From: Bacteroidia bacterium
GTDB lineage: Bacteria > Bacteroidota > Bacteroidia > Cytophagales > Cyclobacteriaceae
Direction of reading: 5' to 3'
NCBI GenBank assembly: GCA_030426345.1
Contig: JAUHYU010000008.1
Location: forward strand, 1-64,000
Length of the DNA: 64,000 nucleotides
Shown here: positions 1 to 64,000 of the stretch, one piece after another
Position numbering within the stretch: the stretch's first letter is position 1
Layout: every line of letters starts with the position of its first letter
The notes under the pieces: generated by a model
Told to the model about the DNA's origin: nothing
The model's input: only the letters and a program-made list of their open reading frames with translations
Databases searched by the model: none
Program-made: the position numbers and the translations under genes

Positions 1-320
1 ATACCAATGCCGACACAATTGCTTCAAGTATTGCGGTGGGTATGGCTGAGGCATTTGATGTCGAACTGAATTATTGTTTTGAGTTGAATGGTGTACTGAA
101 AAATATCAATCAACCTGATAGTGTGATCCCAGAGATCAATGCGGAAAATTATGTTGGCCTTAAAGCTGACGGAACGATTAATGCCGGGATGATCCCAAAA
201 ATCGATAATGCTTTTGATGCACTTGCTGCGGGAGTGAAAGCCGTGCGCATCATGAATTCGAAAGACATCGCTGCTCTGGCTTTAGGCCAAAATGACATTG
301 GAACTATAATCATCAAATAA
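1..320 (+). CDS. argB: Acetylglutamate kinase, C-terminal part (5' end outside window)
   Basis: This is the 3' end of acetylglutamate kinase, which phosphorylates N-acetylglutamate in the second step of arginine (or acetylated-intermediate) synthesis in the cytoplasm. The frame is open from base 3 with no start inside the window. The visible part contains NADTIASSIAVGMA and then VGLKADGTINAGMIPK, both typical of ArgB in the amino-acid kinase family, and ends in GQNDIGTIIIK before TAA. The next gene begins at the base immediately after the stop, and argH follows, so this is the distal part of an arginine operon. Identification rests on motif recognition plus context; I am confident. Confidence 0.9.
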   Translation, partial: TNADTIASSIAVGMAEAFDVELNYCFELNGVLKNINQPDSVIPEINAENYVGLKADGTINAGMIPKIDNAFDALAAGVKAVRIMNSKDIAALALGQNDIGTIIIK

Positions 321-1379
321 TTGGAAACCCGACCGGAAATTTTCATAGACCTACTAAAACAACTCATCTCCACTCCATCGCTGAGCAAAGAAGAAGACAA
401 GACGGCGGACATAATCGAAAACTTTTTCACTTCAAAATCCATAGAAGTTGAGCGTGTCAAAAATAATATCATCGCACGCAATCAGCACTTTGACACATCC
501 AAGCCTACCATTCTGCTGAATTCCCACCACGACACGGTGAAGCCAAATATTTCATGGAAAAAAGACCCTTTTTCCCCTTTGGTAGAAGATGGGAATCTAT
601 ATGGCCTAGGTAGCAACGATGCCGGTGGCTGCCTTGTCTCGCTGATGGCGGCGTTTGTTCATTTTTACGACAAGCAGGATTTGAAATATAATCTCATTCT
701 AGCCGCTACGGCAGAAGAAGAAATAAGTGGTAAAAATGGCGTGGAGCTGATATTGCCCAACCTTGGCAAAATTGATTTTGCCATTGTGGGCGAACCAACG
801 CTTTTACAAATGGCCGTAGCCGAAAAAGGGCTCATGGTTTTGGATTGCATTTCCAGAGGAAAATCAGGACATGCCGCACGAGGGGAAGGCGAAAATGCCA
901 TATACAAAGCCATTGATGATATCAACTGGTTTCGCAATTATCAATTTGAAAATACATCTGAAAATTTGGGTGATATCAAAATGAGCGTCACTGTCATCAA
1001 TGCCGGCACACAACATAATGTTGTACCTGATGAATGCAGATTTGTGGTGGATGTGCGGAGTACGGATGCTTACTCTAATGATGAAATTTTGGAAATCATT
1101 AGCACGCATGTGGATTGCGAAGTTGTGCCAAGGTCGACGCGATTGCAACCTTCAGGATTGCCCGAAAACCATGTTTTGCACCAATGTGCCATGGATCTAA
1201 ACATTAAGACTTATGGATCTCCGACACTTTCTGATCAGGCATTGATGCCTTTTCCTTCGGTCAAGATCGGCCCGGGAGATTCTGCCAGATCGCACACAGC
1301 CGACGAATATATCGGCATCGACGAGATTGAGGAAGGGATAGCATTATATATTAAATTGTTAGACAAAATATTGGGATAA
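321..1379 (+). CDS. argE: M20-family deacetylase, ArgE-like (acetylornithine/acetylcitrulline deacetylase)
   Basis: A 352-residue cytoplasmic M20 metallohydrolase that should remove the acetyl group from an acetylated arginine precursor. The family metal-site motifs are visible: HHDTV at residues 69-73, GSNDAGG at 97-103, the catalytic EEE at 132-134, and GEPT soon after. The start is TTG, directly adjoining the argB stop, which implies translational coupling; no ATG lies nearby in frame. Its place between argB and argH supports an arginine role rather than DapE. Many Bacteroidota use acetylcitrulline instead of acetylornithine as the substrate; which one applies here cannot be read from the sequence. 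Confidence 0.85.
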   Translation: METRPEIFIDLLKQLISTPSLSKEEDKTADIIENFFTSKSIEVERVKNNIIARNQHFDTSKPTILLNSHHDTVKPNISWKKDPFSPLVEDGNLYGLGSNDAGGCLVSLMAAFVHFYDKQDLKYNLILAATAEEEISGKNGVELILPNLGKIDFAIVGEPTLLQMAVAEKGLMVLDCISRGKSGHAARGEGENAIYKAIDDINWFRNYQFENTSENLGDIKMSVTVINAGTQHNVVPDECRFVVDVRSTDAYSNDEILEIISTHVDCEVVPRSTRLQPSGLPENHVLHQCAMDLNIKTYGSPTLSDQALMPFPSVKIGPGDSARSHTADEYIGIDEIEEGIALYIKLLDKILG

Positions 1380-1380
1380 T

Positions 1381-2733
1381 ATGTCCGAATCAAAAAATAA
1401 ACTGTGGCAAAAGGACGTGAGCGTCCTTGAAGAAATCGACAAATTTACTGTGGGCATGGACCGCGAATTGGATTTGCTGTTGGCAAAATACGATGTGATC
1501 GGCTCATTGGCACATATTCGCATGCTGACATCTATTGGCTTGTTGGAGCAGAAGGAGCTTGAAATTATCTCCAAAGAACTATCCAAAATCCATGAAGAAA
1601 TCGAACAGGGAAAATTTGTGATTGAAGATGGGGTAGAGGATGTTCATTCGCAGGTGGAGCTGATGCTGACCAAACGGCTTGGGGATATTGGCAAGAAAAT
1701 CCATTCTGGGAGATCGCGCAATGATCAGGTGCTGTTGGATTTGAAGCTCTTTATGCGTGCTGAAGTGCTGGAATTGGTTGAATTGGCAAAGGCATTATTT
1801 GACCGCTTGTTTGCGCTCAGCGATACATATAAAGACGTTTTGCTGCCTGGCTACACGCATTTGCAGGTGGCTATGCCGTCGTCATTTGGCTTGTGGTTTG
1901 GGGCGTATGCAGAATCGCTGGCGGATGATTTGACCATTTTGAAATCTGCCTACAGCATCGTCAACCGCAATCCGCTGGGGTCCGCTGCGGGTTATGGTTC
2001 ATCCTTTCCGCTCAATCGCCAGTTGACCACGGATTTATTGGGCTTTGAATCCATGAACTACAATGTGGTGTATGCGCAGATGGGACGAGGAAAAGCTGAG
2101 AAAGTCCTATCAAATTCCATGGCGACCATAGCAGAGACGATTGGAAAATTTGCCATGGACGTCTGTCTCTACATGGGCCAGAACCATGGATTTATCAAGT
2201 TTCCTGACGAATACACGACAGGTTCGAGCATCATGCCGCACAAGAAAAACCCAGATGTTTTTGAGCTTATCCGCGCCAGATGCAACAAATTGAAAGCTTT
2301 GCCAAATGAGATTGCGTTAATCACGACCAATCTGCCATCAGGATATCATCGCGATCTTCAGATGATCAAGGAGAGCTTTATGCCTGCCTTTACCAATCTG
2401 AAAGAATGCCTGTACATGACCAGGTTTATGTTGGAAAAAATTGAGGTGAAAGAGGAAATCCTTAAGGAAGACAAATACAAATATATGTTCAGCGTGGAGC
2501 TGGTCAATCAGCTCGTTTTGGAGGGCATGCCGTTTCGGGATGCGTATGTAGAAGTGGGGCGTTGCATAGAAAAAGGGGAGTTTGAAATCCCTTCCAAACT
2601 CAACCATACCCACGAAGGAAGTCTTGGCAACTTGTGCAATGATCAGATAAAGCAGCGGTTTCAAAATGAATTACAATTTTTTGAAAATGAGAAAGTTATC
2701 ATTTCAGAAAAGGAAAAGGAATTGCTTGTTTGA
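1381..2733 (+). CDS. argH: Argininosuccinate lyase
   Basis: A 450-residue enzyme of the fumarase/aspartase superfamily that splits argininosuccinate into arginine and fumarate, the last step of the pathway. The fumarate-lyase signature GSSIMPHKKNPD begins at residue 281 and includes the catalytic serine loop. The N-terminal region has the expected EDVHSQVE and HSGRSRNDQV segments. Length matches the family. It starts one base after the argE stop, so the three arg genes form one tightly packed transcript. Two copies of the dispersed AATCCATG motif (1587, 2048) and one reverse copy (2185) lie within it. Confidence 0.95.
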   Translation: MSESKNKLWQKDVSVLEEIDKFTVGMDRELDLLLAKYDVIGSLAHIRMLTSIGLLEQKELEIISKELSKIHEEIEQGKFVIEDGVEDVHSQVELMLTKRLGDIGKKIHSGRSRNDQVLLDLKLFMRAEVLELVELAKALFDRLFALSDTYKDVLLPGYTHLQVAMPSSFGLWFGAYAESLADDLTILKSAYSIVNRNPLGSAAGYGSSFPLNRQLTTDLLGFESMNYNVVYAQMGRGKAEKVLSNSMATIAETIGKFAMDVCLYMGQNHGFIKFPDEYTTGSSIMPHKKNPDVFELIRARCNKLKALPNEIALITTNLPSGYHRDLQMIKESFMPAFTNLKECLYMTRFMLEKIEVKEEILKEDKYKYMFSVELVNQLVLEGMPFRDAYVEVGRCIEKGEFEIPSKLNHTHEGSLGNLCNDQIKQRFQNELQFFENEKVIISEKEKELLV

Positions 2734-2750
2734 ATGTTGTTTATTGAAAA

Positions 2751-3194
2751 ATGAAAAGATCTGTACTACTGGCTTTGACAATATTTTTTGGTTTGAGTTT
2801 TTCATCCAAAGCTCAAAGTATTGAGGTTAAAAAGGAAACCTCAAACTCAATTAATGAATTTGCAAATAGTATTCGGAACATTGAAGTCTTTAATGAGCTG
2901 GAGAATTGTTGCATCGGAGTCAGGTTATTTGAATGCGGAACAATAGTCGGAAGTTTTCCTGGGGAGGAAGCAAAGGAATTTCTTTTATATGATCTGTACG
3001 TTTCAATAAAACAACTCGATGAAAAAACCAGAAAGTCACCAACAGGATATTTTTGGGTTGAAGGAAAATTCCATAATCCGAGAGATTATAAATTTGAAAG
3101 TCCTGAAAATAGATTGACATTCTTTCATGGAACGGATAAATATCCGATAAAGATTTCCATGATTCTATCATCCAATAACATTCAAATTGAATAG
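2751..3194 (+). CDS. Secreted protein of unknown function
   Basis: A 147-residue protein with a clear Sec signal peptide: positive MKRS, a hydrophobic stretch to about residue 20, then an SKAQS cleavage region. The mature part holds a CC pair and a nearby FECG cysteine that could form a disulfide, but I recognise no family. It starts 18 bases after argH and could be read through from the arg operon. The product is probably periplasmic or exported. Confidence 0.7.
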   Translation: MKRSVLLALTIFFGLSFSSKAQSIEVKKETSNSINEFANSIRNIEVFNELENCCIGVRLFECGTIVGSFPGEEAKEFLLYDLYVSIKQLDEKTRKSPTGYFWVEGKFHNPRDYKFESPENRLTFFHGTDKYPIKISMILSSNNIQIE

Positions 3195-3223
3195 GTTATC
3201 AGAAACTATAGTAAACATTTGTT

Positions 3224-4108
3224 ATGCATAAAATCATAATCGTTTTTCTACTTATCTCCATCAATGGCATGGCACAGCAAAAAACTGATTCTCCCGGCAC
3301 GTTTTCATTTGGCGTCATCGCCGATTGCCAATATTGCAGCGACCCTGGCACTGGCGCGAGAAAATATGCCCAGTCAGTAGATAAACTTGATGTTTGCGTC
3401 AAACATTTCAATACGTTGGATCTGGAATTTGTGGTGCATCTGGGAGATTTTATCGATCGTGATTTTGAGAGCTTTGATGTGGTAGGGCCTGTGTATGCAC
3501 AACTAAAAGCCCCAAAATACCATGTGTTGGGCAATCATGATTTTTCTGTAGCAGACGACAAAAAAGCATTAGTGCCAGCAAAAATGAATATGCCGTCTAA
3601 GTATTATGATTTTGAAATCAAGGGCTGGCGATTTGTGGTACTAAATGGAAATGATATCAGTTTTCATGGTTATCCGGAAGGAAGCAAAGAATATGAACAT
3701 GCCGCTACTTACTATGAAGAAAACAAGATATCTTCTCCAAAGTGGAATGGAGGAATGGGGGACGCTCAGCTCAATTGGTTGAAAAAAGTACTGAAGAAAG
3801 CATCAAAAAACCATGAAAATGTCGTGCTCTACAGTCACTTCCCAATCTTCCCAGAAAATGTACACAACCTTTGGAATGCTAATGAAGTGTTAGAATTAAT
3901 CGAGAAATATCCTTGCGTAAAAGCCTACGTCAACGGGCACAACCATGCAGGTAACTATGGGGTGCATGCGGGAATTCACTATGTGACTATGAAAGGAATG
4001 GTCGATACGGAGGAAACTTCTTACGCTGTCATTCATGTCACGGCAGATTCCATGGAAATTGAGGGCTTTGGAAGGGAAGAAAACAGGGATTTGAAACTAA
4101 GGGAATAG
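3224..4108 (+). CDS. Secreted calcineurin-type metallophosphoesterase, ADPRM-like
   Basis: A 294-residue metallophosphoesterase with an N-terminal signal peptide (hydrophobic to about residue 16, then MAQQ). The order of metal-binding motifs is complete: IADCQ (D34), HLGDFIDRD, LGNHDF, YSHFP and NGHNH. The pattern FSFGVIADCQY plus GDFIDRD resembles manganese-dependent ADP-ribose/CDP-alcohol diphosphatases, so a nucleotide-diphosphate substrate is possible, but the exported location argues for scavenging of extracellular phosphate esters. The substrate remains an inference. The following flavin reductase starts 10 bases after its stop. Confidence 0.8.
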   Translation: MHKIIIVFLLISINGMAQQKTDSPGTFSFGVIADCQYCSDPGTGARKYAQSVDKLDVCVKHFNTLDLEFVVHLGDFIDRDFESFDVVGPVYAQLKAPKYHVLGNHDFSVADDKKALVPAKMNMPSKYYDFEIKGWRFVVLNGNDISFHGYPEGSKEYEHAATYYEENKISSPKWNGGMGDAQLNWLKKVLKKASKNHENVVLYSHFPIFPENVHNLWNANEVLELIEKYPCVKAYVNGHNHAGNYGVHAGIHYVTMKGMVDTEETSYAVIHVTADSMEIEGFGREENRDLKLRE

Positions 4109-4117
4109 CAAAAGAAA

Positions 4118-4669
4118 TTGAAAAGCGTTCTGGCGATATCGGGAAGTACGAGGAATCATTCAACCAACTGGAAGATCCTTGAGCACATTTCGAAACTTTA
4201 CCAGAATAAGGTTGTCGTAGATATCTATGAAGACCTCAATAAGCTTCCACACTTTGATCCTGTGCTGAAAGAATCCGAAATCCCAGAAAGCATAAAATCC
4301 TTTCTGACCAAAATTGATCAAGCCGATGGAATTTTGATCAGCACACCTGAATACGTATTTAGCCTCCCTTCTGTTTTGAAAAATGCGTTGGAATGGACTG
4401 TTGCTGAGACTATTTTATCCTACAAACCCATTGCTTTTATTGTGGCGTCCAGTTCCGGAAAAATGGCTTTTGAATCCTTAGATATTATTTTAAAAACACT
4501 TGTGCAGCAACCTATTCCTGAAAAATCAAAGCTTTTGATTCAAGGAGCCAAAGGAAGAATAGATGGAAATGGCCGAGTTAAGGATGAGAAAATTTTGGCT
4601 CAAATTAAAAGTGTGATAGATAACTTGGTTCAAACCATGGAGAATGTCGGCGCTAAGAATCAATTGTAA
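4118..4669 (+). CDS. NADPH-dependent FMN reductase-like flavoprotein
   Basis: A 183-residue flavodoxin-fold protein of the NADPH-dependent FMN reductase (ChrR/YieF-like) family. The FMN phosphate loop SGSTRNHSTNW is at residues 8-18 and the characteristic STPEYVFSLPSVLKNALEW segment lies near residue 75-93. It would reduce flavin or quinones in the cytoplasm. The start is TTG, 10 bases downstream of the phosphoesterase stop; there is no closer ATG that keeps the phosphate loop. The TTG start resembles that of argE. The physiological substrate is unknown. Confidence 0.8.
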   Translation: MKSVLAISGSTRNHSTNWKILEHISKLYQNKVVVDIYEDLNKLPHFDPVLKESEIPESIKSFLTKIDQADGILISTPEYVFSLPSVLKNALEWTVAETILSYKPIAFIVASSSGKMAFESLDIILKTLVQQPIPEKSKLLIQGAKGRIDGNGRVKDEKILAQIKSVIDNLVQTMENVGAKNQL

Positions 4670-4754
4670 TTTGTTGATTTTTAGATAAAATCATTATCTT
4701 CAATATCCGTATTAAAAAAAGTAAAAGGCCATCCATTACTCATTCAAAAGTATT

Positions 4755-6332
4755 ATGATAAAAAAAGCTTCTAAAATCCATGTTATTCTATTTGTGATTT
4801 TTTCAGTTGCGATAGTCAGTTGTTCTCAGCAAAAGGAAGAGCAAGCCAAGTTGCCAAATATTATTTACGTTTTAGCGGATGATCTGGGGTATGGGGATAT
4901 TCATGCTTTTAATGAAAATGGAAAAATAAAAACGCCGCACATCGACCAGATGGCTGCGGAAGGCATGAAGTTCACGGATGCACATACTTCTTCTGCTGTC
5001 TGCACACCGACCCGCTATGGCATCCTAACAGGCAGATACAACTGGAGAAGCAGGCTCAAGAGTAGCGTCCTTACGGGAAATTCCAAGGCTTTGATCCCAA
5101 ATTCTAGAACTACAGTAGCATCTATGTTGAATAAGCAGGGTTATCACACTGCCTTTATCGGCAAGTGGCATTTGGGTTGGGATTGGGCACTTATAGACCC
5201 CGATGTTGAGTCTGGAGCTGGTTGGAACGAAAAGGATTTTGACAATATAGATTTCACAAAACCAGTTACAAATTCCCCGAACGATCTAGGTTTCGACTAT
5301 GCTTATGGGCATTCCGGCTCTCTTGATATGGCACCATATGTCTATGTAGAAAATGGCATGCCGACGATGGTGCCGGATACCGTTACCGTAAATAAGGGGA
5401 AATATTCATGGTGGAGAAAGGGGCCAACCTCTGCGGATTTTATTCACGAAGATGTAACACCCAATTTCTTCCGCAGGGCTATTGCTCATGTAAAAGAACA
5501 ATCCATGGAAAAGCAACCCTTTTTTCTATATCTGGCACTGCCATCCCCACATACTCCCATCTTGCCAACGGCGGAATGGCAGGAAAAAAGCGGTCTAAAT
5601 CCATACGGTGATTTCACTATGATGGTCGATGATCATATGGGACAATTGCTTACGGAAATAAAATCTTCAGGGATTGAAGAAAATACCATCGTGATATTCA
5701 CTAGCGACAATGGTTGTTCACCCGCAGCTAAAATTGAAGAAATGACTGCTAAAGGACACTATCCCAGTTATATATACCGAGGACATAAGGCAGATATATT
5801 TGAGGGAGGTCATCGGGTTCCTTTTATTGTGAAATGGCCAAAGCAAGTAGCTAAAGGAAGTGTATCTGATGAAACGATCTGTACCACTGACCTAATGGCG
5901 ACTTGCGCCGAAATTACGGGGTATCAATTGGCAGAAAATGAAGGGGAGGATAGCTATAGTATTTTGCCTGTATTGGAACAAAAAAGCCTTCAAAATCCAT
6001 TGCGCGAAGCTACTGTCCATCATTCCATCAATGGGAGCTTTGCCATTCGCCAAGGAGATTGGAAGTTGATTATGTGCCCTGGATCGGGCGGGTGGAGTTT
6101 TCCAAAACCAAATCAAAAAGAAGTCATCGATACATTGCCGCCTATCCAGTTGTACAATGTGGCCAATGATCCTGCTGAATCAGAAAACCTACAGGCCATG
6201 GAAACCCAAAAAGTGGAAGAATTAAAAAGCTTGCTGATTGCCTATATCGAAAATGGAAGAAGTACGCCCGGTGCACCTCAGCAAAACGACCCGATAGAAG
6301 GGGAATGGAAGCAGATAGATTTTATTGAATAA
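4755..6332 (+). CDS. Type I sulfatase, lipoprotein (CTPTR)
   Basis: A 525-residue arylsulfatase-like enzyme of the alkaline-phosphatase superfamily. The lipobox VSC places the lipidated cysteine at residue 23. Metal ligands DD are at residues 42-43, and the formylglycine motif CTPTR is at 83-87, so Cys83 must be converted to formylglycine. Further family segments are GKWHLG and TSDNG. It probably removes sulfate from carbohydrate esters in marine polysaccharides. No formylglycine-generating enzyme is in the window. It converges on a sugar isomerase across a shared terminator. Left-half copies of the terminator motif occur inside its coding sequence (around 4763-4782 and 5981-6000). Confidence 0.88.
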   Translation: MIKKASKIHVILFVIFSVAIVSCSQQKEEQAKLPNIIYVLADDLGYGDIHAFNENGKIKTPHIDQMAAEGMKFTDAHTSSAVCTPTRYGILTGRYNWRSRLKSSVLTGNSKALIPNSRTTVASMLNKQGYHTAFIGKWHLGWDWALIDPDVESGAGWNEKDFDNIDFTKPVTNSPNDLGFDYAYGHSGSLDMAPYVYVENGMPTMVPDTVTVNKGKYSWWRKGPTSADFIHEDVTPNFFRRAIAHVKEQSMEKQPFFLYLALPSPHTPILPTAEWQEKSGLNPYGDFTMMVDDHMGQLLTEIKSSGIEENTIVIFTSDNGCSPAAKIEEMTAKGHYPSYIYRGHKADIFEGGHRVPFIVKWPKQVAKGSVSDETICTTDLMATCAEITGYQLAENEGEDSYSILPVLEQKSLQNPLREATVHHSINGSFAIRQGDWKLIMCPGSGGWSFPKPNQKEVIDTLPPIQLYNVANDPAESENLQAMETQKVEELKSLLIAYIENGRSTPGAPQQNDPIEGEWKQIDFIE

Positions 6333-6354
6333 GCCTATGCAATCTTTTGGTATA

Positions 6355-6392
6355 AAAAATCCTTCAAAATCCATGGGTTTTGAAGGATTTTT
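6355..6392. terminator. Bidirectional terminator built on CCATGG core
   Basis: A 15-bp inverted repeat (6355-6369 against 6378-6392) surrounds TCCATGGG, with A-tract on one side and T-tract on the other, between the convergent sulfatase and sugar isomerase genes. The single central mismatch is T/G, which can wobble in the plus-strand RNA. The centre is a copy of the dispersed AATCCATG motif. Confidence 0.85.
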
Positions 6393-6410
6393 AAGATTAA
6401 GATTATTTTT

Positions 6411-7253
6411 CTACCTTATGGAAGCCAAGCATCCCTTCACATAGCCTACAGATTCGCATAATCCCGGCATGGGGTCATCGGCATCTTTTTCGTATTCGAT
6501 GCTGGCAGTGCCCTGATAACCTTTATCAACAAGCATTTTCAGGAATCTTGGAATGTCGATTACACCCCGGCCGATTTCGATTGTTTTGCCGTCCGCAGCA
6601 GCCTTGTCCACATCTTTGACATGAAGATCAAACAGCCTGGAAAAATAAGCTTCACCTGCCTCAGTTGGATCAAAACCAATGCGCTCCGTATGGCCAATAT
6701 CCATACATAAGCCAAAGCGCGGATCAAGATCTTTTATCTTGTCATAAACACTTTTGGGGCTTGGGTATTTTTCGTCACCAGGCCCATGGTTGTGAATGGC
6801 TATCTTGATGTCATATTCTTTGATTTTATCGTTGGTGTATTTTAACAGTTCAGGCGAAGGTACACCCACGATAGTCGAAGCGCCGGCTTGTTTGGCATAA
6901 ACGAACGCGCGATCAACTTCTTCAGGAGAGTTCATATAAATCACCCCAACTCCATATAAAATCAATCCGGCGTCCTGTACTTTTTTTGCCGCCTTTTTTA
7001 TTTCTTCCTCTGTGGCATCCAAGGGCATGTGCATGCTTTTTAAACACAGATATTCCAATCCGGCCCTTTTTGTCATGGCTATGGTTTGATCCAGATCAAA
7101 TTTCCGCAAGGAGTAGGAGGCTAGCCCTAAATTTAATGTTGATTCTTTGGCATTAGTTGTGATGGCTCCGGTTGTCGAGTGCATCGCCAAGAGCGAAGCA
7201 GCGGTGGTAAGTCCTGATATTTTCAGAAAATCTCTTCTTGATTTCTCTTTCAT
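6411..7253 (-). CDS. Tat-exported sugar phosphate isomerase/epimerase-like TIM barrel
   Basis: A 280-residue xylose-isomerase-like TIM-barrel protein. The N-terminus reads KEKSRRDFLKISG, a twin-arginine signal followed by a hydrophobic stretch, so the folded enzyme is exported. Barrel-lining residues are visible in HNHGPGDEKYPSP, CMDIGHTER, DLHVKDVD and SIEYEKD, with the His/Glu/Asp metal ligands expected for the family. The substrate is probably a sugar or inositol derivative; this cannot be fixed from sequence. It faces the sulfatase gene convergently and has a paralogue at 59352-60293. Confidence 0.83.
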   Translation of the reverse strand: MKEKSRRDFLKISGLTTAASLLAMHSTTGAITTNAKESTLNLGLASYSLRKFDLDQTIAMTKRAGLEYLCLKSMHMPLDATEEEIKKAAKKVQDAGLILYGVGVIYMNSPEEVDRAFVYAKQAGASTIVGVPSPELLKYTNDKIKEYDIKIAIHNHGPGDEKYPSPKSVYDKIKDLDPRFGLCMDIGHTERIGFDPTEAGEAYFSRLFDLHVKDVDKAAADGKTIEIGRGVIDIPRFLKMLVDKGYQGTASIEYEKDADDPMPGLCESVGYVKGCLASIR

Positions 7254-7350
7254 GGTAGAATTATTAATTGGATGTTTATTGAAACATAATTTACACCTTT
7301 TTATAAATGTTTTTCTATTTGTAAAAATATTATTCAGTCAGCTGGGGCAA

Positions 7351-7358
7351 TAGATTTG
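7351..7358 (+). promoter_or_regulatory. Bacteroidota -7 promoter element (TAGATTTG)
   Basis: The octamer TAGATTTG fits the Bacteroidota TAnnTTTG -7 consensus and lies 51 bases before the ATG of the multiheme cytochrome. A TTTG occurs at 7318-7321, but its spacing is longer than usual for a -33 element, so only the -7 box is supported. Confidence 0.45.
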
Positions 7359-7408
7359 CCCGACTATCATATTTAATTAAATTGCATGCCTCTAATTTTT
7401 TAGTATAT

Positions 7409-9721
7409 ATGGCCCCTATTCATCTTTTCAATAGATACAAATTATCCTTTCTAATATTTGCTGTAGCTTCAATTTGGTGCGGGACGATGGTATTTTACAG
7501 TTGTAGTGAAAAGCCAAAAGAAGCTGAAAACGTAGCTGTTTCTACCTCCAAACATGCACATGATGTATTGAACAATTCGGACTATCTCGGCAGTGAATCT
7601 TGCAAATCGTGTCATGAAGCGGAATATGCCAATTGGAAAGGATCTGATCACGAAAGAGCCATGATGGTGGCAGATTCTTCATCTGTATTGGCTGATTTTA
7701 ATACAACGTTTGAAAATCAGGGAGTTACGTCTAAGTTCTTCAAAAAAGATGGGAAGTACTTTGTAAATACGGAAGGAGGGGATGGTGAATACCATGACTA
7801 TGAAATTCTCTACACTTTTGGCGTTGAGCCATTGCAGCAATATATTGTCGAGTTTCCGAGGGGGAAATTCCAATGTTTGCGCACTGCATGGGATACAGAA
7901 AAGAACAAATGGTTTGATTTATACCCAGATATGAAAGTTGTTCATGACGAATGGATTCATTGGACTAAAGGCGGGCTGAACTGGAATATTATGTGTTCTG
8001 ATTGTCATTCCACTTTGGTGAAAAAGAATTATGACCCAGTTAAGGATGCTTACAATACTACTTTTGCTGAAATAAATGTGAGCTGTGAGTCTTGTCATGG
8101 AGCGGGCAAAGATCATATAGCTGTCATTGGTTCTGAGGCATACCTCAAAAGTGAGGACAGTGTAAAGAATATTGGAAAGCTATATATGCGTAAAAATGCC
8201 GCACCGGGGAAGTTGGTAGATGATTGCGCCAGATGTCATTCGCTCCGTACACAATACACTAAATTTTATGATCATGAAGGAACATATATGGATCACTATG
8301 CGCCTGATCTACTGAGGGACGGAGTGTATCATGCCGACGGACAGATTCTCGGAGAGGTTTATGTATATGGGTCTTTCATACAAAGTAAGATGTATGCTAA
8401 TAATGTAAAATGCAACGATTGCCACAATGTGCACTCCCTCGAATTGAAAGTCAAGGGAAATGCGTTGTGCCTTCAATGCCATGAGCCAGCAAAATATGAA
8501 AGTGAAACTCATCATTTCCATCAATTGAATACAGAGTCTGCTGAGTGCATCAGTTGTCACATGCCTGGGCGAACCTATATGGGAAATGATTTTAGGAGAG
8601 ATCATAGTTTCAGAGTACCCAGACCGGATCTGAGCGTGAAATTTGATACGCCTAATTCTTGCAATGGATCAGGCTGCCACGATGACAAATCATCGGAATG
8701 GGCCGCAGCAGCAATCAAAAAATGGTATGGGCCAGATCGCGCCAAACACTTTTCTGAAGCATTGGCTTTTGGCCGTACCCGTGACCCTGAGGCGATTCCA
8801 GATCTGATCGATCTGGCTACAGACCAAACCCAGCCGGCCATTGCCCGCTCGACTGCGGTTATGTATCTTGGAGAATCTGTTGATCCCGGAGCTTTTCAGG
8901 CGATTGCCTCCCTGCTAAGTGACAAAGAACCTTTGGTGCGATATACATCGGCTCGACAAGTAGATGTGCTACCACCCGAAAATAAAGCCCAATTACTAGC
9001 TCCGTTGTTGGTAGATAATGTACGCACCGTGCGCATTGCAGCACTTGGTTCACTGGTAGGGGTGCCAAAAAATATGATGAGCAATCTTGACCAAGCCAAT
9101 TATGATCAGGTGTTTAAATCATACTGGACAGGATTGCAGCTAAGGTCTGATTTTCCAGGTGGGCAAATGGAAATTGCACAATATTATGATCGCACAGGAA
9201 ATATCTCGTTGGCCGAGCAGGCGTACGTCCGAGCCATTGAAATTGACAGCTATTATAATCCTGCCAGGATAAATCTAGCCGGATTGTACTATAACCAAAA
9301 GAGATTTGCAGAAGCAGAAAAGTTATTCAAGAAAGTGATAGAATTGGAACCTGCCTTTGGGCAAGCTTATTATTCACTAGGGTTGCTTTATGCCGAACAA
9401 AATAAAATGCTTGAGGCGGTTGAATACATGAAGCTGGCCACAGAAAAAATCGATTATAATGATCGGGTTCCTTATAATTATGGGCTGATATTGCAACAAT
9501 TGGGTAAGAGGGATGAAGCAGAGTTGGCATTTAAAAGAGGCTTATCTATCAATCCAAATTCTACTTCCAATCTGTACGCGCTCGGATATTTGTATTTTGA
9601 ACAAAAGCGATTTAAAGAGGCAGCGCCAGTCTTGCAAAGGCTTTTGGCTCTGGAGCCTGAAAACCAACAATATCAACAAATTTACAGCACGATTCAGCAA
9701 GCTTTGGGACAAAACCAGTAA
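7409..9721 (+). CDS. Eight-heme c-type cytochrome fused to HEAT and TPR repeats
   Basis: A lipoprotein of about 770 residues combining electron transfer and protein-interaction modules. I chose ATG 7409 over a TTG 27 bases upstream because it gives a standard lipoprotein signal ending in FYSC. The cytochrome part has seven CXXCH sites (CKSCH, CSDCH, CESCH, CARCH, CNDCH, CLQCH, CISCH) and one CX4CH site (CNGSGCH), hence eight predicted hemes. HEAT-like helices follow (DPEAIPDLIDLA, PLVRYTSARQ, VRTVRIAALG), then about four TPRs to the C-terminus. It probably sits at the outer face of the inner membrane or on the outer membrane and moves electrons to or from an unknown oxidoreductase; no such partner is adjacent. 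Confidence 0.85.
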   Translation: MAPIHLFNRYKLSFLIFAVASIWCGTMVFYSCSEKPKEAENVAVSTSKHAHDVLNNSDYLGSESCKSCHEAEYANWKGSDHERAMMVADSSSVLADFNTTFENQGVTSKFFKKDGKYFVNTEGGDGEYHDYEILYTFGVEPLQQYIVEFPRGKFQCLRTAWDTEKNKWFDLYPDMKVVHDEWIHWTKGGLNWNIMCSDCHSTLVKKNYDPVKDAYNTTFAEINVSCESCHGAGKDHIAVIGSEAYLKSEDSVKNIGKLYMRKNAAPGKLVDDCARCHSLRTQYTKFYDHEGTYMDHYAPDLLRDGVYHADGQILGEVYVYGSFIQSKMYANNVKCNDCHNVHSLELKVKGNALCLQCHEPAKYESETHHFHQLNTESAECISCHMPGRTYMGNDFRRDHSFRVPRPDLSVKFDTPNSCNGSGCHDDKSSEWAAAAIKKWYGPDRAKHFSEALAFGRTRDPEAIPDLIDLATDQTQPAIARSTAVMYLGESVDPGAFQAIASLLSDKEPLVRYTSARQVDVLPPENKAQLLAPLLVDNVRTVRIAALGSLVGVPKNMMSNLDQANYDQVFKSYWTGLQLRSDFPGGQMEIAQYYDRTGNISLAEQAYVRAIEIDSYYNPARINLAGLYYNQKRFAEAEKLFKKVIELEPAFGQAYYSLGLLYAEQNKMLEAVEYMKLATEKIDYNDRVPYNYGLILQQLGKRDEAELAFKRGLSINPNSTSNLYALGYLYFEQKRFKEAAPVLQRLLALEPENQQYQQIYSTIQQALGQNQ

Positions 9722-9846
9722 AAAAGTTTTACAGGTGCGGAAATGAATGACAAACCTTACGTTTCAGATGAAGGATAAAGTTTGGCATAATATAAGTTCT
9801 TTGGAGATTTTCTTAAATTCATCCAAAACGATTGCTTCATGGATTT

Positions 9847-12030
9847 ATGGCACTTATAGTTAAGAAACATATCGCTACAGGGATCACTTGGGTCGCCATT
9901 GAGGCAGCGGATGTTTATATCTGTTGTGGCTGTCCGCCCGATGCTGTTAAGCATTTGAAAAAAGCTGGTATAATCCATGAATTGCGTGGGGATGAAAAAA
10001 TTGAGACAGGACCGAATTGCATCCTGCTATCTGATACTTTAATTCAGAATGGGCAAATCGACAATTTGGCGGAGTTTCCGGTTTTACAAATGCTGTACAT
10101 GCAGGGAACTAATCTTCCTGATCATGCGAATTACAAAAAATTCCGTCCAATGCTCATTGGATGTGCAGATCAAGTAAAATCTCAAATCAATTATATTGCT
10201 GTTGGAAATCATGGACTTGCTACGGAAGAGGAAATCAGAGACACTGGGATTCCGGAAGTAATTTCAAAAAAAATATTTACTACCAAGACTTATTTTTCTG
10301 GAGGAAAGATTACTCCTGTTGAGGAATTGGTAACACCACGTATCCTCGAAGATGAGCAAATAGAAATAAAAAATGGCGTTTTTATTTCTAGGATAGCAAT
10401 CAATAAATTCGATATTTCTTATGAACATGAGACCATTTCCGTTGATCTGAATTTGTCAGAAAAAACACATTTTACCGCGCCATATTCATTGCCTTTAAGC
10501 AAAATAGAACCTGATGTTTTTTCAATTACACATTCTGGTGAGGGCAATGGCTGGGATGTCAATAGACCTTGTATGGCGGGTATAATACGCCATCGTGATC
10601 ACATTTACCTTGTAGATGCCGGGCCAAATATTTTGAATAATCTGGAACATTTGAGTATTGGGATTTCAGAAATCGAAGGCATATTTTTAAGCCATATTCA
10701 CGACGATCATTTTGCCGGAATAACGGAATTGTTACGTACGGAGCGAAAATTGAATTTATATGCTACGGCCTTGATTCATAAGACTGCAGAGCGCAAACTC
10801 AAAGCTCTTTTGAATTCGGAAATGGATTTGCTCCAAATGTCTTTTAATTGCATTGATCTGAAACCGGATGAATGGAATATTCTCCAGGGCATGGAAATTA
10901 AGCCCTTTTATTCGCCCCATACAGTTGAGACGAATGTCTTTCATTTTAGGGTTTTGGAAGGTCAGAATTATAAAACTTATGTCCATCTTTCAGACGCCAT
11001 AAATTTTAATACCTATCGGCAAATAATAGATACATCTCAGGGTATTTTCTCCGAGGCAGATATGGATTATGTAAAAGAAGCCTATTTATCCAAAGTGGAT
11101 TTGAAGAAAATCGATGTTGGTGGCGGATTGATTCATGGAAATTTGTCGGATTATGCAAAAGATAATTCAGGGTTATTGGTGATGGCACATACCGATGGTT
11201 TTCCAAATTCAGAGCAGAGCAATATCATAAATGTAAATTTTGGAGAAACTCATGTGCTTATCCATCATGAAGATTTCTCGATTTGGAAAAAAAGAGCCAT
11301 TGAATTTTTGCGGGTTTATTTCCCGATGTTGAATAAAGCCCATATTGAGGAATTAATCGGCCTTATGGGCATTAGAGAGTTTTCACCGGGTGAAATGCTT
11401 CCGAAATCCATGGATTCAAAAGGCAATTGCTTTTTGATTTTAAGTGGATTGGTTGAGCAGAAAAATGAAAGTAGAATGCGCTTTGATGCAGGCAATATTG
11501 TTGGAAACACAAATAAGTATTTTGGTTATTCTGATCAAGAAACTTATTCAGCTCTGAGCTACGTGACTTGTATGGAAATGGATGAAGAATCCATGGATCA
11601 ATTGATGCATGATCATCATTTGAAGGAGGCAATTGATGCTAGAAGAGATATTATTACCAAGCTGCAAAAGTCAGATGTTATTCAAAATATAGGTTCTACT
11701 GCCTTATTTACGCATTTGGCAAGTGCATTTGTAGAAGTCACAATCGCAAAAAATGACCTTTCCGAAGAATCGTTGCGAGACCATATTTACATTCTATTGG
11801 AAGGGAAGGTAAAAGCCCAATATTTCCATGGAAAGCAACAAAATGTTTTTCCATATGAATTTTTTGGAGGAGAAAATGTGTTGCAAAATTATAGGGAAAA
11901 CCCTAATTATATAATAGAAAATAATCTAAAGGTTTTGTCAATTTCGATAGATCAAGTGACGCTAATACCAAAGCTGATTTGGGCAATGATCGATTTGGAA
12001 GAGGAGAGGTGTCAAAAGTTTTCAAAATAA
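9847..12030 (+). CDS. Metallo-beta-lactamase-fold protein with two cyclic-nucleotide-binding-like domains
   Basis: A cytoplasmic protein of 727 residues without signal peptide. ATG 9847 is preferred over a TTG 15 bases upstream. Residues 1 to about 215 form a domain I do not recognise (contains CCGCPPDAVKHLKKAG). A metallo-beta-lactamase fold follows, with the metal motif HIHDDH (H283, H285, D287, H288) and later HLSDA and VGGGLIHGNLSD. Residues about 505-600 and 605-725 look like two diverged cyclic-nucleotide-binding domains (FLILSGLVEQ, IYILLEGKVK), both lacking the canonical phosphate-binding FGE...RSA signature. One possible role is a cyclic-nucleotide phosphodiesterase or regulated hydrolase; this is inference. 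The next gene begins 15 bases later and also has such a domain. Confidence 0.75.
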   Translation: MALIVKKHIATGITWVAIEAADVYICCGCPPDAVKHLKKAGIIHELRGDEKIETGPNCILLSDTLIQNGQIDNLAEFPVLQMLYMQGTNLPDHANYKKFRPMLIGCADQVKSQINYIAVGNHGLATEEEIRDTGIPEVISKKIFTTKTYFSGGKITPVEELVTPRILEDEQIEIKNGVFISRIAINKFDISYEHETISVDLNLSEKTHFTAPYSLPLSKIEPDVFSITHSGEGNGWDVNRPCMAGIIRHRDHIYLVDAGPNILNNLEHLSIGISEIEGIFLSHIHDDHFAGITELLRTERKLNLYATALIHKTAERKLKALLNSEMDLLQMSFNCIDLKPDEWNILQGMEIKPFYSPHTVETNVFHFRVLEGQNYKTYVHLSDAINFNTYRQIIDTSQGIFSEADMDYVKEAYLSKVDLKKIDVGGGLIHGNLSDYAKDNSGLLVMAHTDGFPNSEQSNIINVNFGETHVLIHHEDFSIWKKRAIEFLRVYFPMLNKAHIEELIGLMGIREFSPGEMLPKSMDSKGNCFLILSGLVEQKNESRMRFDAGNIVGNTNKYFGYSDQETYSALSYVTCMEMDEESMDQLMHDHHLKEAIDARRDIITKLQKSDVIQNIGSTALFTHLASAFVEVTIAKNDLSEESLRDHIYILLEGKVKAQYFHGKQQNVFPYEFFGGENVLQNYRENPNYIIENNLKVLSISIDQVTLIPKLIWAMIDLEEERCQKFSK

Positions 12031-12045
12031 AATAATGAATAGAAA

Positions 12046-13440
12046 GTGAACGAATTGCAGAAGGGTAAAATATTAAGGGGTTTGAATCAAACCGCCATCT
12101 TCAAAAATATCCCAGATGATGTTCTGATCAATCTTTCTGAAAAAGCAGGTTTGGAAACCTACTTGCCCGAAGAGGTGATCGTTTGGGAAAGTGACCCGAG
12201 CGATCGATTATTTATTACGATCAGCGGCATAGTAACTGTCAAGAAAGTTATTCCTGATAAAAGTGACAAGATATTTGCCTATTTACTTCCAGGGAGCACT
12301 TTTGGTGAAGTAGGAATACTGGAAAATAAGCCAAGGTCTGCTACCGTTTCTGCACTAACTGATGTAGAAACTTTGGTTTTTGATCGAGATTATTTTTTGC
12401 AAATCCTTTATGATTATCCTTCCGTGGCCATAGAGTTAGCAAAATTGTTGGGGCATTATCTCACGGAATCGAACAAACGCCTTACCAGAGGAGATAAGGA
12501 AAAAAGGGTTGTGTTGGTTTTTGATCTATTTCATACCCATGGCGCTACAGAGCTAGGCAAAAGATTGGCCGTAAGATTGAAAAATAACACTGATACGGGA
12601 ACGATATATGCCGAATATCCATTCAGAAATACGCTCTCGGCGGAATTGGATTTGTCCAAGGCAAAATCCAATGTATATCAGCATGACAGTGGACTGGATA
12701 TATTGCTGGAGAAGGAAGCTCAAGGAGGCACCAAAATGGCCCTGATGGTAGATAACCTGTTGAATACTTATGAAAATCTGATCATCTATTTGAATAAGGA
12801 TTTTAATGAGAATGTGGAACAAATACTGGAGAATGTCAACCAAGTGATCGTGGTAGGATCTGGTGATAAGGATCATTGGAATGCCATTTCAAACCTTCAT
12901 AAATCCATCAAATCACAAATTGAAAACAACAATACCAAGATATTTACCATATTGATCAACAATGGTTTAGAGGAAGATTTTAACGTTTCCCCTCCGCCCG
13001 ATTTTAATGTTGTATTTTCTAATGAAACAACAGATTATCAACTATGGTCCGGTGACAATGCGCATCTTGCTTCTGCATCTTTTGACGAAGCTGTAGAGAC
13101 TTTTGTGGATAGATTGCAGCGCAATAATCATATTGGCATTTTTATCCCTACCACGTTCGACGTCAATACACATTTTGATACAACGCCCTACATTGACAGA
13201 ACGTTGGCCTTTCTTGGCGAGCGTTTTGGTGGAGCGACGAGTGAAGAAGTTAAAGGGATTTGGAACAGCGAAGAAATTGGTCTGGTAGGGGAGACGCTCT
13301 TTAAAGTTCATACCTATGCGACATCTCGCGATCTCAAAGAGTATCTGGATGAAGTGGTGGAATATATTCGGGAAATAAAGAAAGAATTGAAACAGGAAGC
13401 CATGGCCATGGAAATCAACCAGAAACTCACATTGATCTAG
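12046..13440 (+). CDS. CRP-like cyclic-nucleotide sensor fused to P-loop-like and DUF3574-like domains, no DNA-binding domain
   Basis: A 464-residue cytoplasmic protein starting at GTG. Residues about 15-125 are a canonical cyclic-nucleotide-binding domain; the phosphate-binding cassette FGEVGILENKPRSATV starts at residue 86 with the key Glu88 and Arg97 intact, so cAMP or cGMP binding is likely. Residues about 145-335 resemble a P-loop/Rossmann fold (VVLVFDLFHTHGATELG) like the middle region of bacterial NTE/patatin proteins, but without a clear Walker A lysine or any patatin domain. The C-terminal part has FGGAT at 394-398 and a helical tail, resembling DUF3574-type domains. There is no helix-turn-helix. 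It forms an operon with the upstream gene. Confidence 0.72.
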   Translation: MNELQKGKILRGLNQTAIFKNIPDDVLINLSEKAGLETYLPEEVIVWESDPSDRLFITISGIVTVKKVIPDKSDKIFAYLLPGSTFGEVGILENKPRSATVSALTDVETLVFDRDYFLQILYDYPSVAIELAKLLGHYLTESNKRLTRGDKEKRVVLVFDLFHTHGATELGKRLAVRLKNNTDTGTIYAEYPFRNTLSAELDLSKAKSNVYQHDSGLDILLEKEAQGGTKMALMVDNLLNTYENLIIYLNKDFNENVEQILENVNQVIVVGSGDKDHWNAISNLHKSIKSQIENNNTKIFTILINNGLEEDFNVSPPPDFNVVFSNETTDYQLWSGDNAHLASASFDEAVETFVDRLQRNNHIGIFIPTTFDVNTHFDTTPYIDRTLAFLGERFGGATSEEVKGIWNSEEIGLVGETLFKVHTYATSRDLKEYLDEVVEYIREIKKELKQEAMAMEINQKLTLI

Positions 13441-13487
13441 CCTTTGTTTTGAGGTGAAATGTCTTAAAGATCCATGAAAAAAACTTA

Positions 13488-13530
13488 AAAAAAGCTAAGT
13501 GGTTTTGCCTCCTTGGTAGTTAGCTTTTTT
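13488..13530 (+). terminator. Intrinsic terminator after the CRP-like gene
   Basis: An 11-bp inverted repeat, AAAAAAGCTAA at 13488-13498 against TTAGCTTTTTT at 13520-13530, with a 21-base loop and a T-run, 47 bases after the stop codon. Confidence 0.7.
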
Positions 13531-13563
13531 GTCGATTTCATTTCTATATTTCATTTCTCAATT

Positions 13564-13571
13564 TATCTTTG
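13564..13571 (+). promoter_or_regulatory. Bacteroidota -7 promoter element (TATCTTTG)
   Basis: TATCTTTG matches TAnnTTTG exactly. Transcription would begin near 13578, which is after a possible in-frame ATG at 13529 and before the ATG at 13598, so this element also decides the start of the dehydrogenase gene. The same octamer precedes the esterase gene on the minus strand (18637-18644). Confidence 0.55.
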
Positions 13572-13597
13572 TGCGACTTTTTACTGTCCTGATTTTT

Positions 13598-14389
13598 ATG
13601 AATTCTAAAAACGACTATGCACTTATTACAGGTGCTAGCTTGGGTATCGGAAGAGAAATTGCCAGAGAGCTTTCCAGAAGAAATATAAATACACTACTTG
13701 TTGCTTTAGAGGCACCAGAGCTTTATGAGTTAAAGCAAGAGATTTCTGATAGTTACAACACTAAGGTAGACGCGATCGGGGTGGATCTCACTGATGCTAA
13801 TGCAGCGCAAGTGGTTTTTGATTGGTGCAACGATAAAAACTATAATATTTCCATACTTATAAATAATGCTGGATTTGGAGATGGAGGAAGGTTTGAAGAC
13901 ATTCCGTTGGAGCGGTATTTCAAAATGATCGACCTAAACAATAAGGCTTATATTGCCATGATTCATAAATTCTTGCCCAAGCTGAAGAATCAGGGTTACG
14001 GACATATTATGAATACCAGCAGTATGGAGGCTTATATTCCATTGCCTTACAAAGCTGTATATACCGGAACTAAAAATTTTGTGTATGCATATTCATTGTC
14101 GCTTAATGAAGAAGTGCGGCATCATGGAGTAAAGGTTAGTATTTTGTGTCCTGGACCAGTGTTGACAAATGAAGGTGGGTTGAAACGGATTCAGTCACAG
14201 GGAGGCAAAGCCAATCTAATCGTGATGATGCCTGACAAAGTGGCGAAGATAGCTGTTAAAAATATGCTGAAAGGAATGATGGTTATTAATCCTGGAAAAA
14301 TGAATTGGTGGATCATCAAACTCGTAAAGTTTATTCCAACAAGAGTTAAGATGGCGATTTTAGAAAAAATGTTCCGGGTTTATAAATGA
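13598..14389 (+). CDS. Short-chain dehydrogenase/reductase
   Basis: A 263-residue classical SDR. The cofactor motif TGASLGIG begins at residue 11, NNAG is near residue 88, and the catalytic pair is in YTGTK. The acidic/basic residues after the second strand do not fix NAD versus NADP preference. I start at ATG 13598 because the upstream extension would add a hydrophobic, non-SDR N-terminus and would precede the predicted promoter. The C-terminal segment (MNWWIIKLVKFIPTRVK) is amphipathic and hydrophobic, as in SDRs acting on lipids, but the substrate is unknown. It overlaps the convergent SDR gene by 10 bases. Confidence 0.85.
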   Translation: MNSKNDYALITGASLGIGREIARELSRRNINTLLVALEAPELYELKQEISDSYNTKVDAIGVDLTDANAAQVVFDWCNDKNYNISILINNAGFGDGGRFEDIPLERYFKMIDLNNKAYIAMIHKFLPKLKNQGYGHIMNTSSMEAYIPLPYKAVYTGTKNFVYAYSLSLNEEVRHHGVKVSILCPGPVLTNEGGLKRIQSQGGKANLIVMMPDKVAKIAVKNMLKGMMVINPGKMNWWIIKLVKFIPTRVKMAILEKMFRVYK

Positions 14390-15267
14390 TCTGCTTTTTC
14401 CAAGGTCGAAAAGTAATCATCAAGGCTACAAAAATCCATACAAATTTGCCAGATCTTTGCAGCATCTTCAGTATTGTAAGATCGCTTTGACGAAGGCTTT
14501 GATTTGCATTTGTCCCAGTATTTGCCACTTTGTCCTTTTACTTCATTTGATGTGGCAAGAAAAATAGAAGTCTCTGCCCCCTTGGCAGGACTTACTCCGC
14601 CCAAACGTCGAATTTTCCATGCCAGGCTATGAAGAGAGATGGTATGTTTTAGACCTATATCCGTTTTTACGAGGCCTGGCTGCACGCAATTGATGGAAAT
14701 ATGATTTATATTTTTTGCTTTTAGCAAGCGGTCAAGTTCATACACAAACATAGTATTGGCCAACTTCGATTGTGCATAAGCTTTGAGTCCATGGTATTTT
14801 TTGCCGAGTGTCAGATCTTCAAAATGGATTTTTCCTTTAAAGTGAGAATCTGAACCCACGCAAATTACTCTTGCGTCTTCTGATTTGTTCAGCGCACCGA
14901 GAAGCTCATGGGTGAGTAAAAAATATGCTAAATGATTAACAGCAAATTGCCCTTCTACTCCTTCTTCCGTCAATTCAAGTTTCGACAACCAAGTTCCGGC
15001 ATTGTTTACCAATATGTCAATTTTATCAAATGACTGTAGTATTTTTTTAGCAGCCACCCTGATAGAAGATTGAGAGCTTAAGTCTACAATCACAAAATCG
15101 ATATTTTTATTTTGCGTTTTGGCTCTTATGGATTTTACGGCCTTTTCAGCCTTCTCCTCACTTCTGCACAATATGAGTACGTTCGCATTAAGATTGGCAA
15201 GGGCAAGAGCTGTTTCGAATCCTATTCCGGAATTTCCTCCTGTGACTATACAATTTTTTCCTTTCAT
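14380..15267 (-). CDS. Short-chain dehydrogenase, retinol-dehydrogenase-like
   Basis: A 295-residue SDR with TGGNSGIG at residues 9-16, NNAGTW, and catalytic YAQSK. The overall layout (VEGQFAVNHLAYFLLTHELL, then CVQPGLVKTDI) is that of the retinol dehydrogenase/WW-domain oxidoreductase-like branch. It would oxidise or reduce an alcohol or ketone with a nicotinamide cofactor in the cytoplasm. It is convergent with, and overlaps by 10 bases, the unrelated-by-strand SDR at 13598-14389. Sequence similarity between the two is low beyond the fold motifs, so they are not a recent duplication. Confidence 0.85.
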   Translation of the reverse strand: MKGKNCIVTGGNSGIGFETALALANLNANVLILCRSEEKAEKAVKSIRAKTQNKNIDFVIVDLSSQSSIRVAAKKILQSFDKIDILVNNAGTWLSKLELTEEGVEGQFAVNHLAYFLLTHELLGALNKSEDARVICVGSDSHFKGKIHFEDLTLGKKYHGLKAYAQSKLANTMFVYELDRLLKAKNINHISINCVQPGLVKTDIGLKHTISLHSLAWKIRRLGGVSPAKGAETSIFLATSNEVKGQSGKYWDKCKSKPSSKRSYNTEDAAKIWQICMDFCSLDDYFSTLEKADHL

Positions 15268-15342
15268 GGACTTTATGATATGGCGGTGAAGTTAATGCCC
15301 TTATTGCATTCGTCAAAGAATTTATAAACTGATTTGTAAAAC

Positions 15343-15376
15343 AAAAAGCATTTTGAAACTAATCAAAATGCTTTTT
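15343..15376 (-). terminator. Intrinsic terminator after the large esterase gene
   Basis: AAAAAGCATTTTGA (15343-15356) and its exact inverted copy (15363-15376) make a 14-bp stem with a 6-base loop. On the minus strand it ends in a T-run, 29 bases past the esterase stop. Confidence 0.8.
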
Positions 15377-15404
15377 GCTCTAGGTATTATTTTTTGCTGA
15401 GCGA

Positions 15405-18400
15405 TCAGTGCCCAGCATCTTTTATAAACTTGCCACGTTTCAGAGTACCATTTTGCGAACTGATTACATATACGTAAACCGCATCTTTTACGCCTGAAAT
15501 ATCCATATCAACTCTTTCTTCTTGGAAAGGTAATTTCTTATTCATTACCTGAGATCCCATTAGATCATATAGAGTAATGGAAAGTTCCTCAGCGCTAGAA
15601 TAGTATTCAGGTGATATGTCAATGAAAAATCTACCGCTTGATGGATTAGGATAAACGCTTATTTCCTTCAAGTCAGAATTAAATGTTGATCTTTCTTTTA
15701 CCTCATCGGCTAGTCTAGCAGAAGAGTTTGTATTTGCCAATGCTTGAATTTCACTTGGAGAAAGTACCTTATTATAAATACGAACATCGTCAATAGAGCC
15801 ATTCCAAGCTTCTTTATGGTTTACTTGCTTTCCAATATATGCGTTTTCCGGAATTAGAGACCAGTTTTTTACTTCTGAAAGTACCATAACTCCATCCGCA
15901 TACATTTTAGCAGTATTGCCATCATATGTGAGTACAATGTGGTGCCATACTCCGACCTTCCAGAAATCCTTAACGATTACATCATCGCCATAACCTCCTC
16001 CATTTAATTCAGTACCATGCCGTCCGATAAACATGGCACTTGAAGTAACAGGTGATCCATAGGAGGCAATCCAATTGTACTCATCTGAAATATCGTTTGT
16101 TTTAGCCCAAGCACTCATACTTCGTGGGGATTTTCCTGCTGGTAGTTGTTTTGGGTTGTCAAGGATTACATATTGATCATTTCCATTCAGGTTTAATGCA
16201 TGACTTCCTTCCTTGCCGTTAGTAGTGAAACTTGCCCCGTTTTTGAGCGTGCCATCGAATCCATTTCCAGAAACATCAACTGCATTGTTGTTCAAAGACC
16301 AGTGAGCGACAAGGTTTGAGCTTGGTGGAGCTACTGGTGGTTCTTGCGAAGAATACACCGTTAATTTTATGTCATCATAATTTGAAGCCCCGTCATTATC
16401 ATAAGCCGTCAGTCTGAAAACATATGTACCCTCAACCAAATTAACAACTTTTAATGTTGCAGTATTAGTAATTTGCAATGACGCGGGCGGGCCACTTACT
16501 TTAGTCCATTTATGGCTGGCAATGCTGCCATCGTTATCTGTGGCACTCCCAGTTATGAAAGAATAATCATAAGGCAGGATTGCTGTTGTGTCATTCCCTG
16601 CATTCACTACTGGTGCAATGTTTGCTGTTTGTGATCCATATACAGTTAATTTAACATCATCATAATTTGAAGCCCCGTCATTGTCATAGACCGTAAACCT
16701 GAAAACATATGTTCCTTCCACTAAATTCACAACTTTCAAGGTTGCAGAATTAGGGGTTTGCATAGTAGCATTAGATCCACTTACTTTAGTCCAGTTATAG
16801 TAGGCAATACTACCATCACTATCTGAAGCACTTCCGTAGATGAATGCATAGTCATATGGCAGGGTGGTTGAGACATCGTTACCTGCATTTGATACTGGTG
16901 CAATATTGGTCGAAACTGCTTTGTATACGGTCAACTTTACGTCATCGGTGGCAGTAGCACCGTCATTGTCTTTGACGGTCAATCTAAAAACATAAGTTCC
17001 TTCTACTAAATTCACAACTTTTAATGTAGCAGAATTAGGTGTTTGCATAGAGGCAGATGGTCCACTTACTTTAGTCCATAGGTAGGAAGAAATGCTACCG
17101 TCACTATCGGTTCCACTTCCGTATATAAAGGCGTAATCCATTGGAAGTGTAGTGCTTATATCATTACCGGCTTTTGCAACAGGAGCTATATTAGCTGTTG
17201 TTGCGGCTTTGTTTACAGTTACCTTAACGTCATCATATGAAGAAGCCCCACCATTATCATGGGCCGTAAATCTGAAAACGTAGGTTCCTTCCACCAAATT
17301 CACAACTTTCAATATGGCAGAATTCGGGGTTTGCAAATTAGCATTGGGGCCGCTTACTTTAGTCCATTTATAATATGCAATACTACCATCGCTGTCCGTT
17401 GCGCTTCCGTAGATGAACGCATAATCGTAAGGCAGCGTGGTGGTCAGATCGCTACCTGCATTTACCACAGGTGCAACATTACTTGTTGTTGCCGCTTTAT
17501 TCACGGTCAATTTCACATCGTCTGTAGAAGATGCCCCGTCATTATCTTTAACGGTAAGCCGGAAAACATAAGTGCCTTCCACTAGATTTACGGCCTTCAA
17601 TGTGGCAGTACTTGCGTTTTGCAAAGACGCATTAGGGCCGCTTATTTTAGCCCAAGAGTAGGATGAAATGGTTCCATCACTGTCTGTTCCGCTACCATTA
17701 AAAAAGGCGTAATCTATAGGTAGGGTTATAGTCGCATCGTTACCGGCTTTTGCCACGGGTGCTTGATTTGCAGGGGTAGAAGTACTTCCTTTTCTACGCT
17801 GTACAAGCATCCACTCATATATATTAGGATTTTGGTATGAATGATCAGTCGAGTATGCTTGGTCCCATACATAATGGTTAGCGCCAGGATATATCCTGAT
17901 TTTCGCCTTTGGATTTGCAACAGGAGATGTGCAGCTATTGATTGCATTGATCATATTTTGATCTGTTGTTATGGGGACCGATGTATCTTTATCTCCATGA
18001 AAGGACCAAACAGCAATCCCTCGATCTGCAACAACACAACCCTTGCTTGGGTCAGCCCAACCACAAACAGGTGTAGCACTTGCATATTTATTTGATGCAT
18101 TTTCATTACTATATGTCGCAGCAAAAGTACCACCGCCACCTAGACTAAGACCAGTTATGTGCACCCTGTCTTTATCAACTTTATATGTTTCTATAACGTA
18201 TCTCACTAAATCGTCAACATAACTATTAGGCCAATTACCATAGTTAGTTGTCAATTGTGGTGCTACCATTACAAAGTATTCTTTTTTTCCGTTGACAGTA
18301 AAACCCATATCATGCCCCTTCTTATTAACATGGTTGAAGGGGCCATATGCCAAAACCTTTCCCATAGCAGCATTGTCATTACCTCTTTCATTCAATCCGT

Positions 18401-18563
18401 GCAAGAAAATAATTACAGGATATGAAGTACTGGATGTTGCATAACCCGGAGGCAAGTATTCCCAAAAGTTAACCCCTTTTGGAGAAACTCTTTTTGCAAG
18501 TTGAGCCGAGGTATTTGAAGAGATAAATACTATCAATATTAATTGAAGTACGAAAATTTTCAT
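15405..18563 (-). CDS. Secreted esterase with five PKD-like repeats, LamG domain and type IX sorting tail
   Basis: I start at ATG 18563 (1052 residues), which gives the signal peptide MKIFVLQLILIVFISSNTSA and lies just after a -7 promoter element; an ATG at 18677 would precede that promoter. Residues about 22-265 are an alpha/beta-hydrolase esterase with HGLNERG, the nucleophile elbow GLSLGGG (Ser140), FHGDKDTS and a GANHYVW histidine. Five PKD-like repeats of about 95 residues run from 268 to about 737, followed by a LamG/concanavalin-like domain and, from about 975, a type IX secretion sorting domain (VYPNPSSGRF). The enzyme is probably displayed on the cell surface and removes ester groups from polysaccharides. 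Confidence 0.88.
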   Translation of the reverse strand: MKIFVLQLILIVFISSNTSAQLAKRVSPKGVNFWEYLPPGYATSSTSYPVIIFLHGLNERGNDNAAMGKVLAYGPFNHVNKKGHDMGFTVNGKKEYFVMVAPQLTTNYGNWPNSYVDDLVRYVIETYKVDKDRVHITGLSLGGGGTFAATYSNENASNKYASATPVCGWADPSKGCVVADRGIAVWSFHGDKDTSVPITTDQNMINAINSCTSPVANPKAKIRIYPGANHYVWDQAYSTDHSYQNPNIYEWMLVQRRKGSTSTPANQAPVAKAGNDATITLPIDYAFFNGSGTDSDGTISSYSWAKISGPNASLQNASTATLKAVNLVEGTYVFRLTVKDNDGASSTDDVKLTVNKAATTSNVAPVVNAGSDLTTTLPYDYAFIYGSATDSDGSIAYYKWTKVSGPNANLQTPNSAILKVVNLVEGTYVFRFTAHDNGGASSYDDVKVTVNKAATTANIAPVAKAGNDISTTLPMDYAFIYGSGTDSDGSISSYLWTKVSGPSASMQTPNSATLKVVNLVEGTYVFRLTVKDNDGATATDDVKLTVYKAVSTNIAPVSNAGNDVSTTLPYDYAFIYGSASDSDGSIAYYNWTKVSGSNATMQTPNSATLKVVNLVEGTYVFRFTVYDNDGASNYDDVKLTVYGSQTANIAPVVNAGNDTTAILPYDYSFITGSATDNDGSIASHKWTKVSGPPASLQITNTATLKVVNLVEGTYVFRLTAYDNDGASNYDDIKLTVYSSQEPPVAPPSSNLVAHWSLNNNAVDVSGNGFDGTLKNGASFTTNGKEGSHALNLNGNDQYVILDNPKQLPAGKSPRSMSAWAKTNDISDEYNWIASYGSPVTSSAMFIGRHGTELNGGGYGDDVIVKDFWKVGVWHHIVLTYDGNTAKMYADGVMVLSEVKNWSLIPENAYIGKQVNHKEAWNGSIDDVRIYNKVLSPSEIQALANTNSSARLADEVKERSTFNSDLKEISVYPNPSSGRFFIDISPEYYSSAEELSITLYDLMGSQVMNKKLPFQEERVDMDISGVKDAVYVYVISSQNGTLKRGKFIKDAGH
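16353..17762 (-). repeat. Five tandem ~285-bp direct repeats encoding PKD-like domains
   Basis: Five consecutive units within the esterase gene encode nearly the same protein, each with TLP-DYAF, a DSDGSI core, KVVNLVEGTYVFR and DNDGAS. The shared segment VVNLVEGTYVF is unchanged in four units and differs by one residue in the first. Similarity is strong at DNA level too, so unit number may vary by recombination. Confidence 0.88.
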
Positions 18564-18636
18564 TAATCTTAGAAAACACATTGGTTGGTGATTTTTTTGG
18601 TTATTGAAGAAAAAATTTGTTTGGTCATTAAGGCCA

Positions 18637-18644
18637 CAAAGATA
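18637..18644 (-). promoter_or_regulatory. Bacteroidota -7 promoter element (TATCTTTG) for the esterase gene
   Basis: Read on the minus strand the octamer is TATCTTTG, an exact TAnnTTTG match, giving a leader of roughly 65 bases before ATG 18563. No well-spaced -33 TTG element is evident. Confidence 0.5.
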
Positions 18645-19296
18645 TTTATTTCGTGAACTTGCAGGGGGTTTATTCAATTCAAAAAACTATAATGTAACAT
18701 TTTATTAAATATTAATTATCATCTATTATTACAATAATATTGACTTAAATATATCCTGGCATAGGATTTTCCTTTATAAAATACTATTTAGGGATATCTA
18801 GACTTGATTTTTTTTTACAGTTTTGAGTCTCATTTACGACTTGTAAAGGTTGGATTGATCGATGATTCTAATTTCTTCTGGAAATATTGATATTTTATTC
18901 AAAAACATACATGTACTTTTTTTGCAAAAATTTAAACAAAATGAATTAAAAACAAAGCATTTTTACTTTCTTTATGATCTAAATCAATATTAAATAAGTT
19001 TGTGACAACTTTTGCACCATGAAAATTCTTGAAATTGAATTTTCGTTTAGAATAACCTGAGGTAAGGTTATTGTTTTAAGATTGATAGTTTGAGTGATAT
19101 TTATTAGCAAAACGCATCATTATAAATTGCAATATTTTTATTTTTCGCTTGATTTAAACTTAAAATGTACAATTTATTAGGAGAAAATAAAGCTATTTTT
19201 TTGATTCTAAAAAGGACTAAAGTATACATAATCGTGTTATTGATATTTTAATGCCTAGCAGACCTTCATAAGAATAATGTAATGCTATTTTAGTTG
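18645..19296. other. AT-rich gene-free spacer between the two esterase genes
   Basis: About 650 bases of very AT-rich sequence with no open frame above a dozen codons that looks coding, no recognisable RNA, and no remnant of the PKD repeats. It contains several poly-T and poly-A runs. It may hold upstream control elements for the large esterase gene, but I can name none beyond the -7 box. Confidence 0.6.
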
Positions 19297-19326
19297 ATCT
19301 ATTTCTAATTTAAATTAGAAATAGAT
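19297..19326 (-). terminator. 30-bp perfect palindrome overlapping the end of the small esterase gene
   Basis: Bases 19297-19311 are the exact reverse complement of 19312-19326, centred on TTTAAA. The last codons and TAG stop (19305-19307) of the esterase gene lie inside it. It is AT-rich and lacks a strong T-tract, so terminator function is only probable. Confidence 0.5.
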
Positions 19327-20162
19327 GTCAGATTATCAGACCCATTATTGATCCACTCTGTTTCTATTTTGTCTTCTTTTTTATGTTGCATAAGCATCCA
19401 CTCATACATATTCGGGTTTTGATAGGAATGGTCTACAGAGTATGCTAGATTCCAAATATAGTGGTTAACTCCTGAATAAATCCTAAATTTTGCCTTTGGG
19501 CTTGCAACAGGAGTTGTGCAGTTATTGATAGCGTTGATCATGTTTTGATCTGAACTAATAGATATAGTTCCATCTGTATCACCATGAAAGGCCCAGACTG
19601 CTATTCCACGGTCTGCGATAACACACCCTTTACTTGGCCTAGCCCATCCGCAAACCGGTGCAGCACTTGCGTACTTATTGGGTTCATTGGCATCGCTAAC
19701 TGCAACAGCCCATGTAGAGCCACCTCCCTTACTAAGTCCAGTTACGTGCACTCTGTTTTTATCAACTTTGTAATTATCAATAATATACTTCACAAAGTCA
19801 TCAACTAAGGTCATTGACCAACTTCTGGAAGCCGTTTGGGGTGACATTACCAAGAAATGCTCCTTTTTTCCATTAACGAAAAACCCCATATCATGCCCAT
19901 TCTTAATGTGCTTGGGAGGTCCGTGTCTCATAACCTTAGTCATATCCGTAGTTCCATTACCACGTTCATCCATTCCATGAAGAAATATTATAAGCGGATA
20001 TGTATCATACGAGGATTGATAATCTGGTGGCAGATATTCCCAGTAAGAAACACCCTGTGGTGACACCTGAGATATTTGTGTTTCAGGAAATAGATATGCT
20101 GAAATGATTCTTATCAAGAATAATTGAAGAAGAAAAATTATCGTTAGTGTTTGATGCCTCAT
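19305..20162 (-). CDS. Secreted esterase, single-domain paralogue
   Basis: A 285-residue secreted alpha/beta-hydrolase very similar to the N-terminal domain of the neighbouring 1052-residue esterase: shared HGMDERG, GLSKGGG (Ser144), the CGWA-PSKGCV-ADRGIAVW segment, FHGDTDG and GVNHYIW. It has an N-terminal hydrophobic signal but no PKD repeats, LamG or sorting domain, so it would be released or periplasmic rather than attached to the surface. The two genes are co-directional, about 740 bases apart, and look like a duplication with domain gain or loss. Transcription runs from this gene toward the larger one, with a palindrome in between. Confidence 0.87.
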   Translation of the reverse strand: MRHQTLTIIFLLQLFLIRIISAYLFPETQISQVSPQGVSYWEYLPPDYQSSYDTYPLIIFLHGMDERGNGTTDMTKVMRHGPPKHIKNGHDMGFFVNGKKEHFLVMSPQTASRSWSMTLVDDFVKYIIDNYKVDKNRVHVTGLSKGGGSTWAVAVSDANEPNKYASAAPVCGWARPSKGCVIADRGIAVWAFHGDTDGTISISSDQNMINAINNCTTPVASPKAKFRIYSGVNHYIWNLAYSVDHSYQNPNMYEWMLMQHKKEDKIETEWINNGSDNLTSISNLN

Positions 20163-20326
20163 GCTTGATAGAATTATTCTTTGATTTTATCAACTTAGGT
20201 GAATTGACCAATGATTATATTTTGTACTAAAAATATTAATAATTATTGAGAAAACCTGTTAGGCCATTTTCAATATATTTTGAAATTTATTTTTTAAATG
20301 AAAATCACAAACCGAAGTATGCTAGC

Positions 20327-21004
20327 TCAAAATCCACGATCTGAAAGGTATTTCTCATAAATCTCCTTGCCATGAGGTATGGACTGAATACACCATTTGA
20401 TCTTTAAATCAATAACTTCTTCAAGAGACAAATGCCAGTTGACCCCTATGCTCTCCCTCAATCTACTAAGGACATTTTGCAGTACTAGAGCTACGGATAT
20501 GGAAATATTAAAGCTTTCGGCAAATCCAAACATTGGTATGCAAATATGTGCATCTGCCTGATCTAAAATTTCTTGTGACAGCCCTTTTCTCTCTTTACCA
20601 AAAAAGAAAGCAGATTTTTGTTTGATATCAAAGTTTTCTAAGCGGCTATCACAGGCATGAGGAGTGGTTGCAATAATGGAATATCCATGTGATTTGAGGG
20701 TATCTATACAATTTTGTGTGTTATTTGAGTATTTACTATAATAATGGAGATCAACCCACTTTTCTGTTCCTTGGGTCATGCCTTTGGCTAAATGATAGCG
20801 GTTATATTCTTCGATGATATGCAAATCCTGAATGCCAAAGCAATCACAATTCCTAATTAATGCACTTGCATTGTGCTCCTGATAGGTATCTTCCGCAACT
20901 ATAGTAAAATGTCGTGTTCGGTTGGCAGATATTTTGTCGAATAATAATTTCCTATGGGGTGTGAGGTATGATTCTAAATAATCTAGATGCTCTTTTTTAT
21001 TCAT
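20327..21004 (-). CDS. trmH: tRNA (guanosine-2'-O-)-methyltransferase, TrmH type
   Basis: A 225-residue SPOUT-class RNA methyltransferase. The three SpoU motifs are visible: NASALIRNCDCFG near residue 44, FGKERKGLS near 136, and IPMFGFAESFNISISVAL near 156-173. It should transfer methyl from S-adenosylmethionine to the 2'-O of G18 in tRNAs. The N-terminal helix and the C-terminal extension after motif 3 match TrmH rather than the 23S rRNA enzyme RlmB, which has an extra N-terminal domain. It stands alone on the minus strand. Confidence 0.85.
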   Translation of the reverse strand: MNKKEHLDYLESYLTPHRKLLFDKISANRTRHFTIVAEDTYQEHNASALIRNCDCFGIQDLHIIEEYNRYHLAKGMTQGTEKWVDLHYYSKYSNNTQNCIDTLKSHGYSIIATTPHACDSRLENFDIKQKSAFFFGKERKGLSQEILDQADAHICIPMFGFAESFNISISVALVLQNVLSRLRESIGVNWHLSLEEVIDLKIKWCIQSIPHGKEIYEKYLSDRGF

Positions 21005-21086
21005 GGGGCAAATAGTATGGTTTCAATTTTTATATTAAAAAAAATGTATTGACATGGCAAAAAATAGTTATTGCTTTTTGAAAGAA

Positions 21087-23423
21087 TTAAAGCATCCCTA
21101 GTTCATAGGACAGCCGGATGGCAAAGGCACCATCTTCTGCATCTGGGCCAAACCCAACAAAAGTCCCAACTCCCAATCCTCCGTAAAAGTATTTGTAAAA
21201 TTTTAATCTTAATAAGTTATTTATCATCACACCGGCTTCATAATATCCGTCAGAGTAGTCCCTTACTTCAATTTCTTCATGAATATCTTTATTACCTTTG
21301 ATTTTACCCCAACCTAAATTTAGCGCCAAAGCAAGCTCAGGCTTGAATTTTGATTTTTTAAAAATCACATTCCCAAAATTATAATTTACAAAGGAATGTA
21401 TGTAGCGATCTGTAAAAAAGCCATATAATTTCATGGTTTGAAAAGCATTATGGATAATAATACCCGTTAGTTTAAACTCAGTTCCAGGGCCTCCATACAT
21501 TACTTGGTAGGGTTGGTCGGTTGTCATAATTCCTCCGTCCAATACCATGCTGATTTTTGAATCTTCGTGCATTTGAATGGTAGATTTTAATCTGCCGTTC
21601 CATTTCCAATAATCATATTCACCACCAAGCAGACCATTCCATCCTCTTGTAATATTTAGAAAAAGGTTACTGGTAACAGTCTTATTTCCATAAATCACAT
21701 ATCTTAAATTTGGATGTTCTATAAAAGGTGTGCCGATATTAAACAATACTGAAGTTTCAGTAAAGTTGAAAGTTTGGGTATCCGATAGATCGCTCTGTTG
21801 CGGAGTATATACATAATCATATAGCGGTTTTAATGAATAGTTGTTTAATAACGCAGAAGCAGTCACAAAGGAATTTAATTTTGACCGGAGGGTGACCTGA
21901 GCTGATCTGTAATCATCCATTCTGCTTGTGAAAAAATCTTTGACAAGATCCTGCCTTTTATCCAGATAACCAACAACCCCTGGTTCACGTAGATCTCTCA
22001 TATATTTAATTGATAGTAGATTGTTTCTTTGTGGGCCAAAATAGGCCCCGAGATTACCCCCATATTTGAATTTCCCATCCTTTATACCATATCCAATATA
22101 GCCACCTATTGAAAATACATCTGATATATTTTCATGAGATTGAAGTCCCAGGCCTATTCTAACAGCTTCAAATCTATTGATTGCGAAAACATTATTTATA
22201 TTAAAGTATCGTGTGCGATAGCCTATTCTCTCTTCGAAAATTTTACCCATCACAGAGAGCGCATTGGAGGATACAAACTTTCTATCGGCGGTATCTTTTT
22301 TAATATACTCCACCTGCTCACGATTTATTTGGGTCATCATCCAGGTGTCATCACTTGTGGAATCTTTTTTATTGTCAAATAGTGTCAGATCCAGCCATTT
22401 GGTATTTGAGGTGTTCTTGATATCGAAATTTGGAGAAGAATTTCGGCTGTTAAAGATTATTTTAGACTTACTTTTAAAATTCGGAATATTATTTAGAGGT
22501 AAAACAATGACAACTTCCTTCATGAAAACAGACTTTTTTTTGGTGGGAACTTGTGTGTAGGCTACTGAAAAATCTTGAATTTTCAGGTTGTTTGGTAAAA
22601 AATACCCTCCTCTGTTTTCATGGGTACCATTGGTGAAATATAGAAGGCCCGTCATTCCAAGAAATTTGCGATGTGGTTTGGGCTTGAACAACACCATATG
22701 TATAGTGTCTTTAGCTTTTGCATTGGATTCTATCAGAGCAAAATCATATTGCCGGTATGCACTTTTAAATAGTGGATTGTAGAATTTCAAACCCATAGCG
22801 GTGATATATTCATTGCGTTCCGAAATGGAATATGTATGAAGGGGAATATATCTGAGCTCACTGCTATCTCCATCTAAATAATGTGATGTTATGACTCGGG
22901 AATATTTTTTATCAGGAAAAGTGTAGCGATTTTCAGTGATCGTTTCTACTGTTTTTACATGCTCCCAACTTTTGCTACTCTTCTTTGATTGTTCAAGTAC
23001 TTCAATTTCAGTAAAACTTAAAAAATCGAATGATTCCTGTCGAAGTGCACTTGTGAGCGAGAGGCTTTTGTGATAATTTTCCAATATCTCATTTCCACTT
23101 CTTAATTGCTCCTCATCGAATTGAATATTGCCTCTAGGGTTGAGTTCGACAATAAATAAAGAATCATTTTTGTCTAGTTTTACTGATCTGGAATTGTAAA
23201 AAGGGTGGCTTACATTTACCTGTTCTCCATGGTTCAGCTTTACGTCCCCTCGTACATCTGATGTGTAGTTGACATTGGTTTCTTGATTAGTTAATTGTGC
23301 AAATGGAATGCCCTCATTAGTTGTCGCATCAATGATCCTAGTTTTCTGAGATTGAGCCATCGCCCCTCCAAAAAGAAGTATAGTAACGAAATTGAAGAAT
23401 AAAAAGAGGAGTTTTAGCTGCAC
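21087..23423 (-). CDS. DUF5686 family outer-membrane protein
   Basis: A 778-residue exported protein. The signal peptide ends near GGAMAQS. Residues about 28-95 look like a carboxypeptidase-regulatory-like beta domain (ATNEGIPFAQL, TSDVRGDVKL), then a middle region, and a C-terminal half with alternating strands ending in FAIRLSYELGML, typical of an outer-membrane barrel with a final aromatic/leucine residue. This architecture is DUF5686, common in Bacteroidota and of unknown function. It is probably inserted in the outer membrane. Confidence 0.8.
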   Translation of the reverse strand: MQLKLLFLFFNFVTILLFGGAMAQSQKTRIIDATTNEGIPFAQLTNQETNVNYTSDVRGDVKLNHGEQVNVSHPFYNSRSVKLDKNDSLFIVELNPRGNIQFDEEQLRSGNEILENYHKSLSLTSALRQESFDFLSFTEIEVLEQSKKSSKSWEHVKTVETITENRYTFPDKKYSRVITSHYLDGDSSELRYIPLHTYSISERNEYITAMGLKFYNPLFKSAYRQYDFALIESNAKAKDTIHMVLFKPKPHRKFLGMTGLLYFTNGTHENRGGYFLPNNLKIQDFSVAYTQVPTKKKSVFMKEVVIVLPLNNIPNFKSKSKIIFNSRNSSPNFDIKNTSNTKWLDLTLFDNKKDSTSDDTWMMTQINREQVEYIKKDTADRKFVSSNALSVMGKIFEERIGYRTRYFNINNVFAINRFEAVRIGLGLQSHENISDVFSIGGYIGYGIKDGKFKYGGNLGAYFGPQRNNLLSIKYMRDLREPGVVGYLDKRQDLVKDFFTSRMDDYRSAQVTLRSKLNSFVTASALLNNYSLKPLYDYVYTPQQSDLSDTQTFNFTETSVLFNIGTPFIEHPNLRYVIYGNKTVTSNLFLNITRGWNGLLGGEYDYWKWNGRLKSTIQMHEDSKISMVLDGGIMTTDQPYQVMYGGPGTEFKLTGIIIHNAFQTMKLYGFFTDRYIHSFVNYNFGNVIFKKSKFKPELALALNLGWGKIKGNKDIHEEIEVRDYSDGYYEAGVMINNLLRLKFYKYFYGGLGVGTFVGFGPDAEDGAFAIRLSYELGML

Positions 23424-23608
23424 ATGGATAGGTTTATGTGGATTTTATAAGACTCAAATATGTTGAAAAATATTGATCTTTAACCATCGGTTTTAGTATT
23501 TTATGATATTAAAAAAGGCCTCAAAATCCATGAATATTTTCAGTCAATTTGATGGAATTATTTTTCATTGTTTTAATTTTAAGTCTTTTACTTGTTATCC
23601 AAACGACT

Positions 23609-24337
23609 TTGAATACTTTAAAATATATTGTACTTGGTTTAGTAATTGTTATTGCTACAGCTTCATTTGCATTTTCGCAGGAATCATCCGGCCAAAACAA
23701 GCAATTTTGGGCTTACACGTACTTTAACTGGAGATTGAACGACAAATGGGTTTATAACCATGATTTTGGTTACCAACATTCCTACGCTAGTCCTTCATTA
23801 ACTACCCTTTTTACACGCTCTCAGTTTAATAGTCAATTAAGTGGTTTATTCAGTCTACATGGAGGGTTAAACCTTATTTATAAAATCAATGAATCAAATA
23901 GTAATGCTTTGGAAGTTAGGCCATGGGCTGGTGCAAAGTTGAGATGGCCATATTTTTGGCGATTAAATTTTGTGCATTATTTAAGGTTTGAAGAACGTTT
24001 AGAAGTTATACAATCTCAAAAGGATTGGGATAGTCATTTCAGGTTTAGGTACAGGTTAAGCTCAAATGTGCCAATAAACCATGCAGCCATTACAGATGGG
24101 ACATTGTATGGATTGTTTGCGTATGAAATTTTCAGTGTTTCATTTGGGGATGACTTACGCTTTACCACGGCGGCTACACAGAGATTTGAGTTGGGACTAG
24201 GTTATCAGCAGAACATAAAAAATAGATATGAGTTCGTTGTTATGGGATACAACTCGAAAGCAGAAGGTTCTGATAATTATAATTTTTCTGATCTTGTATT
24301 TTTTCTAAAATACAGGAGGTTTATCAACTGGGAATGA
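23609..24337 (+). CDS. DUF2490-like outer-membrane protein
   Basis: A beta-rich exported protein of about 242 residues. TTG 23609 gives a canonical signal peptide (MNTLKYIVLGLVIVIATASFAFSQ would follow); an ATG at 23549 adds a second hydrophobic stretch, so the start is uncertain. The mature part has FWAYTYFNWRLNDKWVY, WAGAKLRWPYF and FRYRLSSN, an aromatic alternating pattern as in DUF2490 outer-membrane proteins. Its function is unknown. Its stop abuts the stop of the convergent kinase gene with no base between. Confidence 0.72.
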   Translation: MNTLKYIVLGLVIVIATASFAFSQESSGQNKQFWAYTYFNWRLNDKWVYNHDFGYQHSYASPSLTTLFTRSQFNSQLSGLFSLHGGLNLIYKINESNSNALEVRPWAGAKLRWPYFWRLNFVHYLRFEERLEVIQSQKDWDSHFRFRYRLSSNVPINHAAITDGTLYGLFAYEIFSVSFGDDLRFTTAATQRFELGLGYQQNIKNRYEFVVMGYNSKAEGSDNYNFSDLVFFLKYRRFINWE

Positions 24338-25255
24338 TCAACAAATGATTTTTATAGCGGCTGGTATTATTTCTACATCCACTTTGTTTACCTCTCCGAC
24401 CACCTCTCCGTCTACTTGCAACGTTTCAAAATCATTGACAGCAATAGAAGCTTTTTCGCAGGTAATAATCTGAATCAAGTCTGTACGATCCGGTTTAGTA
24501 TTGTGGATTGAGCTATAAAGTAATCGGATGAATCCCGACAAGCTTATTTTCTTAATAATGCATATTTCAAAAATTCCATCTGTCAGTATGCCAATTGGGT
24601 TGATTACCGCGCCTGTACCATACATGGTTGCGTTGGCGATTACGATCATATACGCCTTTCCATCATATGTTTCCCGGTCTGCTACTAGCTCATAGGCTAT
24701 TTGCTTCCGCTGTCGGAATACCTTAAAAGCTAACCTAGCATAGCCGAAATACCCCCTTATTTTTTCTGCATCGAAACGCTTTACTATTTTGGCATTGAGT
24801 CCAATATCACTCAAGTGCATGGAAAAATACTGCTTATTTATCTGCAAAAGGTCGATTGTCCGCACCCGTTCCTTTCTAATAATACCCCAGCATAGTTTGA
24901 AACGCTGATGCGGATCAAGACTAATGTTTATGTCTGGGATTTTAGGTATTTCCAGTTCTTTAGACATGCCATTGGCGGAACCAAAGGGAATGAGACCTAT
25001 CCTGATCTTAGTTCTTTTTACAATCTGGGCTATGAGTAGCAGTGTTCCATCTCCTCCAACTGCAACAATAGTTTTTGGGTTGGTATTGGCAATTAGTTTT
25101 CTTAGCACATCTGCATCGTTTTGCCCGGTGGTTTTATATATTTGGTAAGAAAAGTTTTGGCGTGAACTTTCTGCTTCTATAAAACTATAAAAGTCCGTTT
25201 TATCATTTCCACCGGATATTGGATTAACAACTATCAAATAGTCTAATACACTCAT
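24338..25255 (-). CDS. Diacylglycerol kinase-family lipid kinase (YegS/BmrU-like)
   Basis: A 305-residue lipid kinase. The nucleotide-binding motifs are VNPISGGNDK at the N-terminus, VAVGGDGTLLL near residue 65, and IPFGSANGMSKEL near 97. It should phosphorylate diacylglycerol or a related lipid, using ATP, at the inner face of the membrane. The exact substrate (diacylglycerol, phosphatidylglycerol or sphingoid base) cannot be told; sphingolipid-related kinases of this family exist in Bacteroidota. It is monocistronic and divergent from the sulfatase at 25389. Confidence 0.82.
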   Translation of the reverse strand: MSVLDYLIVVNPISGGNDKTDFYSFIEAESSRQNFSYQIYKTTGQNDADVLRKLIANTNPKTIVAVGGDGTLLLIAQIVKRTKIRIGLIPFGSANGMSKELEIPKIPDINISLDPHQRFKLCWGIIRKERVRTIDLLQINKQYFSMHLSDIGLNAKIVKRFDAEKIRGYFGYARLAFKVFRQRKQIAYELVADRETYDGKAYMIVIANATMYGTGAVINPIGILTDGIFEICIIKKISLSGFIRLLYSSIHNTKPDRTDLIQIITCEKASIAVNDFETLQVDGEVVGEVNKVDVEIIPAAIKIIC

Positions 25256-25388
25256 GCGTCTTTGCTATGGATTGTATATATTTTGAGCAAAATATAAGGA
25301 CATTTGTAAAATAAACGAAGCATAATCAATTTGACTTTCTAATAGTGATATTCTTCTTTATATTCGAGATCAAGGATAATATAAAAAA

Positions 25389-26810
25389 ATGAAAAGATTT
25401 CTATTGTTTTGCATTGTGGTAGGTTTTGCTTGCTGCAAAGAAGAGTTACCAGTTCAACGTCCAAACGTAATCTTGATCATGGCAGATGATTTAGGTTGGG
25501 GAGATACTGGGTTTAATGGCAACTCCGTAATTCAAACACCAAACTTGGATAAACTTGCTGGCAAAGGTATGGTTTTTAATAGGTTTTATTCGGCCTCAGC
25601 CGTATGCTCACCAACTCGTGCGAGTTGCCTGATCGGGCGCAATCCTTACCGTACAAATGTTATAACTGCAAATAGTGGATACCTGAAAAAGGAGGAAGTA
25701 ACCTTGGCAGAAGTGCTAAAAAGCCATGGTTATCATACCGGCCACTTTGGAAAATGGCATCTCGGCACCTTAACTACGAAAACCAAAGATGCCAATCGCG
25801 GAAGACCCGGAAATGCAGAAGAATTCAGCATTCCTACCCAGCATGGATTTGAAGTGTTTTTTTCAACAGAATCAAAGGTGCCGACTTTTGATCCAATGGT
25901 TAAACCTAAGGTTTTTCAAACAGAAAAGGGGGAGGGGCTAAGGTATGGATGGGAAGCTATTGATGATGGTGATAGTTCGGAGGCATATGGCACACACTAT
26001 TGGAATGGCAAAGAAATGATGGTTCAAGAAGACCTAACGGGGGATGATTCGAAAATAATCATCGATAAAGCCATGGATTTCATCAAGGAAAGTAGTGCGA
26101 CGGAAGATCCTTTTTTTTCGGTCATTTGGCTGCATACTCCGCACTTGCCCGTTGTGGCTGATGAGAAACATCGAAATATGTATAAAACCCATGACCTACA
26201 GGAACAACTTTATTACGGCACTATCACTGCTTTGGATGAGCAAATCGGGAGGCTGTGGGAAACACTTGGTGAACTGGGCGAGCAACAGAATACTATGATC
26301 TGGTTTTGTAGCGACAATGGTCCGGAGCGGGGGACTCCCGGTTCGTCAGGGATTTATCGCGAAAGAAAACGTAGCTTGTACGAAGGTGGCGTAAGAGTTC
26401 CTGCATTCTGTGTATGGGAAAATGGTGTACAACCAAGTCAGATATCGTCTGTCCCTGCGGTCACGAGTGATTATTTTCCAACTATTTTGGATATGCTTTC
26501 TATCGACCACCAGCTAAATCGGCCTATGGACGGTGTGAGCTTAAAAATGGTGATGTCTAGTGAGCAATCAGAGCGTGGAGCCTCTATTGGTTTTTTATTC
26601 AACAATAAAATGTCATGGGTAAGTGACCAATATAAGCTCATCAGCACGGACGAAGGCAATACTTTTGAATTGTATGACCTGATCCATGACCCTGAAGAGA
26701 AAGACAATATTGCTGCCGGAAATGAAGAGCTTGTAGAGCAAATGCGCAAAGACCTTTTGAAGTGGAAAAAATCTGTGGAAAACAGCCAACAGGGTGGAGA
26801 TTATTTATGA
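25389..26810 (+). CDS. Type I sulfatase, lipoprotein (CSPTR)
   Basis: A 473-residue sulfatase. The short signal has a lipobox-like GFACC (Cys15/16). Metal ligands DD are at residues 33-34 and the formylglycine motif CSPTR at 73-77, followed by GKWHLG and CSDNGPERG. The C-terminal subdomain contains ELYDLIHDPEEKDN, usual in exported arylsulfatases and N-acetylgalactosamine-6-sulfatase-like enzymes. It is followed 108 bases later by another sulfatase, so the two may act on the same sulfated glycan. A TATATTCG, a near match to the -7 consensus, lies at 25359-25366. Confidence 0.88.
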   Translation: MKRFLLFCIVVGFACCKEELPVQRPNVILIMADDLGWGDTGFNGNSVIQTPNLDKLAGKGMVFNRFYSASAVCSPTRASCLIGRNPYRTNVITANSGYLKKEEVTLAEVLKSHGYHTGHFGKWHLGTLTTKTKDANRGRPGNAEEFSIPTQHGFEVFFSTESKVPTFDPMVKPKVFQTEKGEGLRYGWEAIDDGDSSEAYGTHYWNGKEMMVQEDLTGDDSKIIIDKAMDFIKESSATEDPFFSVIWLHTPHLPVVADEKHRNMYKTHDLQEQLYYGTITALDEQIGRLWETLGELGEQQNTMIWFCSDNGPERGTPGSSGIYRERKRSLYEGGVRVPAFCVWENGVQPSQISSVPAVTSDYFPTILDMLSIDHQLNRPMDGVSLKMVMSSEQSERGASIGFLFNNKMSWVSDQYKLISTDEGNTFELYDLIHDPEEKDNIAAGNEELVEQMRKDLLKWKKSVENSQQGGDYL

Positions 26811-26918
26811 GTTTTATTGGCTATAAAATGGGGCTTTTCTTAAAAATCAATAAAATAAATTATGTTTAAATGATTCTTAAGGAAAATATGGTACAACATA
26901 GAATCGTGTTATAAGTAA

Positions 26919-28493
26919 ATGACTAAAAAAATCAAACAAACTCTATTTATGAGAAATATTTTTTTGCGATACAGTTTTTGGCCACTCATGGTTTTTATGG
27001 CCTTTTCATGTAGGGAAACCCAAAAAGAAGATCCACCAAATATCCTTTATATCATGTCAGATGACCATACAAGCCAAGCTTGGGGCATTTATGACGGAAT
27101 TTTGAAAGACTATGTACAGGCACCGAATATTTCCAGGTTGGCAGATGAAGGATGTACATTGGAAAATGTCTTCTGCACCAATTCAATTTGTACACCAAGT
27201 CGTGCGGCCATTCTCACAGGAAGATATAGTCATCAAAATGGCGTATATACGCTTTCAGAGGCATTGGAGCCAGACAGCATGAATGTGGCCAAAGCCTTGC
27301 ACGAGCATGGCTATCAAACGGCAATTGTTGGGAAATGGCATCTGAAGAAAGAACCATCTGGATTTGACTATTACAATGTACTGCCAGGGCAGGGAAGGTA
27401 CCACAATCCCATCCTGAAAAATGCTCAAAACTGGAATGACGGAGGCATGGAATATAAAGGGTTTTCGGCAGATGTGATTGCTGACGATGCCATTGGATGG
27501 TTGGATAAACGGGAGAAAGATGAACCGTTTATGCTTATGTGCCACTTTAAGGCAACGCATGAACCATTTGATTATCCAGAGAGAAAGGAAAAAATGTACG
27601 ACGGAGTTGAACTGCCTGAGCCGGACAATTTGCTGGATTTTGGTCAAGAAAATTCGGGCCGATCTTTTAGTGGACAAGTATTGGAAATACTTGGGAATCG
27701 TTGGGTGAAAGCCTCGAAAAATGATTTGGATAAGTATCCTGGGTTACCATTTTCTCTGGAAGGTCTTGACAGTGCCCAGGTTAGAAAAAAAACGTATCAA
27801 AAATTCGTAAAAGATTTTTTGCGCAGCGGGTCGGCCATTGATGACAACATCGGCAAATTGTTGGATTATCTTGATGCCAACGGACTCGCGGAAAATACAA
27901 TAGTGATTTATACTGCTGATCAGGGTTTTTTTCTTGGGGAGCATGGTTTTTTTGACAAGCGCATGTTTTATGAAGAGGCCTTGCGCATGCCGTTTGTGAT
28001 CCGGTATCCCAAAGAAATCCAAGGAGCAACGTGCAACAAAGACATGATCCTAAATCTGGACTTTGCTTCTTTGTTTTTAGATTATGCGGGAATTGAAAAT
28101 AGGCAGTTTAATATTGGCAAAAGCTTCCGAAAAAACCTGAGCGGGTCAACTCCGAAAAACTGGCGAAAATCCATGTATTACCGCTATTGGCTTCATCAGA
28201 CCAACAGACCTGCGCATTTTGGCATTCGCAATGAACGCTACAAACTGATCTTTTTTTATGGACAAAACTTGAATATGAAAGGGGCACACAAGCAAAATAC
28301 CCCACCGGCATGGGAATTTTATGATCTTCAGCAAGACCCGCATGAAGATCACAATGCATATGAGGATGCCACTTATTCGGGGATTATTGCGGATATGAAA
28401 AAGGAAATGATACGGATGAAAAAAGAAGTTGGAGATACGGATGAAAAATTCCCGGAAATGCAGGCGATACTTGCCGCTCAGAATTTAAATTAA
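26919..28493 (+). CDS. Type I sulfatase, lipoprotein (CTPSR)
   Basis: A 524-residue sulfatase. The lipobox FMAFSC puts the lipidated Cys at residue 31 (ATG 26949 would shorten the N-terminus by ten residues and also works). Metal-site SDDH is at 47-50 and the formylglycine motif CTPSR at 91-95; GKWHLK and TADQGFFLGEHGFFDKR follow, a pattern seen in the iduronate/heparan/choline-sulfatase-like branch. It differs from the sulfatase just upstream, suggesting distinct linkages on a shared substrate. A sulfatase-activating enzyme is needed but not present here. Confidence 0.88.
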   Translation: MTKKIKQTLFMRNIFLRYSFWPLMVFMAFSCRETQKEDPPNILYIMSDDHTSQAWGIYDGILKDYVQAPNISRLADEGCTLENVFCTNSICTPSRAAILTGRYSHQNGVYTLSEALEPDSMNVAKALHEHGYQTAIVGKWHLKKEPSGFDYYNVLPGQGRYHNPILKNAQNWNDGGMEYKGFSADVIADDAIGWLDKREKDEPFMLMCHFKATHEPFDYPERKEKMYDGVELPEPDNLLDFGQENSGRSFSGQVLEILGNRWVKASKNDLDKYPGLPFSLEGLDSAQVRKKTYQKFVKDFLRSGSAIDDNIGKLLDYLDANGLAENTIVIYTADQGFFLGEHGFFDKRMFYEEALRMPFVIRYPKEIQGATCNKDMILNLDFASLFLDYAGIENRQFNIGKSFRKNLSGSTPKNWRKSMYYRYWLHQTNRPAHFGIRNERYKLIFFYGQNLNMKGAHKQNTPPAWEFYDLQQDPHEDHNAYEDATYSGIIADMKKEMIRMKKEVGDTDEKFPEMQAILAAQNLN

Positions 28494-28589
28494 ATTGCAG
28501 CACCATGTGAAGAATGTTTTTTTAGTCTGGTGGGATATGTCTGTTGTCAAATTTGAATTTATGGTTAAAGATGTAATACTTTTACGGCT

Positions 28590-29558
28590 ATGGAACTTTA
28601 TGATGTAGTTATAATAGGTGCTGGTCCTTGTGGGCTCGCTTGTGGTATAGAAGCCAAGTCTCAAAATCTAAATTATTTGATAGTGGATAAGGGAAATATT
28701 ACCGAATCCATTCGCAGGTATCCGGTGAACATGCTCTTTTTTTCTACGTCAGAAAATATTGAAATTGGCAATGTCCCTTTCGTTTCGATGGGCACGCGGC
28801 CAACTCGATCTGAGGCGCTGAAATATTACCGCAAGGTGGTCAATCATTTCAATTTGAATTTAAGACTTTTTACTAGGGTAGATGACGTAAAAAAAGAGGA
28901 AGATTACTTTACGCTGACTACTTCCGGCGAGTCACTCAAAGCAAAAAAAATAATCATCGCTTCGGGCTACTACGATGTGCCAAGGTATTTAGAAATACCC
29001 GGTGAAACCATGCCTCATGTAAGCCACTATTACGACGAGGCATTTCAGTATTCGAGGATGAAGGCAGTGGTAGTCGGTGGGGCCAATTCTGCCATCGAAA
29101 CAGCTCTGGATCTATATCGCAATGATGTAGATGTAACGGTCGTTCATCTGTATGAAAAATTGGATAAACGAGCTAAATATTGGATCGTTCCTGATTTGCA
29201 AAACAGAATTAAAAAAGGAGAGGTGAAGGCATTTTTTAATAGTAAGGTCACGGAAATCTATGAAAAATCCATTATCGTAGAAGATATACATGATGGCACG
29301 CAGACACGAGTTGCTGCGGATTTCGTGTTTCTGATGACGGGTTACCGTCCGGACGCCCACTTTTTGGAAAAAATTGGAATTGTTTTGGAAGGTGAAAACC
29401 TCATTCCCAGACTAAATAAAGAAACTTTTGAGTCGAATGTCGAGGGGATTTATTTGGGGGGCTCAATTATTGGAGGAGAGGAGACAGCCAAGGTTTTTAT
29501 CGAAAACGGACGGCTCCACGGAAAGCCAATCATTGCTGATATCCTGAAAAAGCTCTAA
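28590..29558 (+). CDS. ypdA: YpdA-type FAD/NAD(P) oxidoreductase (putative bacillithiol disulfide reductase)
   Basis: A 322-residue two-dinucleotide-binding-domain flavoprotein. The FAD motif GAGPCGLACG is at residues 10-19 and the NAD(P) motif VVGGANSAIETAL near 155. There is no CXXC redox pair of thioredoxin reductase type, which with NMLFFSTSENIEIGN and GTRPTRSEALKYYR marks the YpdA family. It would reduce bacillithiol disulfide with NADPH in the cytoplasm, fitting the known bacillithiol use of many Bacteroidota. The stop codon lies inside a CCATGG-centred palindrome. Confidence 0.85.
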   Translation: MELYDVVIIGAGPCGLACGIEAKSQNLNYLIVDKGNITESIRRYPVNMLFFSTSENIEIGNVPFVSMGTRPTRSEALKYYRKVVNHFNLNLRLFTRVDDVKKEEDYFTLTTSGESLKAKKIIIASGYYDVPRYLEIPGETMPHVSHYYDEAFQYSRMKAVVVGGANSAIETALDLYRNDVDVTVVHLYEKLDKRAKYWIVPDLQNRIKKGEVKAFFNSKVTEIYEKSIIVEDIHDGTQTRVAADFVFLMTGYRPDAHFLEKIGIVLEGENLIPRLNKETFESNVEGIYLGGSIIGGEETAKVFIENGRLHGKPIIADILKKL

Positions 29559-29574
29559 AAATCCATGGATTTTT
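29557..29574 (+). terminator. 18-bp CCATGG-centred palindrome at the ypdA stop
   Basis: A perfect 18-bp palindrome with A5TCCATGGAT5 structure overlaps the TAA stop (29556-29558) and is followed by a short T-rich stretch. The stem is A/T-rich and the outer flank GCTCT has no partner, so termination would be weak. It contains both orientations of the dispersed motif. Confidence 0.45.
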
Positions 29575-29596
29575 GTACGTTTTTTTAATCATATCA

Positions 29597-30886
29597 ATGG
29601 CTCATAGGTCAAGCTATTTTCTGATCATTTTTCTGTTGATGGGATTATCTTCGTTTGGCCAATCTAAAACCATTGAAGGGGTAGTACTTGATGTAAAAAA
29701 CAAGCTGCCGCTTGCCTTTGCTACGATAGGTATTTCGGGAACCATGGTGGGGACAGCGTCAAATGCGGAAGGAAAATTTACCCTAACGGCCCCTGATTTC
29801 CTTACGGATTCAATTTTCACAGTTTCCTACATGGGGTATAAAAATTTCACCATCAAAGTAAGTGAAATCCAATCCCCATTGGAAGTTAAACTGGAGGAAG
29901 ATGCCATCACGCTCCACGAGGTAGAGGTGCGGCCTTGGCAGCCATGGGATTACGTTTGGCATGCGATGCAACGGATACCGGAAAATTATCCTAAAAATCC
30001 ATACATGACCCATGGGTATTATACGGAGTACATTTCGGAAAATGATGTGTTCCTGAAATTTACGGAAGCCGTGATCGAGACGTACAGTCCTCCCTACGGA
30101 GGTGAAACGGAAAGTCAGTCCAAGGTGCTAAAAGCGCGCAGGGGAGAGGATATAGGCTCTTTGAGTTTTATGCGGGATAAAATTGAAAAAAAGCTGGAAA
30201 AGGAACAGCGAAAAGCGGAGAAAAAAGGCCATGAAAATGATCAATCGATTAATCTGGACGAAGAAATAATTTCAGCTTCCTTTGGTGGTCCAAAACAAAT
30301 ATTAAGCGGTGACCCTTTGAGAGATACGGCAGATTTTTTGAATCCTGACCTAAGAAAAAAATTCAAATATTCCATTGATGGATATTCTCGCTATTTTGGC
30401 GAGCAAGTGATCATCATCGGCTTCAAAAGCAAGGGAACTTACGATCACCAAAAACTGGAGGGAAGCACTTATATTTCCATGGAAAGTGATGCCATTATTG
30501 CGATGGAATTTGACATCAAGGTGGTGATCCCGGTAGTAGTCAAACCGTTAATCTTTGTATTTGGGTTTGGTATTACCAATCCACAATTGCACGCAATGGT
30601 GCATTATCGGCCTGTCAATGACCTTTGGTATTTGAATGATATTTCTATAGAAGGGGGCACAAGGCTTACCAAAAAGAAGATGTTTAAAAAGAATGACCGC
30701 AGCAATTTTTTCATGGAAATAGCATTGATCAACAATCAGTTTTCATTGGAAAATGTGCATGAAATCCCAGAAGTTGAACGCATCGATGAAGATAAACCAT
30801 TGGAAGAACAGGTTGATCCCGATCCAGAATTTTGGAAAACCTATCAGGTGGTGAGGCCAGCTCGCTGGAACCAGAACAATAAATAA
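29597..30886 (+). CDS. Exported protein with carboxypeptidase-regulatory-like N-terminal domain
   Basis: A protein of 429 residues from ATG 29597 (a TTG at 29573 is possible but gives a weaker signal). The signal peptide ends in SSFGQS. A CarboxypepD_reg-like beta domain follows (GVVLDVKNKLPLAFATI, NAEGKFTL, YMGYKNFTI). The remaining part contains the charged stretch KKLEKEQRKAEKKGHEND and beta-rich segments as in DUF5686-related proteins without the barrel. It may associate with the outer membrane. Function unknown. It lies 38 bases after ypdA, probably the same transcript. Confidence 0.75.
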   Translation: MAHRSSYFLIIFLLMGLSSFGQSKTIEGVVLDVKNKLPLAFATIGISGTMVGTASNAEGKFTLTAPDFLTDSIFTVSYMGYKNFTIKVSEIQSPLEVKLEEDAITLHEVEVRPWQPWDYVWHAMQRIPENYPKNPYMTHGYYTEYISENDVFLKFTEAVIETYSPPYGGETESQSKVLKARRGEDIGSLSFMRDKIEKKLEKEQRKAEKKGHENDQSINLDEEIISASFGGPKQILSGDPLRDTADFLNPDLRKKFKYSIDGYSRYFGEQVIIIGFKSKGTYDHQKLEGSTYISMESDAIIAMEFDIKVVIPVVVKPLIFVFGFGITNPQLHAMVHYRPVNDLWYLNDISIEGGTRLTKKKMFKKNDRSNFFMEIALINNQFSLENVHEIPEVERIDEDKPLEEQVDPDPEFWKTYQVVRPARWNQNNK

Positions 30887-30974
30887 ACCCATGGATTTTC
30901 GCATGCTTTTATTGTGAAGTGGGATTTTTTGAACTAAGTTGTAAAACAATATCTAAATCATAATTTTTACCGGT

Positions 30975-31568
30975 ATGGCTAAAAAATCAAAGAAAGGAAA
31001 GGATTCAAATCCCGTTCAAGAGCAGAAGAAAGGAAGGTTGACGAAGCTAAAAAAAGCCATCAGAAAGCTGAAACTGTTTGAATTGAAATTGAAATCAAAG
31101 GAAAAGAAGATTGATAAAGAGCTCAAAAAATTAAAACTGGATGGGCTGAAAGAAAGCAAGTCGAAAAAGGACAAAAAGAAACAAAAAGCTGATAAGAGTA
31201 AAAAGAAACCCAAAGAGGTTAAGAATAAAACAGACGTAAAAAAAAAGTTAATAAAATCGAAAACCAATACTGCCGTCGCAAGTACAACAAGTGCCGAAAA
31301 GTCTGTTCCTACTGTTGGAAAAAAGCCACCCAAATCCACAAATAGGCGAGTACCTGTTAGAAGAAATGCAAGCAAAGTAACTATCACTAAGCCAGTGGCC
31401 AAAGCAAAATCCACATCAAGTAATGATGTCAATGTAAGCAACGCCTTGGCTCATATCCGAAAAATGATTACGATAGAGGATCTTCAGAATTTTGTAAAAG
31501 GCGACGTGCGCCTAACAGTGAAAAAAGCTGCTGCTGCAAAACTAAAATCCCTCACGAGAAAGGATTGA
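30975..31568 (+). CDS. Lysine-rich basic protein, histone-H1-like composition
   Basis: A 197-residue protein with no signal peptide. Residues 1 to about 150 are extremely lysine-rich (AKKSKKGKD, KKLKLDG, KKDKKKQKADKSKKKP) and low in complexity, with an alanine/serine/threonine-rich middle. Residues about 155-197 form a compact, predicted helical tail (HIRKMITIEDLQNFVKGD). The composition recalls bacterial histone H1-like or ribosome-associated basic proteins, so nucleic-acid binding is plausible, but no family motif proves it. The coding frame is supported by the start ATG, the in-frame conserved-looking tail and the co-directional context. Confidence 0.65.
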   Translation: MAKKSKKGKDSNPVQEQKKGRLTKLKKAIRKLKLFELKLKSKEKKIDKELKKLKLDGLKESKSKKDKKKQKADKSKKKPKEVKNKTDVKKKLIKSKTNTAVASTTSAEKSVPTVGKKPPKSTNRRVPVRRNASKVTITKPVAKAKSTSSNDVNVSNALAHIRKMITIEDLQNFVKGDVRLTVKKAAAAKLKSLTRKD

Positions 31569-31727
31569 TAAAAAAAAGCTCAAAAATCCATGGATTATTA
31601 ATGATTTATTCAAGCCCATACATGAAGAGGGGCCAATAAACTTTTGACAATTCTGTTATATTCGGGTATCAATCAAAAGTATATGATAAATTGTGTGATT
31701 GGTTTTCGAAATTATTCTCCGATATAA

Positions 31728-34607
31728 ATGGGTTTGACGAACAGTTCATTTTTTAAACTATCTATAAAATCAGGCTTTAGGGCGTGTTTGATAATCTTAT
31801 TTGCGTTTCAAATTTCCTATGGCCAGGAATTTGGAGGCAATCCTCCTTCAATGAAATGGCGGCAAATTGACACGGATACTGCACAAATAATCTATCCAGA
31901 ATCCATGGAAAACGAAGCCAATCGTGTGGCTAATACCGTTCATTATCTAAATAAAAATACTCGACAATCCATTGGCTCTCGACAGAAGAAGATTGGTATA
32001 ATGCTGCAAAATCAACCTGTAGTTTCCAATGGTTATGTCGCCTTAGCACCGTTTATATCTGAGTTGTACCTCAATGCCTTGCAAAATGATCACGTCCTCG
32101 GAACTAATTGGTTGGACATGCTTACGATCCATGAGTATCGACACGCACTTCAATTTATGAACACCAAGCAGGGCATCACCAAAGTTGGGTATTATCTATC
32201 AGGAGAGTTGGGGTGGAGTTATTTGGCAAATGTCAGTATTCCCAATTGGTTTTGGGAAGGAGATGCTGTAGTCAGCGAAACGGCCTACACAGCTCAAGGA
32301 AGGGGCAGAATTCCATATTTTTACAATGGATATAAAAGTCTTTTGCTGGATGATAAAGTCTATAATTACCAAAAAGCCCGAAATGGCTCTATCAAAGATT
32401 TTGTGCCAAATCATTATCCTCTTGGCTTTTTGATGTGCAACTATGGCCGAGAGCAATATGGTAATGATTTTTGGAAAGGAGTCGTAGCCGATGCAAGTCG
32501 ATACAAAGGTATTTTCTATCCTTTTTCCAAAGCGATTAAAAGGCGGACAGGGCTTTCTACGAAAGAAATGTATCAAAAATCCATAGATTATTATGATACC
32601 AAATGGACTGCAAATGACACGGGCCAGGACAATAGCATGGGTGTCAATTCCATGGAAAAAGAAGGTATTTTTACATCTTACCAGTATCCACAGGCAGCCA
32701 ACGGTAAAGTAATTGCCTACAAAGAAAGTTATCAGCAGATTGGCGGATTTTATGGAATTGATGCACAGGGAAATGAATCATTGATTTGTAGACAGGGTAG
32801 GGTGCTGGATAATTATTTTTCGGCAAGCGATGAAAAATTGATCTGGGCAGAACTTGGGCAAGACGAGCGCTGGTCTTGGCAGACATATTCCAATATTGTT
32901 GTCTATGATTTGGAAACGAAAAAACGTCGTAGACTGACTCATCAAAAAAGATACTTTTCTCCTGATATTTCGCATGACGGAAAGCAAATGGTCGTTGTGC
33001 AAAATACTACGCAGCTAGATTGCCATTTACATTTACTTTCTCAGGAAGGAAACTTTGTTAGGGAATTGCCAAATGACGAAAACTATTTTTATTCCTATCC
33101 AAAATGGTCCAGGGATGGCGAACATATTCTTGCTTTGGTGCGCAATCGAAATGGAAGGGTCGCGCTTGCAAGTATCGAAATAGCCTCAGGAATCCATGAG
33201 ATTTTGGTGCCTTTTACCAGTCATCAGTTGGGTATTCCTTATGAAACGGAAGATTATATTTATTTCTCGGCATCTTTTACCGGCACAGACAATGTTGTCG
33301 CTTTGAAAAAGCAAGATGGGGAGTTGTTTCAGGTGACGGATGGAAAATTGGGTTCTTATGCTGCAAGCGTGGATGGAGATCAGCTATACTTTAGTCGGTT
33401 TACTTCCATGGGAAACGATCTGAAATCCATGGATTTAAAGTCTGAAGATTGGAAACCCATTGAGATCATCGAACCTGTGGAAATGGAGGTTTACGATTTT
33501 GAGGCAGTAAATGTAGAAGGTGGCGATATTTCTGAGAAGATTCCATCTAAAGAATATCCTTCTAAACCATATTCCAAATCATCAAATCTGCTCAATATCC
33601 ATAGTTGGAGCCTTTTGTTCAACGATCCGAATTATGAGTGGGCACTGTCGTCCAATAACCTGTTGAACACATTGGCCATGAACCTTGGCGTTAGGTACAA
33701 TCGAAACGATCAGGATTTTACGTATTTTTTGGATGCCAGCTATGCGCAATATTATCCAGTTGTATCTGTGTCAGCGAGTTTGGCTCAGCGTCAACAACTA
33801 GTTCCTATAACGGATCCGTCCGATGAATCTGTTGAAAACAGAAACATCAAATGGTGGGAGAGTACTATCCGACCGGGCATTTCCGTTCCATTAAATCTCA
33901 GTTCTGGATTATACGCCAGAGGGGTGAATCTGAGTACGTCTTATGCTTATTCTTCTGTAAATTTCAATAATTATGATGATCTGAATTTGCAGGATTTTGA
34001 TATCCATTCGGGAAATGGTAGCATCACCTTTATCAACAGAAGGAAGAAGGCCAAACAAAATATCATGGCAAAATACAGTCAATATTTAGCTATGAGCGGC
34101 AATATAGCTTTGGATGATAATGTGGCCAGCCAATTCTTTGCCGATTCCGAATTGACCTTTCCTGGATTATTTCCCAATCACAATCTGGTTTTTCAGGGAA
34201 GTTTCCAGCTAGAAGATGCGAAAAACAACTATTCATATTCAGACAATTTCTCTTATGCCCGTGGCTACAATCGACCGGTTTACGACTATATTTATAAAGT
34301 TGGAGCCAATTACCACTTGCCATTATTTTATCCTGATTGGGGCGTATTGGGCATTTTGTATGCGTACCGCTTGCGTGCCAATGTGTTTTTTGATTATAGT
34401 CGGTCTCATTTAAAGGCCCTAAATAACAGGACAACATTTATTCAGTTGTACAATTCCGTAGGAGGAGAGCTCGTCTTGGACGCCAGATGGTTCAATTTAT
34501 ATGATTTTAGCGTTGGTTTTCGCTACAGCTATTTACTCAACAATGATCCCCAGAATGAAAATTTAAAAAATTCATTTGAAATTTTCATTCCTGTGATGCG
34601 ATTTTAA
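31728..34607 (+). CDS. Outer-membrane protein with HEXXH metallopeptidase domain, beta-propeller and barrel
   Basis: A 959-residue exported protein with signal ending in ISYGQE. The first 300 residues look like a gluzincin-type peptidase: HEYRH at 135-139 and the downstream glutamate in WEGD (Glu177), as in the peptidase MA family. From about 310 to 620 there are repeated propeller-like segments (PD40/TolB-like; FSPDISHDGKQM, YSYPKWSRDGEHIL). The last 300 residues are beta-strand rich and end in FIPVMRF, as in outer-membrane barrels. It may be a surface or periplasm-facing protease or a chaperone derived from one. The last four bases overlap the convergent DUF92 gene. Confidence 0.75.
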   Translation: MGLTNSSFFKLSIKSGFRACLIILFAFQISYGQEFGGNPPSMKWRQIDTDTAQIIYPESMENEANRVANTVHYLNKNTRQSIGSRQKKIGIMLQNQPVVSNGYVALAPFISELYLNALQNDHVLGTNWLDMLTIHEYRHALQFMNTKQGITKVGYYLSGELGWSYLANVSIPNWFWEGDAVVSETAYTAQGRGRIPYFYNGYKSLLLDDKVYNYQKARNGSIKDFVPNHYPLGFLMCNYGREQYGNDFWKGVVADASRYKGIFYPFSKAIKRRTGLSTKEMYQKSIDYYDTKWTANDTGQDNSMGVNSMEKEGIFTSYQYPQAANGKVIAYKESYQQIGGFYGIDAQGNESLICRQGRVLDNYFSASDEKLIWAELGQDERWSWQTYSNIVVYDLETKKRRRLTHQKRYFSPDISHDGKQMVVVQNTTQLDCHLHLLSQEGNFVRELPNDENYFYSYPKWSRDGEHILALVRNRNGRVALASIEIASGIHEILVPFTSHQLGIPYETEDYIYFSASFTGTDNVVALKKQDGELFQVTDGKLGSYAASVDGDQLYFSRFTSMGNDLKSMDLKSEDWKPIEIIEPVEMEVYDFEAVNVEGGDISEKIPSKEYPSKPYSKSSNLLNIHSWSLLFNDPNYEWALSSNNLLNTLAMNLGVRYNRNDQDFTYFLDASYAQYYPVVSVSASLAQRQQLVPITDPSDESVENRNIKWWESTIRPGISVPLNLSSGLYARGVNLSTSYAYSSVNFNNYDDLNLQDFDIHSGNGSITFINRRKKAKQNIMAKYSQYLAMSGNIALDDNVASQFFADSELTFPGLFPNHNLVFQGSFQLEDAKNNYSYSDNFSYARGYNRPVYDYIYKVGANYHLPLFYPDWGVLGILYAYRLRANVFFDYSRSHLKALNNRTTFIQLYNSVGGELVLDARWFNLYDFSVGFRYSYLLNNDPQNENLKNSFEIFIPVMRF

Positions 34608-35302
34608 ATCAACAAATAACATAACAATGCCCCTGAAAGCGTGGCAAAGAAATTAACCTGATGATTGTTCAGGTAGCCTTTTTGTTGCAGGGTGGCTCCA
34701 AGTACAGAATCCACAATATTCCCCAAAAAACCACAAGCTGATATTATCATAAATCGCTGTAAATCAAAATAAAACAAGTAATCTCCTAAAGCAATAATAC
34801 AAGCACCAATAATCCCAACAGCAAAGCCAAACATACTTACCACGCCATCCTTTCCTTTTGTTGCTTGTTTGAAATTGAGGATGTTGAAGTGATTTTTACC
34901 ATACACATTTCCCAATTCAGACGACAACGTGTCGGAACATGCCACGGCAAAACTTGAAGCGATCATTGTAGAAAAAATAAATTTTTCTACAGGAAAAATA
35001 AGTGCAAACAATGCCAAGAATAAAGGAATGCCTCCATTGGCAAATACATTTGAAATTCCCCTGACTCCATCATTTTTCTCCGCTAATCCGGTCATGGATT
35101 TTGCATGCTTTTTCCATGAAGTGGCAGCAGTACCTACAACGAAAAAAAGGAAAAGCGCAAAAAGGCTTTCCAGTCCTCCTCCTGCCCAGAGTACAAACGC
35201 CAACACCGTACCTGAAACTGCCCCAAGAAAATCTAGTTTTTTTAGATAAAAACTCAGAGCCCCTGCCAAAAGAATGAAAAAGAAAATGAGGTAAAAAACC
35301 AT
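34604..35302 (-). CDS. DUF92 family membrane protein
   Basis: A 232-residue multi-spanning inner-membrane protein with about six hydrophobic helices. The segments LGAVSGTVLAFVLWAGGG, ACSDTLSSELG and SACGFLGNIVDSVLGATLQ are those of the DUF92/TIGR00297 family, related to the VTE6/phytyl-phosphate kinase group and to CDP-archaeol synthase-like proteins. The bacterial function is not established; lipid-alcohol metabolism is a possibility. It is convergent with the peptidase gene, overlapping by four bases. Confidence 0.8.
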   Translation of the reverse strand: MVFYLIFFFILLAGALSFYLKKLDFLGAVSGTVLAFVLWAGGGLESLFALFLFFVVGTAATSWKKHAKSMTGLAEKNDGVRGISNVFANGGIPLFLALFALIFPVEKFIFSTMIASSFAVACSDTLSSELGNVYGKNHFNILNFKQATKGKDGVVSMFGFAVGIIGACIIALGDYLFYFDLQRFMIISACGFLGNIVDSVLGATLQQKGYLNNHQVNFFATLSGALLCYLLI

Positions 35303-35392
35303 GGATTTATGCTACTTTCGTGGCTCTATTTATCAAGTTGAAATAATGGATTCTACAATCCAAAAAAGTATATTCGTGTAAAAATATAAATT

Positions 35393-35785
35393 ATGAGTGG
35401 ATTTTTAAGTTTTCTGAAAAAGGCAGGGATCATTCTGTTGCTTTTGGCCATAGTCGTATTTGTGTTTCTAAATGTAGCCAATTACTCTACCGGGTTTAGG
35501 GCAGGGGTTCCTACTAAAATAAGTAAGAAAGGCGTCATTTTGAAAACCTATGAAGGAACTTTGAATGTTGGGGGCTTGACCAATTCTGCCGAAGGAGCTA
35601 TTCCGACAACTTGGGAGTTTACGGTTAGAAAATCCGCAGACAGTGTCATTGCAAAGATAGATAGAGCCATACTTGAGGGCAGCCGGGTAAAACTCATTTA
35701 TGATGAAAAATACGTCAGGTTTTTTTGGCTTGGGGATACCAAGCATTTTGTGTACGACGTGGAAGTGCTAAAGGATGGAAGGTAA
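35393..35785 (+). CDS. Small single-span membrane protein
   Basis: A 130-residue protein with one transmembrane helix near residues 9-29 followed by an extracytoplasmic domain of about 100 residues (TYEGTLNVGG, TWEFTVRKS, VKLIYDEKYVRFFWLGDTKHFV). Homologues in Bacteroidota are often labelled 6-phosphogluconate dehydrogenase, which nothing in this sequence supports. Function unknown. A TATATTCG lies 17 bases before the ATG, and a strong terminator follows, so it is probably its own transcription unit. Confidence 0.75.
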   Translation: MSGFLSFLKKAGIILLLLAIVVFVFLNVANYSTGFRAGVPTKISKKGVILKTYEGTLNVGGLTNSAEGAIPTTWEFTVRKSADSVIAKIDRAILEGSRVKLIYDEKYVRFFWLGDTKHFVYDVEVLKDGR

Positions 35786-35814
35786 ATCAAGGGATATGTT
35801 GAAATTTTTGGTTG

Positions 35815-35856
35815 ATAAAAAGGGTTTCAAATCCATGGATTTGAAACCCTTTTTAT
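35815..35856 (+). terminator. 42-bp perfect palindromic terminator with ATCCATGGAT centre
   Basis: Bases 35815-35835 are the exact reverse complement of 35836-35856. The stem includes AGGGTTTCAA on the left and ends in a T5 run on the right, 30 bases after the small membrane protein gene. The centre is the 10-base palindrome found seven times in the window. It can act in both directions. Confidence 0.85.
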
Positions 35857-35979
35857 AATATATATTTCTTTCCACCCATCTAGTTTGGCTTCAACAGGTT
35901 CTAAATAAAACAAGTTTCTAATCGAATATCCATTACATCTCCGTATTTTTGCGCCTCGAAAATTAAGCATAGAACAGAA

Positions 35980-37746
35980 ATGATACAATCGATAAGGAAT
36001 ATTGCCATTATTGCGCACGTTGACCATGGCAAAACTACGCTGGTAGACAAGATAATCCATGAATGCCAGACGCTGGATCCAAGGAAAGAAACAGGTGATT
36101 TGATTTTGGATAATAATGATTTAGAGCGTGAGAGAGGCATTACCATCTTATCAAAAAACGTTTCTGTTAATTATAAAGATGTAAAGATCAACCTGATCGA
36201 CACCCCAGGTCACGCAGATTTTGGTGGAGAGGTCGAAAGGGTATTGAAAATGGCAGATGGCGTGCTTTTGTTGGTCGATGCTTTTGAGGGACCAATGCCG
36301 CAAACGAGATTTGTACTGAGTAAAGCAATTGAATTGGGCCTGAAGCCTATCGTGGTTGTAAATAAAGTAGACAAGGAAAACTGTAGACCTGATGAAGTGC
36401 ACGAAGCAGTTTTTGATTTGATGTTCAATCTGGAAGCTTCAGAAGATCAATTGGATTTTGAGACACTTTATGGGTCGTCAAAGCATGGCTGGATGAGCAA
36501 AGATTGGAACGATAAGACAGAGAATATTCGTCCGCTTTTGGATACTATTTTGGAAGTAATTCCTGAGGCTCCTTACCGTGAAGGAAACCCGCAAATGCAG
36601 ATCACGTCTTTGGATTTTTCTAAATTTTTAGGAAGGATAGCGATCGGAAGGGTATTTCGTGGAGATTTGGTAGAAGGTAAGGATTACGTGATTTGCAGAA
36701 GAGATGGAAGCACCAAAAAGATAAGAATCAAAGAACTATATGTGTTTGTTGGTCTTGGTAGGGAAAAAGTAACTAATGTGCGCAGTGGCGATATTTGTGC
36801 CATTGTAGGAGTTGATGATTTTGATATTGGAGATACCTTAACGGATGTCAACAATCCTGAGCCATTGCCAAGAATAAAAATTGACGAGCCTACCATGAGT
36901 ATGCTTTTTACGATCAATAATTCTCCATTTTTTGGTAAAGAAGGAAAGTTTGTAACCTCCCGACACCTTAGAGACAGGTTGTTCAAGGAAACAGAAAAGA
37001 ACCTTGCATTGCGTGTAGAAGAAACGGCAACAGAAGATAAATTTATGGTTTTTGGTAGAGGTGTTTTGCACCTTTCCGTATTGATAGAAACCATGAGAAG
37101 AGAGGGGTATGAACTGCAAGTTGGTCGTCCTCACGTAATTGAAAAAGAAATTGACGGGAAGAGATGTGAACCTTTTGAATTTCTTGTAATTGATGTTCCG
37201 GAGGTTTCTGAAGGAAAAGTAATCGAACTGGTGACCCAAAGGAAAGGGCAACTTCAAGTAATGGAGCCAAAAGGGGATTTGAAGCATTTAGAGTTTGTAA
37301 TACCATCAAGAGGATTGATAGGACTTAGAAATATAATGTTGACCGCCACGGCAGGTGAAGCAGTAATGACCCATAGATTTAAAAACTTTGAACCATATTG
37401 TGGAGAGATAAATTCTAAAGCCAAAGGATCGATTGTTTCCATGGAAAAAGGAATGGTGCTCACATTTGCTTTGGATCGTCTTCAAGATCGCGGGAAGTTT
37501 TTTGTTGAGGCAGGTGATCAAGTCTACAAAGGTCAGGTGATCGGCGAATATACCCGCGACAATGACTTGGAAGTGAATGTGATCAAAGGCAAACAACTGA
37601 CCAACATGCGTGCTTCAGGTTCTGATACCAGCGCCAAGATCACTCCCAAAATTGTTTTTTCATTGGAAGAATCCATGGAGTATATCAAGGATGATGAGTA
37701 TCTGGAGATCACTCCACAGAGTTTGCGTATCAGAAAAATAAGCTAA
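35980..37746 (+). CDS. typA: GTP-binding protein TypA/BipA
   Basis: A 588-residue ribosome-associated translational GTPase. GTPase motifs are AHVDHGKTT (residues 12-20), the RERGITIL switch I region, DTPGHADFGGE and VVNKVDKE. Elongation-factor-like domains II, III and V follow, then the TypA-specific C-terminal domain (GDQVYKGQVIGEYTRDNDLEVN). It acts in ribosome assembly and stress adaptation, at low temperature in particular. Interestingly a cold-shock protein gene follows. Length and motifs match the family without anomaly. Confidence 0.95.
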   Translation: MIQSIRNIAIIAHVDHGKTTLVDKIIHECQTLDPRKETGDLILDNNDLERERGITILSKNVSVNYKDVKINLIDTPGHADFGGEVERVLKMADGVLLLVDAFEGPMPQTRFVLSKAIELGLKPIVVVNKVDKENCRPDEVHEAVFDLMFNLEASEDQLDFETLYGSSKHGWMSKDWNDKTENIRPLLDTILEVIPEAPYREGNPQMQITSLDFSKFLGRIAIGRVFRGDLVEGKDYVICRRDGSTKKIRIKELYVFVGLGREKVTNVRSGDICAIVGVDDFDIGDTLTDVNNPEPLPRIKIDEPTMSMLFTINNSPFFGKEGKFVTSRHLRDRLFKETEKNLALRVEETATEDKFMVFGRGVLHLSVLIETMRREGYELQVGRPHVIEKEIDGKRCEPFEFLVIDVPEVSEGKVIELVTQRKGQLQVMEPKGDLKHLEFVIPSRGLIGLRNIMLTATAGEAVMTHRFKNFEPYCGEINSKAKGSIVSMEKGMVLTFALDRLQDRGKFFVEAGDQVYKGQVIGEYTRDNDLEVNVIKGKQLTNMRASGSDTSAKITPKIVFSLEESMEYIKDDEYLEITPQSLRIRKIS

Positions 37747-37848
37747 TCGGCATTGTGCGCTTGAGGTGAATTTTTCATTAAATAGGGTGTAAATCTCATG
37801 AAAACACTTTTTTATGTAGATAATCTATTTTAATTATAGATTTTATTT

Positions 37849-37856
37849 TACATTTG
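37849..37856 (+). promoter_or_regulatory. Bacteroidota -7 promoter element (TACATTTG) for the cold-shock gene
   Basis: TACATTTG matches TAnnTTTG exactly, 29 bases before the ATG of the cold-shock gene. The preceding 40 bases are very AT-rich with ATAATCTATTTTAATTATAG, containing a weak inverted repeat. Confidence 0.5.
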
Positions 37857-37884
37857 TTTACAATTTTAATTAAGATTTAGTACA

Positions 37885-38076
37885 ATGAACAAAGGAAAAG
37901 TAAAATTCTTTAACGAGTCCAAAGGTTATGGTTTTGTTAAAGATACAGAAACAGAAAAGGAGTATTTCGTGCACGTTTCAGGGCTTATTGATGAGGTAAA
38001 AGATGATGACGATGTGACATTTGAGCTTGCTGAAGGACGTAAAGGATTGAATGCAGTAGATGTTAGATTGGCATAA
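37885..38076 (+). CDS. Cold-shock domain protein
   Basis: A 63-residue single cold-shock domain. RNP1 is KGYGFV and RNP2 is YFVHVS, with the opening GKVKFFNESKG typical of CspA-family RNA chaperones. It binds single-stranded RNA or DNA and prevents secondary structure. The gene has its own predicted promoter and terminator, so it is monocistronic; the short leader is AT-rich. Whether it is cold-induced or constitutive cannot be read from sequence. Confidence 0.93.
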   Translation: MNKGKVKFFNESKGYGFVKDTETEKEYFVHVSGLIDEVKDDDDVTFELAEGRKGLNAVDVRLA

Positions 38077-38103
38077 CATTATAAAATAATTGTAATCAAT
38101 TTC

Positions 38104-38130
38104 AAGCTTCACTAACGTGGAGCTTTTTTT
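38104..38130 (+). terminator. Intrinsic terminator of the cold-shock gene
   Basis: AAGCTTCAC (38104-38112) pairs with GTGGAGCTT (38117-38125), one T/G wobble, four-base loop, followed by a seven-T run. Confidence 0.85.
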
Positions 38131-38154
38131 GTGCAAAAATATTGTTGAAATTCC

Positions 38155-38631
38155 ATGGTTAAATATCGATTGCTTTCCAGAGAGGAATTGGAGGAGTTGG
38201 AGAAGGAATTTGTAGAATACCTTATATTAAATGGCATTGCTGCTGATGATTGGGTAAAATTAAAGGAGGAAGACCCGAATGGGGCGGAACGAATTGTGCA
38301 TCTATTTAGCGACGTTGTTTTCGAAAAGATAATGCGTAAAATGCATTATCTAGAGTGGAGAGGGACAAAGGAAATAAAGTGTCTTCATTGTCAAAATGAG
38401 AAATTTGTTTTGGTGGGATTGGATGCCAGCAAAATACAGGAAGCCGATCTGAAAAATCCTGAATTCTTAAAAAAGGCCATGCAAAACCCTCCTGAAAATT
38501 TAGAAGTTTATACCAAAGATATACTTTATGAGGCTTCACGTGAAGAAGAAATATTTAAGATGACAGAAGCCGGATATTATGTGTCAGATGGCAAACTCTT
38601 TAAGACCCTTTGCCTAGCGCTACCGCAATAA
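38155..38631 (+). CDS. DUF6495 family protein
   Basis: A 158-residue soluble protein without signal peptide. The opening YRLLSREELEELEKEFVEYL, the AADDWVKLKEEDP segment and FSDVVFEKIMRKMHYLEWR match what I know of the Bacteroidota family DUF6495. A CLHC pair near residue 79-82 might bind metal or be redox active; it is not supported by a second pair. It lies between the cold-shock and CvfB-like genes and could be co-transcribed with the latter. Function unknown. Confidence 0.72.
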   Translation: MVKYRLLSREELEELEKEFVEYLILNGIAADDWVKLKEEDPNGAERIVHLFSDVVFEKIMRKMHYLEWRGTKEIKCLHCQNEKFVLVGLDASKIQEADLKNPEFLKKAMQNPPENLEVYTKDILYEASREEEIFKMTEAGYYVSDGKLFKTLCLALPQ

Positions 38632-38678
38632 AAGCATGGATTTTCCATGGATTATAGTTGAAAAAAGAAAAATAAGGT

Positions 38679-39506
38679 ATGAAGATTGGAGAGCTTAATT
38701 CACTAAAAGTGGTTCGGGAAACCCCGCATGGCATGTATTTGTCGGACGAGGATGGAGAAGAAGTTCTCATGCCAGGAAAGTACCTGACCGGCCAAGAGAA
38801 GGAAGGAGATTTAAAAGAGGCTTTTGTGTATAATGATTCGGAAGACCGTTTGGTGGCTACTACGGAAACACCGAAAATTGAGCTTAATGGATTCGCAGCG
38901 CTAAAGGTAATAGATGTAAATAAAAGTGGCGTTTTCCTTGATTGGGGCTTAGAAAAGGACTTACTGGTGCCATTTAAGGAACAAAACAAAAAAATGGAAT
39001 TGGGCCGTACCTACGTGGTTCGTATGTATTTGGATGAGGAAACGGACAGGTTGGTGGCCACGGGAAAGGTGAAAAAATTTCTTAGCAATGAGGAACTGAC
39101 CGTTCAGGAAAATGAGCAGGTAAAGCTTATGGTATATAATGCAAGCGATCTTGGCTATGATGTCATGATCAACGAGCGGCATACTGGCTTGGTTTTTCGG
39201 AATGAGGTATTTGCGCCCATAAAGATTGGAGATCAGATGACCGGCTACATCAAACAAATCCGGGAAGATGGAAAGATTGATGTGCGATTACAGCCCGATG
39301 CCGAAACGCATGTAGAAAATAGCAATTCCAAAATCCTTGAAACACTGAAATCGCAAGGTGGAACTTTAAACCTTTCAGATAAAAGCTCCCCGGAGGATAT
39401 TTATGAAGCTTTGCAGATGAGCAAAAAGACCTTCAAAAAAGCCGTAGGAAGCTTATACAAACAGCGCAAAATTACCCTTGAGTCAGGTAAAATATCTTTG
39501 GTATAA
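38679..39506 (+). CDS. CvfB-like S1 RNA-binding protein
   Basis: A 275-residue protein with consecutive S1-like domains and a C-terminal winged-helix segment, the CvfB architecture. Visible pieces are LKVVRETPHGMYL and LMPGKYL in the first domain, KVIDVNKSGVFLDWGLEKDLLVPF in the second, IKIGDQMTGYIKQIREDGKIDV in the third, and SPEDIYEALQMSKKTFKKAVGSLY in the winged helix. It probably binds RNA and influences gene expression or translation. It is convergent with the TPR gene. Confidence 0.82.
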   Translation: MKIGELNSLKVVRETPHGMYLSDEDGEEVLMPGKYLTGQEKEGDLKEAFVYNDSEDRLVATTETPKIELNGFAALKVIDVNKSGVFLDWGLEKDLLVPFKEQNKKMELGRTYVVRMYLDEETDRLVATGKVKKFLSNEELTVQENEQVKLMVYNASDLGYDVMINERHTGLVFRNEVFAPIKIGDQMTGYIKQIREDGKIDVRLQPDAETHVENSNSKILETLKSQGGTLNLSDKSSPEDIYEALQMSKKTFKKAVGSLYKQRKITLESGKISLV

Positions 39507-39524
39507 TAAAGGTATATCTTTATT
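39505..39524. terminator. Short palindrome between convergent CvfB-like and TPR genes
   Basis: AATAAAG (39505-39511) and CTTTATT (39518-39524) flank a six-base loop and include the CvfB-like stop codon region. The stem is short and AT-rich, so this is a weak candidate for a shared terminator in the 22-base gap. Confidence 0.4.
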
Positions 39525-39528
39525 CAAA

Positions 39529-40758
39529 TCATGGTTTTACAAGACAATATTTATTGATAAACTTTTGGGCCAATGGATAGTCCGATTTTTGCACTTTCTC
39601 CATATCCTCACAAGCTAAGTCGAGTTGCCCATTTTTTTGGAAAGACAAGGCTCTGTTATATAAAATATCCATATTTTCAGGATTGGAATGATGTGCGAGT
39701 GTAAAATAAGAAATGGCTTCTTCAAAGGCTCTCTGCTTAAATTGCATGTTTCCAAGATTAAAATACGCACCACTGTGTCTTGAATCAATTTCTATTATGC
39801 GAATAAATAATGATTCTGCACTGGCTATATTATTTTGTTTTTCATGGCAAAGAGCCTGATTGAATAAGTAATTGACATTTTCCGGATCCAATTCCACAGC
39901 AACTTTGAAATCCCTCGACGCCAAACCATATTTTCCCAAATTATAATAATATAACCCTCTGGAATTATACCCTGGGGCAAATTCTGGATTGTCACTGATA
40001 AAATTGTCCAACTCATGCAATTCATGGACTTTTGGGGCTTTTTTGAGCCGCATCAGATTGTAGGCCGCGATAGAGTGATCGGCGGTAGTAGCAAGTGCAA
40101 CTTCATAGTCATCGATCGCTAGACTTGTTTCACCTAACTCTTCCCAAGCCAAAGCTCGATTAACAAAGAGGTCAGATTTTTTTGGATTTAATTCTATGCC
40201 TTGAGAATATGCATGAACTGATGACTCATATTTTGTCAATTGATAATAACACAGCCCAATGTTGTTCCAGATATCAGCTTCCATGTTATTGATAGTCGAA
40301 ATTCCTGCTACAGAATTTCCCTCCATTCTGAAAAAGGCAGTTTGCGTTGCTCCATTTGGCAACTCCAAGGCAGCTTCAAAATCTTCAAGCGCATTTTCAA
40401 ATTGAGATAACTGATAGCGAATTATTCCACGGGAATAAACTGCTTCTTTCTGAAGAGGGTTGAGCGCAATCAAAGCATTGTAATCTCCATGAGCCTTTTC
40501 TAAATAGCCATGGTTGGAGTATATTCTTGCCCTAAGGAACAGAGCTTCTTGATCAGATGCATTTTCAGCAATGCATTTATCCAAATAATATAAAGCACTG
40601 TCTTCCTTATTTTTATCCAAAAAAGCACGCGCATTTTTTAGGTTTGATCCTCTCAAATGGTTGTTGTCTTGCACAGGTTGGCCCATTGCTGAGACAAAGG
40701 CTAACTGCATACTTAGAGCCATGATTAGCCAGAAACGCATATTTACTTTTCTCTTCAC
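39529..40758 (-). CDS. Exported TPR-repeat protein
   Basis: A 409-residue protein with a signal peptide ending in SAMGQP and about ten tetratricopeptide repeats covering almost all of the mature chain (for example ALFLRARIYSNHGYLEKAHG, AAYNLMRLKKAP, AYFNLGNMQFKQRAFEEAI). Such proteins are scaffolds for protein complexes in the periplasm. No enzymatic domain is present. It is divergent from the DUF3857 pair, sharing a 183-base upstream region, which might imply linked regulation. Confidence 0.82.
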   Translation of the reverse strand: MKRKVNMRFWLIMALSMQLAFVSAMGQPVQDNNHLRGSNLKNARAFLDKNKEDSALYYLDKCIAENASDQEALFLRARIYSNHGYLEKAHGDYNALIALNPLQKEAVYSRGIIRYQLSQFENALEDFEAALELPNGATQTAFFRMEGNSVAGISTINNMEADIWNNIGLCYYQLTKYESSVHAYSQGIELNPKKSDLFVNRALAWEELGETSLAIDDYEVALATTADHSIAAYNLMRLKKAPKVHELHELDNFISDNPEFAPGYNSRGLYYYNLGKYGLASRDFKVAVELDPENVNYLFNQALCHEKQNNIASAESLFIRIIEIDSRHSGAYFNLGNMQFKQRAFEEAISYFTLAHHSNPENMDILYNRALSFQKNGQLDLACEDMEKVQKSDYPLAQKFINKYCLVKP

Positions 40759-40941
40759 GGGGTTTAAATGCTTTACTAAGTTATATTTTTTATTCCAATC
40801 ATTACATGAATGGGAACGGTAAGGATGTCATAATACTATAGTTTTTTTGAAAATATTATTGATTTTAATAGGGTATAAATTGCTTTTTTGGGTCTCTATT
40901 GTGTAGGGGTATAAACTTGAGACCAAAAGCTCCACTACTTA

Positions 40942-42909
40942 ATGAATAAACGAATCGGAAAAACATTGGCTATTAAATTAAACGAGCGGAAAAATAAAAA
41001 GATTTTCATTTACTGTATAGCATTTTTTACTTGCTATTCTGCTTTCGCACAATCTTCGTGGGACGATATTTTAGCCCGTGAAAAGGGAGTGATCGTAGAG
41101 CAAAAGCAGGATGTTGAAATTATTGTGACAGAAGATGGTAAGCTCGAAATAATAGCACACATATACGAAGAAACGCAACACTTCAGCGAAAATGCTAATT
41201 TGTATCGCGAGCAATCTATTGGATATTCCAATACTTTTACGGAAATATCAGACATCGAGGCATATTCTCTAGTTCCCAATAAAAACAATAGATTTAAAAA
41301 AATAGCCGTCAAGGATTTTGTTACTTCAGATTCGCGGTCTGCCGGGATATTTTATGATGATCAGAAGAAAATTAGCTATGTTTTTCCGGCATTGAGTGCC
41401 GGGGCTAAAACTGTAACATCTTATACGAAAAAATACAAAGAGCCGAGATTGTGGGGGTATTATATGTTTTCATCATACTTTCCTGTTGAGAAAAGTGAGT
41501 TTACCGTTAAGGCACCTGTTAATGTGAAGCTAGACTTCTTTAAATATGGATTGGCTGATGATCACGTAACTTTTACAGAAGTTAAAAAAGGTAAGTACAA
41601 TATTTATAAATGGTCGGCAGATCATCTAGACAAAATCCAATTGAGCAAAGGTGCGGATGGAGTATTGCATACGGCACCACACCTTATCATCCACGTAGAT
41701 GCCTACGAATTTGAAGGAAAAACAACCAATATACTTGGCGATGTAAAGGACCTCCACAATTGGTACACAAAATTTCTGGAAGGGATAAATGATGAGGATA
41801 ATGTGGACATGAAGCTGATGGTAGATAATATTGTCTCAGGAAAATCCACAGAACTTGAAAAGGTGGAGGCAATATATGATTGGGTTCAGCAAAACATCAA
41901 ATACATAGCGATCGAAGATGGTTTGGGAGGATTTCGTCCGCGCACTTCTAATACTGTTTTTACAAGGAGGTACGGGGATTGCAAGGATATGAGCAATCTC
42001 ATCCATAATATGCTTGGCTTGGCCGATATTCCCTCCAGCCTCACTTGGATAGGCACTACAGCCATTCCATACTCACATAGGGAAGTGCCAACTCCCATGG
42101 CCGACAATCACATGATTTGCACTTATGTAAACAAGGGTAAATATTATTTTCTGGATGCGACAGATCAGTATAATATTTTGGGAGTACCTACATCTCATAT
42201 TCAGGGCAAGGAAGCCATGATAAATAAGGGGAGTACGGATTTTGAATTGGTAAATGTTCCTGTAATCTCTTCAGAACAAAATTCCATAGTAGATTCAGTT
42301 TTTTTGAATATTGAAAAGGATAGGTTAGTTGGGTCAGGAAAGGTGGTTTATGCAGGATATAACAAAACTCCTGTTCTTAACAATCTTGAAAACCTGAGTG
42401 AAGAGGATAAAAAGGACTTTTTGAATATGCTGCTCAAGAAGGGCAACAATAAGTTTTTGTTGAGTTCTGTTGCAACGGAGCATGTTTCGCAGAAAAGCAA
42501 AGACTTGATCATCAATTATGATTTTACGGTTGAGGATTATGTGCAACAGACTTCTGATGAGATTTTCATCAATCCACATCTCAGCAAGCAACTGGAAGGC
42601 GGGTTGATTCCCTTAGATGCCACAGAGCAAGATATTCACTACGATTATAAACGATTGACCTCCAATATATTTTGTATAAAAATTCCGGAAGATTACGGTT
42701 TGTCATATTTGCCTGAAAACACGAGATATGATGGAGGAGATTTTGGATTTAGTATTGATTATAAAGTAAAAGACAATACGATATTTGTGCACCAAAAGGT
42801 AGAGATAAACACACTTCTACTCAAAACAGGAGAGTTCAAATCTTGGAATATGATGGTGAAAGGATTGTTTTCCGCTTACAAGGAGTCGGTGGTATTGGGA
42901 AAAATTTAG
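40942..42909 (+). CDS. DUF3857/transglutaminase-like exported protein (active-site cysteine present)
   Basis: A 655-residue exported protein. A charged N-terminal stretch precedes a hydrophobic signal ending in AFAQS. The first half is a DUF3857 beta-rich domain; the central transglutaminase-like domain has the triad in RYGDCKD (Cys347), ADNHMICTY and FLDATDQ, all present. The C-terminal part is beta-rich. Family members are thought to act on the cell surface or periplasm, as proteases or crosslinkers; the substrate is unknown. The next gene encodes a paralogue 16 bases later, so the two are an operon. Confidence 0.82.
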   Translation: MNKRIGKTLAIKLNERKNKKIFIYCIAFFTCYSAFAQSSWDDILAREKGVIVEQKQDVEIIVTEDGKLEIIAHIYEETQHFSENANLYREQSIGYSNTFTEISDIEAYSLVPNKNNRFKKIAVKDFVTSDSRSAGIFYDDQKKISYVFPALSAGAKTVTSYTKKYKEPRLWGYYMFSSYFPVEKSEFTVKAPVNVKLDFFKYGLADDHVTFTEVKKGKYNIYKWSADHLDKIQLSKGADGVLHTAPHLIIHVDAYEFEGKTTNILGDVKDLHNWYTKFLEGINDEDNVDMKLMVDNIVSGKSTELEKVEAIYDWVQQNIKYIAIEDGLGGFRPRTSNTVFTRRYGDCKDMSNLIHNMLGLADIPSSLTWIGTTAIPYSHREVPTPMADNHMICTYVNKGKYYFLDATDQYNILGVPTSHIQGKEAMINKGSTDFELVNVPVISSEQNSIVDSVFLNIEKDRLVGSGKVVYAGYNKTPVLNNLENLSEEDKKDFLNMLLKKGNNKFLLSSVATEHVSQKSKDLIINYDFTVEDYVQQTSDEIFINPHLSKQLEGGLIPLDATEQDIHYDYKRLTSNIFCIKIPEDYGLSYLPENTRYDGGDFGFSIDYKVKDNTIFVHQKVEINTLLLKTGEFKSWNMMVKGLFSAYKESVVLGKI

Positions 42910-42924
42910 TTTGATTTTAGAATT

Positions 42925-44895
42925 ATGTGTAGACGGAAAATGATTTTTGTATTGGCGTTTCTTATCCATCATCTTGGCTATGGAGAGGGGCTGTTTCTTA
43001 ATAGTTATGATTGGGATCAAAGTCCAATTTTTGAAAAGGTACAGGTAGATGAAGCAGATCAAAATGCAATTATCCTTAAGGATCTAAAGACCATTGAATA
43101 CTATTTCGATGATGAATATAATACCCTATTGCAGTATTATACAATTCATACAAAAATACAGGTCAATACCCATGAAGCAGTAGAAATCTACAATAAGCAC
43201 TATATGCCCATGAACAGGGTGATAAGCATTGAGGATTTGCGGGCAAGGGTGATCACGAAGGATGGTGTGAAGGAGATAGAAAAAATAGATTTGAAAGATT
43301 ATGATAGTGATGACGACTATTCTTCTTATAAATATTTTGCGATAGAGGGTGTGGAGATTGGTAGCCAGATCGAATACATATATACTTTTAAAATGGCACC
43401 ACAACTCGAAGGGGGACGTGAATTTTTCCAATCAGACGAACTGACTTTGAATTGCGAATTCAATATTATCTGCGAGGATAAAATGTTCTTCAATACAAAA
43501 AGCTATAATGGATTTGGCGCCATTCAATTGGATACTACAATTGCTGGTAAAAATCATTATTTCGTTAAAATGCCTGAAATCAAACCTCTAAAGCAAGAGT
43601 TATATGCCCCATATAAAAACAGCTTGATGCGGGTAGAATATAAGCTCGATCATATTAAGCCTGCAGATGAAGTAAAACTCTATACTTACGATCAGCTGTC
43701 TAATCAGTTGAATGAGTACTTGCGCTCAGACATTACTAAAAAGGATTTAAAATCCATGAAGAAGCTTTCCAAAGACTTGGGGTTGGAAGGACTTATGGAA
43801 TTAGAAAAAGTCAGGAAAATTGAAGACTATTTAAAGCGCAATATCACTATTTCTGAGCAGGATAATGATGAATTCGAATCATTGGAGATAATCTTGGAAA
43901 AGCTAGTCGCTAACCAGCGTGGAACTATAAAAATGTATGTTGCCTTATTTGACATGAACGGAATAGACTATAAGTACGGCTTAACTTCCGATAGAACTAA
44001 GGTGATGATGGATCCTGATTTTGAATCTTATAGTTTTTTAGAAAATTATATTTTCTACTTTCCGCAATTTGATAAATACATGGCTCCAACAGAAACACTT
44101 TATCGTGTTGGTTTTATTCCATTTAATTGGAGTAACAATTACGGGTTATTTATTAAAAATGTAAAGTTGGGAGATACCTCAACAGGTATCGGTAAAGTAA
44201 AATTTATTGAGCCATTGAAATATGATGAGAATGTTGATCAGTTAGATATTAAGATCAACTTTGATGGAGAATTTGATGCTTTAAATCTAGATATTGAGAG
44301 AACACTTACGGGATACAATGCCACTTTTATCCAACCGATATTTCAGCTGGTTTCTGAGGCTGATAGTAAGTTGGTCGTAAATGAATTGCTGAATCTTTCT
44401 GGAAAAGATATTGACTTAAAGGAATTCAAGCTTAAGAATTCATCCTTAGATTCGTTTTATCAAAAGCCCTTAAAGATACAAGGTTTTGCCTCAACAAGCA
44501 GTTCGTTTTATGGTAAGGCGGGTAATCGATATTTGTTGAAAATCGGGGAAGTGATAGGGGAGCAGGTAGAGATGTATCAGGAGGAGGAACGCAAACTTCC
44601 GGTTGAGAATGAATTTAATCGCAACTATGTACGAAATATCCAGTTTGAAATTCCCAAAGGATATTCAGTGCGTAATCTTGATGAGCTGAAAATGAATATT
44701 TTTTATGAAGAAAATGGCAATAAATCCATGGGATTTGTTTCAGACTACGAGGTGGATGGAGATCAGGTAAATGTATCTATCAAGGAATATTACAAACAAC
44801 TTGACTATCCATTGAAAGATTTTGATCAGTTCAGGAGGATCATCAACGCTGCAGCAGACTTCAACAAAAAAGTGTTGATATTCGAAAAAGGGTAA
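42925..44895 (+). CDS. DUF3857 protein with degenerate transglutaminase domain
   Basis: A 656-residue exported protein, paralogous in size and layout to the upstream one. It has a signal peptide (IFVLAFLIHHLGYGEG), the DUF3857 domain, and a transglutaminase-like domain in which the catalytic cysteine is replaced: the site reads NQRGTIKMYVAL with Thr334 where the neighbour has Cys. The His and Asp positions are not recognisable either. It is probably a non-catalytic partner or regulator of the upstream enzyme. The dispersed DNA motif occurs at 43751 and 44723. Confidence 0.8.
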   Translation: MCRRKMIFVLAFLIHHLGYGEGLFLNSYDWDQSPIFEKVQVDEADQNAIILKDLKTIEYYFDDEYNTLLQYYTIHTKIQVNTHEAVEIYNKHYMPMNRVISIEDLRARVITKDGVKEIEKIDLKDYDSDDDYSSYKYFAIEGVEIGSQIEYIYTFKMAPQLEGGREFFQSDELTLNCEFNIICEDKMFFNTKSYNGFGAIQLDTTIAGKNHYFVKMPEIKPLKQELYAPYKNSLMRVEYKLDHIKPADEVKLYTYDQLSNQLNEYLRSDITKKDLKSMKKLSKDLGLEGLMELEKVRKIEDYLKRNITISEQDNDEFESLEIILEKLVANQRGTIKMYVALFDMNGIDYKYGLTSDRTKVMMDPDFESYSFLENYIFYFPQFDKYMAPTETLYRVGFIPFNWSNNYGLFIKNVKLGDTSTGIGKVKFIEPLKYDENVDQLDIKINFDGEFDALNLDIERTLTGYNATFIQPIFQLVSEADSKLVVNELLNLSGKDIDLKEFKLKNSSLDSFYQKPLKIQGFASTSSSFYGKAGNRYLLKIGEVIGEQVEMYQEEERKLPVENEFNRNYVRNIQFEIPKGYSVRNLDELKMNIFYEENGNKSMGFVSDYEVDGDQVNVSIKEYYKQLDYPLKDFDQFRRIINAAADFNKKVLIFEKG

Positions 44896-45051
44896 TGTTT
44901 CAATGGATACTTTTTATTGAGGTCAGACAACTTTCCATTATAAAATTTGTTTACTACTAAGGTTATTGTTTACATCTTAGGGATGGATACAATGCTTGAT
45001 TTTTTTTTGTATTTGTTTAAAGTTTGTTGATAGTAGAAAATAAGTAGGAAA

Positions 45052-45609
45052 ATGGTAAACAATGAAAATTTGGAATTGGCCACATTTGGGTCAGGGTGTT
45101 TTTGGTGTGTGGAAGCGATATTTCAACGAGTGAATGGTATGCAGAAAGTTGTATCAGGGTATTCGGGCGGCCACATCAAAAATCCAAGTTATAGGGAGGT
45201 GTGTCAAGGAACTACGGGACATGCGGAAGTCTGCCAACTGAGTTTTGACCAAAAAGTAGTAAGCTACGAAGAACTACTTGAAGTATTTTGGCAAACTCAT
45301 GATCCCACTACCCTTAACAGGCAAGGAGCTGACGTGGGAACTCAATATCGCTCTGCTGTTTTTTATCATAATGAAAAGCAAAGGGAGTTGGCGGAGAAGT
45401 ATAAGAAGCAACTGGAAACGGCAGGGATATTTAAAAGTCCGATAGTGACGGAAATCGTGCCTTATAAGATCATGTACCCAGCGGAAGAACATCATCAAAA
45501 CTATTTTAATCAAAACGGGTCCCAACCGTATTGCAGTATCGTAATTCAGCCTAAAGTTCTTAAATTTAAGAAGGAATTTAAAGATAAAATGGTATCGGAT
45601 AGCAAATAA
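45052..45609 (+). CDS. msrA: Peptide-methionine (S)-S-oxide reductase
   Basis: A 185-residue cytoplasmic enzyme that reduces methionine-S-sulfoxide in proteins. The catalytic motif GSGCFWC is at residues 13-19 with the nucleophile Cys16. The family segments VVSGYSGGHIKNPSY, WQTHDPTTLNRQGADVGTQYRS and AEEHHQNYF are all present. There is no fused MsrB domain and no signal peptide. The gene stands alone with 155 bases of AT-rich DNA upstream. Confidence 0.94.
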   Translation: MVNNENLELATFGSGCFWCVEAIFQRVNGMQKVVSGYSGGHIKNPSYREVCQGTTGHAEVCQLSFDQKVVSYEELLEVFWQTHDPTTLNRQGADVGTQYRSAVFYHNEKQRELAEKYKKQLETAGIFKSPIVTEIVPYKIMYPAEEHHQNYFNQNGSQPYCSIVIQPKVLKFKKEFKDKMVSDSK

Positions 45610-45678
45610 TAGCATTTCCGCATAAAAATATTGGGTGATTTTTTGTAATCTTCGTGAAAACAAAAAATTGCCTTTTTT

Positions 45679-47190
45679 ATGAAACGAATTACTCTCGCAG
45701 TTTTATTTCTCATTGTTACCATCTATGGGTGCAATACTCAAAAAGAAACAAATACAAATATTTTTCTTGCTCAAGGCATCATGTCCGGGGAGCCCACAGA
45801 AAGTTCAATTATTCTACAATCACGGCTGACGGCTACGGATTCACTGGTAAGCGGGGATGTTCCTGGGAAGTCAGGGGTAGGTCGGTTTGAGATTGCAGAC
45901 AACGAACGATTTGAAAATTCCCATTATTCCGATTGGTTGACTGCAGAAGGAAAAGATGATTATATTCTAAAATATAGTTTTGGTAAACTCTCTCCAGGGA
46001 AAAAATACTTTTATCGATTGCACTATGGAGAAGATGAAAATGATGTAAAGACTAGTTTTGAGGCATCTTTTAAGACTAATCCCGGCGAAGGAAAAAGCAT
46101 GGCTACGACTTTTGTGGTTGTCACAGGTATGAACAATTACTTTTTTGAATATGGAAAGTACAATCGATCAACGGCTTATGCTGGGAAGGACAAAGCATTG
46201 GGATTTCCGGCACTCAAATCCATTTTGGATCAAAAACCAGATTTTTTTATCGGGACAGGAGATAATGTATATTTTGACCATCCCAATGAAAAAGGTTTTC
46301 AGTCCAGCATGAAAAAGGGAAACGACCCTGATCCTGCCGGGTATGGAGGAAAAGAAGTAGTAGATGAAGCAGGGATGCGACGCAAATATCATGAGCAATT
46401 TGCGAAGCAACGGTTTGTGGATCTATTTAGGGAAGTACCAACCTATTGGGAGAAGGACGATCATGACTACCGTAAAAATGATGCAGATCCATTTACAGAC
46501 TTTCCGATAACCCATGCCATGGGAATTAAGAACTTTAGAGAGCAACTTCCTGTTGTTGATCCTGTTAAAGGTGGAAAAACGTATCGTACCCACCGAATCA
46601 GCAAAGACTTACAACTATGGTTTGTTGAGGGGAGGGATTATCGTGATGCCAATTCTAAACCTGATGGACCTGACAAAACCCTTTGGGGTGCCGAGCAATT
46701 GGCATGGTTGAAAAGCACTTTATTGGCCAGTGATGCAACATTCAAGATACTGGTCTCGCCAACTCCAATGGTTGGCCCTGATGATGCTTATAAAAAAGAT
46801 AATCATGTTAATCCTGATGGATTTAGGCATGAGGGAGAAGCCTTTTTTGATTGGATCATAGATAATGGGTTTTTGGATAAAAATTTCTATATCATCTGTG
46901 GCGATCGCCACTGGCAATATTATGCTACGCATCCTAAAGGCATTGAGGAGTTCTCAACCGGAGCCTTGGTAGATAATAATTCGCGTGCCGGTCGAGTGGC
47001 CGGAGATCCAAATAGCACAGATCCTGAAGCCAAAATACTTCAGCACTATGTACAGGGCACTCCCGAAGAAGCTTCAGGGGGATTTCTCACGGTCAAAGTT
47101 GAACCCGGTGAAAAACCGGAGTTACAATTTCTATTTTATGATGAACATGGAGTCCAACTGTATTCGGAGACAAAAACTCCAAAAAAATAG
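45679..47190 (+). CDS. PhoD-like metallophosphatase, lipoprotein
   Basis: A 503-residue exported phosphatase. The lipobox YGC sets the lipidated cysteine near residue 18. An N-terminal fibronectin-like segment precedes the PhoD metallophosphatase domain, with GTGDNVYFDH, WEKDDHDYRKND, LVSPTPMVGPD and CGDRHWQYY carrying the metal ligands. PhoD-type enzymes hydrolyse phosphodiesters such as teichoic acid or release phosphate from organic esters; in this Gram-negative setting phosphate scavenging is the likely role. A degraded left half of the CCATGG-type hairpin follows the stop. Confidence 0.83.
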   Translation: MKRITLAVLFLIVTIYGCNTQKETNTNIFLAQGIMSGEPTESSIILQSRLTATDSLVSGDVPGKSGVGRFEIADNERFENSHYSDWLTAEGKDDYILKYSFGKLSPGKKYFYRLHYGEDENDVKTSFEASFKTNPGEGKSMATTFVVVTGMNNYFFEYGKYNRSTAYAGKDKALGFPALKSILDQKPDFFIGTGDNVYFDHPNEKGFQSSMKKGNDPDPAGYGGKEVVDEAGMRRKYHEQFAKQRFVDLFREVPTYWEKDDHDYRKNDADPFTDFPITHAMGIKNFREQLPVVDPVKGGKTYRTHRISKDLQLWFVEGRDYRDANSKPDGPDKTLWGAEQLAWLKSTLLASDATFKILVSPTPMVGPDDAYKKDNHVNPDGFRHEGEAFFDWIIDNGFLDKNFYIICGDRHWQYYATHPKGIEEFSTGALVDNNSRAGRVAGDPNSTDPEAKILQHYVQGTPEEASGGFLTVKVEPGEKPELQFLFYDEHGVQLYSETKTPKK

Positions 47191-47305
47191 CTTAAAATCC
47201 ATGAGATTGTATATTATATAAGGATAAAGATAAATAAGCTTATCGTAATTGTAACTTCAAATTATTTTCTCTGGTAAAAGCTAGTATTCATCAATTAGTA
47301 GTATT

Positions 47306-48472
47306 ATGTCTAAACAGATCTTTTTAACAGTATTAGTAATCTTGGCAATTTATGCCTGTGAATCAAATAAGAAGAAAGAAACCATGCAAACTGAAAATGA
47401 ATCACCATTTGCAATCTCTTCAAAGGCCTTTGGAAGCCTGCCGAGTGGTCAAGCTGTGACAGAATATACCTTTGCGAATGGCAATGGGATGGAAGTTAAG
47501 ATCATGGACTTTGGGGGGATTATTACCAGTCTGAAGGTGCCGGATAGGCATGGCAATGTTGGAGATGTGGTACTAGGCTTTGACAATTTACAAGACTACC
47601 TCAAAGAACATCCATATTTCGGCGCCCTGATCGGAAGATATGGAAACCGGATTGCTAAGGGGAAATTTACCTTAGATGGGAAGGAATACGACTTGGCAGT
47701 TAACAATGGAGAAAATCATTTGCATGGTGGTTTGAAGGGCTTTGATAAAGTGATGTGGACTGCTGAAATCGTGGAAGGAGAGCTAACAGCGGGATTGAAA
47801 TTGAATTATTTAAGCAAAGATATGGAAGAGGGGTATCCTGGAAATTTGGACGTGGAAGTAGTTTATACAATTTCAGAAAACAATGAAATCAAAGTAGATT
47901 ATAAGGCCACAACAGATAAAACCACAGTAGTAAACTTAACTCAGCATACCTATTTTAACTTAGAAGGAAAAGGTTCAGAAAATATCCTGAATCATGAGAT
48001 TATGATAAAATCATCTGATTTTATTCCAGTTGATGCAGGGTTAATTCCTACCGGAGAATTGATGCCTGTGGCCGGAACACCATTTGATTTTTCAAAGCTT
48101 ACCAAAGTAGGTGAGGGCATTAATGATGACAATGCGCAAATAAAAATAGGAGGGGGTTACGATCATTGCTGGGTGCTGAACAAATCAGGTGAAAATACTC
48201 TAGATTGGGTGATTAAAGTGGTAGACCCATCAAGTGGAAGGGTTATGGAAATGGCCACAACAGAGCCAGGTGTACAATTCTATTCTGGTAATTTTCTAGA
48301 TGGAACGCTCACCGGGAAAGACAATATCACATACCCACATAGATATGCTATGTGCTTCGAAACAGAACACTATCCGGATTCACCAAATCAACCGCAGTTT
48401 CTAAGTACGGTTTTACATCCCGGAGAGGAATATAAGTCTACAACGATATTCAAATTTTCCACAATAGAATAA
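47306..48472 (+). CDS. galM: Aldose 1-epimerase, lipoprotein
   Basis: A 388-residue galactose mutarotase family protein carried on a lipoprotein signal (IYACES, Cys near residue 18). Catalytic residues are visible in NHLHGGLKGFDK, LTQHTYFNLEG (His) and FETEHYPDSPN (Glu). It interconverts alpha and beta anomers of aldoses. Export with a lipid anchor fits a role in periplasmic or surface sugar processing next to sulfatases and glycan esterases elsewhere in the window. Length and motifs are normal. Confidence 0.9.
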   Translation: MSKQIFLTVLVILAIYACESNKKKETMQTENESPFAISSKAFGSLPSGQAVTEYTFANGNGMEVKIMDFGGIITSLKVPDRHGNVGDVVLGFDNLQDYLKEHPYFGALIGRYGNRIAKGKFTLDGKEYDLAVNNGENHLHGGLKGFDKVMWTAEIVEGELTAGLKLNYLSKDMEEGYPGNLDVEVVYTISENNEIKVDYKATTDKTTVVNLTQHTYFNLEGKGSENILNHEIMIKSSDFIPVDAGLIPTGELMPVAGTPFDFSKLTKVGEGINDDNAQIKIGGGYDHCWVLNKSGENTLDWVIKVVDPSSGRVMEMATTEPGVQFYSGNFLDGTLTGKDNITYPHRYAMCFETEHYPDSPNQPQFLSTVLHPGEEYKSTTIFKFSTIE

Positions 48473-48608
48473 ATGGTCAAAAATCCATGAAAATGGAATA
48501 ATGAGTGTATGAAGTAAAGTGTTAACTCTTTAAGTTATTTTTCTATTTTTTCTTTAGGAATGCATTATTTTAAATTATACTTTGAAAAAATAAACTAAAC
48601 AACAAAAA

Positions 48609-49052
48609 ATGATTGATTCACTTTTAAACGGATTGAAAGGTCAAATTTCGGGAGATTTGTTGGCCAAAGTCGGCTTAGATGCTTCAAAGACCGATGATGT
48701 AGTCAAAATTGCAGGAGAGTCTGCAAAAGAAGTAATGGGAAACGAATTGCTCTCGGGTGGTTTGGATACTGTGATGAACCTTTTTTCCAAGGGCTCAAAT
48801 AGTTCTTCTGCCAATTCCTTGCAAAGCAGTTTAACAAATAATTTGGTGAGTAATTTTGCTCGTAAATTGGGGATTAATGAGACAATGGCCAGGACACTGG
48901 CTGCAGCTATTGTCCCTAAAGTTATTGATTACGTTACTAAATTAAATAGCGAAACAGCGGATACTGATTCGTCGGCTATTTCAGGTATGTTTGGCGGACA
49001 AGATGGTTTAGCAGATAAAGCTAAAGGAATGTTAGGGGGATTGTTCTCTTAG
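48609..49052 (+). CDS. Small Gly/Ser-rich protein of unknown function
   Basis: A 147-residue soluble protein. Composition is rich in Ser, Gly and Leu, with two similar helical halves and a C-terminal glycine-rich tail (MFGGQDGLADKAKGMLGGLFS), a pattern reminiscent of DUF937/DUF2780-type proteins, but I cannot assign the family. No signal peptide or membrane helix is evident. A 44-bp perfect palindrome terminates it. The leader is unusually AT-rich. Confidence 0.7.
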   Translation: MIDSLLNGLKGQISGDLLAKVGLDASKTDDVVKIAGESAKEVMGNELLSGGLDTVMNLFSKGSNSSSANSLQSSLTNNLVSNFARKLGINETMARTLAAAIVPKVIDYVTKLNSETADTDSSAISGMFGGQDGLADKAKGMLGGLFS

Positions 49053-49115
49053 AAAAATTAAATGTTTAAAGCTCAATAAACTTATTTCTTTAGGTCATAA
49101 TAGGGCAGTGAACTC

Positions 49116-49159
49116 GATATTAAAAAAGGCAACGTTTAAACGTTGCCTTTTTTAATATC
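49116..49159 (+). terminator. 44-bp perfect palindromic terminator
   Basis: Bases 49116-49137 are the exact reverse complement of 49138-49159. The stem core is AAAAAAGGCAACGTTTAAAC and it runs into six Ts. It lies 64 bases after the small Gly/Ser-rich gene, ahead of the TetR operator. Confidence 0.88.
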
Positions 49160-49257
49160 CAAAATTTATACTGGTTTATGTATGATAATAGTATACCTAA
49201 AGTAAAACAGATTCTTATCATAGAAACTTTGTTTTTAATTCTTTCGTATTGTAATAT

Positions 49258-49275
49258 TGACCGACCGTTCAGTCA
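49258..49275 (+). promoter_or_regulatory. TetR-family operator upstream of the regulator gene
   Basis: TGACCGACCGTTCAGTCA is an imperfect 18-bp palindrome with half-sites TGACCGACC and (reverse) TGACTGAAC, seven of nine bases matching. It is of the GACCGACC/GGTCGGTC type bound by many TetR/AcrR repressors, and ends 11 bases before the ATG, so autorepression is likely. It makes the TTG at 49257 an improbable start. Confidence 0.75.
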
Positions 49276-49286
49276 TAAAATATATT

Positions 49287-49865
49287 ATGAGTCCAAGAAC
49301 CTCAGAGCAAAATGAAAAAGTCAGATCAGAAAGCATCAATAGGATCCTTGGTGCAGCACTCAAGTTGATAGCAAAAAATGGTTTTGAAACCACGAGTATT
49401 GCGCAAATAGCCAAAGAAGCCGAGGTGTCCAAAGGCTTGATGTATAATTATTTTGACAGCAAAGAAGATTTGTTAAAAGCAATCATAAGCAATGTCTTAG
49501 AAGAGGGGGAAAAGTTGATGATAAATCATCTTTCGGATGATCCAGTTGAGACATTAGCCAATGTTTTCAAATGGTTTTTCAATGATTTACGAAGTCATCG
49601 TGAAGAGTGGAAACTCTTTGCAGAAATAACCTTCAAGGTTAATAAATTTGATTTTGTGCAGGAGTTGATGAGAGGGAAATTACGTGAATATGTTGAACTC
49701 ATATCGTCATTACTTGAGCAAATTGGGATAAAGCATCCGTACGAAGAGGCCTTAATTATTACCGCATTGTTTGATGGGATTGGCATACAATACCTTGCCA
49801 CCGGGCAAGAATATCCTTTGGATCGTATGGAAAAACATTTGGTGAAAAAATATTGTAATAAATAA
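49287..49865 (+). CDS. TetR/AcrR family transcriptional regulator
   Basis: A 192-residue regulator starting at ATG 49287. The N-terminal helix-turn-helix reads AALKLIAKNGFETTSIAQIA then EVSKGLMYNYFDSKEDLL, the standard TetR layout. The C-terminal ligand domain is unspecific. A palindromic operator sits immediately upstream, so the protein probably represses itself and the genes that follow: the LolA-like gene starts 6 bases after its stop, and the ABC genes and outer-membrane gene continue in the same direction. The ligand may be a lipid or envelope-stress signal; this is inference. Confidence 0.88.
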   Translation: MSPRTSEQNEKVRSESINRILGAALKLIAKNGFETTSIAQIAKEAEVSKGLMYNYFDSKEDLLKAIISNVLEEGEKLMINHLSDDPVETLANVFKWFFNDLRSHREEWKLFAEITFKVNKFDFVQELMRGKLREYVELISSLLEQIGIKHPYEEALIITALFDGIGIQYLATGQEYPLDRMEKHLVKKYCNK

Positions 49866-49871
49866 CAGATT

Positions 49872-50666
49872 ATGAATCAGTTGATAAGTTATGTTTTAAG
49901 TAAAAATTCATGGATTTTGAATGCTTTTATGCTCGTGATTTTGTTGGGGGCTGCACTCATGCCTTTGACTAGTCAAGCTCAGGATGCAAAGGAGATTGTA
50001 CAAAAAATGGAAGATAACCAGCGGGGCGATCATGTGACACAGGAGTTGACCATGACGATAGTTCGGCCTTCTTGGAAGCGTAGTATTTACATGAAAAGCT
50101 GGGGAAGAGGCACCGAGTATTCCATGATATATATCACAGCCCCAGCTAAGGAAAAAGGGCAGGTATTCATGAAGCGTAAAAAGGAAATGTGGAATTGGGT
50201 GCCTTCCATAGACCGCATGATCAAACTTCCTCCATCCATGATGATGCAGTCTTGGATGGGTTCTGATTTTACCAATGACGATCTGATCAGGGAATCATCC
50301 ATTGTATTGGATTATGACCATTCCATTGTTGGAGAAGAGACTTTGCAGGACAGGCTATGCTATAAAATACAATTGATACCGAAGCCGGAAGCGGCAGTAG
50401 TTTGGGGTAAGCTTATTTTGTGGATTTCCAAAGAAGGGGATCTATTGCTGAAGCAGGAATTTTATGATGAAGATGAATATCTGGTCAATACACAGATCAT
50501 GTCAGATATCAAATCAATAGGAGGTAGGACGATTCCTTGCAAATTGGAAATGATTCCAGCTGACGAAGATGGTAAAAAGACAGTGATGCAAATCGAGGCT
50601 TCAGATTTCAATACAGACATCAAAGAGTCCTTCTTCGCCCAGCAGAATATGAAGCGGATTAGGTAG
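49872..50666 (+). CDS. LolA-like outer-membrane lipoprotein-sorting protein (COG2834 type)
   Basis: A 264-residue exported protein. The signal covers about 36 residues and ends in SQAQD. The mature part is the half-barrel LolA-like fold of the COG2834 branch: VQKMEDNQRGDHVTQELTM, MYITAPAKEKG-like IYITAPAKEKGQVFMKRK, MWNWVPSIDRMIKLPPSMM and IPCKLEMIPADEDGKK. Proteins of this branch usually occur beside ABC or RND exporters and are thought to carry lipids or lipoproteins across the periplasm. Here it is followed by two permeases and an ATPase. Confidence 0.85.
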   Translation: MNQLISYVLSKNSWILNAFMLVILLGAALMPLTSQAQDAKEIVQKMEDNQRGDHVTQELTMTIVRPSWKRSIYMKSWGRGTEYSMIYITAPAKEKGQVFMKRKKEMWNWVPSIDRMIKLPPSMMMQSWMGSDFTNDDLIRESSIVLDYDHSIVGEETLQDRLCYKIQLIPKPEAAVVWGKLILWISKEGDLLLKQEFYDEDEYLVNTQIMSDIKSIGGRTIPCKLEMIPADEDGKKTVMQIEASDFNTDIKESFFAQQNMKRIR

Positions 50667-50713
50667 GTTCTGGCTTCTGGGCACTAGTGTCTAGCACTCA
50701 GGAGCCAGAAACC
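50667..50713. repeat. Inverted repeat between the LolA-like and permease genes
   Basis: TTCTGGCTTCTG (50668-50679) pairs with CAGGAGCCAGAA (50699-50710) with one wobble. The loop holds CACTAGTG and a second CTAG. It sits in the only sizeable gap of the operon and resembles short CTAG-rich intergenic repeats seen in other Cytophagales; it could be a REP-type element or modulate mRNA stability. Confidence 0.6.
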
Positions 50714-50737
50714 GTATTTCACATTTAAGAAAAAAAC

Positions 50738-51952
50738 ATGAACATAATCTTAGCATGGCGCAATTTATGGCGCAACAAAAGGCGCACACTCATCACGGTT
50801 GCTTCCGTTTTTTTTGGTGTGCTGCTCTCTACCATAATCTCCTCGATGCAGGAGGGGTCTTACAGTTCGATGGTAGATAATGTGGTGAAGTTTTATTCGG
50901 GATACATCCAGGTACAGAATGAAGAATATTGGGACAACAAAACCCTCAATAATTCCATGGAGCCTTCACAGGTTCTGCTAGACCAGGTGACCTCTGTAAA
51001 GGAAGTAACGCATGTGACCTCTAGGTTGGAGTCTTTTGCCTTGGCATCGTCCCACACCATCACCAAAGGAGCCATGGTAAGTGGTGTTGTTCCGGACAAG
51101 GAAAACGAAATTACACAACTCAAAAAATGGGTGGTCGAAGGATCGTTTTTCTCAGAAAATGACCAGGGAGTGTTGGTAGGCTCAGAATTGGCCAAATACC
51201 TCAAGATGGGTGTTGGGGACACTTTAGTACTGTTGGGATCGGGGTACCACGGCGTAAGCGCAGCGGGCAAGTTTCCTATCCGTGGCATTCTCAACTTTCC
51301 TAACCCAGAACTCAATAAGCAGTCTGTATATATGGACTTGAAGGTCTGCCAGGAGTTTTTCTCTGCCGACAATTTGGTTTCTTCACTGATCGTAATGGTG
51401 AAGGATCAGTATGATATGCCGGCAGTATTCAAGAAACTGAAAGCTAAAATTTCTGCTCCCTATGCGGTGTTGTCTTGGGATGAAATGCAGCCCGAGTTGG
51501 TGCAATTGATCGACAGCGATCGCGCTGGAGGCCAGGTAATGATTGCAGTTTTGTACATACTCATTGGCTTTGGGATATTCAGTACCATCATGATGCTGGT
51601 GGCAGAAAGAACCCGGGAAATGGGCGTGATGGTCGCTATTGGTATGCAAAAATCCAAGCTGGCCATTACCATGTTTCTGGAAACAGTATATATCGGAATT
51701 ATTGGTGTTTTGGCAGGTTTTGCTGGTAGCATCCCGATTATTATCTATTTCTATAATAACCCTATTTCGTTGCAAGGTGGTGCAGCAGCAGCCATGACAG
51801 AAATGGGAATAGAGCCATATATGTATTTTACTTTGCAGCCATCCGTATTTTACAGACAGGCCATTATCGTATTTGCCATCACCTCCGTAGTTGCATTGTA
51901 TCCACTGTTTATGTCGGCAAAATTGAAAGTAAATCAAGCACTGAAAGCTTAA
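50738..51952 (+). CDS. ABC transporter permease, FtsX/LolE-type
   Basis: A 404-residue inner-membrane permease. One N-terminal transmembrane helix (RRTLITVASVFFGVLLSTI) is followed by a large periplasmic domain of about 220 residues and three C-terminal helices (MIAVLYILIGFGIFSTIMML and others), the MacB/LolC/E/FtsX layout. The helix-3 region ends in AERTREMGVMVAIGM, the conserved coupling loop of this class. It pairs with the next permease, 34 bases downstream, and the ATPase as a heterodimeric LolCDE-like complex. Confidence 0.87.
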   Translation: MNIILAWRNLWRNKRRTLITVASVFFGVLLSTIISSMQEGSYSSMVDNVVKFYSGYIQVQNEEYWDNKTLNNSMEPSQVLLDQVTSVKEVTHVTSRLESFALASSHTITKGAMVSGVVPDKENEITQLKKWVVEGSFFSENDQGVLVGSELAKYLKMGVGDTLVLLGSGYHGVSAAGKFPIRGILNFPNPELNKQSVYMDLKVCQEFFSADNLVSSLIVMVKDQYDMPAVFKKLKAKISAPYAVLSWDEMQPELVQLIDSDRAGGQVMIAVLYILIGFGIFSTIMMLVAERTREMGVMVAIGMQKSKLAITMFLETVYIGIIGVLAGFAGSIPIIIYFYNNPISLQGGAAAAMTEMGIEPYMYFTLQPSVFYRQAIIVFAITSVVALYPLFMSAKLKVNQALKA

Positions 51953-51986
51953 TTATCTAAAAGTTATTTAACTAAAATATACGAAT

Positions 51987-53204
51987 ATGATTGTTTCATT
52001 AGCATGGAGAAACGTCTGGCGCAGCAAACTAAGGAGTGCAGTAATTATTCTGGCGACTATCCTTGGGATTTGTGCAGGTATTTTTTCAGCCGCTTTTTAT
52101 AAGGGGATGACGGATAGCAGAATCGAAAAAGCTATCATGAATGAATTGTCCCATGTCCAAATACATAATCCTGAGTTTATAAATTCCAATGAAATCCATG
52201 ATTATATTTCCAACGCAGATGAGCTTAAAAGAAAAATAAGCCTCTTGCCGAGTGTGGCTGGCGTAAGCAATAGATATGTCATTTATTCCATGGTTTCGTC
52301 TGCAGAGACGGGTGCCGGTGTGAAAATCCTAGGCATAGATCCTGAAGCCGAAAAGCAAACTACGAGATTATACACCCAACTGTTAGAAGGGGACTATTTT
52401 AAAGAAAAGCGCAAAAATCAAGTATTGATAGGCCATAAACTGGCTGATAAATTGAAAGTTAAACTGAACTCAAAAGTGGTCATCACACTGCTGGATGTGG
52501 ACAATAATATTACCTATGGCGCATTTCGAGTAGTCGGAATATATAAAACTGCCAATAGTGGATTTGATGAATCAAATATATTTGTACGGAAAAGTGACTT
52601 GTCCAAGCTGATCAACCTACCACCTGATGTCTGTCATGAGATCGCAGTCCTAGCCCAAAAAAATGATGAAGTTGAAGGTATTAAATCAAAAATAGAAGAG
52701 ATTGTACCCAACCTAAAGGTAATGAGCTGGTTGGAGCTGAGCCCTGAAGTGAGGTATATGGCCGAGGCCATGGACTTGATGATGTATATTTTTATCGGGA
52801 TTATCCTGTTGGCATTGCTTTTTGGGATTGTCAATACCATGCTTATGGTGGTGCTGGAGCGGACCAAAGAAATCGGGATGCTCATGGCAGTTGGCATGAA
52901 CAAACAAAAAATATTCCTGATGATCCTGTTGGAAACTGTGTTCTTGTCGCTCACCGGCGGAGTGATCGGCGTTGCTCTTGGAGCCTTGATTTCCAAACAT
53001 TTTGAAACCACTCCAATTGATTTGTCCTCGTGGATGGAAGGGTTGTCCGGTATGGGTTTTGACACCTTAATCTATACTTCCGTAGAATGGCCGATATTGA
53101 TCAATGTAACAATTATGGTATTGATCACCGGCGTTATTTCCGCTTTATACCCTGCTTACAAGGCATTGCAGAATGACCCATCAGAAGCACTTAGAACAGA
53201 ATAA
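51987..53204 (+). CDS. ABC transporter permease, FtsX/LolC-type
   Basis: A 405-residue permease with the same topology as its upstream neighbour: N-terminal helix (AVIILATILGICAGIFSAAF), a periplasmic domain, and three C-terminal helices. The coupling-loop motif ERTKEIGMLMAVGMNK is present. Similarity to the upstream permease is recognisable but moderate, so this is an old pair rather than a fresh duplication. The ATPase gene starts 21 bases after its stop. Confidence 0.87.
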   Translation: MIVSLAWRNVWRSKLRSAVIILATILGICAGIFSAAFYKGMTDSRIEKAIMNELSHVQIHNPEFINSNEIHDYISNADELKRKISLLPSVAGVSNRYVIYSMVSSAETGAGVKILGIDPEAEKQTTRLYTQLLEGDYFKEKRKNQVLIGHKLADKLKVKLNSKVVITLLDVDNNITYGAFRVVGIYKTANSGFDESNIFVRKSDLSKLINLPPDVCHEIAVLAQKNDEVEGIKSKIEEIVPNLKVMSWLELSPEVRYMAEAMDLMMYIFIGIILLALLFGIVNTMLMVVLERTKEIGMLMAVGMNKQKIFLMILLETVFLSLTGGVIGVALGALISKHFETTPIDLSSWMEGLSGMGFDTLIYTSVEWPILINVTIMVLITGVISALYPAYKALQNDPSEALRTE

Positions 53205-53225
53205 TTACAGAAAAACAATAGTAAT

Positions 53226-53909
53226 ATGAGCATTATAAAAGTAAATAAACTATCAAAAATATATGACGGTGCGGAAATTCCTGTTAGGGCTGTCGATGGA
53301 GTTGACTTGGCTTTTGAGCAGGGAGAATTCACTGCAGTCGTTGGGCCATCGGGATCTGGGAAAACCACCTTTCTAAATGCCGTTGGTGGATTGGACCGCC
53401 CTACATCTGGCGAAGTAATTATCGATGATGTGGACATTTGGCAATTGTCAGGCCGCAAGCTTATCGATTTTCGCCTGCACAATATCGGTTTTGTTTTTCA
53501 GGCGTACAACCTAATTCCAGTAATGACGGCCAAGGAAAATGTTGAGTTTATCATGGAGCTACAGGGAAGATCGAAGGAAGAACGGTTTGATCGCACCAAG
53601 TCGCTTCTTGAAGCAGTTGGTCTTGGCGAGCGGTTGAATAGCCGGCCAAATAAATTGTCCGGAGGACAGCAGCAGCGTGTTGCTGTGGCGCGGGCATTGG
53701 CATCGAAGCCCAAGTTTATCCTTGCAGATGAACCTACAGCCAATCTGGATTCCAAATCAACAGAGACCCTTCTGGATATTATGGAGACGCTGAACAAGGA
53801 AGAGAATATCACTTTTATATTTTCTACCCATGATGCCCGCGTCATGAAAAAAGCCAGAAGGATCGTGACCATGGAAGATGGGAAGATATTGAGCGATGAA
53901 AGAAAGTAG
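53226..53909 (+). CDS. ABC transporter ATP-binding protein, LolD/MacB-type
   Basis: A 227-residue nucleotide-binding subunit. Walker A is GPSGSGKT at residues 40-47, the signature [15 protein letters not shown], Walker B FILADEP, and the switch histidine in FSTHD. The size and sequence are those of the LolD/FtsE/MacB family, which powers extraction of lipoproteins or other substrates from the inner membrane without transmembrane passage. With the two permeases and LolA-like protein it makes a complete envelope-trafficking set. Confidence 0.92.
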
Positions 53910-53924
53910 TGAGCAATATCCCAT

Positions 53925-55154
53925 TTGAGAAATCAATGTAGGAAATCAAGGAAGCTCAGGCTTTTTGATTCATGGAAAAAACATGCTTTTTTCATAGCTA
54001 TCTTTATCATGACGTTTGAGACAATGGTATCAGCGCAAGACAAGGAAAGCAATTTTGCTTTTAAGGGATACCTCAAGTACCTGACAACCGTAAATTTTCA
54101 AGATGTGAATGAAGATTGGATCACGGACAATCTGATCCACAACCGCCTTGAATTAAAATATTACCCAAGTGATAAATGGACTTTTGACCTTGAAATGCGC
54201 AATCGGCTGTTCTATGGTGAGCAGGTAAAACTCTATAACCAGATTGACAGCTTACCGAGCTATGGGGATTTTGTAGGTACGGATCATGGGTTTTTTAACC
54301 TTTCCCACAATTGGGCAGAGGGGTCTTCTTATGTTTTGAATACGACCATTGATCGTTTTTTTGTTGATTATTCTTCAGGCAACTGGCTGGTGCGGGCAGG
54401 GAGGCATCGGATCAATTGGGGTCAGAATTTGGTATGGAATCCGAATGATGTTTTCAATGCTTATTCTTATTTTGATTTTGACTATGAAGAACGACCCGGC
54501 ACTGATGCTGTTCGAGTTCAATACTATACCGGATCTACATCGGCAGCAGAATTTGTGTACCAACTCGGTGACGATATCGATGATATGTCATTTATGGGAT
54601 TGTATAAGTTTAGCAAATGGAATTATGACATACAGTTCTTGGCGGGTCAGGTAAAGCGGGACTTGGTGGTTGGAACGGGATGGTCAGGAGATATAAAAGG
54701 GGGAGGATTTCGTGGTGAATTCACCTATTTCCATGACAAAGACAGCCTGAGCGATCCCGTAGGACAATTGATTGCTTCCATCTCGGGGGATTACACATTT
54801 CCAAATAGCCTATATCTCCATACTTCCGTGATCTATAACAGCAAAGGATCAACTGGGAAAGCTGGTATGATCAATCCAAATGTCGTAACCCAAACCTCTG
54901 CCAAATATCTTACACTTTCACGATTTGATATGTTTGGACAAGTGTCATATCAGATTTCACCGCTGTGGAGGGCTGACTTTTCTACCATTATCAATCCTTA
55001 TGATGGATCCTATTTCGTAAGCCCATCGGCCATTTATTCGCTAACTGACAATATGGAGCTATTGTTCCTCGCTCAAATATACGGTGGCGACGCAGGGACA
55101 GAATTTGGAGGAATTGGCAAGCTTTTTAATTTTCGGTATAAATGGGCTTTTTGA
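53925..55154 (+). CDS. Outer-membrane beta-barrel protein linked to the LolCDE-like genes
   Basis: A 409-residue exported protein. It begins at TTG 53925; a positively charged region precedes a hydrophobic segment ending in MVSAQD. The mature chain is beta-strand rich with aromatic girdles ([20 protein letters not shown] at the C-terminus), typical of a porin-like barrel. It follows the ATPase by 15 bases and completes the route from inner membrane to outer membrane. I do not recognise a named family; DUF1302-like proteins accompany similar exporters elsewhere. Confidence 0.78.
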
Positions 55155-55228
55155 TATTAGCAAGTTGCTTGAGTAATAATTCTACCATTGCAGGTATGGA
55201 AAGCAAGCTACAGATTCCCAACTTTGAT

Positions 55229-55648
55229 TCATGGCTCTATCATTCGACCATTGTAGTGAGTTCTGAGGTAATGGTATAGATCAGAAATATTCACGCGATC
55301 AGCATGGTCTATTAGTGTTAAACTATTGTTTTGAAAGTTAATTCTGATTTTTCTAAAACTTACTCTGTAGTAATTGGATTCCTCTTTCCAAGAAGTTATT
55401 TCATCAAGGTCGTAGGTTTTAGATGACAGAAATTTTGATACTTGTAAAATGTTCTTATTCCGTCTAATCTTGGAATAAACTTGAATGTTCTTTATTACTA
55501 AATAGCCGCAAAAAGTTAGGCCAAGTATCAAAAATAGCTTCCATGTTTTGTGCGATTCAATTTCCCACAAGAAGTACGACATAAATGTCCATCCTAAAAA
55601 AAATAAAATAGACCAAGATAAAATGATATAATATTTCATCAAGCGCAA
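55229..55648 (-). CDS. Small membrane protein with two predicted helices
   Basis: A 139-residue protein with two hydrophobic segments (about residues 6-28 and 36-55) and a soluble C-terminal part (YDLDEITSWKEESNYYRVSFR, NISDLYHYLR) that resembles a small PH-like or bacterial PH-type domain. The start may be the second ATG (55639). Function unknown. It converges on the barrel gene and lies downstream of the large dehydrogenase-like gene, with 27 bases in between. Confidence 0.65.
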   Translation of the reverse strand: MRLMKYYIILSWSILFFLGWTFMSYFLWEIESHKTWKLFLILGLTFCGYLVIKNIQVYSKIRRNKNILQVSKFLSSKTYDLDEITSWKEESNYYRVSFRKIRINFQNNSLTLIDHADRVNISDLYHYLRTHYNGRMIEP

Positions 55649-55675
55649 TTTAGCCTAACACCTAGCAAATCTCCA

Positions 55676-58600
55676 TTACTCCTCCTTAAGCGTGCCGAGA
55701 TAGGCGACTAAATCCAATAGTTCCTTTTCTTGCATCACTTGATCAAGTCCTTCTGTCATCAGTGATTTATCCATGGCTTCAATTTTATTTACGTCCTTGA
55801 GGGCAACTTCTTTTACCGTATTTCCCATCAATTTTATCGATATATTATCTTCTGTTTTGTTCAATACAAAACCAATGAGTTCAGAGCCATCTTTCATGCT
55901 GATTTTATATCCTTCATATCCAAAGTTGATTCCTGCACTTGGATAGATAATCGACGAATACAAGGACTGTTTTGATAGCTTGTTGCCTATGTCTGACAGG
56001 CCAGGGCCAAAGTCTATTCCCTCACCTTCAAGCTGATGACAGGAAATACAATACATGGAAAATACCTTTTTGCCTGCTGTCTCATCTCCGGTTTTTTCTA
56101 CCAGCGCATTTAAATCATGTTTTGCCCCATTTGTTTGATCTAAATATGTTGGAGCATTGGTCCTGATTTCCTCGTTGTTGCTGTTCATTAATTTCAACAC
56201 AGCGGTTGTTTTATGGATTTCAGGCATATTTCCGTCCTTTAGCAAGGCGTATAGCCTTTTTTGTCCGTTTCCAGTATTTCCAAGGGCTTCGACAATTTTT
56301 CGCGTGATTGGATAACTCAACTTATTTTCCGTAAGGTTTTTCTCAAGAAAATCCACGGCCTCATTGTCCGAAATACCGCTCATCATCCCGATCACATCCA
56401 TTTTAGTGGCTTCATCAATATTGGATTCGAGATAGGTACTCAATACTTTTCCACCACCAATGTCGAATAAAAGGCTTGTTGCTTCCTTTCTAATATCCAA
56501 ATCATCATTCCCCGAAATCATCCTTATCAGAGCTTCATTTTGATCTTTCAATTGTAGCTGTTTCACCACCATCAACCATTCAGGAGTTCCTTCGATCCCA
56601 GGCAAAACCTTTTTGACTTTTTGAATATTAACCTTAGAACCATTAATGAAATCTACACTCATTTGACCAATGGCCAGTGCCTGTATTTTTTGGCGATAGG
56701 GATGATCTACATTAAGTAGGGCCAGAAGCATTTCATTTTTATGTGGATTGTTTTTGAAATGAAAAGCCCTGAAATAGGAGGGGAGCTTGCTCTCGTCAAC
56801 ATCTTTGTTCTTGATCATTTCAATGAGCAGTGGAACGGTGGCAGCAGCAGTTGTTTCCCAAATGATTTCCTTGACGGCAGTGTTTTTCCAATTATCCCTG
56901 ACCCTGGATTTCCAAGCATCAAAATATAGATCAGCGTGTTCTTCTGCGCCTATCCCTAAAGCCTCCAAATACCATCGATCCCCAGCTGGATATTCACTGG
57001 CGACCGTAGCCCATAATTGAGCGGCTTCTTCTGTTCCAATATATTTTAGTGCTATGGCAACTTCCCTTCTTATCTGTGCTGATTTGTCGTTTACGACCTT
57101 TTCGAGGTATTGAGTTAATTTATCTTTTGCCAAATACCTCGCCATTCTGATACCTTGCATCCTGATTTTTGCATCGCTATCAGCAAGTGCCATATTGATG
57201 TATTCATGGGTTTTAGATGGTATTTTGACGCCAACCCACAGTGCGCGGGCTTTAGCAATCCCACCTTTTTCGATCAGGTTATTTAACAATGGTATAGCTT
57301 CATCTCCCATGCTGTGCAGCTTTTGCCAAGACTGATAAAAAACGTCCATGTTATCTGACAAAAGTCCATTAGCTGCCCCTTCGCCAGATGTAAAATCAAA
57401 TTTTGGAATTTTATACTTTTCTGATGTTGAAAGATGATATACCCTGCCTCTGGCTATGTCTTCGGCTCTGTGGCCACCCACACCGCCATCATACCAATCG
57501 GAGATAAAAAGCGAACCATCCGGAGCCACCGTGACATCATCCGGCCTAAACCAATCATCTTTGCTCGTGATGATGTTTTCTATCTTGGCTTTGTATCCGG
57601 CACCATCATCACTCACGATGTAGGAGCGAACCACATTGTGGCCTGGTTCACAGTGGATCAATTGATTTCTATACATTTCCGGCAACATATCCCCTTCATA
57701 AACAATCATGCCACAGGGCGATCCTGAACCTGTTTGTAAGAGGTTTGGGACTGTCCCCGGATCATTCAAATGCCAATGTCTCAACGGGATTTCCTCGTTC
57801 CACCCGGGCCGTCTTTCGCGCCAATTACCTCCGGTTAGTTTGTCCCGATAACCATAATTCCCATATTCCATCAAGAAATTAATTCTCACACCTCGGTTGC
57901 CATCATCATCATTGTCAGATTGCCACAATCCGCCATAGGAATCCAACGCCAACTCATAGGGGTTTCGAAAGTTATTTCCCAACACTTCAAGGTTAGACCC
58001 GTCCGGTTCACATCGAAAGGCCATACCTTCCCGGTAAGGATTTCCGGAGGCATTTACTTCAATTCCATGGATATCCAAAACAGGGTCACCATCTTTGTTT
58101 CTTAACTGCTCTCCAACATTTCCATAGTTGAAATAGAGCCTTCCATCTGGCCCAAAAACCACCGCATGAACACCATGATCATGCTCAGCACCGTCCATCC
58201 CCGTAAACAATTTCACTTTCGAATCAGGAATATCATCGCCATCATCATCTGTGAAAATAAAGATATTTGGGCTGATAGAAACGATTACTTTATTCCCCAA
58301 AACCACAATTCCGAGTGCAGAATTGACATCCTCACCTTGGTAAAAAACCTTTGATTTGTCTGCAACGCCATCACCATTGGTATCTTCTAATATCATTATC
58401 CGATCTCCTTTTTCATCATAAGGGTTATTGGGGTTGGCAAACAATCGGTAATTTCTCCCTTCACAAATCCAAACCCTGCCTCTGGCATCGACAGCCATGT
58501 TTGTGGGATTCATGATCATGGGTTCTGAGGCAAATAGATTTAACTTTAAGCCCGAAGCAACAGTCATGGAAGCCATGGCATTTTCGGGCAATCTCTTGTC

Positions 58601-58714
58601 CTGCTCAGAAAGTGAGTCAAAATCTATTTCTGGAGCTTGTTGGGTACAGGAAAAAAACATGGCAAAGGAAAGAAGTAGGAATGCAATTTTCGAAAAGTAG
58701 TGACTTGAAAACAT
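55676..58714 (-). CDS. Large lipoprotein: sugar-dehydrogenase-like propeller, HEAT repeats and cytochrome c
   Basis: A 1012-residue exported protein of the PVC-type heme-binding/membrane-bound dehydrogenase group. The lipobox FFSC puts the lipidated cysteine near residue 23. Residues about 50-420 form a glucose/sorbosone-dehydrogenase-like propeller (DGRLYFNYGN, NPYELALDSYGGLWQSDNDDDGNRG, GSLFISDWYDGGVGGHRAED). HEAT-like helices cover about 470-830. A C-terminal cytochrome c has CISCH at 889-893 and the usual PSAGINFGYEGY and ELLDLVAYLGTLKEE tail. It probably oxidises a sugar or alcohol and passes electrons to its own heme. The Tat-exported isomerase gene lies upstream on the same strand, with one small gene between. 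Confidence 0.85.
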   Translation of the reverse strand: MFSSHYFSKIAFLLLSFAMFFSCTQQAPEIDFDSLSEQDKRLPENAMASMTVASGLKLNLFASEPMIMNPTNMAVDARGRVWICEGRNYRLFANPNNPYDEKGDRIMILEDTNGDGVADKSKVFYQGEDVNSALGIVVLGNKVIVSISPNIFIFTDDDGDDIPDSKVKLFTGMDGAEHDHGVHAVVFGPDGRLYFNYGNVGEQLRNKDGDPVLDIHGIEVNASGNPYREGMAFRCEPDGSNLEVLGNNFRNPYELALDSYGGLWQSDNDDDGNRGVRINFLMEYGNYGYRDKLTGGNWRERRPGWNEEIPLRHWHLNDPGTVPNLLQTGSGSPCGMIVYEGDMLPEMYRNQLIHCEPGHNVVRSYIVSDDGAGYKAKIENIITSKDDWFRPDDVTVAPDGSLFISDWYDGGVGGHRAEDIARGRVYHLSTSEKYKIPKFDFTSGEGAANGLLSDNMDVFYQSWQKLHSMGDEAIPLLNNLIEKGGIAKARALWVGVKIPSKTHEYINMALADSDAKIRMQGIRMARYLAKDKLTQYLEKVVNDKSAQIRREVAIALKYIGTEEAAQLWATVASEYPAGDRWYLEALGIGAEEHADLYFDAWKSRVRDNWKNTAVKEIIWETTAAATVPLLIEMIKNKDVDESKLPSYFRAFHFKNNPHKNEMLLALLNVDHPYRQKIQALAIGQMSVDFINGSKVNIQKVKKVLPGIEGTPEWLMVVKQLQLKDQNEALIRMISGNDDLDIRKEATSLLFDIGGGKVLSTYLESNIDEATKMDVIGMMSGISDNEAVDFLEKNLTENKLSYPITRKIVEALGNTGNGQKRLYALLKDGNMPEIHKTTAVLKLMNSNNEEIRTNAPTYLDQTNGAKHDLNALVEKTGDETAGKKVFSMYCISCHQLEGEGIDFGPGLSDIGNKLSKQSLYSSIIYPSAGINFGYEGYKISMKDGSELIGFVLNKTEDNISIKLMGNTVKEVALKDVNKIEAMDKSLMTEGLDQVMQEKELLDLVAYLGTLKEE

Positions 58715-58796
58715 AAAGATTTGTGCGTTTAGATTTATAGGTAATCGCTAATATAATATAGAAATATTTAATTACGCATGTTTCGGCATTACGGAA

Positions 58797-59189
58797 TCAT
58801 GGCTTCTCGGGATCCACCAAAATGGGTAATTCCTTCCAACCCTCAAGTGGAGCGGATTTTATCGAATCGGGAACTGGTTTGTCTAACATTAACAATCCCC
58901 ATGCTGGATAACCTTCGGGAATGCTAACAAAATACCTTTTACCAATTTGATAACTATACTTACCTCTTCCATTCCGTTCAATATATTCCTTTCCTTTAAA
59001 CGAATATTTAAATACAACAATAACTCCTCCTCTAACTGGAGCCTCAGAATCAATACAAGTGCCGATTGTAAAGATTTGGGGTTTGCTGTCAAAAAAATAT
59101 TTCTGTGATAATCCAATTGTTATAATGACCGCCACCAAGCGAAATAGCTTCCAGTTTTCCTTCCATGCTTTCTTAAGGATACTTTTCAT
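58797..59189 (-). CDS. Single-span membrane protein of unknown function
   Basis: A 130-residue protein with one N-terminal transmembrane helix (LFRLVAVIITIGLSQKYFF) and an extracytoplasmic domain containing GTCIDSEAPVRGGVIVVF, KGKEYIERNG and GKRYFVSIPEGYPAWGLLML, then PVPDSIKSAPLEGW. Similar small proteins occur as paralogues in Bacteroidota but have no known role. It lies between two genes of a probable sugar-oxidation group on the minus strand, separated from the upstream gene by a terminator. Confidence 0.68.
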   Translation of the reverse strand: MKSILKKAWKENWKLFRLVAVIITIGLSQKYFFDSKPQIFTIGTCIDSEAPVRGGVIVVFKYSFKGKEYIERNGRGKYSYQIGKRYFVSIPEGYPAWGLLMLDKPVPDSIKSAPLEGWKELPILVDPEKP

Positions 59190-59262
59190 TTTTTGGCAGA
59201 CAAAGGTTTCGTGAATATTGGTATCATATCCTCACCGATGCAAGTCTAAGAATTGTATAGTG

Positions 59263-59298
59263 AAAAGCCTTAAAAATCCATGGATTTTTGAGGCTTTT
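59263..59298 (-). terminator. Palindromic terminator with ATCCATGGAT centre
   Basis: AAAAGCCT (59263-59270) and AGGCTTTT (59291-59298) flank a second arm of A5TCCATGGAT5 type. The only unpaired position is 59271/59290. It lies 54 bases after the stop of the Tat-exported isomerase and can act on either strand. Confidence 0.82.
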
Positions 59299-59351
59299 AG
59301 AAGCAATTTCGAAGCTTGTTTCCACAAGGGCGTTCATGGAATTTGATGGCT

Positions 59352-60293
59352 TTATATTACAGATTTTAAATATTTAAGATCTGTGGCCATGGCTTGTATC
59401 ACTTGATCGCGAGGTATGGTAATTTCTGTTTTGCCATGATTGGCACCGCCAAGGGGATATTCTAAATGAAGGGAAATTGGCGTGACAACATTCAGTTCAT
59501 CCAACAATTCAAAATAGGATCTGAAATCAACCGCCCCCTGGCCAAGTGGCACATTGGCAATGTCCCAACCTTTATCCGTTTTCACATATTCAAAATCCTT
59601 AATATCAATAGAATGGATATATGGAGCCAAAAGCCTCAATCCGATCGACCATGACTTCAACCCCTCTACCATGGCATGTCGCACATCAAATTGCGCCCCA
59701 ATATCTTTGGGTTTGGCATTGTTTAGGATTTCATAGGTATCCCATACCGATGCTCCTACATTTATTCCCGCATGGTTTTGATAGTCACCGATGATGCCGT
59801 ATTTGGCATTAAGCTCACCAATTTTTTGCATCTCAACCCCAATAAGCCTGAGATTTTCTGGAACGGAAATATCAAAATCATATTTAAAATCTCCCAGTCG
59901 ATATACTTTTACTCCCAAGCTGGCTGCCGTTTTGATGATCTTTTCTGTATTGGGGTCGTCAGCACTTTTAATGCTGGTCGTTATCATTTCGATTTCTACT
60001 CCATGCTTATTGCAGGCTTTGATGGCTTTGGGCAAATCCCTTTCTACATTTTCCGGAGTCACATGTCCCTTTGGCCTCACAGTCAGGTCAAGCCCGTCAA
60101 AACCAACATCAGAGGCGATTTTGGCCATTTCGTCATAACCAACCCACTGAAGATGCTTGGAAAAGAGATTGATCTTTCTACTCCCACTTGATTTTTTAGA
60201 ATCTTTAGAAAATACATCAATTGGAAGTTGGCTGAGAGCGGCAATGGATGCCAAACCAATACTTGATTTTTTTAGTGCGTCGCGTCTTTTCAT
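59352..60293 (-). CDS. Tat-exported sugar phosphate isomerase/epimerase-like TIM barrel
   Basis: A 313-residue xylose-isomerase-like TIM-barrel protein. The N-terminus MKRRDALKKSSIGLASIAALSQ is a twin-arginine signal. Barrel segments include GFDGLDLTVRPKGHVTPENV, YQNHAGINVG, AQFDVRHAMVEG, YIHSIDIKDFEY and SLHLEYPLGG. It is a paralogue of the protein at 6411-7253 but with different barrel residues, so a different substrate is likely. Placement upstream of the sugar-dehydrogenase/cytochrome lipoprotein suggests periplasmic sugar oxidation; this is inference. Confidence 0.83.
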   Translation of the reverse strand: MKRRDALKKSSIGLASIAALSQLPIDVFSKDSKKSSGSRKINLFSKHLQWVGYDEMAKIASDVGFDGLDLTVRPKGHVTPENVERDLPKAIKACNKHGVEIEMITTSIKSADDPNTEKIIKTAASLGVKVYRLGDFKYDFDISVPENLRLIGVEMQKIGELNAKYGIIGDYQNHAGINVGASVWDTYEILNNAKPKDIGAQFDVRHAMVEGLKSWSIGLRLLAPYIHSIDIKDFEYVKTDKGWDIANVPLGQGAVDFRSYFELLDELNVVTPISLHLEYPLGGANHGKTEITIPRDQVIQAMATDLKYLKSVI

Positions 60294-60469
60294 ATTGCAG
60301 AAAGTAATTTACACTAAAATGATGATTTTCAACCGTAATAAAAACTTAGCTATTGAATTCGTTTAACATGGTGTACTTCACGCAAGCTTAATAATTTCAC
60401 AATTTTCCGATAAAAACCTGAACATGTATAGAGCCTATCTTCACAGATAAATAATGTTCTTTATTTATC

Positions 60470-61321
60470 ATGAAAAGTAAACAGCGTAAGATTGACCTTG
60501 TAGTGATCTCAGATGTGCATTTGGGCACTTATGGTTGCCGAGCCAAAGAATTGAATAAATATTTGAAGGGAATTCTACCAAAGACTTTGGTGCTCAATGG
60601 CGACATTATCGACATCTGGCAATTTTCTAAACGATACTGGCCCAATTCGCACATGAAAGTTGTTAAGCAAATATTAAATCTTGCTTCGAAGGGGACCAAA
60701 GTGTATTATCTGACTGGCAATCATGACGAAACTTTAAGAAAATTTGAAGGGTTGCAAATAGGAGATATCCACATCAAGAACAAGCTTGAGTTGGATCTAG
60801 ACGGAAAAAAAGCACTATTATTTCATGGCGATGTATTCGATGTGGTGATGCAACACTCCAAGTGGATTGCCAAACTAGGAGCCTTTAGCTACGATGCACT
60901 TATATTGCTCAATGTGGTTGTAAACCAGACGAGCAGATTTTTTGGCCGTGGAAATGTATCGCTGTCCAAAAAAATAAAGGACAATGTGAAATCTGCCGTG
61001 AAATACATTAATAATTTTGAAGATACAGCAGCACAATTGGCCATACAAAAAGGCTTTGATTATGTTGTGTGTGGACATATTCACCATCCAGAAGATAAGT
61101 TTATTTTGGGCGTGGAAGGTGGTAAGATCAGGTATCTTAATTCTGGGGATTGGGTAGAAAACCTAACTGCACTAGAGTACCACAAAAAGAAATGGAAGTG
61201 CTTCCAATTTCAGGAAGAAAGAGCCAAAATAGATCAAGAGGTAGAGGATTTGAATGATTTTACTTTGGTTGATTTTGACAACAAAAAGCTATTTCAAAAA
61301 ATGCTTGCTGATTTTCGATAG
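60470..61321 (+). CDS. LpxH-like metallophosphoesterase
   Basis: A 283-residue cytoplasmic metallophosphoesterase. The motifs SDVHLG (Asp15, His17), NGDIIDIW, GNHDE, FHGDVFD and CGHIHHPED give a complete dinuclear metal site. The DVHLG...GDIIDIW pattern is that of UDP-2,3-diacylglucosamine hydrolases (LpxH) of lipid A synthesis, but this branch in Bacteroidota is longer and its substrate is unproven. A glycosyltransferase gene follows 68 bases downstream, in keeping with envelope glycolipid synthesis. Confidence 0.82.
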   Translation: MKSKQRKIDLVVISDVHLGTYGCRAKELNKYLKGILPKTLVLNGDIIDIWQFSKRYWPNSHMKVVKQILNLASKGTKVYYLTGNHDETLRKFEGLQIGDIHIKNKLELDLDGKKALLFHGDVFDVVMQHSKWIAKLGAFSYDALILLNVVVNQTSRFFGRGNVSLSKKIKDNVKSAVKYINNFEDTAAQLAIQKGFDYVVCGHIHHPEDKFILGVEGGKIRYLNSGDWVENLTALEYHKKKWKCFQFQEERAKIDQEVEDLNDFTLVDFDNKKLFQKMLADFR

Positions 61322-61389
61322 AGAGCTTGAAGCTCAAAATACCTTCAAAAGCTTCTGTTTTCCCATGAGATTATATTTATAAAATAACA

Positions 61390-62418
61390 ATGCTTATGAA
61401 AGTGCTTTATGCAATTCAAGGAACGGGAAATGGTCACCTGAGCAGGGCTAGGGATGTTATTCCTGCATTGAGGAAATATTGTGCTACCGAAATCCTGGTT
61501 TCGGGCTATCAGGCTGATGTCAATATTCCATATCTTCTGGACTATAAATATAGAGGAGTGAGTTTTGTCTTTGGGCAGAAAGGCGGGATTGATTTTTGGG
61601 ATACTTTCAAAAAAGCCAAACTTAAGTATTTTTTACAAGAAGTGTCTTCAGTGCCTGTCGAAAATTATGACCTTGTGATCAATGATTTTGAACCGGTAAC
61701 AGCATGGGCGTGTGAAGTGAAGGATATTCCATGCATATCTCTCAGCCATCAATCGGCTGTAATCAACAAATATAGTCCTCGACCAAAGAAGCAGGATGTA
61801 GTTGGCAATTTAATTCTGAAAAAATACGCACCGACAAAAGCACAATACGGATTTCACTTTGATCGCTACGCCCCTAATATTTTCACACCAGTAATCCGCA
61901 AAGAAATACGTGAAGCAGAGGTGGAAAATCATGGATATTATACGGTTTATTTACCTGCATATAGTGATGAGAAGTTAGTGCAAGTGCTTTCGCAGATCGA
62001 TGGCGTTCGTTGGCAAGTTTTTTCTAAAAACGCGAAACAAAAAACTACGATTGATAAAGTTGAAATCTGGCCAATCGATAACAGCACATATATTGAAAGT
62101 GTGAGAAAATGCAATGGATTGCTATGTGGAGCAGGATTTGAAGCGCCGGCAGAAGCGATTCATATGGGCAAAAAACTCATGGTGATACCTATGAAATTTC
62201 AATTTGAGCAATGGTGTAATGCCGCTGCTTTGGAGGAAATGGGTGTTCTTGTATTGAAAAAGATGAATGAGAATTCCGTTGAGAAAATTCAGGAATGGGT
62301 AGACTCTCGGGAAGCCATAGAAATCGAATACCCCGATCAAACTGAAATGATTATTCAACAGATCATGGAAGAGCAGATTTGGAGTCATAAAAAAGCATCA
62401 AAAACCATGGTTTTTTGA
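61390..62418 (+). CDS. MurG-like glycosyltransferase
   Basis: A 342-residue GT-B-fold glycosyltransferase of the MurG/GT28-like class. The N-terminal glycine-rich loop is QGTGNGHLSRARD, and the C-terminal sugar-nucleotide region is GLLCGAGFEAPAEAIHMGKKLMVIPM with the FEQWCNAAALEEMGV motif. It is cytoplasmic and probably transfers a sugar to a lipid or other envelope acceptor, next to an LpxH-like enzyme. The last eight codons and the TGA are formed by the left arm, centre and right arm of a terminator hairpin, an unusual overlap. Confidence 0.8.
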   Translation: MLMKVLYAIQGTGNGHLSRARDVIPALRKYCATEILVSGYQADVNIPYLLDYKYRGVSFVFGQKGGIDFWDTFKKAKLKYFLQEVSSVPVENYDLVINDFEPVTAWACEVKDIPCISLSHQSAVINKYSPRPKKQDVVGNLILKKYAPTKAQYGFHFDRYAPNIFTPVIRKEIREAEVENHGYYTVYLPAYSDEKLVQVLSQIDGVRWQVFSKNAKQKTTIDKVEIWPIDNSTYIESVRKCNGLLCGAGFEAPAEAIHMGKKLMVIPMKFQFEQWCNAAALEEMGVLVLKKMNENSVEKIQEWVDSREAIEIEYPDQTEMIIQQIMEEQIWSHKKASKTMVF

Positions 62419-62426
62419 TGCTTTTT
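62391..62426 (+). terminator. CCATGG-centred terminator overlapping the glycosyltransferase stop
   Basis: AAAAGCATCA (62391-62400) and TGATGCTTTT (62416-62425) form a stem around AAAACCATGGTTTTT, one base bulged, followed by more Ts. The TGA stop (62416-62418) is in the right arm. It also faces the minus-strand gene ending at 62460, so it may work on both strands. Confidence 0.82.
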
Positions 62427-62459
62427 TAATGCCAATTATTTAAAAGGGGTTAGGGAACT

Positions 62460-62923
62460 TTATTCCAAACTTTTGTAAGCCCCTCCAAAAATCTGCTTGA
62501 AATGATGTCGTTGGTGTGCGAGATAATCTCTAATGATAAAGCCAGCATTGACTTCCTTGCCCACGTCTATTGTCGAATCGAGTTTGTTATTGGGGAAATC
62601 TTTCATTTTATGAATCAATTGTTTGTGGAGCGCCACCCACAGCACAACTATTTCTTCGGTATATTTATTTTGATAATTTTGAAGTCTTACCCATTCATCC
62701 TGATCGTAGATCACAAAAGGATTTTCTTCGTATTGCACTCGGATGAGGCGTTGAAGATTGTGTATGGCACTATCGCACAAGTGTCCCAAAATTTCTTTTT
62801 TGCTCCATTTATATGGACCAGTTTGGCCTCCAGTGCTTCATGTGAGAACTGCCATATTTTATATGGAATGCGTTCTACAAGTTTCTCGAGACTAGCGATT
62901 GTTTGTTGGATGTGATCCATCAT
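62460..62923 (-). pseudogene. DinB-like protein gene interrupted by a frameshift
   Basis: Two overlapping minus-strand frames together make a DinB-superfamily protein of about 154 residues. The first (from ATG 62923) reads HIQQTIASLEKLVERIPYK and on to EALEAK; the second supplies GPYKWSKKEILGHLCDSAIHNLQR to the stop at 62460. Joining EAK to GPYKWSKKE restores the family sequence and needs one extra base near 62820-62826, within an A-run on the coding strand. As it stands, the first frame ends in 70 residues and the second lacks its own N-terminus. The ATG overlaps the xseB stop, so it belongs to the xseAB operon. The cause may be a true mutation or an assembly error in a homopolymer. Confidence 0.75.
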
Positions 62924-63120
62924 TCATCAAGGTTTTCTATGATATTTTCCAACTCCTGCCCAGTATCTTTGAGTTTAGATTTGCACTGTTTGATCAAATC
63001 TGCAGCCCGTTTTACCATGGTAGTAAGTTCGTCCATTTCTACCTCTTCACTTTCAATTTTCTGAACGATACCTTCGATTTCTTCAAGGGCATTTTTATAG
63101 TTAAATTTCTTTGCAGCCAT
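62920..63120 (-). CDS. xseB: Exodeoxyribonuclease VII small subunit
   Basis: A 66-residue helical protein with the XseB pattern FNYKNALEEIEGIVQKIESEEVEMDELTTMVKRAADLIKQCKSKL. It binds several copies to XseA to form the single-strand-specific nuclease used in repair and in degrading DNA ends. The ATG lies three bases from the xseA stop, and its own stop overlaps the start of the DinB-like gene by four bases, so the three are translationally coupled. Confidence 0.92.
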   Translation of the reverse strand: MAAKKFNYKNALEEIEGIVQKIESEEVEMDELTTMVKRAADLIKQCKSKLKDTGQELENIIENLDE

Positions 63121-63122
63121 TT

Positions 63123-64000
63123 TTATGATTTTTTTCTTTGTTTGCTTTTAGCAATTGTACTTTCCAAAACTAGATTTTCAGTGATGGTCGTGATATTTGC
63201 ACCTTTTTCTATTTGCTTCAATTGATGGATATTGATGCCATTTACCGTAGTAATAGAATAACCTCTTTTGAAGACCTGCTCAGGGTCCAATACATTTAAT
63301 TCTTTATCCAAATGATCTAGCATACTTTGTTGTTTTTGTACCAGTCTTTTGGGGTGTTTTGAAAGAATATATTTTAACTCATCCAATTTACGTTCATGGA
63401 ATTTTAAGGCATTTTGATGTCCAAATTTCAGCGTCTGCTCCCGTTGGTTCAAAATCAGATGCTGTTCATTTAATAATTTTTGCGTATTGCGCTGAAATCG
63501 GAAGGAAAGCAGACTGAGTTTAGAAATGTCTTCTTCTATGGTTTCATTCAATTTGTTTACTAAAGTATTAAAATGCTCTTCCAGCTTCATTTCATAATTT
63601 CTCACTCCGGAAATAATAAATTCGGCCACGGCCGTAGGTGTTTTCATCTTGGTATGCGCTACCATATCCGCAACAGTTTCATCGCGCTCATGGCCAATAC
63701 CGGTAACAACAGGTAATGGAAATTGAGCGATATGGCTCCCTAATTCATAAGAATCAAAGCAATCAAGATCCAAAGAAGCTCCACCACCTCGAATGATAAC
63801 CAACAAATCAAAATCGTCTGTGCTGCTAAATACTTGATGCATGGACTCAATGATCGAGGCAGCTGCCTGATCACCTTGCATGGTGGATTGGAATAGTTGA
63901 ATGTCAAATTGAAAGCCAAATTCATTTCCAGTCAGTTGATCCATGAAGTCGCCAAAACCAGCGGCAGTTTTACTGCTGATTACTGCAATTCTTTGAGGTA
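63123..64000 (-). CDS. xseA: Exodeoxyribonuclease VII large subunit, C-terminal part (5' end outside window)
   Basis: The frame is open to the window edge, so the N-terminal OB-fold domain is outside. The visible part begins with IAVISSKTAAGFGDF and continues with VVIRGGGASLDL-like LLVIIRGGGASLDLDCFDSYELG, the conserved GGGxxxDL core of the catalytic domain, then VVTGIGHERDETVADMVAH and PTAVAEFI. A long coiled-coil region follows, then the C-terminal segment RGYSITTVNGINIHQ. It cuts single-stranded DNA from both ends with XseB. The two genes are adjacent as in other bacteria. Confidence 0.93.
   Translation of the reverse strand, partial: PQRIAVISSKTAAGFGDFMDQLTGNEFGFQFDIQLFQSTMQGDQAAASIIESMHQVFSSTDDFDLLVIIRGGGASLDLDCFDSYELGSHIAQFPLPVVTGIGHERDETVADMVAHTKMKTPTAVAEFIISGVRNYEMKLEEHFNTLVNKLNETIEEDISKLSLLSFRFQRNTQKLLNEQHLILNQREQTLKFGHQNALKFHERKLDELKYILSKHPKRLVQKQQSMLDHLDKELNVLDPEQVFKRGYSITTVNGINIHQLKQIEKGANITTITENLVLESTIAKSKQRKKS

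What the first reader, a model, noticed from the sequence alone, without database searches (positions are those of the whole stretch)
9847..13440. Two-gene cyclic-nucleotide module with a metallo-beta-lactamase enzyme and a CRP-like sensor that has no DNA-binding domain
Seen: the first gene joins an unrecognised N-terminal domain, a metallo-beta-lactamase fold with HIHDDH, and two diverged cyclic-nucleotide-binding domains; the second, 15 bases later, has a canonical cassette (FGEVGILENKPRSATV) followed by a P-loop-like domain and a DUF3574-like domain. Neither has a helix-turn-helix or a transmembrane region, so this is not a transcription factor or a channel. Inference: a signalling unit in which one protein degrades or is gated by a cyclic nucleotide and the other is an effector. 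I do not recognise a described system with this pair.
Basis: partly seen in the sequence, partly recalled or inferred. Interest (0 to 1): 0.7.

Follow-up and report, generated by a model that had tools for sequence, protein, structure and literature searches.

The report
cAMP phosphodiesterase with separate cyclic-nucleotide receptor
Two neighbouring genes of a Cytophagales bacterium encode a probable cAMP-destroying enzyme, built like a slime-mould cAMP/cGMP phosphodiesterase, and a separate cyclic-nucleotide-binding protein of unknown output; related genomes put an adenylyl cyclase next to the enzyme gene, which outlines a complete make-sense-destroy cAMP circuit.

Summary
In detail: two intact co-directional genes, 15 bp apart. 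Gene A (727 aa) folds confidently (pLDDT 89): an N-terminal domain that superposes with the degenerate first half of long tRNase Z (ELAC2), a metallo-beta-lactamase domain with every metal ligand, then two cyclic-nucleotide-binding domains (CNBDs). Its catalytic domain is closest to the cyclic-nucleotide phosphodiesterases Apyc1 and YhfI. In at least 15 related genomes (6 genera) a class III cyclase lies directly upstream on the same strand; those read in full carry adenylyl-type residues. So A is most likely a cAMP phosphodiesterase built like Dictyostelium GbpA/GbpB, not unprecedented. Gene B (464 aa) is a canonical CNBD, a ParA/MinD-like domain without the Walker lysine, and a C-terminal domain shared with a small mobile-element protein. 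A and B are adjacent only in this genus but co-occur across the order (23 of 26 B+ genomes carry A). New here: A's CNBDs lost their ligand-contact residues in all 38 Cytophagales sequences but kept them in 42 of 47 outside, while B's are invariant in 32 of 32. This suggests that cAMP sensing moved from the enzyme to a separate receptor. B's output is unknown.

The parts
9847..12030 (+). Gene A, 727 aa: predicted cyclic-nucleotide phosphodiesterase (degenerate MBL-like N-half, catalytic MBL, two CNBDs)
9847..10512 (+). A residues 1-222: degenerate MBL-like domain, placed as in the N-half of ELAC2 (tRNase Z long form); invariant Cys27/Pro30/Asp32 region
   Evidence: VIA-align to ELAC2 covers model 1-473, 369-380 residues, Z 20-21, rmsd about 4; no detectable sequence similarity to the MBL half (HHalign prob 0.1%)
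10513..11271 (+). A residues 223-475: catalytic MBL domain, SHIHDDH motif (282-288), H358, D383, H448
   Evidence: Apyc1 Z 24.6, YhfI Z 23.0
11296..11646 (+). A residues about 484-600: CNBD 1, phosphate-binding cassette degenerate (N554, S568)
11647..12006 (+). A residues about 601-720: CNBD 2, cassette degenerate (G675)
12046..13440 (+). Gene B, 464 aa: predicted cyclic-nucleotide receptor/effector
12046..12489 (+). B residues 1-148: canonical CNBD, E88, R97 and S98 invariant in 32 orthologues
   Evidence: PF00027 1.7e-20
12487..13080 (+). B residues 148-345: degenerate ParA/MinD-like domain, Walker lysine absent
   Evidence: HHalign to Cytophagales ParA prob 57%, E 1e-4, collinear over 141 columns
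13078..13437 (+). B residues 345-464: conserved C-terminal domain (RFGGAT...W.SE..GLV.E...ELrQEAmA.E), related to a stand-alone 117-aa mobile-element protein
   Evidence: phrog_3543 3.4e-7; L161 38% identity; DUF3574 sub-threshold

Best explanation
Gene A is an MBL-fold (class II type) 3',5'-cyclic-nucleotide phosphodiesterase, most probably for cAMP: two metal ions held by HxHxDH, H358, D383 and H448 hydrolyse the phosphodiester, and the degenerate N-terminal MBL-like half probably stands in for the second protomer of homodimeric relatives. Gene B is the receptor of the same circuit: cAMP (or cGMP) binds its intact CNBD and switches its degenerate ParA/MinD-like and C-terminal domains, which act by protein contact rather than DNA binding. 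Class III adenylyl cyclases, adjacent to A in relatives and elsewhere in this genome, make the signal. In Cytophagales A's own CNBDs have lost the ligand contacts, so allosteric sensing has probably moved to B or to a CNBD fused to the cyclase. Shown: fold, active-site residues, cyclase linkage, A/B co-occurrence, loss and retention of CNBD residues. Inferred: substrate, direction of regulation, and any contact between A and B. B's output is not known.
For: Best structural matches of A's catalytic domain are cNMP phosphodiesterases: Apyc1 Z 24.6, 24.4, 23.6 and YhfI Z 23.0; yeast PDE1 Z 19.8. All seven metal-site residues are invariant in 59 homologues. A class III cyclase lies immediately upstream on the same strand in at least 15 genomes of 6 genera; in three, the cyclase stop codon overlaps A's start (ATGA). 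The cyclase genes read in full (L066, L067, L069-L072, L085, L088, L143) carry the adenylyl-type residues (IKTIGD Lys, YDIWG Asp). All 13 A+ genomes among 98 relatives have a strong cyclase, against 19 of 85 A- genomes (p 6e-8, not tree-corrected). A/B co-occurrence in 291 genomes of the order: 35 A, 26 B, 23 both (p 3e-22; 10 genera with both, genus-level p 1e-7). Canonical CNBD1 contacts of A: 0 of 38 Cytophagales against 42 of 47 others; CNBD2 Glu 0 of 38 against 41 of 47. B's E88/R97/S98 are invariant in 32 of 32.
Against: No activity or binding data exist. A/B adjacency is limited to one genus, and one family (f15) carries A without B. Co-occurrence and CNBD degeneration may each be one old event inherited by a clade. 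In this genome no cyclase is near A. The best family-model score of A is to RNase Z (partial, far below cut-off), and PhnP-like and PqqB folds score nearly as high as YhfI. Outside Cytophagales few A loci (1 clear case among the 6-kb flanks) have a cyclase next to them.
Confidence: 0.68

Rival explanations
1. A is an RNA-processing or nuclease-type MBL enzyme (tRNase Z-like, ELAC2-like halves) controlled by cyclic nucleotides, not a cNMP phosphodiesterase.
For: NCBIfam RNase Z is A's best partial family hit (E 1e-11); the N-half plus MBL arrangement superposes on ELAC2.
Against: Score 46.7 bits against a cut-off of 292.95, and the genome has its own full-length RNase Z at 294 bits. Apyc1 and YhfI outrank RNase Z structures (Z 24.6/23.0 against 21.5-21.9). 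The H358-D383 spacing of 25 residues leaves no room for the tRNase Z exosite arm (sequence; family knowledge). Linkage is to adenylyl cyclases.
Confidence: 0.08
2. A hydrolyses another small phosphodiester or pyrophosphate (PhnP-like cyclic phosphates, nucleotide diphosphates, 2',3'-cNMP), and its CNBDs are relics.
For: PhnP-family and Brucella AMP/GMP-bound structures score Z 22-23; A's CNBDs are degenerate in this order.
Against: A class III cyclase is the recurrent upstream gene; outside Cytophagales the CNBDs keep canonical contacts; Apyc1 and YhfI rank higher.
Confidence: 0.14
3. The pair belongs to a cNMP-based anti-phage (Pycsar-like) or counter-defence system.
For: PADLOC models PycTIR and Effector hit B's CNBD; A resembles Apyc1; B's C-terminal domain occurs alone on a mobile element.
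Against: The PADLOC hits cover mainly the CNBD; there is no killing domain (TIR, TM) in either protein; the genus-level neighbourhood is conserved and metabolic (cytochrome, isomerase); relatives have adenylyl-type, mostly TPR-bearing cyclases.
Confidence: 0.04
4. A and B are independent genes that happen to be adjacent in this genus; B works in an unrelated pathway.
For: Adjacency is found in one genus only; B is unlinked elsewhere, with no constant neighbour.
Against: Strong co-occurrence across 291 genomes and 116 genera; both carry CNBDs.
Confidence: 0.15

Closest known systems
Dictyostelium GbpA and GbpB (class IIb cyclic-nucleotide phosphodiesterases), PMC11988041
   Same: MBL catalytic domain followed by two CNBDs; cytosolic phosphodiesterase for cGMP (GbpA) or cAMP (GbpB).
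   Different: Eukaryotic and activated by cyclic nucleotide. The window's protein has lost the canonical CNBD contacts; the presence of the degenerate N-terminal MBL-like half in GbpA/B could not be checked here.
Atypical class II PDEs: YhfI (B. subtilis), Rv1339 (mycobacteria), CpdA (C. glutamicum), PMC9293780; phage/bacterial Apyc1, PMC9117128
   Same: MBL fold, [T/S]HxHxDH motif (window: SHIHDDH); closest solved folds (Z 23-24.6).
   Different: Those are stand-alone domains; YhfI and Apyc1 are homodimers. A carries a fused degenerate half and tandem CNBDs. Apyc1 Pfam model not reached (20.7 against 50 bits).
tRNase Z long form / ELAC2
   Same: Degenerate N-terminal MBL-like half plus catalytic MBL half in one chain (369-380 residues superposed).
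   Different: About 14% identity in the superposition, no exosite arm, followed by CNBDs; a separate RNase Z gene exists.
CRP/FNR-type CNBD proteins and CNBD effectors (for gene B)
   Same: Canonical CNBD with FGE...PRSA cassette.
   Different: No HTH; instead a degenerate ParA/MinD-like domain and a phrog_3543-type C-terminal domain.

Membership tests
Atypical class II PDE (YhfI/Rv1339/CgCpdA) | MBL fold with [T/S]HxHxDH and further metal ligands | tested here: met
   SHIHDDH 282-288, H358, D383, H448 invariant (His/Asp) in 59 sequences; Z 23.0 to YhfI. The published motif prefers small or hydrophobic X; here the second X is Asp.
Atypical class II PDE (YhfI/Rv1339/CgCpdA) | NCBIfam cyclic nucleotide-degrading phosphodiesterase model NF041851 above cut-off | tested here: not met
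   14.4 bits against 400: not a member of that subfamily
Atypical class II PDE (YhfI/Rv1339/CgCpdA) | Hydrolysis of 3',5'-cAMP/cGMP | not testable with these tools
   needs enzyme assay
GbpA/GbpB class IIb PDE | Two CNBDs C-terminal to the MBL domain | tested here: met
GbpA/GbpB class IIb PDE | Functional cyclic-nucleotide-binding CNBDs (canonical cassette) | tested here: not met
   window protein lacks acidic residue and Arg in CNBD1 and Glu in CNBD2; most non-Cytophagales homologues keep them
GbpA/GbpB class IIb PDE | Direct sequence homology to the Dictyostelium proteins | not tested
   no eukaryotic sequences in the available collections
Typical class II PDE (PF02112) | Pfam PDEase_II match | tested here: not met
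   no match in the whole genome, nor in the scan of A
RNase Z | TIGR02651 above curated cut-off | tested here: not met
   46.7 bits against 292.95; the genome's true RNase Z scores 294.1 elsewhere
Apyc1 (anti-Pycsar) | PF23023 above cut-off | tested here: not met
   20.7 bits against 50
CRP/FNR transcription factor (gene B) | C-terminal helix-turn-helix domain | tested here: not met
   no HTH hit in Pfam; CRP model 36.5 against 266 bits, covering the CNBD only
ParA/MinD ATPase (gene B middle domain) | Walker A lysine | tested here: not met
   aligned position is Ala, Gly, Ser or Thr in 32 of 32; fold similarity itself only suggestive (prob 57%)
DUF3574 (gene B C-terminus) | PF12098 above cut-off | tested here: not met
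   2 of 14 orthologues hit, best E 0.18; stand-alone relative L161 scores 14.9 against 25 bits
Pycsar defence system | PycC cyclase plus CNBD effector with TIR or TM domain | tested here: not met
   only CNBD-region overlap in PADLOC; no TIR hit, no evident TM

The most novel reading that the evidence does not exclude
In Cytophagales a cAMP phosphodiesterase of the MBL + tandem-CNBD kind lost the ability of its own CNBDs to bind the signal, and the sensing role was taken over by a separate protein of a new architecture (B: CNBD + degenerate ParA/MinD-like domain + phrog_3543-type domain) or, in one family, by a CNBD fused to the cyclase. B would be a new, non-DNA-binding class of bacterial cAMP effector that is also the control subunit of the phosphodiesterase.
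Probability: 0.3. Interest if true: 0.7.

Novelty: new variant of a known kind. Interest (0 to 1): 0.52.

Why it matters
Here a widespread, apparently uncharacterised bacterial family (about 400 loci, mostly outside Bacteroidota) has the layout of a slime-mould phosphodiesterase, sits beside adenylyl cyclases in Cytophagales, and co-occurs with a CNBD protein that has no CRP-type DNA-binding domain. It gives concrete targets (an enzyme, a receptor and a cyclase) and a testable case of a regulatory function moving between proteins of one circuit. It also raises the question whether amoebal GbpA/GbpB came from bacteria.

Tried and rejected
Sequence proof that A's N-half is an MBL duplicate: HHalign prob 0.1%; the claim rests on superposition with ELAC2 only, and the N-half was not folded or searched alone. 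Viral collection for B: only a 117-aa relative of its C-terminal domain. Conserved neighbours of B where it is unlinked: none seen. The AAA_31 protein near A/B in sister species is an ArsA-type ATPase on the other strand, judged unrelated. RNase Z, CRP-type regulator and Pycsar readings rejected as in the membership table. Literature: no paper in the held library was found that describes the bacterial MBL-CNBD family; the original subscription papers on GbpA/GbpB are not held. Class I and class III (calcineurin-type) phosphodiesterases elsewhere in the genome were not searched.
Full report
The pair. Gene A (9847-12030, 727 aa) and gene B (12046-13440, GTG start, 464 aa) are intact, on the same strand and 15 bp apart, downstream of a multihaem cytochrome/TPR gene. 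A sister species carries the same order, isomerase - cytochrome - A - B, and the cytochrome - A - B part recurs in others.

Anatomy of A. Pfam sees an MBL domain and a CNBD region. A 59-sequence alignment gave a confident model (pLDDT 89, pTM 0.91). Foldseek ranks tandem CNBDs of PKA/PKG and MBL enzymes. VIA-align puts residues 225-473 nearest to Apyc1 (Z 24.6) and YhfI (Z 23.0), with PqqB, PhnP-like enzymes, RNase Z and yeast PDE1 (19.8) behind. Only the two-halved ELAC2 aligns over residues 1-473 (369-380 residues, Z 20-21, rmsd about 4). The N-terminal domain therefore looks like a degenerate MBL half arranged as in long tRNase Z, though sequence profiles do not detect it. YhfI and Apyc1 are homodimers, and Apyc1 uses residues from the opposing protomer (PMC9117128), so a fused half could play that role (inference). 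The metal site H283, H285, D287, H288, H358, D383, H448 is invariant in all 59.

What A acts on. Among relatives a class III cyclase lies directly upstream of A on the same strand in genus g74 (7 of 7 genomes, two cyclases in tandem in at least G079 and G094), in genus g57 (three genomes, ATGA overlap of cyclase stop and A start; there A lacks CNBDs), and in four genera of family f15. That is 15 genomes and 6 genera out of 33 A+ genomes of the order whose flank was inspected. In at least one f15 genome (G089) the cyclase carries its own N-terminal CNBD with an intact cassette (FGEYSLIESDAKSRSASV). The cyclases read in full have the Lys and Asp that mark adenylyl cyclases (from established knowledge of class III cyclases). 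This genome has four cyclase matches on other contigs, one with the Lys/Asp pair, one mixed (Glu/Asp) and two weak. No typical class II phosphodiesterase (PF02112) is present and a separate RNase Z is. The literature places MBL enzymes of this fold as cAMP/cGMP phosphodiesterases: YhfI prefers cAMP/cGMP (PMC9117128), and Rv1339 and C. glutamicum CpdA form with it the 'atypical class II' group with [T/S]HxHxDH (PMC9293780). Dictyostelium GbpA/GbpB join an MBL phosphodiesterase to two downstream CNBDs and are activated by cyclic nucleotide (PMC11988041); Physarum has a PdeE homologue (PMC4758236).

Spread. A is found at about 400 loci of bacterial genomes; the best 80 include Alphaproteobacteria, Magnetococcales, Desulfobacterota-type and SAR324 genomes. 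Full-length B was found only in Cytophagales in the sets searched; its C-terminal domain has a relative on a mobile element. A and B are neighbours only in the window's genus. In 291 genomes of the order A occurs in 35, B in 26 and both in 23; all 12 A-only genomes belong to one family (f15) and all 3 B-only genomes to another (f4). These p-values are not corrected for relatedness.

Who senses. In CNBDs an acidic residue contacts the ribose and an Arg the phosphate (established knowledge). In A's CNBD1 both are present in 42 of 47 sequences outside Cytophagales and in 0 of 38 inside; the Glu of CNBD2 is present in 41 of 47 against 0 of 38 (the Cytophagales set includes several near-identical pairs fetched by two routes). 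B keeps Glu88, Arg97 and Ser98 in 32 of 32. So in this order the intact sensor is in B, or in f15 at least once on the cyclase. This is one clade and may reflect a single loss.

Anatomy of B. The middle region aligns collinearly with a ParA/MinD profile (prob 57%, E 1e-4) but the Walker lysine is Ala, Gly, Ser or Thr in every orthologue, so ATP hydrolysis is unlikely. The C-terminal domain holds most of B's invariant residues; it matches phrog_3543 and a 117-aa protein on a metagenomic mobile element. Its activity is not known, and the structure prediction failed.

Verdict. A: probable cAMP phosphodiesterase, a bacterial enzyme with the architecture of GbpA/GbpB, probability about 0.8. B: cyclic-nucleotide receptor of the same circuit, about 0.6. 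The pair is a new variant of a known kind; its most interesting feature is the loss of the enzyme's own sensor residues in exactly the order that has B.

Noticed in passing
L161:4983-5336 (IMGVR_UViG_3300000839_000738): Stand-alone 117-aa relative (38% identity) of gene B's C-terminal domain on an 82.7-kb metagenomic viral/mobile contig, next to SLOG-like, HTH and DnaJ-like reading frames; family phrog_3543, function unknown.
   Followed up: partly
L070, L071, L072 (genomes G062, G081, G096): Short A proteins that lack both CNBDs, each with its start codon overlapping the stop of a TPR-bearing class III adenylyl cyclase (ATGA).
   Followed up: yes
L069:5691-6911; L210:105-1310; L218:2540-3580: Family f15 cyclases directly upstream of A; in L069 (and apparently L210 and L218) an N-terminal CNBD is fused to the class III cyclase domain.
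   Followed up: partly
L162 (G000:C41:12635-13165): Class III cyclase of the window's own genome with mixed substrate residues (Glu at the Lys position, Asp kept): possible guanylyl or relaxed specificity.
   Followed up: no
L086-L160 (Proteobacteria and others): Outside Cytophagales A often lies near histidine kinases, response regulators or, in two loci, a STAS-type protein, suggesting a role beside phosphorelay signalling.
   Followed up: no
window 7382-9721: Multihaem cytochrome c with TPR repeats, syntenic upstream of A in the genus; could share the transcript.
   Followed up: no
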